A stretch of 34,506 nt of DNA from positions 1 to 34,506 of the IMG/VR virus record IMGVR_UViG_3300018005_000033; one strand, 5' to 3'. This DNA comes from a virus. Shown here one piece after another: positions 1 to 34,506 of this stretch. The notes under the pieces were generated by a model, which worked only from the letters and a program-made list of their open reading frames with translations, was not told the DNA's origin and ran no database searches. Within the stretch, counting starts at the first letter, position 1; each line of letters opens with the position of its first letter. The position numbers were made by a program, and so were the translations under genes.

Positions 1-117
1 GACGCAAAAGGCAGAGCCGACAACGGCAATGAAAACCCGGTTGGGAATCCCCAGGATCTTCGCCTTTTTATCCGGCAGAAGCATTTTGGTCCAGATGATG
101 CCCGAGACAGCGAACAT
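1..117 (-). pseudogene. 3' part of interrupted host membrane-protein gene
   Basis: Read on the minus strand from the att region to base 1, the frame stays open and encodes a hydrophobic stretch (MFAVSGIIWTKMLLP, then DKKAKILGIPNRVFIAVVG) that runs off the window. It carries on in frame from the open frame at the right end (34505 to 34383) when the two copies of the 6-bp sequence gaacat are overlaid. The joined product would be an integral membrane protein with at least two helices. I do not recognise the family. The gene is split by the prophage and should be restored on excision. Confidence 0.7.
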
Positions 118-125
118 AAACATGA
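112..125. other. attL candidate
   Basis: Two 6-bp words here are shared with the right end: gaacat (112-117; also 34383-34388) and acatga (120-125; also 34379-34384). Crossover at either one rejoins the flanking host frame without a shift. The site lies 15 to 28 bp beyond the stop codon of the integrase, the usual position of an attachment site. Serine integrases need only a 2-bp identical core, so a short shared word is expected. The exact core cannot be resolved from this window alone. Confidence 0.65.
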
Positions 126-139
126 GTTCGTCAGAATAT

Positions 140-1657
140 TTAGTTCCGCCAGACGAGCTCGATCTCCCCATCGGCGGTGACCAGGATATGATCCAGGACC
201 TGGTGCAGGATGGCGTTGACCGTCTGCGGGTCAGCCTCCCGGACCCAGGCCGGCAGGCGCTCGAGGCGGTCAGCCAGGGCGCGGCGGCCGGCGGTACGCT
301 CGGCCTGGCGGGCGGCGGTGTCCTCGGCATGCAGGAGATCGGCGTTCGCCTGGGCCTGGCGGGCGGAGAGACCGGCCTTCAGGTCCTTGAATTCAGGCAG
401 CGGGATGGACCCGGAGAGGTAGGCTTCGAGCAGGCGCCCCTGACGGGTCTCCAGATCAGCGATCTGTTTCCGTAGAAACGGGAGCGGGTCGGAGGCGAGG
501 GAAGAGGCCGGGATGGCTTCCAGGTGTGCCAGGGCGGCGGTCAGGCGGGAAGAAACCTCCGGGAGCAGGTCGATCTCCTTGATGCGGAGATGCTGGGGGG
601 TTTGGGAAGGACAGAAATATCTACGGCAATCGTCGCCGGCTGGATGGCCGGTCCAATTGTTATATCCAACCCAGAGCAGATGCCGGCATTCCGCACAGAC
701 CAACAGCCCGGAAAGACGAGCGGTGCGATGGCCGGAAAAGGCACGGCCACGGCGGGCGAGCTCGTCGAGAATGCGGCGCTGGGCAGGTTCGTCCCAAAGG
801 GGGGAGTGCCTGCCGGGCCCGGATTGGACCGGGGCGCTGGAGCGCACCACACGGCCTTTGCGGGAGTGGCGGGAATCTTTCTGTCGGCGCAGTACCCCGA
901 AGGTCACAACGCCGGCGTAGTACGGATTGCGCAGGATGCGGCGAATGGTGTCGGGGTGCCAGGGGCGGCCGAGGCGGGTGGGATAACCGGCGGAGTCGAG
1001 GGCGGCGGCGATCTGGGAGAGGGAACGGCCGGTGAGTAGGAGGTCGCGCATGACCAGGACGGCGGGAGCCGTGGCCGGATCTGGTTCCGGGACGACCTGG
1101 CGGTCCGTCTCATGACCGGGCGGCTTGCGATAGCCGTAAGGAAGTCTCCCCAGCGGATGCAGCCCTTTGTTGATCACGCGCCCGGGCATGCCGATCCGGA
1201 AGCGTCTCTTTAACGCGTTGATCTCGGCCCGGGAGGTCATGGCCCCGGAGGTCTGCAGGAACCAGACGGTATCACTGGCGGCGTCGAACTGGTCAGGCGG
1301 CACAGGTTCGACGGCCTGGGCCAGGCTGTAGATCTGGACGTTGTAATCGGCGAGGGAGGCAGCCACCAGGGCGATCAGGTCGCGCAGGCGGGAGTAGTCG
1401 TAGAGCACCAGCACGTCGAAGGCGCCGTCACGGGCGGCGTCGAGCATAGCCGCCAGGGCGGGCATCTCCAACTCGGCATCGGACAGGTTGACGTAGCCAG
1501 TACGGGGCTGGCCGGGGATGACGAACGGGCCGGCGGATTCAGTCCAGGACTTGGCGAGGGCGGTGCGCCGGCAGTTCTCCTCCTGGACCGGGAGACTGTC
1601 CTTGCCTTCGGCGGCCTGGACCTTGGAGCTGACGGCGGTGAGGATGGCGAAGCGCAT
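140..1657 (-). CDS. int: Large serine recombinase (phage integrase)
   Basis: This 505-aa protein is predicted to integrate and excise the prophage by serine-mediated cleavage at att sites. The N-terminal resolvase domain (about 1-150) holds the likely nucleophile in AVSSKVQ (Ser10/Ser11) and a variant of the DRLSR region (YDYSRLRDL). A recombinase domain follows (RLPYGYRKP, then RPWHPDTIRRILRNPYYAG). A zinc ribbon comes next (LLVCAECRHL, then DDCRRYFCPS), then a C-terminal coiled-coil segment (about 390-460). Length and order are normal for large serine integrases. The ATG has an in-frame TAA directly upstream and no clear Shine-Dalgarno, and lies 8 nt after the preceding gene, so translational coupling is likely. 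The gene is the last of the repressor operon, and its 3' end abuts attL. Confidence 0.93.
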   Translation of the reverse strand: MRFAILTAVSSKVQAAEGKDSLPVQEENCRRTALAKSWTESAGPFVIPGQPRTGYVNLSDAELEMPALAAMLDAARDGAFDVLVLYDYSRLRDLIALVAASLADYNVQIYSLAQAVEPVPPDQFDAASDTVWFLQTSGAMTSRAEINALKRRFRIGMPGRVINKGLHPLGRLPYGYRKPPGHETDRQVVPEPDPATAPAVLVMRDLLLTGRSLSQIAAALDSAGYPTRLGRPWHPDTIRRILRNPYYAGVVTFGVLRRQKDSRHSRKGRVVRSSAPVQSGPGRHSPLWDEPAQRRILDELARRGRAFSGHRTARLSGLLVCAECRHLLWVGYNNWTGHPAGDDCRRYFCPSQTPQHLRIKEIDLLPEVSSRLTAALAHLEAIPASSLASDPLPFLRKQIADLETRQGRLLEAYLSGSIPLPEFKDLKAGLSARQAQANADLLHAEDTAARQAERTAGRRALADRLERLPAWVREADPQTVNAILHQVLDHILVTADGEIELVWRN

Positions 1658-1665
1658 TTATGAAT

Positions 1666-1893
1666 CTAGATGATTTTGAGTGCGCTGCAGGCAGCCATAA
1701 CTACTGTCAGAATTATCAAGACAGCAATGATCGTACAGGCTGTCTTGATCCCATTGAGAACTTTTTCCTGGCGTTCCATCATCGCATATAACCATATTTG
1801 GTCATTAGGAACGACCAAATGGATGTCGGATTTACCTTTTTCAGACGAAACAATCACCGTAGGTAGGTAGGGTTTAACTGTGTTTTCTGGCAT
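1666..1893 (-). CDS. Small single-helix membrane protein of the lysogeny operon
   Basis: 75 aa. The first 45 residues are soluble (VIVSSEKGKSDIHLVVPNDQ) and the C-terminal part is one strong transmembrane helix (TACTIIAVLIILTVVMAACS) with a short tail. A good AGGAGG site precedes the ATG at 1893. It lies between another membrane protein and the integrase and would be expressed in the lysogen. By position it could act in superinfection exclusion or lysogenic conversion, but that is inference; I recognise no family. Confidence 0.7.
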   Translation of the reverse strand: MPENTVKPYLPTVIVSSEKGKSDIHLVVPNDQIWLYAMMERQEKVLNGIKTACTIIAVLIILTVVMAACSALKII

Positions 1894-1896
1894 TTC

Positions 1897-2139
1897 TTAT
1901 TTCCTCCTAGGTTGAAATAATAAAGCGAACGAGATCCCGCCGCCATAGATAACCGGGATGGACATCACCTTGAACGGTGCGATCAACATCAAAATGAACA
2001 TCCACAAACTGGCAACGATAGCGAAATGGATTGGCGCTGGCAAAGCCGGTAAGCGTGAATGCAACCGGAGCAAGTAAAAAATAATTCGAATTTGATCAAT
2101 CCGATTTAGGTCTCGAAGCTCTTTTCTTGTCGGTATCAT
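1897..2139 (-). CDS. Small membrane protein of the lysogeny operon
   Basis: 80 aa from the ATG at 2139, chosen because GGGGGAAAT precedes it; the frame stays open upstream to 2193 without a better site. It begins with a charged segment (MIPTRKELRDLNRIDQIRI) and has two hydrophobic stretches (HFAIVASLWMFILMLIAPF; then SIPVIYGGGISFALLF). Its start overlaps the 3' end of the repressor gene by 44 bp and its end touches the ribosome site of the next gene, so the set is one operon. No family recognised. Confidence 0.6.
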   Translation of the reverse strand: MIPTRKELRDLNRIDQIRIIFYLLRLHSRLPALPAPIHFAIVASLWMFILMLIAPFKVMSIPVIYGGGISFALLFQPRRK

Positions 2140-2488
2140 ATTTCCCCCGTTCCTGAGCGATGCGGACACGCATACGGATATACTCCGCGGCATCTTCTTT
2201 TTCTTCGTTGGTTGGGAGTTGTTCGGCTAAATAAGTGATCACTTTAACAAGAGGATCTTCTTTCGGTCGAGGCATATAACCCGCCAAAGATAGAATTACA
2301 TCAGCGGGGTTATTGGTTGCAATTGCAATTTTTACACATGTTCCTTCTGTTGGTTTAGCCCCAGACTGCAGATCGGAAATAACAGGGTGGGAAATTTTTA
2401 TTTTTCTAGCTGCTTCTCTCACGCCGAGGCCGCTGTCTTTCATCCATTTATTGAACCATTCGGTGAATTCAAGCGTGGCTAGTTCCAT
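2096..2488 (-). CDS. cI-like helix-turn-helix repressor
   Basis: 130 aa. Residues about 8-60 form an Xre/Cro-type helix-turn-helix (LGVREAARKIKISHPVISDL, then QSGAKPTEGTCVKIA). The C-terminal part is charged and predicted helical, with no LexA-type autopeptidase motif, so induction is unlikely to rely on RecA-stimulated self-cleavage as in lambda CI. It is transcribed leftwards from an intergenic region with 15-bp palindromic operators and heads the operon with two membrane proteins and the integrase. The role as lysogeny master repressor is inferred from fold and position. Confidence 0.82.
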   Translation of the reverse strand: MELATLEFTEWFNKWMKDSGLGVREAARKIKISHPVISDLQSGAKPTEGTCVKIAIATNNPADVILSLAGYMPRPKEDPLVKVITYLAEQLPTNEEKEDAAEYIRMRVRIAQERGKYDTDKKRASRPKSD

Positions 2489-2518
2489 GTAAATAGTTTA
2501 TCCATTTTGAAAATTAAT

Positions 2519-2548
2519 ATGTTACCAATTTGGTAAAAGACTTGACAA
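2519..2548 (-). promoter_or_regulatory. Leftward repressor promoter (candidate)
   Basis: On the minus strand TTGTCA (2548-2543) is followed after 18 bp by TAACAT (2524-2519). The palindromic operator at 2522-2536 lies across the spacer and -10, which would suit autoregulation. Its -35 overlaps the -35 of the rightward promoter on the other strand. The -10 match is modest. Confidence 0.5.
2522..2536. promoter_or_regulatory. Operator O1, perfect 15-bp palindrome
   Basis: TTACCAATTTGGTAA is a perfect inverted repeat (TTACCAA-T-TTGGTAA) just upstream of the rightward -35 and across the leftward promoter. It is repeated in degenerate form at 2587-2601 and as a half site at 2575-2581. It is probably bound by the repressor encoded at 2096-2488. 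Confidence 0.75.
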
Positions 2549-2570
2549 AGCCTAGCAAAAGTTGTACTAT
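2542..2570 (+). promoter_or_regulatory. Rightward early promoter
   Basis: A consensus TTGACA (2542-2547) is followed after exactly 17 bp by TACTAT (2565-2570). The start point would fall near 2577, inside the second operator cluster, so repressor binding would block initiation. It drives the early operon beginning at 2620. Confidence 0.8.
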
Positions 2571-2574
2571 TGGA

Positions 2575-2601
2575 TTGGTAAATAAATTACCAATACGGTA
2601 G
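2575..2601. promoter_or_regulatory. Operator cluster O2
   Basis: TTGGTAA (2575-2581) and TTACCAA (2587-2593) form an inverted pair with a 5-bp gap. TTACCAATACGGTAG (2587-2601) is an imperfect copy of O1. The cluster covers the predicted start site of the rightward promoter. Confidence 0.65.
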
Positions 2602-2619
2602 GAAAATTGGGAGCATATT

Positions 2620-2841
2620 ATGTCCGATCGACCAGTTCGTATTCAAAGGAACGTAAATTTTCGCCCAGAAGTTCACGATTTGATTATGGGTGAATGTGCT
2701 ATTCGAAATAATGGGGAGAATGGTTTTTCGCTCACTCTCAACCAGATCATTCTTGAATATTTCGATATGCGGACGCCGAAGGGCATCAAAGTCACGGCCG
2801 TGGATGGCAAGGCGGTCTTGTCAGTAGAGGAGCCGGCATGA
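2620..2841 (+). CDS. Small ribbon-helix-helix-like protein (possible Cro or excision factor)
   Basis: 73 aa, first gene of the rightward operon. RIQRNVNFRPEVHDLIMGE followed by FSLTLNQIILEYF fits a beta strand plus two helices as in the Arc/CopG fold. The C-terminal beta-rich tail (KGIKVTAVDGKAVLSVEE) is unassigned. GGGAG upstream supports the ATG. First position opposite the repressor is typical of a Cro-type antirepressor. Serine-integrase phages also carry a small directionality factor that is rarely recognisable by sequence. Its stop overlaps the next start. Confidence 0.6.
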   Translation: MSDRPVRIQRNVNFRPEVHDLIMGECAIRNNGENGFSLTLNQIILEYFDMRTPKGIKVTAVDGKAVLSVEEPA

Positions 2842-3176
2842 GAGACCATATTGAACTCGGCACCTATATTGGTCCACCCCGCCACAAGATTATTCGATCT
2901 GCTTATCGAGATCCCACCATGCCGCGCGAGGTGCGGGTTTTTGCTTTCATCGTTTCTTATAAACAAAATCATGATGGCAATTCTCCGACGATCCGGGAGA
3001 TCGGCGAGGCGGTGGGGGTCAATTCCACGAGCCTGGTGCTCTTTTATTTGAACAAACTTGAAAAGCAAGGTCGCATTCGCCGGCCGGAACCAAAGATTGG
3101 CGAACGCTTTGCCGCAAATATCGAAGTGATCGGCGGGAAATGGGATGCTCCGGCATCTCATAGCAAGGAGGACTGA
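2838..3176 (+). CDS. LexA-type winged-helix DNA-binding protein
   Basis: 112 aa. Residues about 45-85 (HDGNSPTIREIGEAVGVNST, then SLVLFYLNKLEKQGRIRR) match the winged helix of the LexA DNA-binding domain. There is no C-terminal S24 peptidase domain, so it is a stand-alone DNA binder. It overlaps the preceding gene by 4 bp and the following microprotein by 1 bp, so all are translationally coupled. Probable early regulator; the target is unknown. Confidence 0.72.
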   Translation: MRDHIELGTYIGPPRHKIIRSAYRDPTMPREVRVFAFIVSYKQNHDGNSPTIREIGEAVGVNSTSLVLFYLNKLEKQGRIRRPEPKIGERFAANIEVIGGKWDAPASHSKED

Positions 3177-3304
3177 TGGAATGGACAGCAGCACTGGCAG
3201 TTTTGTCGTTATACCTGGTCGCGCAATACCTGGACTGGCAGTTGAACCTGAGAAACCGAACGTCCCGAACCCGGCGCGGGTGGCGATCTTACTGGATGCG
3301 GTAG
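3176..3304 (+). CDS. 42-aa membrane microprotein
   Basis: It begins at ATG 3176, overlapping the previous TGA by one base and preceded by AAGGAGG. One N-terminal helix (ALAVLSLYLVAQYL) is followed by a strongly basic tail (RNRTSRTRRGWRSYW). It is the first of a run of tiny membrane proteins. A second frame (3181-3369) overlaps it and may also be used. Confidence 0.55.
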   Translation: MEWTAALAVLSLYLVAQYLDWQLNLRNRTSRTRRGWRSYWMR

Positions 3305-3369
3305 ACACCTGGTGGGAAAGCCGGAGCGTTCCTGTAGAAACGGAATCATTGATCGGAGGCGAGGGATGA
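3181..3369 (+). CDS. Alternative 62-aa frame overlapping the microprotein
   Basis: This frame starts at ATG 3181 (MDSSTGSFVVIPG) and ends in an ATGA overlap with the next gene at 3366, a spacing typical of real phage genes here. Its C-terminal half (PNPARVAILLDAVDTWWESR) looks protein-like, its N-terminal half less so. It has no ribosome site of its own beyond that of 3176. A frameshift joining the two frames is possible. Low confidence. Confidence 0.3.
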   Translation: MDSSTGSFVVIPGRAIPGLAVEPEKPNVPNPARVAILLDAVDTWWESRSVPVETESLIGGEG

Positions 3370-3521
3370 AGGACCCAAGAGATAACCCAACACCCATTCA
3401 TATTTTCGATTCGATCCTGTTGGCCGCGATCGTCTTGCTCGTGCTGCTTGCAACGGCGGTGATCCTGGCGGATCTCGGGTTTGTCAAATTGCCATTCCTG
3501 GACATCTTTATTTTGAAATAG
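3366..3521 (+). CDS. 51-aa membrane microprotein
   Basis: Starts at ATG 3366 after GGAGGCGAGGG. A soluble N-terminus (MKDPRDNPTPIHIFD) leads into one long helix (ILLAAIVLLVLLATAVILA) and a hydrophobic tail. No family recognised. It lies 10 nt before the next microprotein in the same operon. Confidence 0.6.
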   Translation: MKDPRDNPTPIHIFDSILLAAIVLLVLLATAVILADLGFVKLPFLDIFILK

Positions 3522-3531
3522 GAGGGCGTGA

Positions 3532-3630
3532 TGAACTTCTTCAAAGGCTGTCTCAACTCTCTTTTCTTCGTGATCCCGTTCTGGTGCCTGGTGGCAGTGA
3601 TCATCCTTTATTTGATCGTCGGGAGGTAAA
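3532..3630 (+). CDS. 32-aa membrane microprotein
   Basis: ATG 3532 follows TAGGAGGGCGTG, a strong ribosome site overlapping the stop of the preceding gene. The peptide is almost entirely one membrane helix (FFVIPFWCLVAVIILYLIV) ending in GR. The strong Shine-Dalgarno and tight packing support translation. Function unknown. Confidence 0.55.
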
Positions 3631-3632
3631 TC

Positions 3633-4022
3633 ATGAAATACGAATACAAGACCGCTTTCGCTAACACGCCTGAACTGCTCGACATGCTTGTGAATGAATT
3701 CATGGCGCAGGGCTGGGAATTGTGGGGCAATCCATATGTGCTCGTTTATCCCTCTTCGGACGTCCGGATTTATCACCAGGTGGTGGTACTTCCAAAGAAT
3801 GTGATGGTTGTGAAAGATGCGACATTCGAGGCCAGCGAGCCGGCCGGCTTCACAGTCTTGGTGCCGGAGCAGCCGGAGGTCGAGACCGGGGTAAACGGAT
3901 CGACGATCCACAGTGCGTGGCCGTTGATGGACGGCCGGCTGTGCGCCTGCTTCGAAAAAGAGGGCGACAACCTCGAGTGCCCGATGCATTACGGTCAGCC
4001 GGTCTCCGGCATGGTTTCTTGA
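3633..4022 (+). CDS. DUF4177/DUF1737-like protein with Cys-rich tail
   Basis: 129 aa. The start (MKYEYKTAFANTPELLDMLV, then NEFMAQGWELWG) matches the common small fold in which a YEYK strand is followed by a helix ending in QGWEL. The C-terminus carries CAC and CPMH (near residues 107-120), a possible metal site. It is preceded by GGGAGG overlapping the previous stop. Function unknown. Confidence 0.6.
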   Translation: MKYEYKTAFANTPELLDMLVNEFMAQGWELWGNPYVLVYPSSDVRIYHQVVVLPKNVMVVKDATFEASEPAGFTVLVPEQPEVETGVNGSTIHSAWPLMDGRLCACFEKEGDNLECPMHYGQPVSGMVS

Positions 4023-4080
4023 GTTCATACATTCATCCTACGGCATAAAGCCCATTCTGTCAGAACTTTTCAGGAGGAAT

Positions 4081-4167
4081 ATGCATAAAACTACGATTTA
4101 CCTGCTGATCATCGCCTTGATCGTTCTCATCCTGGCTGGGGGTGCGATATGGCTTGCACTGCGCTGA
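4081..4167 (+). CDS. 28-aa membrane microprotein
   Basis: ATG 4081 is preceded by CAGGAGGAAT, one of the best ribosome sites in the window. MHKTTIYLL is followed by a hydrophobic helix (IIALIVLILAGGAIWLAL) to the end. It overlaps the next gene by 19 bp. The strong initiation signal argues that the peptide is made. Confidence 0.55.
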   Translation: MHKTTIYLLIIALIVLILAGGAIWLALR

Positions 4168-4424
4168 TCACTATATTCGTTCTGGCTGCCCTGGTCGCCG
4201 GGATCTACATCGGCAAGACCTACGCAGAGTTCAAAAGCATGCGGGAGCGGATCGCCGTGCTCGAAGCGAACGAAGCCAAGCACCTGCCCTACAAGACCGC
4301 CGACGAGATCGAGCATGCCGAGGCTGCCATCATCAAGGCGATCCGGGAGGTCCGGTTCGACAACGAGCTGCTCGACAACGCCCTGGCGCACCTGCAGCAC
4401 GCCCGGGACGGGAACAAAAAGTAG
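4149..4424 (+). CDS. Membrane-anchored coiled-coil protein
   Basis: 91 aa. An N-terminal helix (LITIFVLAALVAGIYIG) is followed by a long charged helix (EFKSMRERIAVLEANEAKH, then EIEHAEAAIIKAIREV) with heptad character. Topology resembles small phage membrane-coiled-coil proteins, but the early position argues against a spanin. It starts inside the preceding microprotein gene. Confidence 0.6.
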   Translation: MACTALITIFVLAALVAGIYIGKTYAEFKSMRERIAVLEANEAKHLPYKTADEIEHAEAAIIKAIREVRFDNELLDNALAHLQHARDGNKK

Positions 4425-4431
4425 GCATCGA

Positions 4432-4878
4432 ATGAACTCGATCCTGGCGCTCTTCCTGACCTTCAGTTTGTTCACGGCCCCAACCCCGCAGCTGCACCCG
4501 GTGATCTATCGACCGGTCTCGCTGTCGCAGGTTGTGGCATTTTTGAACTGGGACGACACCGACCAGCATTCGTACCAATCTGCCAGGATCGTGGACGGTG
4601 TGGTCGTCCCCGGCTTCTATTGCGGCGATTTTGCGGAACTGTTGACACGCAATGCCCGCTTCTCGGGGATCGATGCGCACAGCGTCGGGATCTTGTTTAC
4701 CCATACCGCAGGCCACGCCATCGTGTCATTTGAAACGACGGATGCCGGCACGATCTACGTCGAGCCGCAGACCGACGACCTTTATTTCGACGTGGAAGTC
4801 GGGAAGCCGTTGTGCACCGCCGATCTGAATTTGTGCATCGGCAACATGGAACCCATCCGGGAAATTATTACGAACTAA
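4432..4878 (+). CDS. Secreted transglutaminase-like cysteine protein
   Basis: 148 aa from ATG 4432. The first 20 residues look like a signal peptide (MNSILALFLTFSLFTAPTPQ). GFYCGDFAELL places Cys64 at a helix start, GHAIVSF gives His95 and IYVEPQTDD gives Glu111: the order and spacing of the transglutaminase-like Cys-His-acid triad. Such folds act as peptidases or amide-bond enzymes. It would act at or outside the cell surface. The ribosome site is weak, suggesting coupling to the previous gene 7 nt away. Function in the early region is unknown; exclusion or wall modification are guesses. Confidence 0.55.
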   Translation: MNSILALFLTFSLFTAPTPQLHPVIYRPVSLSQVVAFLNWDDTDQHSYQSARIVDGVVVPGFYCGDFAELLTRNARFSGIDAHSVGILFTHTAGHAIVSFETTDAGTIYVEPQTDDLYFDVEVGKPLCTADLNLCIGNMEPIREIITN

Positions 4879-4921
4879 TGAGACTGTCGACGGATTACAT
4901 AGGGCAACTGCATAGTGATCC

Positions 4922-4982
4922 GTGGTGGCGCTGGGAGCGGTCGGAGTGCGCAGCCGACGGAGGTTCGAACCCTCCCCACCGT
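4922..4982 (+). ncRNA. tRNA-like cloverleaf, shortened
   Basis: The T arm is a perfect match to tRNA: stem GGAGG (4959-4963), loop TTCGAAC, stem CCTCC (4971-4975). A 7-bp acceptor pairs GTGGTGG (4922-4928) with CCACCGT (4976-4982) with two wobble pairs. A 3-bp D-like arm (4929-4939) and a 5-bp anticodon-like arm (GTCGG 4940-4944 with CCGAC 4954-4958) with a 9-nt loop complete it. There is no variable region and no CCA, so it is 61 nt and not a standard tRNA. It could be a tRNA mimic, a relic or coincidence. Confidence 0.4.
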
Positions 4983-5018
4983 TTATACCCAAATTTGAAT
5001 GCCGGTAGTAACTGGAAA

Positions 5019-5248
5019 GGGTGTGGCGCCTGCGGTTGATCTGGGTGACGCAGGCAGGCCGGATCGGCGGAAACCAGAGCGCCCAGACGAGAACCCGGCA
5101 CAGGCGAGCAACGCAGCCTGATGAACTGAAGGGTGTGGGCAATCCGATTAACCCCACACCCGCCATCTGAATGATCAGGGCGTCCCCCCCGCCCCGTTCA
5201 GAATATCGGTAAAGGCGTGCCGGGAGCCTCCTCCCAACCCGGCACGCC
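5019..5248 (+). ncRNA. Structured noncoding region (gap 4879-5270)
   Basis: I see no convincing gene between 4879 and 5270. Three strong hairpins are visible: GCCTGCG (5028-5034) with CGCAGGC (5049-5055); GGGTGTGGG (5131-5139) with CCCACACCC (5153-5161); and an 11-bp perfect stem GGCGTGCCGGG (5214-5224) with CCCGGCACGCC (5238-5248). CTGGG in the first loop (5041-5045) can pair with CCCAG downstream, a possible pseudoknot. A second GGGTGTGG at 5019-5026 can compete for CCACACCC, giving alternative folds. The last loop contains CCTCCTCCC, complementary to Shine-Dalgarno sequence, and lies upstream of the AAAAGGAG of the next gene. It may be an RNA leader or a small RNA. Confidence 0.45.
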
Positions 5249-5270
5249 ACCGGTTAGAAAAGGAGATCTT

Positions 5271-5510
5271 ATGGCCATAAAAATATCCAACAAAACATTA
5301 TTGGAAGACATCAAAAACACACAACGCGAAAAAGAAGCCTACAACCAATTGGCCGACGGATATCTGACCCTTTCAAAACTCCCTGAAAATCAAGAGAACG
5401 GTGCAACGAACCTGTATCTCGCCCACCACCGGAATAATACTGCCTTGGCAATCCAGTGCGGAAAGTTATTGGAGCAACTGCTGGCTTTGAAAGCATTGCG
5501 AGAACTATGA
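5271..5510 (+). CDS. Small helical protein of unknown function
   Basis: 79 aa from ATG 5271, chosen for AAAAGGAG seven bases upstream. It is rich in charged helix (KTLLEDIKNTQREKEAYNQL) and ends LLALKALREL. It lies downstream of the structured noncoding stretch, whose last hairpin ends 22 nt before the start codon, and overlaps the next gene by ATGA. Confidence 0.6.
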   Translation: MAIKISNKTLLEDIKNTQREKEAYNQLADGYLTLSKLPENQENGATNLYLAHHRNNTALAIQCGKLLEQLLALKALREL

Positions 5511-5893
5511 CCAATAAAACCTACGATCTTCTGCTGGCGGACATGCCGGCCGGGCTGGACCGGGCGCTGCTGCGGGTGCTGACCTTCCACGTCGGGAAAG
5601 GGAAAGCGATCGGGCGCGTGTCGCTGCTGGTGGGCCTGCGGCTGGAAGGGTTCGAGGTGAACGAGCGCCAGGCGCGCCAGTGCATCCATGACCTGCGACG
5701 GGCGGGGCACCTGATCTGCTCGGCGCCAGGTGAAAATGGTGGCTATTACCTGGCGGCCAGCCTGGACGAGTTCCTCGAATTTTGCGAGCGGGAGCTGCAC
5801 CCGAAGGCGATCGACATGCTGGAGACCGAGAGCGCGATGAAAGCGTCCGCCCGGCAGCAGTTCGGGGACGCCAGCCAGCCCGGGTTGATGTAA
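5507..5893 (+). CDS. Winged-helix DNA-binding protein
   Basis: 128 aa from ATG 5507 (ATGA overlap with the previous stop). LLRVLTFHVGKGKAIGRVSL, then ERQARQCIHDLRRAGHLIC, then GGYYLAASLDEFLEF give helix, recognition helix and wing. This architecture is common in small phage proteins of early operons, sometimes linked to replication. No catalytic residues are seen. Its base composition is clearly more GC-rich than the gene before it. Confidence 0.65.
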   Translation: MTNKTYDLLLADMPAGLDRALLRVLTFHVGKGKAIGRVSLLVGLRLEGFEVNERQARQCIHDLRRAGHLICSAPGENGGYYLAASLDEFLEFCERELHPKAIDMLETESAMKASARQQFGDASQPGLM

Positions 5894-5935
5894 TTATTTT
5901 TTGAAAGTGCCAATCGTTTAGAAAAGGAGAATCCG

Positions 5936-6388
5936 ATGGATGAACAAGTAATTCATATCAAGACCCCGATTAGCCGGGAAGACTTGGATTGTGTGGTTGC
6001 CGGCTTGGAAGCAGCATGTGGCGGGAAGCGCATCATGGTGACGGATACCTTCGAGTTGACAGTTGAGGACGAGCGCCAGGCTGTCGCTCTGAAGGCCCTA
6101 TTCAACCCGAACGGAAATATCGAAAATACATCGATCAAGCACGCAGGAGGCAGGCCCAAAAAAGTGTCTAAAGAAATCGCTCCCGAGAAAAAACACCGCA
6201 AGCAGATTCTTTATACGATCCTGGATGGTCCAGAGACCGGCAGGAAAATTAGAGGGCCAAACCTCCATTTGATGTTGAAAGCCGGTAACCTGGCCGCGGG
6301 CATACGCCTGAGCCATCCAGAACGAGGCCTGTTGACCGTGGTGACCAATGGAGCGGGGATCTTTACTCTGCAGGCGGTGCCGGCATGA
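5936..6388 (+). CDS. Unknown protein with AT-hook-like motif
   Basis: 150 aa with a good AAAAGGAG site. The N-terminal 60 residues are alpha/beta (VIHIKTPISREDLDCVVAGL). A basic linker has GGRPKKVSK (near 81-89), resembling an AT-hook, then KKHRKQ. The C-terminal part (GRKIRGPNLHLMLKAGNLAA) is unassigned. It overlaps the next gene by 4 bp. DNA association is inferred from the basic motif only. Confidence 0.55.
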   Translation: MDEQVIHIKTPISREDLDCVVAGLEAACGGKRIMVTDTFELTVEDERQAVALKALFNPNGNIENTSIKHAGGRPKKVSKEIAPEKKHRKQILYTILDGPETGRKIRGPNLHLMLKAGNLAAGIRLSHPERGLLTVVTNGAGIFTLQAVPA

Positions 6389-6558
6389 ACGACCTGAAAT
6401 TAACAAAACTCCAAATCCGGATGCGGATGATCGACCAGGGCATTGCACGTCGAACATTCCGCGGCTGGATGGTCAACGGCAAGCGCGTGTCTGCGAAAGA
6501 GCATAAATTATTGCGGCTTGCCAAGCGGGAAATGCAATTCACGGAGGTGCAATCATGA
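6385..6558 (+). CDS. 57-aa basic helix-turn-helix-like protein
   Basis: It starts at ATG 6385 (ATGA overlap) and ends in a second ATGA overlap with the ParB-like gene, strong evidence for a real gene. KLTKLQIRMRMIDQGIARRT, then FRGWMVNGKRVSAKEHKLLR resembles a minimal helix-turn-helix. Highly basic. Possibly a DNA-binding partner of the ParB-like protein. Confidence 0.6.
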   Translation: MNDLKLTKLQIRMRMIDQGIARRTFRGWMVNGKRVSAKEHKLLRLAKREMQFTEVQS

Positions 6559-8270
6559 ACGAAGCGCCGGGATTGATCGATATCGCACTGATCGTCTCGA
6601 ACCCGTTCCAGGTACGCCAGGCGGCCGCCGCGGTGGCGGAGCTGGCGGCCAACATCGAAAAGAATGGCCTGCTGCAGCCGCCGACGGTGCGCAAGCATAA
6701 CGACATTTACGAACTGGCTTTCGGTCACAGCCGGGTGGCGGCATTCAAGTTGCTGGCGACTTCGGACGATAGCGAAAAGCGCATGTTTTACCGGCAGATC
6801 CCCTGCTTCATCAAGGAGCTGGACGATCTGCAGATGTTCGAAATGGCGGTCTCGGAGAACATCAAGCGGCGGGATCTCAACCCGGTCGAGCGGGCGAAGG
6901 CCATGCGCACGTACATGGAAACCTTCAAAAAATCCAGCGCCGAGACCGGCGAGTTCTTCAACTGCGACGAGGCGACCGTGCGCGGAACCGTGCGGCTGCT
7001 CGGACTGCCAAAGTTGGCACAGGAGAAACTGGCCGGTGGAGAGATCACGGTGGGCGCAGCGCGGCAGTTGCTGGTGCTGGTGCGTGTGGCTCCGGATATG
7101 ATCGAAGATGCGGTAAAACAGATCATCGAGGGAAACCAGCCGGCCGACAAGATCGTCGAAGATATCATGGACAGCCTGGCATTCAAAAATAAAATCATCA
7201 AGATGTTCCCAGGGTGGCGAGGCGGCGAGGCATCTGCAGGCCCCGGATTATGGGACCTGATCATGCCGACAAAAACGATCGCCAAATATCTAACTCCTTT
7301 ATCGGTCTCTGGAGATGCCAATCTAAAACTTGCCCAAAAAGCAATCCCGGGCGTTGGTTTGATCGTTCATGACGGCGACCTAAAAGATTGGATCAATAAG
7401 CTCCACGGCGGGCTGGTTAGCGTCGATGCATTGATTGCCCAGGGTGCGGATCCTGAAACGGTCGACCGATTGGATCGGCTGATCAATCCGCCAGCCTGCA
7501 GCGCCTGTAGTGATCACGTTAAAGCGGCGGGCAGCCATTACTGCACCTGGAAGGTCTGCCATTCCCGCAAAAAGGACGCCTGGACGCAGGTCCAGCTTGC
7601 CAAGGAAGAAAAAAGCCTGCAGATCAAAGCGCTGAGTGTCGATGAAGCGCATGCCGGCTTTGTGGTGCTGGATTCGGGATGGGACGATAAGCAAAAAGCC
7701 CTGGTCGAGGCGAAGGATCCCAACCTGCGCCTGCACATCAAGCCTGCGCAGAACAGTCACGCCTTTACTAGGTCCGAAGTGATCGAACTGGTCACGGTTG
7801 CCCCGGAAATCGTCGAAGCGAAAAAGGAAGAAAAGAAAGCAGAGACCTCCCGCGGATCGAATGCCGACTGGCAAAAGAAATACGATCACGAACAGAAACT
7901 CCGGGAAGCCAGCAGGAGATTCGAGGAGACCGAAGTAGATCTGCTATTCGCCACGCTCTTGGACCCGATCGACAACCTTGGGTTTCTGATGGCAATGGCA
8001 AGAATCGACGAAGATGATTTCGAACATTTTCAGGATGACGGAAGCAAGATCTCATCCAGAAAAGAGAAACTGCGGGCTTGCAGAATTTCCATCCTTCATG
8101 ACATGCTGGAAAACGATATTTACGACGTCGAAGACGATGGCCCGGTGGCCACAGCAACTTATCTCCAGGGCGTCGCTGTAACATGGGGAGTAAAACTGCC
8201 GGCGGATTGGCTGGAAAAAGCCATGAGTTACGAGCCCAATCCCGTTCCTACGGAAACGAAAGATGAATAA
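6555..8270 (+). CDS. ParB/Spo0J-like protein with cysteine cluster
   Basis: 571 aa. The N-terminus has the ParB signature: NPFQVRQ (box I), ELAFGHSRVAAFKLL (box II, with GHSR in place of GERR) and VSENIKRRDLNPVERAKAMR (box III), then a helix-turn-helix region about 130-170 (CDEATVRGTVRLLGLP). A second part (about 310-335) has CSACSDHV and YCTWKVC, a likely zinc site. The C-terminal 170 residues are charged and helical. No ParA gene accompanies it, so it may regulate transcription, bind a replication region or protect DNA rather than partition a plasmid. It overlaps both neighbours and is the largest early gene. Confidence 0.82.
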   Translation: MNEAPGLIDIALIVSNPFQVRQAAAAVAELAANIEKNGLLQPPTVRKHNDIYELAFGHSRVAAFKLLATSDDSEKRMFYRQIPCFIKELDDLQMFEMAVSENIKRRDLNPVERAKAMRTYMETFKKSSAETGEFFNCDEATVRGTVRLLGLPKLAQEKLAGGEITVGAARQLLVLVRVAPDMIEDAVKQIIEGNQPADKIVEDIMDSLAFKNKIIKMFPGWRGGEASAGPGLWDLIMPTKTIAKYLTPLSVSGDANLKLAQKAIPGVGLIVHDGDLKDWINKLHGGLVSVDALIAQGADPETVDRLDRLINPPACSACSDHVKAAGSHYCTWKVCHSRKKDAWTQVQLAKEEKSLQIKALSVDEAHAGFVVLDSGWDDKQKALVEAKDPNLRLHIKPAQNSHAFTRSEVIELVTVAPEIVEAKKEEKKAETSRGSNADWQKKYDHEQKLREASRRFEETEVDLLFATLLDPIDNLGFLMAMARIDEDDFEHFQDDGSKISSRKEKLRACRISILHDMLENDIYDVEDDGPVATATYLQGVAVTWGVKLPADWLEKAMSYEPNPVPTETKDE

Positions 8271-8505
8271 TCTCGCGGCAGCCAGCCCCGTGGCGATGAT
8301 AGAAGGCGTCATCCTGGAGAACGGGCTGCACCGCTACAAGTTCCAGCAGGCCGGCAAGATCCCGGACGTCGAGAAGATCTGGGGCGAGTTCGGGCCGAAG
8401 GACGGGCAACCGTTCTGCCTGTATACCTGGATGGAGAAAGGGATCGGGTACGTTTACCTGGCATGGAAGGAGTGGAAGATCGATCCGCTGCCGGGAATGT
8501 CCTGA
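8263..8505 (+). CDS. Small unknown protein
   Basis: 80 aa, overlapping the ParB-like gene by 8 bp. It is beta-rich with many aromatic residues (PFCLYTWMEKGIGYVYLAWK). The stop codon lies inside the first stem of the double-hairpin element at 8499-8552. No family recognised. Confidence 0.5.
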   Translation: MNNLAAASPVAMIEGVILENGLHRYKFQQAGKIPDVEKIWGEFGPKDGQPFCLYTWMEKGIGYVYLAWKEWKIDPLPGMS

Positions 8506-8559
8506 CGACCTAAATCGTCAGGACTGCCGAGTGCGGCTTGATGCCGCCTCGGTTCGGAG
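8499..8559 (+). promoter_or_regulatory. Double-hairpin leader, copy A
   Basis: Hairpin 1 has a perfect 10-bp stem, GTCCTGACGA (8499-8508) with TCGTCAGGAC (8515-8524), loop CCTAAA. Hairpin 2 is CCGAG, a T bulge, GCGGC, loop TTGAT, GCCGC, CTCGG (8527-8552). The Shine-Dalgarno CGGAG starts 2 nt later (8555). The same architecture recurs at 23448, 24789 and 26167. There is no U-tract, so it is not an intrinsic terminator. Confidence 0.75.
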
Positions 8560-8566
8560 AGAAACA

Positions 8567-8758
8567 ATGGCCAATGAAACTTTGGATGAAATCGAAAAAG
8601 ATATTTACGACGAGATGATCGGATTGATCGGCTTTGCCATGAAATTAAATGGGCCTATTGACAAAGTCCAACCACCCTCTTCGGTCATCATTCTGGCTGC
8701 GAAAGCCGCCACGGCCGTGATCATGGCGTTCGAGCGCGGGCTCCGGATAGGCGGCTGA
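8567..8758 (+). CDS. Small helical protein behind double-hairpin leader
   Basis: 63 aa from ATG 8567 (MANETLDEIEKDIYDEMIGL); CGGAGAG lies just upstream. The C-terminal half has a hydrophobic helix (SSVIILAAKAATAVIMAF) that could be amphipathic or membrane-bound. Its leader is the only copy of the double-hairpin element outside the tail genes, hinting at shared control. No family recognised. Confidence 0.55.
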   Translation: MANETLDEIEKDIYDEMIGLIGFAMKLNGPIDKVQPPSSVIILAAKAATAVIMAFERGLRIGG

Positions 8759-8761
8759 TCA

Positions 8762-9040
8762 ATGGAATCAACCAACGAAAAGGGAAAAATCATGACACCA
8801 GCTTCTTGCACAATGTGCATCTATTATTCTCCCGACCTGAAAAGTGCGGATGGATCGGGCATTTGCCGCCGTCACCCACCCACGCCTTATCTACTGCAGA
8901 TAGGCCCGGTCGCTGTCTGGCCCACGGTGCGTCCAATGGACTGGTGCGCCGATGGAGAGCAGGGCATGTCGCACGACAGCCTGGCCGCCGGGAAAGCCTT
9001 GATAAAAAAAGGCGACAAAGGCAATGGTCACCGTCACTAA
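8762..9040 (+). CDS. Small Cys-rich metal-binding protein
   Basis: 92 aa, or about 82 from a second ATG at 8792. CTMCIYY, then GICRRHPPTP, then MDWCADGE form a CxxC...CxxHP...WC pattern seen in small phage and plasmid proteins, probably a zinc or iron-sulfur site. Function unknown. It overlaps the next gene by 17 bp. Confidence 0.6.
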   Translation: MESTNEKGKIMTPASCTMCIYYSPDLKSADGSGICRRHPPTPYLLQIGPVAVWPTVRPMDWCADGEQGMSHDSLAAGKALIKKGDKGNGHRH

Positions 9041-9272
9041 TCCCCGCCTGTACCTGAAGCGCTGGGTGAAACCCTCGCTGATCGCCGACCAGACGCATTG
9101 CATCATCCGCTTCGACGGGCTGCTGCTGATCGCCTATTGCGGCCGCCAGATCCCGCTGAAGAATGCCTGTTTGCCGATGCTCGGCATGCGTCACTGCGTG
9201 GACTGCGAGGATCTGCACCGCCAGCATATGGAAGCGAGGAGGAAGAATGTATACAGAAAAAACGATCGATAA
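9024..9272 (+). CDS. Small basic protein with CxxC motif
   Basis: 82 aa. It has a central hydrophobic strand (CIIRFDGLLLIAYCGRQ) and HCVDCEDLH near residue 60, a possible metal ligand pair. It overlaps the preceding gene by 17 bp and the next by 26 bp, consistent with this compact operon. No family recognised. Confidence 0.45.
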   Translation: MVTVTNPRLYLKRWVKPSLIADQTHCIIRFDGLLLIAYCGRQIPLKNACLPMLGMRHCVDCEDLHRQHMEARRKNVYRKNDR

Positions 9273-9480
9273 GGAAAGAGTTTTATTGAGATTGTCTTTC
9301 GAAGATAAAACTTCTGACGAAAAAGCATTCTTGGAAGGTGCACTGTTTGCTTTAGATTGGGTAAAGACCGGCATTGTAACTTCTTCTCCGTCCAAATTCA
9401 TTGAATGGCGCAGACGGATCAAAAACAATTATATTGCCCCAATCATTATAAACACTAAGCCAGCCGGCCATACTAAATGA
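9247..9480 (+). CDS. Small unknown protein, AT-richer
   Basis: 77 aa from ATG 9247 (MYTEKTIDKERVLLRLSFED), supported by GAGGAGGAAGA upstream. Helical middle (KAFLEGALFALDWVKTG). Codon use is visibly more AT-rich than its neighbours, suggesting a separate origin. No family recognised. Confidence 0.5.
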   Translation: MYTEKTIDKERVLLRLSFEDKTSDEKAFLEGALFALDWVKTGIVTSSPSKFIEWRRRIKNNYIAPIIINTKPAGHTK

Positions 9481-9537
9481 CCAACGCCGCAGGAATGCCC
9501 TGTTTCAGCTTGGAACACCCCCAAATTTGAACGCACT

Positions 9538-9918
9538 ATGAGAACTCGAAGCGTAGATCGTCTCTCTCGACAACTCCAAAAAGCCTATGCTAGGAACCCG
9601 TCCTGGCGGGCCGTTTCGATTGAGTGCAATGTGCTGACCCCGGAAGGGAAGCCAAGTCCGTCAGTCGCCCAGCGCATAGCCACTAAGGGTTATAACCCGA
9701 AGCGCCCGGAGACCCGGGAAAGGCTGGGGCTGCCGCCGGTTTGTTTCACATGCGGACAGAAGGTCAAGCGGGTGCGGCACGTGCCGGCCTGGCTGGTCGA
9801 AGCGGTGGCGAATCTCCAAAAACTGAAGGCCGAAAAGGGTCCGAAAAAGGATGCATACCGCGTGTATGCACGCGGTGGAAAACGGGTTCAGGAGGCGCGA
9901 CCATTTACCCCATTTTGA
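9538..9918 (+). CDS. Small phage protein with HTH-like start and zinc motif
   Basis: 126 aa. SVDRLSRQLQKAYARNPSWR, then VAQRIATKGYNPKRPETRER, then LGLPPVCFTCGQKVKR match a pattern I know from small phage and integrative-element proteins of unknown function (a RNPSWRAV core, a GYNPKRPETR repeat and a CxxC ribbon half). Likely DNA-associated. No Shine-Dalgarno is visible before ATG 9538, which is odd in this window. Confidence 0.5.
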   Translation: MRTRSVDRLSRQLQKAYARNPSWRAVSIECNVLTPEGKPSPSVAQRIATKGYNPKRPETRERLGLPPVCFTCGQKVKRVRHVPAWLVEAVANLQKLKAEKGPKKDAYRVYARGGKRVQEARPFTPF

Positions 9919-9940
9919 GAGTAATGAAAAGTCTCTTTAT

Positions 9941-9985
9941 TTAATATATATATAAGAGTGAGTGAGAGAGTGTGTGTGAGTGAGA
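9941..9985. repeat. Low-complexity TA and GAGTG tract
   Basis: An alternating TA run (about 9944-9954) is followed by repeated gagtg/gagag/gtgtg units up to about 9985. It fills the 101-bp gap between two genes. TTGAGA (9915-9920) and TTTAAT (9940-9945) lie 19 bp apart, only a weak promoter candidate. Confidence 0.5.
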
Positions 9986-10019
9986 AATCGTTGGAGCCTG
10001 TAAATTCGTCGAGGAAAAG

Positions 10020-10421
10020 ATGACCAGATCAAAAACCGAATTAATGCGTGAATGCGAACGAGTCAACGAAGTGTTGAAAAAACAGGCACAAAAGTTTGAA
10101 CTCGGAACAACGAAAAGCCTGGCAAGGATGGATGAAGCCAGGCAATGTGACCGGGAAACGTTCAGTTACTGGGCTCAGCTGGAGTTCCAGGAATATGTCC
10201 GGCGACAGCTGGAACGGCACCCAACGATGCATGCGTCGATCCTGATCAACAACGGGGCACGGCTGCTGAGACTGTCGAACATCACCACCCGTCGGTACTT
10301 GGCAGTGATGAGATCAGGCGATGGTCCATTCAGCGGGTTGGGGGATGTGATCATGTTGAATGCGAATTACACGGAGCAGGACGGTTACTGGCGGGAATGC
10401 GATGCAGAGGAGGAAACATGA
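10020..10421 (+). CDS. Unknown protein with possible C-terminal winged helix
   Basis: 133 aa. The N-terminal half is a charged helix (ELMRECERVNEVLKKQAQKF). The second half (NNGARLLRLSNITTRRYLAV, then GDVIMLNANY) resembles a winged-helix module with a TTRRY recognition helix. It ends in an ATGA overlap with the next gene. Regulatory role inferred from fold only. Confidence 0.5.
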   Translation: MTRSKTELMRECERVNEVLKKQAQKFELGTTKSLARMDEARQCDRETFSYWAQLEFQEYVRRQLERHPTMHASILINNGARLLRLSNITTRRYLAVMRSGDGPFSGLGDVIMLNANYTEQDGYWRECDAEEET

Positions 10422-10651
10422 CCGACACCATCCCGCCCGTGCCAATCATGTGCGTATGCGGCAATCAGATCTACGAGGAGGTCTACGTCGAAGGGCACGT
10501 GCTGGTCCATGCAGGCGGCGGGTTGTGGCATGAGTTGCGTGGTCACTGCTGTCAATGTGGTGCGCCGTTCAACTGGTCAGTCAAAAGCAGGCAGATCCAG
10601 CGGGCGATCGTTGCTCGCAAGAAGATCATCCCGGCTGAAGGAGAAAAGTGA
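10418..10651 (+). CDS. Small zinc-ribbon protein
   Basis: 77 aa from ATG 10418. CVCGNQI and HCCQCGAPF supply two cysteine pairs of a zinc ribbon, with a basic C-terminal helix (SRQIQRAIVARKKII). The gene overlaps both neighbours, including the HNH gene. Probably a small nucleic-acid-associated protein. Confidence 0.55.
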   Translation: MTDTIPPVPIMCVCGNQIYEEVYVEGHVLVHAGGGLWHELRGHCCQCGAPFNWSVKSRQIQRAIVARKKIIPAEGEK

Positions 10652-11025
10652 TGCCACACAAAGCGCCGCGTCCATGCTCGCATCCAGGATGCCCACGTGC
10701 TGCTGCGCAACACAGCCGCCTGTGTGAAATTCACAGCAGGGAAAGGCAAAAGGAATTAGATGGTGCTAGGCCGACTGCGCCTGAAAGAGGGTACGGAAAT
10801 AATTGGCGGAGAATACGCGCAAGATTTTTATCAAGGCATCCGTGGTGTGCAGATCCAGATCAAGTTCATACCAACCCTGAGAAGTCAACGGACGTGGACC
10901 ATGTTATTTCAAAAAAAAATGGAGGCACAGATGATGAAAGCAACCTGCAAGCATTGTGTCACGCTTGTCACAGTCGGAAGACAGCCAGGTCTGATGGTCG
11001 TTGGGGTAGAATGGTGCACAAATGA
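10651..11025 (+). CDS. HNH endonuclease (packaging-associated)
   Basis: 124 aa. The HNH core is DVDHVISKKNGGTDDESNLQ (Asp83-His84, Asn98) followed by ALCHACHSRKT with the second Cys pair. The N-terminus has a Cys/His cluster (CSHPGC, LCEIH). HNH proteins next to terminase genes are known to work with the large terminase in cos-type packaging, so this is probably the packaging nuclease. It starts by overlapping the preceding stop by one base. Confidence 0.85.
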   Translation: MPHKAPRPCSHPGCPRAAAQHSRLCEIHSRERQKELDGARPTAPERGYGNNWRRIRARFLSRHPWCADPDQVHTNPEKSTDVDHVISKKNGGTDDESNLQALCHACHSRKTARSDGRWGRMVHK

Positions 11026-11789
11026 TGACTATGATTTGTAAATATTGTGGCACTCAATTTGAGGTAGCGAAGAATCATCCACATCAACGTTTCTGTTCTG
11101 ATGCGTGCTGTTATCTATGGCATAAAGAGTACCCAGAGACCAGCGCCTGGCACACATTTACTTGCAAGTATTGCCTGAAGAAATACTCGACTAAACACAT
11201 AGATCGCAATCAATATTGTTCAAGACAATGTGCCTCCGCAGATTTTACGCGTTGGAGAATGATATTCCCAGGAAAAGAAAAGAAAGTCTACGTCCCCAAG
11301 GGACTTGTGGAAAAGATTTGTGAATTTTGCGGAACCAAATTCTTAAGCAAACTGGATAGAGCAAAATTCTGCTCACATAAATGTCATGCTCACGCTAAGT
11401 ATCAATCAAAACCGAAGCATGAAGCAACTTGTAAGGTATGCGGAGAGACATTTATGACCAGCTCTCACAGCCAACGTCACTGCTCGCAGTCTTGTCAATT
11501 AATGACAGAGATGGCAAGAGAGAAAGAAAACAAAGCAAACCAAAATCAGGCACGTCGTGCACGAGAGAGAAATGCATTTATAGCACGAGTGATCAGAAAA
11601 GAAATATTCGTGCGTGACCATTGGATCTGTGGTATCTGCGGACAACCTGTAGATCAAACATTAAATTTTCCACATCCAGGAAGTAAATCACTTGATCACA
11701 TCGTTCCTTTAGTAGGAGGTGGTAAACATGAGCCGAGCAACGTACAACTCGCCCACTTTATGTGTAACTCACTTAAAAGTGGGCATTGA
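11022..11789 (+). CDS. Second HNH endonuclease with four zinc knuckles
   Basis: 255 aa. Four tandem CxxC...CxxxC modules occupy residues about 6-165: CKYCGTQF/FCSDAC, CKYCLKKY/YCSRQC, CEFCGTKF/FCSHKC and CKVCGETF/HCSQSC. A basic linker follows, then a C-terminal HNH domain (WICGICGQ, then SLDHIVPLVGGGKHEPSN, ending NSLKSGH). The DNA is strikingly AT-rich next to the flanking packaging genes, and codon use differs. This suggests a later arrival, such as a free-standing homing endonuclease with zinc fingers for site recognition. It overlaps HNH gene 1 by 4 bp. Confidence 0.8.
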   Translation: MMTMICKYCGTQFEVAKNHPHQRFCSDACCYLWHKEYPETSAWHTFTCKYCLKKYSTKHIDRNQYCSRQCASADFTRWRMIFPGKEKKVYVPKGLVEKICEFCGTKFLSKLDRAKFCSHKCHAHAKYQSKPKHEATCKVCGETFMTSSHSQRHCSQSCQLMTEMAREKENKANQNQARRARERNAFIARVIRKEIFVRDHWICGICGQPVDQTLNFPHPGSKSLDHIVPLVGGGKHEPSNVQLAHFMCNSLKSGH

Positions 11790-11889
11790 TATACTGGGGC
11801 GGCTTCTAAACCTTATGACCCTTCGCAGTGTACCGGTTGGCTGGGTCTTTAAGAAAATTTTTCCCAATGTGAGAAATCCTGTTTAAATT

Positions 11890-12477
11890 ATGCCAGCCAG
11901 AAAAAGCAAGGATTTAATCGTTAGACACGAAATCAAGGCCGATCGCACCCAGCGCGCGGAGCATGAAGCGGCGCTCACGCCCCGGAAACCGCTGACGGTG
12001 AAGGCGCCGGCCGAACTAACCGGAGCAATAAGCCAGGCGGTATGGAAGGAGACCGTCAGCCTGTATTTCACGCTCGACGCGCGTATCGTGTCCATCTTAG
12101 ATAAAGGGCTGCTGATCGATTATTGCATTGCCAGCGAGCAGCTGGCCCAGATCGATGGGCTGCGGTCCACGGCGATGGATAATTACAACAAGGATCAAAT
12201 AACCCTGAATAAAATTTACAACAGCAAGAAGCAAGACATTGACGTGAAAGCACTTCTGCTGCTGATCAATTCGGTCAATGGGGCGATGGACGAGATCATC
12301 AAACTAGATGCGCGCGTCGATGCCAAAAGGAAAATGATCCTGGCCATGCGCCAATCGTTGTATCTCACGCCTCGAGCCCGGGCAGGTGCAATCCCGAACG
12401 AGAAACCTGCAGAGAAACCGAAGAGTGCGACAGATCTATTGATCGACGGCCACGCAAGAACGGAAAAAGGAAACTAA
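11890..12477 (+). CDS. terS: Terminase small subunit (P27 family)
   Basis: 195 aa. LTVKAPAELTGAISQAVWKE, then LDKGLLIDYCIASEQLAQID and the late LTPRARAGAIP box are typical of P27-family small terminases, which recognise phage DNA and recruit the large subunit. The position directly before the large subunit fits. The preceding 100 bp (11790-11889) hold nothing I can identify. Confidence 0.85.
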   Translation: MPARKSKDLIVRHEIKADRTQRAEHEAALTPRKPLTVKAPAELTGAISQAVWKETVSLYFTLDARIVSILDKGLLIDYCIASEQLAQIDGLRSTAMDNYNKDQITLNKIYNSKKQDIDVKALLLLINSVNGAMDEIIKLDARVDAKRKMILAMRQSLYLTPRARAGAIPNEKPAEKPKSATDLLIDGHARTEKGN

Positions 12478-12480
12478 CCC

Positions 12481-14070
12481 ATGATCGATGTGGCCCTGGC
12501 TGACTATGCAGTACAGAGGATCAGCATCCTGAAACTGACCGGCGACTTTCACGGCCAACCGTTCGCGGTCATGCCCTGGCAGGAGAAGATCATCCGGGAC
12601 GTATACGGCACACTCAACGAGCGCGGCATCCGCCAATACCGATATATCTACATCGAGACGGCGAAGAAGAACGCCAAGAGCCAGCTGATCGCAGGGGTAG
12701 GTATCCTGCATTTATTCAACAAATCCGAACCGAACGGCCAGATCGTTTTGTGTGCGGGCGATAAGAACCAGGCGCGCAAGGACATCTACGAGCCATTGGT
12801 GGAAATGATCGAGCAGGATCCGGATCTGCTGAAGCGCGTGAAGATCACCGACAGCGTCAAGGAGATCCTGAACAAGGAGACCGGCACCAAACTGCAGGTG
12901 ATCTCTGCAGAGGCATACACCAAGCACGGATGGAATCTGAGCTGCTGCATCTTCGACGAGCTGCATGTGCAGCCCAACCGATATCTTTACGATGTGATGC
13001 TCAAGGGCTCGGGTCTGGCCAGGCGGCAGCCGATCTGGTGGTTCGTGACAACAGCCGGCGACGATCCCGATCGGACCAGCATTGCCTGGGAGGTCCATGA
13101 AAAGGCCGTCTCCATTTTGAAAGCCAGGCGCCGGAGTGGGGACAAGTCCAGGGATATCCCCACCTGGTACCCGGTCATTTATGCGTATGAGGGGAAGAAT
13201 ATTTGGAACGAAAAGAACTGGAAAAAAGCCAACCCAAGCCTGGGCACCACCATCCGCATCGAAGACCTGCGCGACCTGGCCCAGGAGGCGAAGTTGCACC
13301 CAGCGGATGAGCGTCTTTTTCGCTGGCTGAACCTGAACCAATGGGTCACGACCAAGTTGAGCAGCTGGTTACCACTGGACCTGTGGGACTCTGCGCGCGG
13401 CAACTGGAAGCGGGAGGACATGCTGGGCGAGGATTGCTACCTGGGCGGCGATTTCTCTACTACCACCGACCTTAGCTCCGTATGCCTGATCTTTCCGCCA
13501 CAAGCGAACCATGAGGACTGGCGCTGGAGCTGGGAGAATTGGATCCCGGAGGAAGCGTTGCTAGAGCGCGTCAAAACCGATCATGTGCCCTATGACCAAT
13601 GGGCTGCAGCAGGATGGATCACCCCGACGCCAGGTGATTCCATAGACTATATGACGATCGAAAACCGTATTCTGGATATCCAAAAAGACTACAACGTGAA
13701 AGAGCTCGGTACCGACCCCTCTTTTGCCACTATGTTGCTGCAACGGCTGGAAACGGCCGGCATCACCTATAAAGCCATCGACCAGACTGTCAAGGAACTG
13801 ACCGACCCGATGAACATCGTCGAAACACTACTTCGGGAGCACAAGGCCAGCCATGAGGGCAACCCACTTGTTCGCTGGACATTTGGCAATACCAGCATCT
13901 TCAAGAATGGCAACGGGCAGATTAAATATGTGAAGGAGCACCGGGGACACGCAGTAGTACGAACCAAACGGATCGACCCGATCGCCGCTCTGGTGTGCGG
14001 GATGGATCGGGCGAAACTGTATACCCCTGGAGGCTCGGTGTACGAAGATCGTGGGATCGTGACGTTTTAG
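12481..14070 (+). CDS. terL: Terminase large subunit
   Basis: 529 aa. ATPase: a divergent Walker A (ETAKKNAKSQL, residues about 59-69) and Walker B acids in CCIFDELH (Asp159-Glu160), then the coupling region WWFVTTAGDD. RNase H-like nuclease: LGGDFSTTTD (Asp324), LGTDPSF (Asp412) and RIDPIAALV (Asp499). Length and motif order are those of HK97-type large terminases partnered with P27 small subunits. It translocates DNA into proheads at the portal. It follows the small subunit by 3 nt. Confidence 0.95.
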   Translation: MIDVALADYAVQRISILKLTGDFHGQPFAVMPWQEKIIRDVYGTLNERGIRQYRYIYIETAKKNAKSQLIAGVGILHLFNKSEPNGQIVLCAGDKNQARKDIYEPLVEMIEQDPDLLKRVKITDSVKEILNKETGTKLQVISAEAYTKHGWNLSCCIFDELHVQPNRYLYDVMLKGSGLARRQPIWWFVTTAGDDPDRTSIAWEVHEKAVSILKARRRSGDKSRDIPTWYPVIYAYEGKNIWNEKNWKKANPSLGTTIRIEDLRDLAQEAKLHPADERLFRWLNLNQWVTTKLSSWLPLDLWDSARGNWKREDMLGEDCYLGGDFSTTTDLSSVCLIFPPQANHEDWRWSWENWIPEEALLERVKTDHVPYDQWAAAGWITPTPGDSIDYMTIENRILDIQKDYNVKELGTDPSFATMLLQRLETAGITYKAIDQTVKELTDPMNIVETLLREHKASHEGNPLVRWTFGNTSIFKNGNGQIKYVKEHRGHAVVRTKRIDPIAALVCGMDRAKLYTPGGSVYEDRGIVTF

Positions 14071-14078
14071 GAGAACTT

Positions 14079-14342
14079 ATGGATGACGATTATGAAATTG
14101 AAGACACTGTTTGCCCCAAATGCGGAAACCCCGAGATTCATGTTCGTCAGTGCACCCAAATAGGTTGTGAAGATGGCTGGATTGATCGCTATGAAGAAGA
14201 TCCACTTTATTATGACGAAAATGATCCAGAAATGTGCACTGAATGTTATGGAACAGGAGTTGAAAGATGGTGTCCTAAATGCGGACTTGATTTGCAGAGA
14301 TTTAATATTCTAAAAAGAATTCAAGAAGCAAAACGAGGCTGA
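14079..14342 (+). CDS. Small zinc-finger protein (DnaJ-like Cys repeats)
   Basis: 87 aa from ATG 14079 with AGGAG upstream. CPKCGNPE, then MCTECYGTGVERWCPKCGLD includes the CxxCxGxG pattern of DnaJ zinc centres. Very acidic between them. AT-rich relative to the terminase before it, and first gene of an accessory block between terminase and portal. Function unknown. Confidence 0.6.
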   Translation: MDDDYEIEDTVCPKCGNPEIHVRQCTQIGCEDGWIDRYEEDPLYYDENDPEMCTECYGTGVERWCPKCGLDLQRFNILKRIQEAKRG

Positions 14343-14343
14343 A

Positions 14344-14604
14344 ATGTGGGTCTACATCAATTCTGAACCAGGACTTTTTACAGTGGGCTTTTATTCGCCG
14401 GATGGCAGGTGGCATGGAGATAGTGATCATGATTCGAGGGATAAAGCGGCTACTCGGGTGCATTGGCTCAATGGCGGCGGAGATAAGAATGTTGCCAAAG
14501 CAATGGTCAATAAATTAATTGACACAACGGCTTATCTCATAGGAAAAAGAAGATTATCCCCGAAGGATGCAAAATTTATAATAGATATTTTTAAGACAAT
14601 ATGA
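14344..14604 (+). CDS. Small conserved-looking phage protein
   Basis: 86 aa. The start (MWVYINSEPGLFTVGFYSPD, then GRWHGDSDHDSRDKAATRVH) matches a pattern seen in short phage and plasmid proteins of unknown function, with a SDHDSRDKAA helix after a beta sheet. AT-rich. It follows the previous gene directly. Confidence 0.55.
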   Translation: MWVYINSEPGLFTVGFYSPDGRWHGDSDHDSRDKAATRVHWLNGGGDKNVAKAMVNKLIDTTAYLIGKRRLSPKDAKFIIDIFKTI

Positions 14605-14674
14605 TCCCGATCGCAGCGTTGAAGAATAAATGCGCCGGACGGGTTATAATCCAAAAAAATCAAGGAAAGGGACA

Positions 14675-14875
14675 ATGGTCAAAATATCTGAACTTCACAT
14701 TGGAGAGCCTAAACTAGGTGACCGGGTGTTGGTGATAGGTAGAGCATGGAAGGGGTATATTGGCACCTTTGCAAGTTTAGAATTTACTCTACTCGGAGAG
14801 ATGGCCAGGGTAGAACTAGATAATGGAATAGCTACTCTTATTTCGATTGATAACATAAGATTGGTAACAAAATGA
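14675..14875 (+). CDS. Small beta-barrel-like protein
   Basis: 66 aa from ATG 14675, preceded by AAGGAAAGG. LGDRVLVIGRAWKGYIGTFA followed by beta strands and a polar end resembles a KOW/SH3-type barrel. A TATAAT at 14645-14650 lies upstream, without a convincing -35. AT-rich. It overlaps the next gene by 4 bp. Confidence 0.5.
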   Translation: MVKISELHIGEPKLGDRVLVIGRAWKGYIGTFASLEFTLLGEMARVELDNGIATLISIDNIRLVTK

Positions 14876-15294
14876 CCGAACTCGATTTATTGATCTCTAA
14901 GATTTTGAACATGCCCGCAGATCGCGAGATAGATGCACTGGTTGCGGAAAATGTAATGGGCTGGAGTCGGGATAAAAATTACTGGAAAGAAGTAGATGGT
15001 TTTCGGCATAGCGTCGATTCTGATTATGACAATCCAGGTTGGTATCCCAGCACAGACATTGCCGCCGCGTGGGAAGTTCACAAGATGGCAATATCATGGG
15101 GCTTTAATAAACGCCGAGTTTATCTGGATTATTTACAATATTGCGTTTCAAAACGCGTTGCTTCCGAGGAAACAACAATTTCATGGCCTGATGTTTTGGT
15201 ATTGATCGAACCTATTGATTTTTGCCGTGCCGCCTTGCTCACGGTAAGGGAGGACAAAATAGCGGGAGGCTTTCAAAAAATGCCCGAATGCTGA
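14872..15294 (+). CDS. Phage ABA-sandwich domain protein
   Basis: 140 aa. REIDALVAENVMGWSRD, then PGWYPSTDIAAAWEVHKMA match the phage ABA sandwich domain, a small fold widespread in phage genomes with no known activity. Its first residues (MTELDLLISKIL) are repeated in the gene at 15355, in both DNA and protein, indicating duplication. Confidence 0.7.
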   Translation: MTELDLLISKILNMPADREIDALVAENVMGWSRDKNYWKEVDGFRHSVDSDYDNPGWYPSTDIAAAWEVHKMAISWGFNKRRVYLDYLQYCVSKRVASEETTISWPDVLVLIEPIDFCRAALLTVREDKIAGGFQKMPEC

Positions 15295-15354
15295 TAGAAT
15301 TCGAGCCATCGGCGGTCCCTTAGTGTAGATCTTTGGACAATGGAAGGAAGCCAA

Positions 15355-15573
15355 ATGACCGAACTCGACCTGCTGGTATCTATGATCTTGAAGCATCCGG
15401 ACAAAACGACCGGCGATTATACGATCACCATCTCCAAGAAATTGATGCAACTGGCGGCCACGGAGCTGGCCCAGATCCGCGCTGAGCAAAAACTTCACCC
15501 CAAAGGGGAATTTCTGACCGTGTGCCCAAAATGCAAAACCATGTTTGGGGCCCGGGAACACGAAAAGAAATGA
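15355..15573 (+). CDS. Small zinc-motif protein sharing the ABA gene's N-terminus
   Basis: 72 aa from ATG 15355 (GGAAG upstream; an alternative ATG lies at 15340). MTELDLLVSMIL mirrors the start of the 14872 gene. The middle differs and the C-terminus ends CPKCKTMFGAREHEKK, a single CxxC. It looks like a partial copy of the ABA-sandwich gene joined to a different tail. Function unknown. Confidence 0.5.
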   Translation: MTELDLLVSMILKHPDKTTGDYTITISKKLMQLAATELAQIRAEQKLHPKGEFLTVCPKCKTMFGAREHEKK

Positions 15574-15594
15574 TCGTTTCCGCCGAAACACCTC

Positions 15595-15623
15595 TTGCAT
15601 AATTGGAAAATTTGTGCTAGGAT
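15595..15623 (+). promoter_or_regulatory. Candidate promoter of the structural operon
   Basis: TTGCAT (15595-15600) and TAGGAT (15618-15623) are 17 bp apart, and TG one base upstream of the -10 gives an extended -10. It precedes a 140-nt structured leader and the head genes. The -35 is weak, so a phage activator may be needed. Confidence 0.5.
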
Positions 15624-15706
15624 AAATATCTAAAACCCCCACCTGAACGGCCCGGAGCGATCCTGACCGCCAGAGATAGGGCAAATAGGGAACGTGGAGT
15701 TTACCG

Positions 15707-15755
15707 CCCACAAGATTCGGAACCGTGAGGATCCGGCTTGTGGGTTTATTTATTT
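15707..15755 (+). terminator. Attenuator-like hairpin in the structural leader
   Basis: CCCACAAG (15707-15714) pairs with CTTGTGGG (15737-15744); an inner CGGA/TCCG pair stiffens the stem. TTTATTTATTT follows at once. Only a Shine-Dalgarno (AAGGTGG) separates it from the next start codon, so transcription from the upstream promoter must pass it to reach the head genes. Upstream GATCC and CCGGA can pair with parts of the stem, allowing an anti-terminator fold. Confidence 0.55.
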
Positions 15756-15764
15756 AAGGTGGAC

Positions 15765-15962
15765 ATGCCTGAACCCGAAGAGCAAGAGCTTCCTCCAAAA
15801 TCCCCCATCCTTTCCGACGACAAGCTGATCGACCTCCTGTTCCTGGCCGGCCTGGTCTTTTTATTTACAGGCCTGGGCCTGGCCGTGGGCTGGGGCTGGG
15901 GGCTGGCGGCAGACGGCGCCGTCCTGACGGGCACAGGCCTGTGGCTGGGAGGGAAAAAGTAA
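15765..15962 (+). CDS. Small membrane protein before the portal gene
   Basis: 65 aa from ATG 15765, with AAGGTGG upstream. A polar N-terminus (MPEPEEQELPPKSPIL) is followed by two hydrophobic glycine-rich segments (LIDLLFLAGLVFLFTGLGLA; then GLAADGAVLTGTGLWLG). Small membrane proteins at this position occur in other siphophages, but their role is unknown. It abuts the portal gene. Confidence 0.55.
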   Translation: MPEPEEQELPPKSPILSDDKLIDLLFLAGLVFLFTGLGLAVGWGWGLAADGAVLTGTGLWLGGKK

Positions 15963-18017
15963 ATGCTGCGACGAATGGCATCCCCGCGCGTTGAAATGGC
16001 ATCTCAACCTCAGCCCTCCGAACGGCGCTGGAATTTACAGGGCGCCGGCGGCGCCAATAACGCCTACACCGGCGCCAACGTCAACCCGGACACGGCGATG
16101 GGGGTGCCGGCGGTGATGGCCTGCATCACGGTGCTGACCGAGGACTGCGGCTCGCTGCCCTGGTTCGAATACCGCCGGCTGAAACGGGGGCGGGAGCTGG
16201 CCAGCGACCACTACCTCTTCCCGATCCTGCACGACCAACCCAACCCGGAGATGACCTCGATGGAATATCGTGAGATCATGGTGGGGCACATCGTGGCCTG
16301 GGGAAACTCCTACTCGCAGATCATCCGCAACAAAGCCGGCCAGGTGATGGAACTCTGGCCGCTGCGCCCGGACCGCATGCGTGTCAGCCGGGACAACACC
16401 CAACCAGACAAGCCGAAACGGTATCTCTACACGATAGCGGACGGAACCCACCAGGCCTTCCTGGCGCAGGACATCCTGCACATCCCCGGGTTCGGCTACG
16501 ACGGGTTGGTGGGCTACTCCAAGATCACCCTGGCAAAACAATCGATCGCCATTTTGATGGCCACCGAGCAGTTCACCGGATCGTTTTTCGGGAACGATGC
16601 CCGCCCGGGAATCGCGCTCGAATATCCCAAAGAACTGAGCGACAAGGCTCTGGAGAACATCATTACCAGCTGGAACCTGAGCTACCAGGGCGCCGGGAAA
16701 CGCAGCAAGGTGGCCGTGCTCGAGGAAGGGGTTAAAGTGACAGAGATCGGGCTGCCCGGTGCGGACTCCGAGTTCATCCAGACCAAGCAGTTCGGGCTGG
16801 AAGAGATCTGCCGCATCTTCCGCATCCCGCCCCACAAGATCCAACACCTGGTGCGGGCGACCCTGAACAACATCGAGGAGCTGGGGATCGAATACGTCAC
16901 CGACGGACTGCGGCCGCTGCTGGTCAAGATCGAGCAGCGCGCCAACATGCAGCTCCTGACGGCCCCCGAGCGCGTGCAGTACTACAACGAGATCCTGGTC
17001 GAAGGCCTGATGCGCGGCAACCTGCAGTCCCGCTATGCGGCGTATGCCATCGGGCGCCAGTGGGGCTGGCTCTCCGGGAACGATGTGCGCGATAAAGAAA
17101 ACCTCAACCCGATCCCGGCGGTCGAGGGCGACCAGTACCTGATCCCCTTGAACATGAACACGGTGGGGAGCTCCGACCCCAACGCCAGCGAACCCGTGGA
17201 CTCGACGCAGGGCAATCGCGCCCGGAAACTACCCATTGACCAATTCAGTGATGCGCAGCGCATGAAACGAGCGGCGAGCTCGGCCGCCCTGCGCAGGCGG
17301 CTGATGCTGACCCAGCGCCCCTTGATCCAGGACGTGGCTGCGCGCTGCCTGCGGCGTGAGATCCACGACGTCAAGGAAGCCGCCGGGAAGTATCTCAAGC
17401 GGTCCGCCCGCAACGAGCAACAGATGGACGCCTGGCTGACGGCGTTCTACCAGAGCCACCAGGACTTCATCCGCAAGACGTTCGCCCCGGTGCTGACCAG
17501 CTACGGGCAACTAATGGCCGGCGCGGCCGGCGACGAGGTCGGTTCGGACGGCTGGACGCCGGAGCTCGAGCAGTTCGTGCGGGCCTACCTCAACAGTTAC
17601 GTCCGGCGACATGCCGGCATCTCCGAAGCCGAGATGCGCAAGCTCATCCAGCAAGCCCTGGAAGCCACCAGCGTGGAAGGCGATCCCCTGGATGAACTGG
17701 ACAGCGAACTTTCCGACTGGGAAACCACCCGCTCGAACGAGATCGCCATGTGGGAGTCGGTGCGGGAAGGGAATGCGGTGGCCAAGGCGGTCTTCATGGC
17801 GGCCGGGTTCCTGGAGCTGGTCTGGATGGCGAATTCCACGGCCTGCGATTACTGCAGCGCCCTGGACGGGACGGTGGTCTCGGTGACCCAGGATTTCCTG
17901 TCAGCGGGGCAGGATTTTCAACCTGAAGGGACACCCAGCCCGTTGAAACCGTCCGGAAACGTCGGCCACCCACCGGCACACAACGGCTGCGAGTGTTTAG
18001 TGGCAGCCTGGAGATAA
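15963..18017 (+). CDS. Portal protein fused to MuF-type minor head protein
   Basis: 684 aa. Residues about 35-400 are an HK97-type portal (VPAVMACITVLTEDCGSLPW, then MVGHIVAWGNSYSQIIRN, FRIPPHKIQHL, QLLTAPERVQYYNEILVEGL): the dodecameric DNA gate to which terminase docks. Residues about 430-684 are a Mu gpF-like domain: a helical segment and then the signature WMANSTACDYCSALDGTVV, ending VGHPPAHNGCECLVAAW with paired cysteines. In most phages these are two genes; here they form one frame with no internal stop. The MuF part probably sits inside the head near the portal. Confidence 0.88.
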   Translation: MLRRMASPRVEMASQPQPSERRWNLQGAGGANNAYTGANVNPDTAMGVPAVMACITVLTEDCGSLPWFEYRRLKRGRELASDHYLFPILHDQPNPEMTSMEYREIMVGHIVAWGNSYSQIIRNKAGQVMELWPLRPDRMRVSRDNTQPDKPKRYLYTIADGTHQAFLAQDILHIPGFGYDGLVGYSKITLAKQSIAILMATEQFTGSFFGNDARPGIALEYPKELSDKALENIITSWNLSYQGAGKRSKVAVLEEGVKVTEIGLPGADSEFIQTKQFGLEEICRIFRIPPHKIQHLVRATLNNIEELGIEYVTDGLRPLLVKIEQRANMQLLTAPERVQYYNEILVEGLMRGNLQSRYAAYAIGRQWGWLSGNDVRDKENLNPIPAVEGDQYLIPLNMNTVGSSDPNASEPVDSTQGNRARKLPIDQFSDAQRMKRAASSAALRRRLMLTQRPLIQDVAARCLRREIHDVKEAAGKYLKRSARNEQQMDAWLTAFYQSHQDFIRKTFAPVLTSYGQLMAGAAGDEVGSDGWTPELEQFVRAYLNSYVRRHAGISEAEMRKLIQQALEATSVEGDPLDELDSELSDWETTRSNEIAMWESVREGNAVAKAVFMAAGFLELVWMANSTACDYCSALDGTVVSVTQDFLSAGQDFQPEGTPSPLKPSGNVGHPPAHNGCECLVAAWR

Positions 18018-18027
18018 GGAGATCGAA

Positions 18028-18252
18028 ATGAGTGCCCGATGTGATGACTGCAAGAAACCCTATAAGCATTTCGGGCTAGATACCAGCCTATCGGACGAAC
18101 AATGGAAACAAATTCATTCAGAGGGAACCAATGGGGTGCTCTGTGCTAATTGTATGGTCAAGCGCGCCTCTCGTCTAGGCGGATTTATTGATGCCCACAT
18201 GGTCTTTGAAGATCGGGAAACCTTTGTAGAGCGGATGAAGGAGAAGAGATGA
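18028..18252 (+). CDS. Small zinc-binding protein between portal and protease
   Basis: 74 aa. CDDCKKPY and CANCMVKR form two CxxC pairs of a zinc finger, followed by a helical acidic/basic tail. GGAG precedes the start. It overlaps the protease gene by 4 bp. More AT-rich than its neighbours, so possibly a later insertion into the head operon. Confidence 0.55.
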   Translation: MSARCDDCKKPYKHFGLDTSLSDEQWKQIHSEGTNGVLCANCMVKRASRLGGFIDAHMVFEDRETFVERMKEKR

Positions 18253-19265
18253 GTGCAATTCCTGTACACCACACCAAGACCGTCGACGAGAAATGGGACG
18301 GCGGAGCGAACACCAAGGCGCTGCTGGCGGATAAGACCGAGGCGTACTACCGCAAAATGTACGCCTGGCAGGATCCGGAAGGGGATGCCACCAAAAAGAG
18401 CACCTATAAATTCCCACACCACATGGTCGACAGTTCCGGGACGATCGGGGCGGCCAACGTCAAGGCCTGCCAGTCGATCATTGCCATTTTGAATGGCGGG
18501 ATGGGTGGGGCAGACATCCCCGACAAGGACCGCCAGGGGGTCTACAACCATGCGTCTGCCCATTTGAAAGACGCCGGCGAGGAGCCAGCCGAACTGAAGA
18601 GCGCCGACCCGAACGTCGAGCGCCGCTCGGTGAGCGTGGAACTGCGCGCAGCGCTGGTCGAGAACAAGCCGGTCATCGAAGGCGTGGCGGCGGTTTACAA
18701 CCAGGAAGCCGTGATCGGCGGATGGCAATCCTTCCGGGAGACGATCCTGCCCGGCGCGTTCACCGAAGTGCTTTCCCAGAACCCGGACGTGATCGCGGCC
18801 AACAACCACGACTGGACGCAGGTGCTGGGACGCACCACCAACGGCACCCTGCGCCTGACCGATGGACCGGACGGGCTGCATTACTCGATCGACATCAACC
18901 CGGACGACCAGGAAGCCATGAACCTGTACGCCAAGGTCAAGCGCGGCGACATCAAACAGAGTTCTTTTTCCTTCAATGTCAAGGAAGACCGCTGGCTGCA
19001 GCCCGAGGACAAGAACATCCTGCCGCTGCGCACGGTCGTCACCTACAGCGAGCTGATCGACGTCAGCCCGGTGACCTTTCCTGCTTACGACCAGACGAGC
19101 GCAGCAGTGCGCTCGAAATTGAACGAATTGTCAGCGACCTCGGAGGTTATCCCTGAGCCAGGCGGCGAAGGGCATGCGACCCCCGAGGAGGAAGCTGCAC
19201 GGGCCCAGGTGCGAGCGCACATGGCAGCCCGGCGGCGGATGCTGGATCTGGCGGACCTATTCTAA
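18249..19265 (+). CDS. Prohead protease with extra N-terminal domain
   Basis: 338 aa. Residues about 120-300 are the HK97-type (U35) protease: His187 in NNHDWTQVLG, Ser239 in KQSSFSF and Asp271 in LIDVSPVTFPAYDQT form the expected catalytic set. It matures the capsid by cleaving scaffold. The N-terminal 115 residues (EKWDGGANTKALL, YYRKMYAWQDPEG, STYKFPHHMV, then YNHASAHLKDAGEEP) are an added domain, found fused to proteases in some siphophages, of unknown role. The scaffold and coat follow directly. Confidence 0.87.
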   Translation: MSAIPVHHTKTVDEKWDGGANTKALLADKTEAYYRKMYAWQDPEGDATKKSTYKFPHHMVDSSGTIGAANVKACQSIIAILNGGMGGADIPDKDRQGVYNHASAHLKDAGEEPAELKSADPNVERRSVSVELRAALVENKPVIEGVAAVYNQEAVIGGWQSFRETILPGAFTEVLSQNPDVIAANNHDWTQVLGRTTNGTLRLTDGPDGLHYSIDINPDDQEAMNLYAKVKRGDIKQSSFSFNVKEDRWLQPEDKNILPLRTVVTYSELIDVSPVTFPAYDQTSAAVRSKLNELSATSEVIPEPGGEGHATPEEEAARAQVRAHMAARRRMLDLADLF

Positions 19266-19287
19266 TCAACCATTCAAGGAGTTACCC

Positions 19288-19641
19288 ATGACCACATCTA
19301 TCGAATGGCGCCAAAAGCGAGCTGCAAAGATCGCCGAGGCGCGCGCCCTGGTCGACAAAGCCGACGGCGAGAACCGTGACTTTAGCGTCGAAGAGCGGAC
19401 CCAGTATGTCGCCCTGATGGGCGAGGATAACCAAAGCGGTGAGATCGGCAAGCTGGCCAAGACGATCCAGGAGCGTGAAGCCCTGGAGAAGCTGGAAAAA
19501 GAGCTGCCCGAACCCACTTCCCCGGCGCTCAGGCCGGAAGGCAAGAAGAACCCGAAGTTGATGAAACGCTCCGAGTTCGATGCATTGGACGCCCAGGACC
19601 GCGCGAAGTATATGCACGAGGGTGGGGCGTTGGAGGATTAA
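19288..19641 (+). CDS. Capsid scaffold (separate delta-domain-like protein)
   Basis: 117 aa from ATG 19288, with AAGGAG upstream. A long charged helix (EWRQKRAAKIAEARALVDKA, then NRDFSVEERTQYVALMGED) resembles the delta domain that HK97 fuses to the N-terminus of its coat protein. Here it is a separate gene, and the coat at 19645 starts without it. It probably guides shell assembly and is digested by the protease. It ends 3 nt before the coat gene. Confidence 0.7.
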   Translation: MTTSIEWRQKRAAKIAEARALVDKADGENRDFSVEERTQYVALMGEDNQSGEIGKLAKTIQEREALEKLEKELPEPTSPALRPEGKKNPKLMKRSEFDALDAQDRAKYMHEGGALED

Positions 19642-19644
19642 CCA

Positions 19645-20793
19645 ATGGCAAACACCCTTACCGGGCTGATGCCCACCCTGTACGAAGCGCTGGACGTGGT
19701 CAGCCGCGAGCTGGTCGGGTACATCCCGGCCGTCAACAAAAACTCGTCTGCTGATCGCGCCGCGGTCGGCGAGACCGTGGCCTGGCCGGTCGTCCCGCCC
19801 ATCGCCGCCGGCGATTTCACCCCGGCCGCCTACGGCCCGAGCCCCTCGGACCTGACCGTGGCTGCGCCGACCCTGACCTTGAGCAAATCCAAGGCCGTGC
19901 CGTTCTACCTGACCGGTGAAGACATCCTGGGCCTGAAGAACGGCAGCAACGACCAGAACATCATCAAGAATGCATTTGCCCAGTGCATCCGCACCCTGGT
20001 GAACCTGATCGAAATCGACTTGTTCACGGCGGCCTACAAGGGCGCCTCGCGTGCCTACGGCACGGCCGCGACGACCCCGTTCGGCACGGCCACCGACCTG
20101 ACCGATATCGCCAGCATCCGCAAGATCCTGGAAGACAACGGCGCACCGATGGGAGACCTGCACCTGGTGCTCTCCACGACCGCCGCCCTCCCGCTGCGCG
20201 CCAAACACTCGGAGCTCTTCCGGGTGATGGAAGCCGGCACGGATGAGATGCTGCGGAACGGGTCGTTGGGCCGGCTCGAAGGCCTGAACCTGCACGAGAG
20301 TGCAGCCTGCTCCGTGATCACCAAAGGTACCGGTACCTCCTATGTAACCAGCGGTTCCACCGCCCCCGGTGTAGCTGCCATCGCCCTGGTGACCGGTTCC
20401 GGCACGGTACTGGCCGGCGATATCGTCACCTTCGCCGCCGACACGGTCAACAAGTACGTGGTCAACATCGGCGTGGCTGCCCCCGGCACCATCACGATCG
20501 GCGCCCCAGGCGCCCTGGTGACGATTGCCACCGCGAATGCCATGACCATCGGTGGAAACTTCACCCCGCTGTGCGCCTTCGATCGCAATGCGATCCTGCT
20601 GGCCACACGCGCTCCGAAGCTGCCGCCCCAGGGTGATGCCGCGGACGACGTCATCGAGATCACCGATCCCGTCACCGGCCTGGCTTTCCAGGTCGCCATG
20701 TACAAGCAGTACGGCCGCATCGCCTTCGATGTCCGCATCGTATGGGGCTGCGCGGCCATCAAGCAGAACCATATCGCCATCCTGCTGGCCTAA
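19645..20793 (+). CDS. Major capsid protein, P22-coat-like
   Basis: 382 aa. The N-terminus (LTGLMPTLYEALDVVSRELV, then GETVAWPVVPPIAAGDFTP) and the layout resemble P22-type coat proteins of the HK97 fold. A beta-rich stretch rich in Gly, Ala, Thr and Val (about 235-305, TGSGTVLAGDIVTFAADTV, then APGTITIGAPGALVTIATA) sits where P22 coat has its inserted domain. The C-terminus returns to the core (RIAFDVRIVWGCAAIKQNHI). It is expected to be the most abundant virion protein. Two strong hairpins follow its end. Confidence 0.85.
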   Translation: MANTLTGLMPTLYEALDVVSRELVGYIPAVNKNSSADRAAVGETVAWPVVPPIAAGDFTPAAYGPSPSDLTVAAPTLTLSKSKAVPFYLTGEDILGLKNGSNDQNIIKNAFAQCIRTLVNLIEIDLFTAAYKGASRAYGTAATTPFGTATDLTDIASIRKILEDNGAPMGDLHLVLSTTAALPLRAKHSELFRVMEAGTDEMLRNGSLGRLEGLNLHESAACSVITKGTGTSYVTSGSTAPGVAAIALVTGSGTVLAGDIVTFAADTVNKYVVNIGVAAPGTITIGAPGALVTIATANAMTIGGNFTPLCAFDRNAILLATRAPKLPPQGDAADDVIEITDPVTGLAFQVAMYKQYGRIAFDVRIVWGCAAIKQNHIAILLA

Positions 20794-20845
20794 TAGCAGG
20801 CAAGCGAAACCATTCTCTGGTCGGAGCCAGGCGGCTCCGACCAGA
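20781..20845 (+). promoter_or_regulatory. Two hairpins between coat gene and next gene
   Basis: CCTGCT (20781-20786) pairs with AGCAGG (20795-20800) across the coat stop codon. TCTGGTCGGAGCC (20816-20828) pairs perfectly over 13 bp with GGCTCCGACCAGA (20833-20845), loop AGGC. AAGGAAGG follows at once. There is no U-tract, so this looks like an RNA processing or stability element rather than a terminator. It resembles the double-hairpin leaders in plan but lacks their conserved second hairpin. Confidence 0.6.
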
Positions 20846-20858
20846 AAGGAAGGAAGCC

Positions 20859-21224
20859 ATGAAAAAAGGATTAGTGGAAGTGACCAAAGACGGCGAGACG
20901 ATCGAGATCCATCCCTCGACCTACCAGGCGCACCTGCGCGCCGGCTGGAAGATCGTGGATCCGGCCGACCTGGTCGAGCTAGCCAAGAGCGGCCTGGTGG
21001 TCGCCCAGGCCAATGCGACCATGTCCGGGAAACTGGTCAAGATGTTCAACAGCAAGACCGGCGAGACCAGCGAAGTGCATCCCACCACCGTGGAGGCGCA
21101 CATCCAGGCCGGCTGGAACGTGATCGACGCGAGCTACCTGAAAGCGGTGGTCGAGACCGCCGAAGCCCAAAAGCCGGCGGAGAAAGCCATCCCAGCGCGC
21201 CGGCCTGCCCAGAAGCGCGGATGA
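20859..21224 (+). CDS. Small head-associated protein with internal repeat
   Basis: 121 aa from ATG 20859. Two copies of one unit are visible: VTKDGETIEIHPSTYQAHLR then AGWKIVDPADL, and FNSKTGETSEVHPTTVEAHI then QAGWNVIDASYL. The C-terminus is basic and alanine/proline-rich. The position after the coat suggests a decoration or connector protein. The duplication may give two-fold contacts. No family recognised. Confidence 0.55.
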   Translation: MKKGLVEVTKDGETIEIHPSTYQAHLRAGWKIVDPADLVELAKSGLVVAQANATMSGKLVKMFNSKTGETSEVHPTTVEAHIQAGWNVIDASYLKAVVETAEAQKPAEKAIPARRPAQKRG

Positions 21225-21270
21225 CGTCCTGTCTTCGCCCGCTCTTTTTCCGGACTGATCGGAGCATGAC

Positions 21271-22272
21271 ATGGACCGACTGTACTGCACCGTAGCCGAC
21301 CTGGCCAAGATCGGCGGCAACGAAGCCGACCTGGTGAGCTACATCCGGGCGGCCAGCTCCTTTATCGACCAGGAGCTGGGCGCCTTCATCCCGTTCGCCG
21401 AGACCAAGCGTTTCGACGGAAACGGCGAGATCCGGCTGCGGCTGACCACGCCTTTGCTCGAAGTGACCGGCTCCATTCTGAACTACACCACGACCCTGAC
21501 CACCTTCGACTGGCTGACCTATCCCCGCGACCGCATGTGGGAGAACGGGCCTTATACCAGTCTGGCGTTCAACCCCCTGGCGCCGCACGGGCAGGTATGG
21601 ATCAATCTACGGGATGCGGTGGCCGTGCCCGGGCTGTGGGGCAAACTCGAGAAGTCCGTGCTCCTGGGGGTGGTGCTGGCTGCCCAGCAGGCGGATGCCA
21701 GCGGAACGACCCTGCAGGTGGCAGACGGATCACAACTCTCCCCGGGGATGGTGCTGCTGGTGGAGGCAGAGCAGGAGCTGGTAACCGCCACGGGTGCCCC
21801 CACGGCGGGCGTGACCACCCTGGGCACGGCGCTGAACAACGCTGACGAAGCCCTGACCCCGGCCAGCGTGGCGGCCGCAGCTATCGGAGAAACGATCCGG
21901 ATCGACTTCGAGAAGCTGCTGGTGCTGGACAAGAATGCCACGCAGTGGAGCGTGGTGCGCGGCTACCGCAACACGACCAAGGCCGCCCACAGCAACGGGG
22001 CCGCCATCGACGCCTACCGCACGTTCGTGGTCACACGCGGCGTGAACGGGACCACGGCCATTACACACGCCTTGAGCACGCCGATCAGCCGCTACCTGCC
22101 TCCCGAGAGTGTCAGCACCCTGTGCAAGGCGATCGCCACCCTGCTGAAGAAACTGGACGATGCACAGTACGCCGGCAAGACCGGCAATGCCAATCTCGGC
22201 GAGGTCTTTTACAACAATGCCTTTCCCCGGGACATCTGGGAAAAGGTGGAAAGCCAGTTCGACGTCGCATGA
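21271..22272 (+). CDS. Head-tail connector (gp6-like adaptor) with inserted domain
   Basis: 333 aa. The first 90 residues (LYCTVADLAKIGGNEADLVS, then YIRAASSFIDQELGAFIPF) and the last 60 (STLCKAIATLLKKLDDAQYA) match the helical connector that docks under the portal. Between them (about 125-265) is a beta-rich insertion (SGTTLQVADGSQLSPGMVLL) of the type found in virion surface proteins, making the protein far longer than the usual 100 or so residues. It overlaps the next gene by 4 bp. Confidence 0.65.
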   Translation: MDRLYCTVADLAKIGGNEADLVSYIRAASSFIDQELGAFIPFAETKRFDGNGEIRLRLTTPLLEVTGSILNYTTTLTTFDWLTYPRDRMWENGPYTSLAFNPLAPHGQVWINLRDAVAVPGLWGKLEKSVLLGVVLAAQQADASGTTLQVADGSQLSPGMVLLVEAEQELVTATGAPTAGVTTLGTALNNADEALTPASVAAAAIGETIRIDFEKLLVLDKNATQWSVVRGYRNTTKAAHSNGAAIDAYRTFVVTRGVNGTTAITHALSTPISRYLPPESVSTLCKAIATLLKKLDDAQYAGKTGNANLGEVFYNNAFPRDIWEKVESQFDVA

Positions 22273-22817
22273 GCGAAGAAGAAGGCGTCATTTCGGAGGA
22301 TCTGAAGAACCAGATCGCCAAACTGGACGGGATCCAGGAAGCGGCAGAGAAGAACCTGCGTCCGGCCATGCAGCGCGCCACATCGATGCTGCTGTCGGCG
22401 GTCGAGCCGAACGTGCCGAGCCTGACGGGACTGAGCCGCTCCTCGCTGGAGACACGCATCACTGGCTCAGGGCTGGACCTGACGGGAACCGTGGGCTGGA
22501 ACCGCGGCAGCGGCAAGCGCAGCCCCTGGTGGATCAACATCGTGGAATACGGGGCGCGTGAGCATGACCTGACCCCGAAGTCCACGATCCGCAGCCGGAG
22601 CGGGATGCACTACTTCCAGGAAATGAAAACGCTGGGATTTGCCCCCACCGGCCGGCACGTGCTGGTCAACGGGCAGTGGAAGACGATCGGGATCCACCCG
22701 GGCTTTTCCGGGCGATTCATGATCTCGAATGCCTACGAACGCAACCAGGAGGACATTGCCAGCATCTTCTCGGCGGCGATGGACCAAACCCTGCAGGAGT
22801 TGGGCGTCCATGATTGA
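22269..22817 (+). CDS. Head-tail joining / tail completion protein (gp10-like)
   Basis: 182 aa from ATG 22269. NLRPAMQRATSMLLSAVEPN, then TGLSRSSLETRITGSGLDLT, and a basic-aromatic stretch (GSGKRSPWWINIVEYGARE) fit HK97 gp10-type proteins that join head to tail. The late FSGRFMISNAYERNQEDIAS helix is also typical. Position after the adaptor supports it. Confidence 0.65.
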   Translation: MSEEEGVISEDLKNQIAKLDGIQEAAEKNLRPAMQRATSMLLSAVEPNVPSLTGLSRSSLETRITGSGLDLTGTVGWNRGSGKRSPWWINIVEYGAREHDLTPKSTIRSRSGMHYFQEMKTLGFAPTGRHVLVNGQWKTIGIHPGFSGRFMISNAYERNQEDIASIFSAAMDQTLQELGVHD

Positions 22818-23265
22818 GAACTGGCTGGATGCGGTCTGCGACGTCTTTGGGAGCCTCCCGAACGGGACCGGTGGGCAGGTCAAGGCGTACCATGTCTTCG
22901 ACCGGGGCGAGATCCCCAGCGCACTGACGGAATATCCCTGCGCGGTGACCTATGTGCCGGAGGCCGAACCGGAATATACCGCCGGAGCGATCACGGCGCT
23001 GATCTGGAGCGGCGAGACCGAGCTGCACGTAACATCTGCAGACGATCCGGCGCTGTTGCCGGACGTGATGAAGTATTTCAGCCGGGTGCTGCTGGCGGTG
23101 ACGGTGAACCGGACCTTGGGCGGCAAAGTGCAATATTTCCTACTGCCGGAAGGCCAAAAGTCCATCCGGATGAGCAAACTGCAGTACGGCTCCGGGCCTT
23201 TCCATTATGGCCTGGTGGTGATGTGGGAAGTCAAAGAAAATATCGGGCTCAGCCTGAGCGGATAA
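22810..23265 (+). CDS. Tail terminator-like protein
   Basis: 151 aa from ATG 22810. ENWLDAVCDVFGSLPNG, then an alpha/beta domain (PCAVTYVPEAEPEYTAGAIT) and a C-terminal beta region (GPFHYGLVVMWEVKENIGLS). Placement between the gp10-like protein and the major tail protein is that of the tail terminator, which caps the tube. Assignment rests mainly on gene order. Confidence 0.5.
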   Translation: MIENWLDAVCDVFGSLPNGTGGQVKAYHVFDRGEIPSALTEYPCAVTYVPEAEPEYTAGAITALIWSGETELHVTSADDPALLPDVMKYFSRVLLAVTVNRTLGGKVQYFLLPEGQKSIRMSKLQYGSGPFHYGLVVMWEVKENIGLSLSG

Positions 23266-23278
23266 AAAAGGAGCAATC

Positions 23279-23512
23279 ATGTTGAACTATATCGGAAATG
23301 GGGATCATAAGATCGGGATCCCGGCCAGGGATTTGAGCGCCGAAGAATTGCAGCAATACGGCGGCGAGGCCCTCCTGCTGGCCACGGGCCTGTATGCCAA
23401 ACCCGCAAAAGTCAGCAAGAAAGCCGCGGCGGTTACGAAAGAAGTCGCTTCGGCGCCTCACGGCGTCGAAGTGGCCGATGGCGGCTTGACGCCGCCTCGG
23501 CTCAAGGAGTAA
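23279..23512 (+). CDS. Small protein before the tail-tube genes
   Basis: 77 aa. LNYIGNGDHKIGIPARDLSA, then YGGEALLLATGLYAKP is a compact beta/alpha unit seen in short proteins ahead of tail genes. The tail is Lys/Ala-rich. Its last 20 or so codons coincide with the double-hairpin element (23448-23501), so the RNA structure and the C-terminus share DNA. Confidence 0.55.
   Translation: MLNYIGNGDHKIGIPARDLSAEELQQYGGEALLLATGLYAKPAKVSKKAAAVTKEVASAPHGVEVADGGLTPPRLKE
23448..23509 (+). promoter_or_regulatory. Double-hairpin leader, copy B
   Basis: Hairpin 1: CTTCGGCGCC (23448-23457) with GGCGTCGAAG (23462-23471), loop TCAC. Hairpin 2: GCCGA (23474-23478), T bulge, GGCGGC, loop TTGAC, GCCGCC, TCGGC (23497-23501). 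AAGGAG begins 2 nt further on. Hairpin 1 and most of hairpin 2 lie within the end of the preceding gene, immediately upstream of the first tail-tube gene. Confidence 0.75.
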
Positions 23513-23515
23513 GCC

Positions 23516-24775
23516 ATGCCAAACATCAATACCAACTCCGGCACGAAAGCCATGCGCAAGATCCAGCTCGGGGTGGAGACCACCCCGGGGACGCCCGTCG
23601 TCGCCACGGCCTTGTGGCGCGGGGTGGGGGTGGCGGAGGACAGCCGCCTGATCTCCTTCCCGAAGGAAGACATCGGGGTGGCGCCCGGCGTGGACCGCTC
23701 CTACCTGGCGTCGCTGGGAGGCAAGATCAACCTGGCGCCGATCGAGGAGACCTTCGAGCAGGGCCCGTACCTGTTCGAGATGGGCTGCAAGAAACTTGGG
23801 ACGGGCGTAGCGGATGGGGGCGGGACGGGCAAGATCTACACCTACCCGTTCTGGAGCACGCCGGCCAACAAACTGACCCAGTCCCTGCTCGGGATCCGCA
23901 CGGTGGAAGCCGGCGACGACATGGGCCTCGAGATCATGGAATTCGCCTACGCCGATTCGATCGTCTTGGACGCCAAGGGCGACGGCGGCTGGATGATGAG
24001 CGGGACCTTGATGGGGAGGCAACTCACGGCGGGCCTGGCCGTGACAGCCACCACGATCTCCTTCGACGCCAGCCACCACATCCTGGATTCGGGCAACGGG
24101 CTGGCCGGGTTCGCCACACCGATCATTATCAAAGTGATCGGCTCGAACCTGAATGACGGGATCTACACCGTGACCACCACGGCCGCCGGGCAACTGACCG
24201 TGACCGAAACGACCGTGACCGAGAGCGCTGGCAACACTATCACTATCATCAAATATTTCACCGGCGGACCGGCGGGATTAGCCGTGCCGACCGTGGAAGA
24301 TATCGCCTTCGGCGGCACCAAGTTGTTCGTCGATCCGGTGGGCGGGACGCTGGGTGCCACGCAGGTGACCAACAGCCTGCTGAGCTGCACGGTGACCATC
24401 AAGACCGGGATCGTTGGAAAAGACACCGGCGATGGGGTGTACTACTTCAGCCACCTGGAGTTCGTGCCGGAGGACATCACGGTCAAGATGAGCTTCCTAT
24501 ACAACGGCAATGCCCAGGGAGAGCGGGCGAATTTCCGGTCCCAGACGCCGCGCCTGATCCGGGTTCAGAGCCAGGGTTCCGCCCTGACGACCCCCGGCGC
24601 CTATTCCTACAAAACGCGCAACATTGACCTGGCCGGCAAGTGGGACAAGTTCGACCCGATCGGCGAGCAGAACGGCTCGGACATCATCTCGGGCTCGTTC
24701 CACGCCAAATACAACGCCACGGCAGCCAAATACTGCGTGGTGACCTACGTAAACCAGTTGGCCAGCCTACCGTAA
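23516..24775 (+). CDS. Major tail (tube) protein, copy 1
   Basis: 419 aa. GVETTPGTPVVATALWRG, then FPKEDIGVAPGVDRSYLASL and PIEETFEQGPYLFEMG, with a C-terminal FDPIGEQNGSDIISGSFHAK, mark a long siphophage tail-tube subunit. An inserted beta domain (about 180-240; LNDGIYTVTTTAAGQLTVTE) resembles small Ig-like or tail-surface modules. A second gene at 24881 encodes a closely similar protein. The double-hairpin leader lies directly upstream. It forms the tail tube wall. Confidence 0.78.
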   Translation: MPNINTNSGTKAMRKIQLGVETTPGTPVVATALWRGVGVAEDSRLISFPKEDIGVAPGVDRSYLASLGGKINLAPIEETFEQGPYLFEMGCKKLGTGVADGGGTGKIYTYPFWSTPANKLTQSLLGIRTVEAGDDMGLEIMEFAYADSIVLDAKGDGGWMMSGTLMGRQLTAGLAVTATTISFDASHHILDSGNGLAGFATPIIIKVIGSNLNDGIYTVTTTAAGQLTVTETTVTESAGNTITIIKYFTGGPAGLAVPTVEDIAFGGTKLFVDPVGGTLGATQVTNSLLSCTVTIKTGIVGKDTGDGVYYFSHLEFVPEDITVKMSFLYNGNAQGERANFRSQTPRLIRVQSQGSALTTPGAYSYKTRNIDLAGKWDKFDPIGEQNGSDIISGSFHAKYNATAAKYCVVTYVNQLASLP

Positions 24776-24788
24776 GGCTGGAGAAACG

Positions 24789-24872
24789 ACTTCGACGCCT
24801 CATTCCCCAGGGATGCTTCGCGATGGCGCCGAAGTGGCCAACGGTGACTTGTAGTCGCCTCGGCTCAAGGAG
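24789..24872 (+). promoter_or_regulatory. Double-hairpin leader, copy C
   Basis: Hairpin 1: ACTTCGACGCC (24789-24799) with GGCGCCGAAGT (24825-24835), one mismatch, and a 25-nt loop containing its own small hairpin. Hairpin 2: GCCAA (24837-24841), C bulge, GGTGACT, loop TGT, AGTCGCC, TCGGC (24860-24864), with one mismatch and one G-U pair. AAGGAG follows after 2 nt. Like copy D it is preceded by GGCTGGAGAAACG just after a stop codon. Confidence 0.75.
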
Positions 24873-24880
24873 AGTAAGCC

Positions 24881-26152
24881 ATGCCCAATATCCAGACCAA
24901 CTCAGGCACGAAAGCCCTGCGCAAGATCCAGTGGGGGGCGGAAGCCACCCCAGGGACGCCCGTCGCCGCCACGGCGCTATGGCGGGGTGTGGGTGTTTCC
25001 GAAGACCTGCGCCAGCTCGTCTTCCCGAAAGAAGACATCGGAGTGGCGCCGGGAGCAGACCGCTCCTACCTGGCGAGCCTGGGCGGAAAGATCACCCTGG
25101 CACCGATCGAGGAGACCTTCGAGCAAGGACCATACCTGTTTGAGATGGGCGCCAAGAAGATCGGGACGGGCGTGGCGGACGGAGCCGGATCGGGCAAGAT
25201 CTACAGCTACCCGTTCTGGACCACGCCGGCCAACAAGCTGACCCAAGCGACGCTGGGGATCCGCACGGTGGAAGCAGGCGACGACATGGGCATCGAGGTG
25301 ATGGAATTCGGGTTCACCGATTCCATCGTCCTGGACGGCAAGGGCGACGGCGGCTGGATGATGAGCGGGGCCCTGATGGGACGCCAGCTTACGGCGGCGG
25401 CGGTGATCAACGCCACCACGGTCTCCTTCGACAACGCCCACCATATCCTGGACTCGGCCAGCGGATTCAAGGTGGCCAACGGCTTCTCGGCAGCCATGAT
25501 CGTCAAGGTGCTGGGCTCCGCTTCGAATGATGGGATTTACACGGTGACGGCCCAGGCGGACGGCCAACTGACCGTGACCGAGGTAACTGTCACGGAAGGC
25601 GCCGCCAACACGATCACCGTCAGCCAATATTTCAGCGGCGGACCGACCGGTCTGACCGTGCCGACCGTGGAAGACATCGCCTTCGGCAACACCAAGCTGT
25701 ACATCGACCTGGTGAGCGGGACGATCGGCACCACGCAGGTGACCAACAGCCTGCTTTCCGCCACGGTGACGATCAAGACCGGCATCCTGGGGAAGGATAC
25801 CGGCGACGGGAACCTGTACTTCAACCACCTGGAATTCGTACCGGAGGACATCACGGTCAAGATGAGCTTCCTGTTCAACGGCAACAGCCAGGCGGAGCGG
25901 GCGGCATGGCGGGCCCAGACGCCGCGCCTGATCCGCTTGCGCTCGCTGGGCAGCCTGCTGACCACAGCGGGCACGACCTACACCAACAAAACGCGGGATA
26001 TCGACCTGGCCGGCAAGTGGGAGAAATTCGACCCGATCGGAGAGCAGAACGGCTCGGACATCATCTCAGCCACGTTCCACGCCAAATACAACTCCACAGC
26101 GGCCAAATACTGCGTGGTGACCTACGTGAATCAATTAACCAGCCTGCCTTGA
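24881..26152 (+). CDS. Major tail (tube) protein, copy 2
   Basis: 423 aa and colinear with the preceding gene: long identical blocks include FPKEDIGVAPG, APIEETFEQGPYLFEMG, GDGGWMMSG and KFDPIGEQNGSDIIS. Differences cluster in the inserted beta domain (about 180-245), where this copy is a few residues longer. Both copies are intact, with strong ribosome sites and their own double-hairpin leaders, so neither looks like a decaying duplicate. It may form a mixed tube or replace copy 1. Confidence 0.78.
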   Translation: MPNIQTNSGTKALRKIQWGAEATPGTPVAATALWRGVGVSEDLRQLVFPKEDIGVAPGADRSYLASLGGKITLAPIEETFEQGPYLFEMGAKKIGTGVADGAGSGKIYSYPFWTTPANKLTQATLGIRTVEAGDDMGIEVMEFGFTDSIVLDGKGDGGWMMSGALMGRQLTAAAVINATTVSFDNAHHILDSASGFKVANGFSAAMIVKVLGSASNDGIYTVTAQADGQLTVTEVTVTEGAANTITVSQYFSGGPTGLTVPTVEDIAFGNTKLYIDLVSGTIGTTQVTNSLLSATVTIKTGILGKDTGDGNLYFNHLEFVPEDITVKMSFLFNGNSQAERAAWRAQTPRLIRLRSLGSLLTTAGTTYTNKTRDIDLAGKWEKFDPIGEQNGSDIISATFHAKYNSTAAKYCVVTYVNQLTSLP

Positions 26153-26166
26153 GGCTGGAGAAACGG

Positions 26167-26228
26167 ACACTGGCGCTTCATAGCGCCAGTGTGGACAACG
26201 GTGACTTGAAGTCACCTTGTCTCAGGAG
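26167..26228 (+). promoter_or_regulatory. Double-hairpin leader, copy D
   Basis: Hairpin 1: perfect 11-bp ACACTGGCGCT (26167-26177) with AGCGCCAGTGT (26182-26192), loop TCAT. Hairpin 2: GACAA (26194-26198), C bulge, GGTGACT, loop TGA, AGTCACC, TTGTC (26217-26221), all 12 pairs intact. AGGAG follows after 2 nt. Compared with copy B the lower stem has changed on both sides, which keeps the pairing. Confidence 0.78.
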
Positions 26229-26233
26229 ATCCT

Positions 26234-26668
26234 ATGGAATTCAAGATCCCGAAGATCACCGCTCCGCTCGACCTGGGCGGATATTCAACTGCACTGGCCG
26301 GGCAATGCGTGCAGGTATGGATCAACCCACCGCTCGAGAAGCGGCGGACGTACTGGCAGACCAGCCGGCGTGTGCTCGAGCTGGATGCGCAGAAGAAGAG
26401 ATTAAATGCCGAGAAACAACCGCTGACTCCAGCCCAACTTAAAGCCGTAGCTTTTTTGGAACAAGAAGCTACGAAACTGCTCGGGCAGATCGACGCGTGG
26501 ATCTCCGAGATCTGGAGCCAGGGAGCGGAAGAGACGCACGTGCCGGCGGAGACCGTGCACCAATTCCGGGTGGAGAGCGCCGACACGGACCCACAGCTGT
26601 TTGGATGGATGGTGGGCAGCAGCCTGCGCCTGATGATGGAGCACCAGGGCACTGTAAAAAAAGGATAG
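26234..26668 (+). CDS. Tail assembly chaperone, short form (gpG-like)
   Basis: 144 aa. The N-terminus (EFKIPKITAPLDLGGYSTAL) and the small helical body fit tail assembly chaperones placed between tube and tape-measure genes; they hold the tape measure during tail assembly. The gene ends just after a run of seven A residues (26656-26662) at which ribosomes can slip -1 into the next frame. The double-hairpin leader precedes it. Confidence 0.75.
   Translation: MEFKIPKITAPLDLGGYSTALAGQCVQVWINPPLEKRRTYWQTSRRVLELDAQKKRLNAEKQPLTPAQLKAVAFLEQEATKLLGQIDAWISEIWSQGAEETHVPAETVHQFRVESADTDPQLFGWMVGSSLRLMMEHQGTVKKG
26656..26662 (+). other. -1 frameshift slippery site
   Basis: A AAA AAA in the zero frame (codons gtA AAA AAA, then GGA TAG) is a classical slippery heptamer. 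A -1 slip bypasses the TAG at 26666-26668 and continues for 70 codons to 26874. The position, two codons before the stop of the chaperone gene, matches the G-GT system of lambda-like siphophages. Confidence 0.8.
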
Positions 26669-26874
26669 GCGCCGCCTGTAGCTTGCTGGCAGTCGGCGCA
26701 GCCACGGATGACTATTACATGAGCCGGGTGCTGCGGGCGATGAAGGTCCACCAGGTGACCGGCCAGGCGGTCTGGCCGTGGGAGGTGGACGAACTCGTCC
26801 CGGAAGACTGGCTGGAAGCCATCCTGGCGGTGGTAGACGAGATCCCGAAGAGGACGCCGAAGAACAATGGGTAG
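26662..26874 (+). CDS. Frameshift extension of tail chaperone (T domain of gpGT)
   Basis: Read after a -1 shift, this segment adds 70 residues (RIGAACSLLAVGAATDDYYM, then AVWPWEVDELVPEDWLEAIL) to the first 143 residues of the chaperone, giving a product of about 213 aa. It has no good start of its own; an internal ATG at 26719 has no ribosome site. It ends 8 bp inside the tape-measure gene. In known phages the extended form is a minor product that binds the tape measure. Confidence 0.75.
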   Translation, partial: RIGAACSLLAVGAATDDYYMSRVLRAMKVHQVTGQAVWPWEVDELVPEDWLEAILAVVDEIPKRTPKNNG

Positions 26875-28522
26875 CAAAGACAGCATTCTCAACATCATCC
26901 TGAATATCGTCAAGCAAGGCTCGGGCGCCAAGGATGCCAACGACGACCTGGGCAAACTTGACAGCCAACTCTTAGGCCTGGGCATGTCGATCCTGGGGGA
27001 CGTGGTCGGTTTCACCACCCTATCCGGAGCGGCCTACGCCCTCTTCGATGAATTGAAACAAGATATCGAGGCAGCTTCCCAGGCCGAGACCACGATGGCG
27101 CGCCTGGGAGCAACGATCCAAAGCACCGGTAGGGGCAGCGAGACCAGCACGGTACAGGTCCACCAGTTAGCGGAGAGCATGCGGGGGTTGTTCAGCACCG
27201 AAGAGATCGAGGCCGCAGCCAACGAGCTGATGCGCTACATGGACATCCCGACCAGCCAGATCCCGGGCGACCTGGCACTGATCCAGAACATGGCGGCCGG
27301 GCTGGGAGAGTCCCTGCCGCAGGCAGCCGACACGCTGGGCATGGCACTGGAGACCGGGCGGCTGCGCGGGCTGGGCTTCAGCCGCGAAATGCAGAACACG
27401 ATCTCGACCATGATGACGGCAGGGGATATCGCCGGGGCAGACGCGATCATCATGGACCAACTCAACTCGAAATTCAGCGGCCAGGCAGCAGCGGCCCTGG
27501 ATACCTACGCCGGCAAGCAGGCGGTGGTCGACAATGAATTCGAAGTAATCAACGAAACGGTGGGAAGCGCTTTTATTCCGATGCTCAAGCTGATGGAAGA
27601 CGAGCTTTCGAAATCGTTATCCGGGTGGATCCAGCTTCTTCCGTACGTTCAAAACGCGGCAGTCATGTTCGACAACTGGCTGACGGGGAATCAAACCAGT
27701 GTTAAAAATCTAACTGTAGCTGTCGTTGGCAATGTTGGGCCGACGTTGGATGAAGCCGCAGCAACCCAGCAAGCCGCCAATGCTGCAGCTGCGCAAGCCG
27801 CGGCTGTGAATGCGGCAGCCGCAGCCCAGAAAGAACAGGCTTCTCAGTCGCAATTCCTCAACGACGCCCTGGGAGTGATCGTCAACAGCGACAAGAGCAT
27901 CAAAGATATTGAGGACCAGCTCACCACGGCACGCAAGCAGGGCTATAGCGAAACCGGGCAGCACATCACCGACCTGAAGACCAAGCTGGCGGATGCCCAA
28001 CAATCCGAACAGGACTCCCTGCTGAAGATGGTGGACCAGTTCATCTTCACCAAGGATGTGATGACCGGCAAGATGGACATGTCGACCTACCTGAACCTCG
28101 AGGTGCAGCAAGGACTGATCACCCAGGGGGAAGCGGATATGGCGACGAAGTGGCTGGATTACGCGAATACCGTCGCCAACAACGCGGTCAATGCCAATGC
28201 AACCATCACCACCACCTACGTCGACATCTATAAAAAAGTGGGCCAGCCGGGCACTTACCAACCGATGGGCGAGGGTGGGTCCGTGGAGCCGAATTCGTAC
28301 CTATGGAATGAGCAGGCCTCCAGCCGGCCGGAAGTATTTGTGAGTGGGGGGGGCTACATCCTGACCAAACAGGACGCCCAGGCAGCCCTGGGCGGGGGCG
28401 GCGGGATGATGTTCGTGGTGAACTATTCGCCGATGCTCTCGTTCGCGGACGAAGCCGAACTGAAGATGCGCCTGGCACCGCTGATCGACCAGTTGGTACA
28501 GAAGTCGAAAGGGCGGTTCTGA
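26867..28522 (+). CDS. Tape measure protein
   Basis: 551 aa. The N-terminus is helical (NIILNIVKQGSGAKDANDDL), followed by long helical stretches (ETTMARLGATIQSTG, then FSTEEIEAAANELMRYMDIP) and an Ala/Gln-rich segment about 295-330 typical of tape measures. Late hydrophobic helices and a glycine-rich turn (VFVSGGGYILTKQDAQAALG) precede the C-terminus. By the usual rule of about 1.5 angstroms per residue the tail would be short, roughly 80 nm. It overlaps the chaperone extension by 8 bp and the next gene by one base. Confidence 0.85.
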   Translation: MGSKDSILNIILNIVKQGSGAKDANDDLGKLDSQLLGLGMSILGDVVGFTTLSGAAYALFDELKQDIEAASQAETTMARLGATIQSTGRGSETSTVQVHQLAESMRGLFSTEEIEAAANELMRYMDIPTSQIPGDLALIQNMAAGLGESLPQAADTLGMALETGRLRGLGFSREMQNTISTMMTAGDIAGADAIIMDQLNSKFSGQAAAALDTYAGKQAVVDNEFEVINETVGSAFIPMLKLMEDELSKSLSGWIQLLPYVQNAAVMFDNWLTGNQTSVKNLTVAVVGNVGPTLDEAAATQQAANAAAAQAAAVNAAAAAQKEQASQSQFLNDALGVIVNSDKSIKDIEDQLTTARKQGYSETGQHITDLKTKLADAQQSEQDSLLKMVDQFIFTKDVMTGKMDMSTYLNLEVQQGLITQGEADMATKWLDYANTVANNAVNANATITTTYVDIYKKVGQPGTYQPMGEGGSVEPNSYLWNEQASSRPEVFVSGGGYILTKQDAQAALGGGGGMMFVVNYSPMLSFADEAELKMRLAPLIDQLVQKSKGRF

Positions 28523-29979
28523 TGAGCCTGACCTGGTCGATTAAAGTGAACTGGTCGGGAGACGGCTCGACGATGGTGGAAGAAGCCAGCCGGGCGATCG
28601 GCATGCACGTCAAACGCGGGCGGGACGAGTACCTGCGCGTGGACGGGGACGGGAACGCCATCGGCTACGAACGCGTCCAGCCGGGGACCTGCAGCGTGGT
28701 GATGCTCAACACCGACGGGCGTTTCGACCCGTACAACACCTCCAGCCCGCTGTATCCCTATATCCTGCCCGGGCGCAAGGCCGTGGTCACGGTGACCGAC
28801 AACAGCACCGCAACCACCTACCCGGTGATCGTCGGGCGGCTCGTGATACCGCGCCCGACCAGCGGCGACCTGTCGACCTGCACCCTTGAAATCGTCGACG
28901 CTTTGGACCTCCTGGAAAAACAAGATATCCAGTATGCGGTCACGGCAGGCTCGAATCTTAAAGATTTAATTGTCCTAGTTTGCAACATGGCCGGTATTCC
29001 GTGGCATGTCACTGACGTGGCCACAGATAAGTTGGCTTACTGGTGGGCGGACCGCAAGGCTGCGCAGGAGATCGCCGACCTGGTGGACTCCAGCCTGGGA
29101 TGGTTCTTCATGTCGGCGTCCGATTACGCGACATTCTACGATCGTTACCACGTCTTTACATCCCTGGCGACCATCACCCAGGACAGGATCGGCAAAGAGA
29201 TCCTGCTGCCTCAGCCGTGGGACGCCGTGCGCAACCGCGTGGTGGTGGTGGCACACCCACTCACGCTCGGCCCGGACGGCAGTGAACTGTGGCGCCTGTC
29301 CGATACCCCCACGATCGGCGCCGGAGAGACCAAGACCTACCTGGCGACCTATGCCTATAGCAGCTTCCCGGCGGCAGCCTACCCGGTCATCACCCCGGTC
29401 GGAGAGACCGACGTCACCGTGAACACCGCCGCGAACGGGTCCGGCACCGACCTGACGGGCTCCTGCACGATCGGGCTGACCGATTACGGGTCGCAAGGCC
29501 TGTTAGCGATCACCAACGGCAGCGCCAGCCCAGGCGTCATCACCCTGGCGAAGATACGCGGCACGCCGCTGTATTCCCCGAGCAGCGTGGCCGTCCAGAA
29601 GGATAACACCGCCAGCCAGAGCCTGTACCAGGTGCGGCAACTGACCATCGACAGCCGCTGGCAGGAGAACGCCTACAAGGCCGAAGACCAGGCCAACTGG
29701 CTGAAGAACTTCCTGGGCAACCCGCTGGCATTCCCGCAGATCACGGTCGAGAGCCGGCCGGGGGTCCAGTTCGCCCCGGACCTGTTCGCCCAAGTGCCGC
29801 TCTCGTTGAGCCAGTTGGGCATCAGCGGGAACTACCTGGTCAGCTCGATCGAGCACCAGTGGTTGAGCGAAAACGGGCAGGCGGTACTGACCAAATTCGG
29901 AATGGAGCCGGCCCCGGACCTGAGCGGGTACTGGCGCTTCACGACCCAGATCGGCGTGACGAGCAAGTTCGCCATGTAG
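28522..29979 (+). CDS. Baseplate / tail hub protein
   Basis: 485 aa. LTWSIKVNWSGDGSTMVEEA, then GTCSVVMLNTDGRFDPYNT and LYPYILPGRKAVVTVT form a beta domain with a distinctive NTDGRFDPYNTSSPL loop, common in minor tail proteins. The centre (about 150-215) is helical and the C-terminal half beta-rich. Position directly after the tape measure suggests the hub to which fibres attach. No lytic motif is seen. Confidence 0.65.
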   Translation: MSLTWSIKVNWSGDGSTMVEEASRAIGMHVKRGRDEYLRVDGDGNAIGYERVQPGTCSVVMLNTDGRFDPYNTSSPLYPYILPGRKAVVTVTDNSTATTYPVIVGRLVIPRPTSGDLSTCTLEIVDALDLLEKQDIQYAVTAGSNLKDLIVLVCNMAGIPWHVTDVATDKLAYWWADRKAAQEIADLVDSSLGWFFMSASDYATFYDRYHVFTSLATITQDRIGKEILLPQPWDAVRNRVVVVAHPLTLGPDGSELWRLSDTPTIGAGETKTYLATYAYSSFPAAAYPVITPVGETDVTVNTAANGSGTDLTGSCTIGLTDYGSQGLLAITNGSASPGVITLAKIRGTPLYSPSSVAVQKDNTASQSLYQVRQLTIDSRWQENAYKAEDQANWLKNFLGNPLAFPQITVESRPGVQFAPDLFAQVPLSLSQLGISGNYLVSSIEHQWLSENGQAVLTKFGMEPAPDLSGYWRFTTQIGVTSKFAM

Positions 29980-29988
29980 GAGTGAAAG

Positions 29989-30528
29989 ATGATCGACAAA
30001 ATCTACGATGCAACCGACAAGGCCCTGGAAGAGCACGTGCTGCTGGGTTTCCCATATACCGACCTGCGCGGGCGGATCCTGTTCCACTCGACCAGGCTGG
30101 GCTGCCAGTGGACCGGCGCCGTGGCAGGAACCCCGGTGGAAGCCTGTGTGGACGCCGGGCGCTGGCTGGCGAAATGCGACGGCTGCGGCGGGATGGAATA
30201 CGTGACCCCGAGCGATCCGATCTTCTTCTGCCACAGCTGCGGGAACCTGGCGAACAAACGGGCGGCCCGGCCGGTGATTTTCCCCCCGGATGAGGAACGC
30301 AAGACCATCGAAACGGCGCTGCTGAAGCGGGGAGTCACGCCGGGGCTGGCGATCGGGCCGATCGACCAGACGCGGCTGTCCACGCCGGACGTGCCCGGCT
30401 TGCTGCGCTCCTGGCAGCCCGGAGAGAACGCCGACGAACTCCAGGCGCAGACCAGCAGCCTGACCGCCGCCCATCAAACCGCCCAACCCGCCCCGGTCCA
30501 ACCGGCCGGTGAAGAGGTGACCCCATGA
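29989..30528 (+). CDS. Zinc-ribbon tail-region protein
   Basis: 179 aa. KCDGCGGMEY and FCHSCGNLAN are paired CxxC motifs about 25 residues apart (near 62 and 84), a zinc ribbon. The last 50 residues are low complexity (Ala, Gln, Pro, Thr). A zinc ribbon inside a tail operon is unusual; it may be a small baseplate or assembly factor. It overlaps the fibre gene by 4 bp. Confidence 0.5.
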   Translation: MIDKIYDATDKALEEHVLLGFPYTDLRGRILFHSTRLGCQWTGAVAGTPVEACVDAGRWLAKCDGCGGMEYVTPSDPIFFCHSCGNLANKRAARPVIFPPDEERKTIETALLKRGVTPGLAIGPIDQTRLSTPDVPGLLRSWQPGENADELQAQTSSLTAAHQTAQPAPVQPAGEEVTP

Positions 30529-31610
30529 CCTACGTAGCTCAAGCGCACGTCGCCTTTGGCGACATGTGGACGGCAGCCAGCGAGAACCAGTCGCTGGATA
30601 ATGACGCCTACCTGAAGAGCCAGACCGACCTGCTGTATGTGCCGTTCTACAACAACGACGCCGCCACCGTCAACGTGGGCGACCCGATGATCCTGGACGC
30701 GAGCTATACCAGCGGGCTGGGACTGAAGATGGCAACCGTTGCCAATGACATGCGCGCATTCGGAGTGGTGGTGGGGGCATCCGTGAACTCCCATGCGAGC
30801 GGGATCGTGGCAATCGGCGGGACCATCCAGAGCATCAATGTGACCGGAGCGGTGGTCTTCGGGCATTCCCTGACAACCTCTGCGACGGCGCACTATGCCC
30901 AGGACAGCGGAGGAGGGGGCTGGGCGCCGGGTGTGATCGGCTTCGCCCTGGCAGCGCAGGCCAGTGGAACCGGGACGATCAATGCACTGATCAAACCGTA
31001 TCCGCTGTTTTATACGGCAGCGCAGGTGATCACTCAGAAATACTCGGCGGTGGATGTGGCCGCCGCCGGCGGGACAATTATTACCAATGTGGTGAACGTG
31101 ACCCCGAACCAGTTGTTACTTTTCTTCGGTTACAACGCCAATACCTTTACTGTCCCGTTGTGGAACGCATTGACCCCCACCCAGGTGCAGGCTGCTTCGG
31201 CGACCGTGTCTTATATCGGATACCTTCTCGGATCTGGTGCAGCGACGGCCAACTGGACTGGCAACTGGTACAACAACACAGCTGGCGCAGTGGCTCTTGC
31301 CTTGAATGGTATCAATCAAAGCACTGCATTTGGCACTTGGGCCAATCAAAATGGTACGACCGGCACAGCCGTCAATATCACGGTGACCTGCAACCCTGGC
31401 GATCTGGTCATCTGTGCTCTGTGTGCGAGAGGAACTTCTCTTACATTTTCTGGTCGCAACCAAACGCTGGTGATTACGCAACTTGGAACTGGCAATGCAG
31501 TGGATGTTCAAAGCGCGGTTGCAACTGGCAACTCGGTGAATTTTACCTGGACGATCGGCGGCACACCCAGCCACTGGAGCGCAGATGGCGTGGCGATCAA
31601 GTCAGCATAG
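30525..31610 (+). CDS. Tail fibre / receptor-binding protein (candidate)
   Basis: 361 aa. Residues 1-165 (VAQAHVAFGDMWTAASENQS, then NVGDPMILDASYTSGLGL) look like a virion attachment domain rich in Gly, Ala and Thr. From about residue 185 composition changes to Asn/Thr-rich beta structure (ANWTGNWYNNTAGAVALALN), and the DNA becomes less GC-rich near 31080. That break suggests exchange of the receptor-binding half. It is the last virion gene before lysis. Confidence 0.6.
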   Translation: MTYVAQAHVAFGDMWTAASENQSLDNDAYLKSQTDLLYVPFYNNDAATVNVGDPMILDASYTSGLGLKMATVANDMRAFGVVVGASVNSHASGIVAIGGTIQSINVTGAVVFGHSLTTSATAHYAQDSGGGGWAPGVIGFALAAQASGTGTINALIKPYPLFYTAAQVITQKYSAVDVAAAGGTIITNVVNVTPNQLLLFFGYNANTFTVPLWNALTPTQVQAASATVSYIGYLLGSGAATANWTGNWYNNTAGAVALALNGINQSTAFGTWANQNGTTGTAVNITVTCNPGDLVICALCARGTSLTFSGRNQTLVITQLGTGNAVDVQSAVATGNSVNFTWTIGGTPSHWSADGVAIKSA

Positions 31611-31621
31611 GAGATAAGAGA

Positions 31622-32491
31622 ATGAATAGAGCGGTAGGCTTTGACGTCAGCAAATGGGAAGGCCTGGTCAATTATAAGCAATCAGTGGCGAACGGCGCCA
31701 GTTTCGTCTTTGTCAAGGCCAGCGAGTACGTGGCCGATCCTATGTTTGCCACGAACTGGAAAAATGCAAAAGCAGCCGGTCTGCTGCGGGGAGCATTCCA
31801 CTTCCTGGATTGGAACTGGAGCGAGATAGGGCAGGCTGAGCTATTTTTGAAGACTGTCGGCACAGATATTGGAGAACTTCCCCTGGTGCTCGACCTGGAA
31901 GTGCTTCCGCTGGTCGGGATGACGGCTGCCGTGGTGGCTGGGAAAGCCTGGAATTTCCTGACCTACGTGGAGAAGATGACCGGACACGTGCCGATGCTAT
32001 ATGTCGGCTATTACTATTGGAACGACTGGGGGAGCAACAACCTTGGCTGGACGCACTTTCCGCTCTGGTTGCCGTGGTATGCCTGGGAAATATTCGTCAA
32101 GACACCCAAGCCGTGGACACACTGGAACTTTTGGCAGCCCAGCGCCAAGTGGAACGGTCCGGCCTTCGGGTGTCAGAGCTTGAGCGTGGACGGCAACTAT
32201 TTCAACGGCAGTGTGGACGACCTGAAGAAGTTCACCTCCGGAATGCCATTGCCTGCGCCGACACCAACACCGGCGCCGGTCCCACAGGCGAATACCTATC
32301 GAATAAATGCCGGCGTCAATCCAAACGTCCACTCCGGATCGGGGGGCGGGCCGGTGATCGGCTATCTTCTGTCAGGCACCCTCGTTGTTGTGGACGATCT
32401 CACATCCGAGCAGTGGTATGCCCATTTCCTGCCAGTAGCAGGTTATCCAGCAGGCGGCTGGACTTACAAGCCGTATCTCACGAAAGTATAG
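31622..32491 (+). CDS. GH25 endolysin (lysozyme) with C-terminal SH3-like domain
   Basis: 289 aa from ATG 31622, with GGAG upstream. The GH25 fold is shown by GFDVSKWEG (Asp8), GAFHFLDW and the catalytic DxE of PLVLDLEVLP (Asp91, Glu93). A Pro/Thr/Ala linker (PAPTPTPAPVPQ) leads to a 60-residue SH3-like wall-binding domain (HSGSGGGPVIGYLLSG, then GGWTYKPYLTKV). It cleaves the glycan chain of peptidoglycan. There is no signal peptide, so it needs a holin. Confidence 0.9.
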   Translation: MNRAVGFDVSKWEGLVNYKQSVANGASFVFVKASEYVADPMFATNWKNAKAAGLLRGAFHFLDWNWSEIGQAELFLKTVGTDIGELPLVLDLEVLPLVGMTAAVVAGKAWNFLTYVEKMTGHVPMLYVGYYYWNDWGSNNLGWTHFPLWLPWYAWEIFVKTPKPWTHWNFWQPSAKWNGPAFGCQSLSVDGNYFNGSVDDLKKFTSGMPLPAPTPTPAPVPQANTYRINAGVNPNVHSGSGGGPVIGYLLSGTLVVVDDLTSEQWYAHFLPVAGYPAGGWTYKPYLTKV

Positions 32492-32500
32492 GAGCTTTAC

Positions 32501-32827
32501 ATGGATGTAATCTCATGGAACCTTTTGCTGCAGATCCCACTGGCGGGAGTGGTCGTCCTGGTGGTCGTCCTGTTCCTGCGGCACCTGAAGGAGATAACCA
32601 CCGCTTTCATGGCAGCACAAGCGAAACAGGCTGACGCGTCTGCCATAGCGCAGAAGGAACAGATCGTCCTGTTCATGGGAGCCATCAAGGAGCAGCGCGA
32701 AGAAAACCTACAGTCCCTGTCTGAACTCTCGAAGAACTTAGGGGACCTCAGCAAAATGATCACGTCCCGGCTGAATAAGATGGCGACCGCAAAGGCAGTG
32801 CATCAAGCAAAACAAAAAGGTGATTAA
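32501..32827 (+). CDS. Small membrane protein with coiled coil (possible holin partner)
   Basis: 108 aa. One N-terminal helix (IPLAGVVVLVVVLFLRHL) followed by a long charged coiled coil (EQREENLQSLSELSKNLGDL). Good GGAG start. Located between lysin and holin candidate, it may be an accessory holin, an antiholin or a membrane organiser. No family certain. Confidence 0.55.
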   Translation: MDVISWNLLLQIPLAGVVVLVVVLFLRHLKEITTAFMAAQAKQADASAIAQKEQIVLFMGAIKEQREENLQSLSELSKNLGDLSKMITSRLNKMATAKAVHQAKQKGD

Positions 32828-32869
32828 CCGGTGAAAATGCCAGCAAAACCCGCTGGTATCTTCGACCGG
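32828..32869 (+). promoter_or_regulatory. Leader hairpin before holin gene
   Basis: A near-perfect 16-bp stem: CCGGT-GAA-A-ATGCCAGC on the left, GCTGGTAT-C-TTC-G-ACCGG on the right, loop AAAACCC. It is followed by AAAGGAG and the start at 32889. There is no U-tract. It may delay or tune holin translation, or stabilise the lysis message. Confidence 0.6.
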
Positions 32870-32888
32870 ATCTAGAAAGGAGATTCCG

Positions 32889-33332
32889 ATGACAGTCGCT
32901 CTAACGTCCACACAAATCTTGATCGTCGGGCTGGTGGCCATGTTCCTGACATGGTTCCTGGCGCTGGTGATCGAGAAGTTCATCCCCTGGTTCCTGGCGG
33001 TAACCAAGATCAAACCCGGGGTGACCATCGATCTGGGAAGGTTCGTCAAAACCCTGCTGGTGGGGCTCAGCGCCTTCCTGCTGGCCTGGTGGTGGTATCC
33101 GGCGGTGCTGCCTGCCCTGCCGGTGTGGGTGCCGCCCTTCGGCAACGAATTCAACCAGTTTGTGGTCTGGGTCCCGCTATTCCTGGCGTCACTTACGCCT
33201 TACGTCGGGGCGGCCATGACCATCTACAACCTAATTCTTGGATACCTGCTGGACCCGGACAAGCGCAAGCAGATCCTGCTGGCACTGATGAAGCTGTTCT
33301 CGCCGGGCGGCGCGAATTTGCCACCTCAATAA
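32889..33332 (+). CDS. Holin-like membrane protein
   Basis: 147 aa with at least three hydrophobic segments: ILIVGLVAMFLTWFLALVIE, KTLLVGLSAFLLAWWW and VWVPLFLASLTPYVGAAMTI. The C-terminus is polar and basic (DPDKRKQILLALMKLF). Position directly after the lysin region fits a holin that permeabilises the membrane. Longer than the smallest holins; no family named. Confidence 0.6.
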   Translation: MTVALTSTQILIVGLVAMFLTWFLALVIEKFIPWFLAVTKIKPGVTIDLGRFVKTLLVGLSAFLLAWWWYPAVLPALPVWVPPFGNEFNQFVVWVPLFLASLTPYVGAAMTIYNLILGYLLDPDKRKQILLALMKLFSPGGANLPPQ

Positions 33333-33355
33333 CAGCCCTAGACCCGGAGGCGTAA

Positions 33356-34123
33356 ATGGATGAAATAACTTTTAGACCAGGCTGGCTCAAGGATAAGCCG
33401 GATCCACGGGACGTTTCATTTGCCCCGCCGCCGGAAGTGATCGCAGCCAAGCGAGATGAAGTGGACCTGCGCGCCAAATGCCCGCCGATCTACGACCAAA
33501 AACGCCTGGGATACTGCTTTTCCTTTGCAACGCTCAGCGTGGTGGAGTTCGACCGGATGGCCCAAGGCCTGCCGGACTTCCAGTCTTCCGCCCTGTTCCT
33601 GGGATACAACGTGCACGTGATGGAGCACACCGTGGGCGAGGACGCCGGCGGATCCATCCGCGATTCGATCAAGTCCCTGGCACGAATGGGAGACTGCCAG
33701 TCTGCCCAGTGGCCGTACGATGTCGAGAAGTATTCGATCAAACCCCCGAAGAGATGCTACCGGAGCGCCCTGAAATACAAGATCGTGGCTTATCACCGCA
33801 TCGGCAACGATCGTATCAATCCGATCGACCTGATGGAAGCCTGCCTGTCCCTCGGGAAGATCATCGTCTTCGGGATCAAGGTCTTCCCCAGTTTCCCCAT
33901 GAAGACGAAAACAGGCGCCATTCCCATGCCCCAGCCAGGCGAGATGGATGAAGGCGGTCACGCCATCAACCTGGTGGGTTATAAGCACAGCGCCAAGTTT
34001 GGAAGAATTCGCAACGAGTGGAACACCACCTGGGGCGACGCCGGCTACGGAACCATCCCTTACGACTATCTAGAAGATCCGGCGCTGTCCAGCGACTTCT
34101 GGACGATCACGCTCACCAAGTGA
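33356..34123 (+). CDS. Papain-like (C1) cysteine peptidase
   Basis: 255 aa. The catalytic set is complete: Gln48 and Cys54 in YDQKRLGYCFSFA, His202 in EGGHAINLVGY and Asn220 in RIRNEWNTTWGDAGYG. The N-terminal DKPDPRDVSF leader is usual for bacterial C1 peptidases of this type. No signal peptide is evident. It is the last gene of the lysis operon, 23 nt behind the holin-like gene, with a good GGAGG and a strong terminator after it. Possible roles are release through a protein surface layer, capsid or host-protein cleavage, or a lysogen-borne cargo function; none can be chosen from sequence. Confidence 0.82.
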   Translation: MDEITFRPGWLKDKPDPRDVSFAPPPEVIAAKRDEVDLRAKCPPIYDQKRLGYCFSFATLSVVEFDRMAQGLPDFQSSALFLGYNVHVMEHTVGEDAGGSIRDSIKSLARMGDCQSAQWPYDVEKYSIKPPKRCYRSALKYKIVAYHRIGNDRINPIDLMEACLSLGKIIVFGIKVFPSFPMKTKTGAIPMPQPGEMDEGGHAINLVGYKHSAKFGRIRNEWNTTWGDAGYGTIPYDYLEDPALSSDFWTITLTK

Positions 34124-34140
34124 AGGAATCCAATCCAATA

Positions 34141-34174
34141 AAAAAAGGATCTTCCGGTTGGAGGATCCTTTTTT
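34141..34174. terminator. Strong bidirectional intrinsic terminator
   Basis: AAAAAAGGATCTTCC (34141-34155) pairs along 15 positions, one of them G-U, with GGAGGATCCTTTTTT (34160-34174), loop GGTT. A-tract and T-tract flank the stem symmetrically, so it should stop transcription both from the late operon and from minus-strand transcripts entering from the host side. Confidence 0.92.
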
Positions 34175-34188
34175 ATGGCCATATCGTA

Positions 34189-34217
34189 TTGACAATCATC
34201 TATATGACAATTATAAT
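34189..34217 (+). promoter_or_regulatory. Perfect consensus sigma70 promoter
   Basis: TTGACA (34189-34194), a 17-bp spacer and TATAAT (34212-34217): every consensus base is present. It is the best promoter in the window, lies just past the late terminator, points out of the prophage towards attR, and has no palindromic operator like those at 2522-2601 next to it. Confidence 0.9.
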
Positions 34218-34223
34218 AGGTTC

Positions 34224-34356
34224 GTTCAGGCGCCCGGTGCGAGTTGACTGCCTCTAACATCGGAAACATGCCTGGACCGAAAGGCAGGGCGAAGGTCGTA
34301 TGAGACCGAAATCGCCAAGGTGATCGGCCGGTGAGGAACCGGCCGGTCGGCGTTTT
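34224..34356 (+). ncRNA. Candidate structured small RNA
   Basis: About 130 nt from the predicted start to a GC-rich stem followed by TTTT. No plausible reading frame with a ribosome site is seen. Pairings: CTGCCT (34248-34253) with AGGCAG (34282-34287), enclosing TCGG/CCGA; a possible pseudoknot of TCAGGC (34226-34231) with GCCTGG in that inner loop (34270-34275); GGCGA (34288-34292) with TCGCC (34312-34316) enclosing GGTC/GACC; and a terminal 11-bp stem GATCGGCCGGT (34322-34332) with ACCGGCCGGTC (34338-34348). I cannot assign it to a known RNA class. Confidence 0.65.
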
Positions 34357-34505
34357 GGGGGTAAAGAGCGTGACGAGGACATGAACATTATTTCTATATT
34401 CAATCCGATCAGGATAAGGAAGGCAGTCTTACCGGGAGCGCCCCAAACCGGGGCATAATTTGTAAAGTGAAAGACCAGGCCGTTCCAGATCTCATTAAAC
34501 CAGTC
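34254..34505 (-). pseudogene. 5' part of interrupted host membrane-protein gene
   Basis: On the minus strand the frame entering from the window end is open (DWFNEIWNGLVFHFTNYAPV, then GAPGKTAFLILIGLNIEIMF) until it crosses the att region at 34388-34379. It then runs about 40 codons into prophage DNA, antisense to the small RNA, before a stop at 34256-34254. Host-derived sequence ends near 34383. It is the upstream half of the frame whose downstream half is at 117-1. Confidence 0.68.
34379..34388. other. attR candidate
   Basis: It contains acatga (34379-34384) and gaacat (34383-34388), both shared with the left end. Removing the DNA between either pair restores one continuous hydrophobic frame. 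It lies 22 bp beyond the end of the candidate small RNA. Confidence 0.65.
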
Positions 34506-34506
34506 C

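Follow-up and report, generated by a model that had tools for sequence, protein, structure and literature searches.

A dispersed double-hairpin repeat of phages and Chloroflexota chromosomes, probably a mobile DNA palindrome rather than an RNA leader

Is a double hairpin that stands just upstream of phage tail genes an RNA leader, or is it a piece of DNA that has settled between genes? The question is raised by a 34.5-kb virus record (the window, meaning the whole stretch of DNA that was analyzed), in which an initial annotation described four copies of a repeated leader and ascribed their covarying stems to selection on RNA structure. The four copies are members of a dispersed double-hairpin repeat of about 56–65 bases. 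Its family plan consists of two adjacent hairpins (HP I and HP II) in fixed order, with conserved NCAT-type and TNGAN-type loops and a bulge on the 5' side of the second hairpin. A blind repeat search placed all four window copies in one repeat family, D4. The copies, with bit scores from a covariance model, and their neighboring genes are as follows.

8498–8553, + strand: copy c4 (64.6 bits)
8499–8508/8515–8524, + strand: c4 HP I; HP II at 8526–8553, bulge T at 8532
23446–23501, + strand: copy c1 (79.8 bits)
23447–23457/23462–23472, + strand: c1 HP I, loop TCAC
23474–23478/23497–23501, + strand: c1 HP II lower stem, bulge T at 23479
23480–23485/23491–23496, + strand: c1 HP II upper stem, loop TTGAC at 23486–23490
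24788–24864, + strand: copy c2, degenerate (48.9 bits)
24837–24864, + strand: c2 HP II, bulge C at 24842
26166–26221, + strand: copy c3 (69.7 bits)
26167–26177/26182–26192, + strand: c3 HP I
26194–26198/26217–26221, + strand: c3 HP II lower stem, bulge C at 26199
26200–26205/26211–26216, + strand: c3 HP II upper stem, loop TTGAA at 26206–26210
23504–23509, + strand: Shine-Dalgarno (SD) AAGGAG of the gene at 23516, by direct reading
24867–24872, 26224–26228 and 8556–8559, + strand: SD equivalents at c2, c3 and c4, by direct reading
23516–24775, + strand: paralogue 1 of a probable tail tube protein, a name based on gene order alone
24881–26152, + strand: probable tail tube protein, paralogue 2, a tandem duplicate 78% identical to paralogue 1
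26234–26668, + strand: gene after c3, probable tail chaperone, from its position before a probable tape-measure gene

When read and folded, c1, c3 and c4 each form two adjacent near-perfect hairpins, and the extents (23448–23509, 26167–26228 and 8499–8559) and common plan first given for them stand. The fourth copy (24789–24872) is degenerate: in c2 a long insert disrupts HP I, the core pairs include two A-C mismatches and one G-T, and the fold is no better than that of dinucleotide shuffles (z = -0.9). The sequence of c2 has the appearance of a c1–c3 hybrid. The stems GCCGA/TCGGC, GACAA/TTGTC, GGCGGC/GCCGCC and GGTGACT/AGTCACC are present as quoted in the initial annotation, as is the TTGA-type loop, in the form of a pentaloop; the single 5' pyrimidine bulge is present too, but lies one position off in c4. 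Folding energies of c1, c3 and c4 have z scores of -4.2, -6.0 and -5.7 against dinucleotide shuffles, with 0/200 shuffles matching any of the three, and the same copies folded as single-stranded DNA are far above shuffles (z -6.3 to -9.0). The copies have no U-tract, as had been noticed, which rules out a terminator. Rfam gave no match for the element at the gathering score or at a relaxed threshold. The 3' end of the open reading frame at 23279–23512 is overlapped by c1, and the stop codon of that at 8263–8505 by HP I of c4.

The first tail tube paralogue had no PHROG match and is 66% identical to the product of L158:3659-4921, and the gene at 26234–26668 is 40% identical to L158:4997-5437, with no support in Pfam for its chaperone identity. 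The names “tail tube” and “chaperone” follow gene order, since the AlphaFold model of the tail protein (mean pLDDT 44) was too poor to assist. The nearest relatives of the window’s structural genes are in phage record G405 (the same phage as G403, G404, G408 and G413), at 66% identity for the tail protein, 58% for a small gene and 40% for the next gene. Within 23516–26152, the probable tail tube gene has been tandemly duplicated together with its leader. A probable large serine recombinase, read from its translation, is encoded at the left end of the window (140–1657) and suggests a temperate phage.

A terminase search gave the first relatives of the window. In most of them the element is missing from the corresponding genes, the exceptions being L009 and, as a weak match, L014. 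Degenerate patterns then identified a true relative with four copies (L089/G001) and, in a second pattern search, about a dozen further contigs with the element, while the pattern GGTGACTTGNAGTCACC returned no true copies. Further copies in related phages, as the initial annotation had anticipated, were found with a covariance model built from 17 copies (R1). Besides the window, the phages positive with R1 are G001, G405, G406, L131, G410, L148, L009, L014 (weak), G588 (the same strain as G584), G587, L197, L246/L248, L112, L129, L151 and L194. By our grouping the element occurs in 17 distinct phages, the window included (at least 16 others). The highest number per phage, 19 reported R1 matches, is in G588, a 41.6-kb record (L202, L203) in which several copies are translated in frame within genes. 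BLAST against cultured phages and plasmids gave just short, insignificant matches.

The same model detected the element in bacterial chromosomes. Copies were found in 8/41 genomes of one Chloroflexota family, namely genome G030, with five to six copies, and 7 more, and detected copies number 1–6 per chromosome in these filtered first-look searches. Searching 400 Chloroflexota genomes for an exact pattern gave no match; the chromosomal copies came to light only with the covariance model. The G030 copies are in mixed orientation and sit between core genes, such as those for an ABC-F ATPase and aminoacyl-tRNA synthetases (named from translations). The nearest chromosomal relative of the window tail protein is encoded by a Chloroflexi MAG (42% identity), and this is among the bases for assigning the phages to Chloroflexota hosts.

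Some copies are elaborated. Extra small hairpins are nested within HP I or between the lower and upper stems of HP II (L129:4300, L148:4111, L109:14057, L158:3314, L131:7895 and L203:14150), and seven copies occur in two short arrays, antisense to structural genes, at L151:3434-5015.

The observation that both arms change together was borne out among 66 aligned copies, in which 22/22 pairs had changed on both sides. Both-sided changes were seen in 294 cells, compared with 92.6 ± 9.3 in shuffles, paired cells amounted to 93.0% against 72.1%, and the covariation score was 0.512 against 0.168 and was lost when partners were slid. Double changes occurred nearly without one-sided intermediates. These copies had been aligned to the model itself; a MAFFT-only seed alignment gave the same picture.

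Where RNA folding is under selection, G·U pairs are expected to be tolerated and A·C pairs are not. Across 19 core pairs (1,205 cells) we counted 1151 Watson-Crick, 11 G·T, 19 A·C and 24 other combinations, and the sense-oriented phages alone gave 10 G·T against 11 A·C (p = 1.0). By comparison, tRNAs predicted at the same loci had 47 G·U to 603 Watson-Crick pairs (7% G·U; Fisher p = 1e-12), a comparison limited to the G·U share because ARAGORN marks valid pairs only. Since G·T is no commoner than A·C, the copies behave as strand-symmetric palindromes, and the step from covariation to selection on RNA structure is not supported. The mismatch test covers constraint on present copies; a structured progenitor may have been selected at the DNA or the RNA level. 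Covariation of textbook quality thus need not mean RNA function; here the missing G·U pairs, taken with the strand data, clearly tell DNA-level from RNA-level constraint.

All copies lie on one strand in each of the 12 phages with at least two copies; weak matches on the other strand fall on true copies and are due to the palindrome. The coding strand carries the element in most phages and the opposite strand does so in four (L112, L129, L151 and L194), whose gene strand was confirmed by Pfam capsid or terminase matches. Antisense calls were accepted only with such confirmation because a simple gene finder was unreliable on some GC-rich contigs, placing the genes of L248 on the wrong strand. 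At third codon positions, the GC skew of the coding strand is -0.12 to -0.40 in the four antisense phages and mostly about 0 or positive in sense phages (Mann-Whitney p = 0.002), among few, partly related phages, three of the four antisense ones sharing a capsid type. As the coding strand is G-poor at third positions in these four phages, the element is again on the G-rich strand there. Several sense phages, the window among them, show little GC skew. Insertion into the lagging-strand template is known for IS608-type elements (PMC6006769) and may, by analogy, extend to the element described here. If the strand rule holds, every copy would record the direction of replication.

Comparison with G405 revealed two junctions that are empty in the window and filled in its relative.

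23266–23278, + strand: empty junction, TAA then AAAAGGAG
19266–19287, + strand: second empty junction

At the first, the window reads GATAA-AAAAGGAG-ATG and G405 reads GATAA, the element, AAGGAG and ATG. The window junction is empty and an SD is present in both phages; thus the ribosome-binding site exists without the element. The element fills a stop-to-SD gap of 3–10 nt, and insertion into such a gap can explain the fixed distance to the ribosome site that had been taken as a sign of control. The SD lies 2–3 nt from HP II in the window copies. In the sense phages, 34/49 copies are at gene junctions and 15/49 inside predicted genes; an SD-like core stands within 8 nt of HP II, mostly at 2–3 nt, in 20/49, these being junction copies, the distance from the upstream stop codon varies among these SD-adjacent copies, and many others have no nearby SD. 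This anchoring to the SD is what now speaks most strongly for a role in translation, or alternatively for a mobile unit of which the SD is a part. Neither a target-site duplication nor a constant target motif was observed.

Insertion can also be followed inside genes. The prohead protease gene of G001 contains an extra in-frame element segment that is absent from the window and G405 proteins. Copies within genes are often read in a frame giving a peptide like ATHVAETADGGLTPPRL, and another common frame gives SLRLMSQGLAVAA.

G001 L109:16664-16730; L155:15484 and 16173; L131:3342: in-gene copies with such frames

The proposal that the repeat marks tail genes was correct insofar as the c1 and c3 positions are common to the window and G405 (L158:3588 and L158:4926), where the copies are still paired although both arms have diverged in sequence, but the element also occurs elsewhere, antisense, in genes and on chromosomes. 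The shared junctions can reflect either copies that were maintained or refreshed or sites that were re-used.

We consider that the element is a dispersed, non-autonomous, strand-oriented palindromic DNA repeat, folded DNA that inserts between genes, with a probability of roughly 0.6. The evidence counted for this is the covarying arms, the strand symmetry, the confinement to one strand per phage, the filled and empty sites and the chromosomal copies, together with the nested extra hairpins and tandem clusters. Folded single-stranded DNA would be inserted during replication, which would give the strand uniformity and the bias towards the G-rich strand, and the enzyme that moves the element would act in trans, a host Y1/HUH transposase being one candidate. 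Complementarity of the arms would be kept at the DNA level in that unfolded copies stop spreading, and template switching, by mending imperfect palindromes, may help keep the arms complementary. In phage late operons, most of the insertions that survive would lie in the space from a stop codon to the SD that follows, hence the look of a leader. Y1_Tnp genes are present in 41/41 genomes of the Chloroflexota family, and since they are universal in this sampled host family, supply in trans is possible. Y1_Tnp is absent from 16/16 phage records, and the element was not found near any of 33 Y1 loci. These two results count against the DNA element reading, as do the absence of target-site duplications and of a constant target motif, the SD anchoring, and the copies at the junctions common to the window and G405, whose arms still pair at protein identities of 40–66%, an outcome that plain neutral insertion would not predict. 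More specifically, and only tentatively, we propose a new family of two-hairpin single-stranded DNA elements that moves between Chloroflexota chromosomes and phages by insertion into the G-rich (probable lagging-template) strand at replication, uses a host HUH/Y1 enzyme in trans, and in late operons has been taken up to space the ribosome site from the stop codon before it. As a tractable, phage-borne, multicopy family, it offers a way to study the spread of such tiny palindromes, the machinery that moves them, and whether phages carry them from host to host.

The alternative that fares best is the original one, that the double hairpin is selected as an RNA leader and controls translation or processing of tail gene messages, perhaps through a bound phage protein. 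We regard it as unlikely, although the SD-like cores near HP II, the two junctions common to the window and G405 with their compensatory changes, and the great stability of the hairpins speak for it. A leader should always be sense, whereas four phages carry antisense copies; nor is an excess of G-U pairs seen, copies lie within coding sequence and in both orientations on chromosomes, many lack an SD, and an SD is present without the element. As two copies occupy the same tail-gene junctions in G405, a secondary leader role is possible, and an effect of SD-adjacent copies on translation or mRNA stability is likewise possible but secondary to the DNA element reading.

Somewhat more doubtful still is that the repeat is a repetitive extragenic palindrome (REP) proper, for whose movement the Chloroflexota host encodes a dedicated Y1 tyrosine transposase (TnpAREP). 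The likeness to REP/REPIN and RAYT systems is considerable: both are short, dispersed, bulged palindromes, mostly intergenic and strand-specific as single-stranded DNA (PMC3733652, PMC8266576, PMC6006769), and some REPs, like some copies here, lie in frame inside genes (PMC3733652, PMC6006769). The element is indeed a short imperfect palindrome and mainly extragenic, and the host family has Y1_Tnp genes throughout. It differs from REPs in its two different hairpins of fixed order, its abundance in phages and the lack of an adjacent Y1 gene, no REPtron arrangement appearing at the 33 Y1 loci or in the 16 phage records. There is no fixed GTAG or CGTC tag (GT[AG]G stands at the foot of HP II in only 11/76 copies), and the few copies detected per chromosome contrast with the high chromosomal copy number of REPs. 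In L235-L245, from the same Chloroflexota family as G030, most genomes encode a Y1_Tnp-domain protein in an open frame of about 550 aa, which the element does not flank.

It is improbable that these are neutral palindromes with no mobility of their own, kept perfect solely by template switching in replication. Such switching does yield multibase compensatory changes and perfect stems (PMC8794818), in keeping with double changes that are almost free of one-sided intermediates, but it leaves unexplained why loops, bulge and the order of the hairpins are conserved between unrelated phages and chromosomes, and why some sites are filled and others empty. Least probable is an RNA antiterminator or mRNA-protecting element repeated through the late operon in the manner of HK022 put RNA, whose two adjacent stem-loops of ~70 nt with an unpaired base in stem II (PMC9378689) resemble the element in outline only and would suit the sense orientation of most phages, since put is an early-operon RNA with sites downstream of early promoters whereas the element is scattered, occurs antisense and on chromosomes irrespective of coding strand, is without an Rfam match and, lacking G-U pairs, shows a constraint that points to the DNA level.

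Other palindromic repeats help to place the DNA element. Single palindromes of Rickettsia insert in frame into coding genes and also into intergenic DNA, in bacteria different from the hosts considered here. Mitochondrial double-hairpin elements likewise consist of two adjacent hairpins, are dispersed, intergenic and occasionally within genes, have been proposed to be mobile, and differ between copies by complementary substitutions (PMC2800124); they belong to mitochondria and not to phages and bacteria, and the likeness is one of behavior only. Cluster K mycobacteriophages carry the nearest phage analogue, the ESAS repeats. These SAS/ESAS sequences are inverted repeats of unknown function just upstream of translation starts, and they too are phage-borne, with many copies per genome and nearly all in one orientation (PMC3203893). 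The 13-bp GGGATAGGAGCCC core of that family was absent beside the start codon in the leaders that were read, and the element differs from SAS/ESAS in its two hairpins and varied arms and in having further copies on chromosomes, within genes and in antisense orientation. Copies without an SD are often followed directly by a second GC-rich repeat (CCCCTCCCC-type), as in L089, L155 (around 16239) and L009 (17309).
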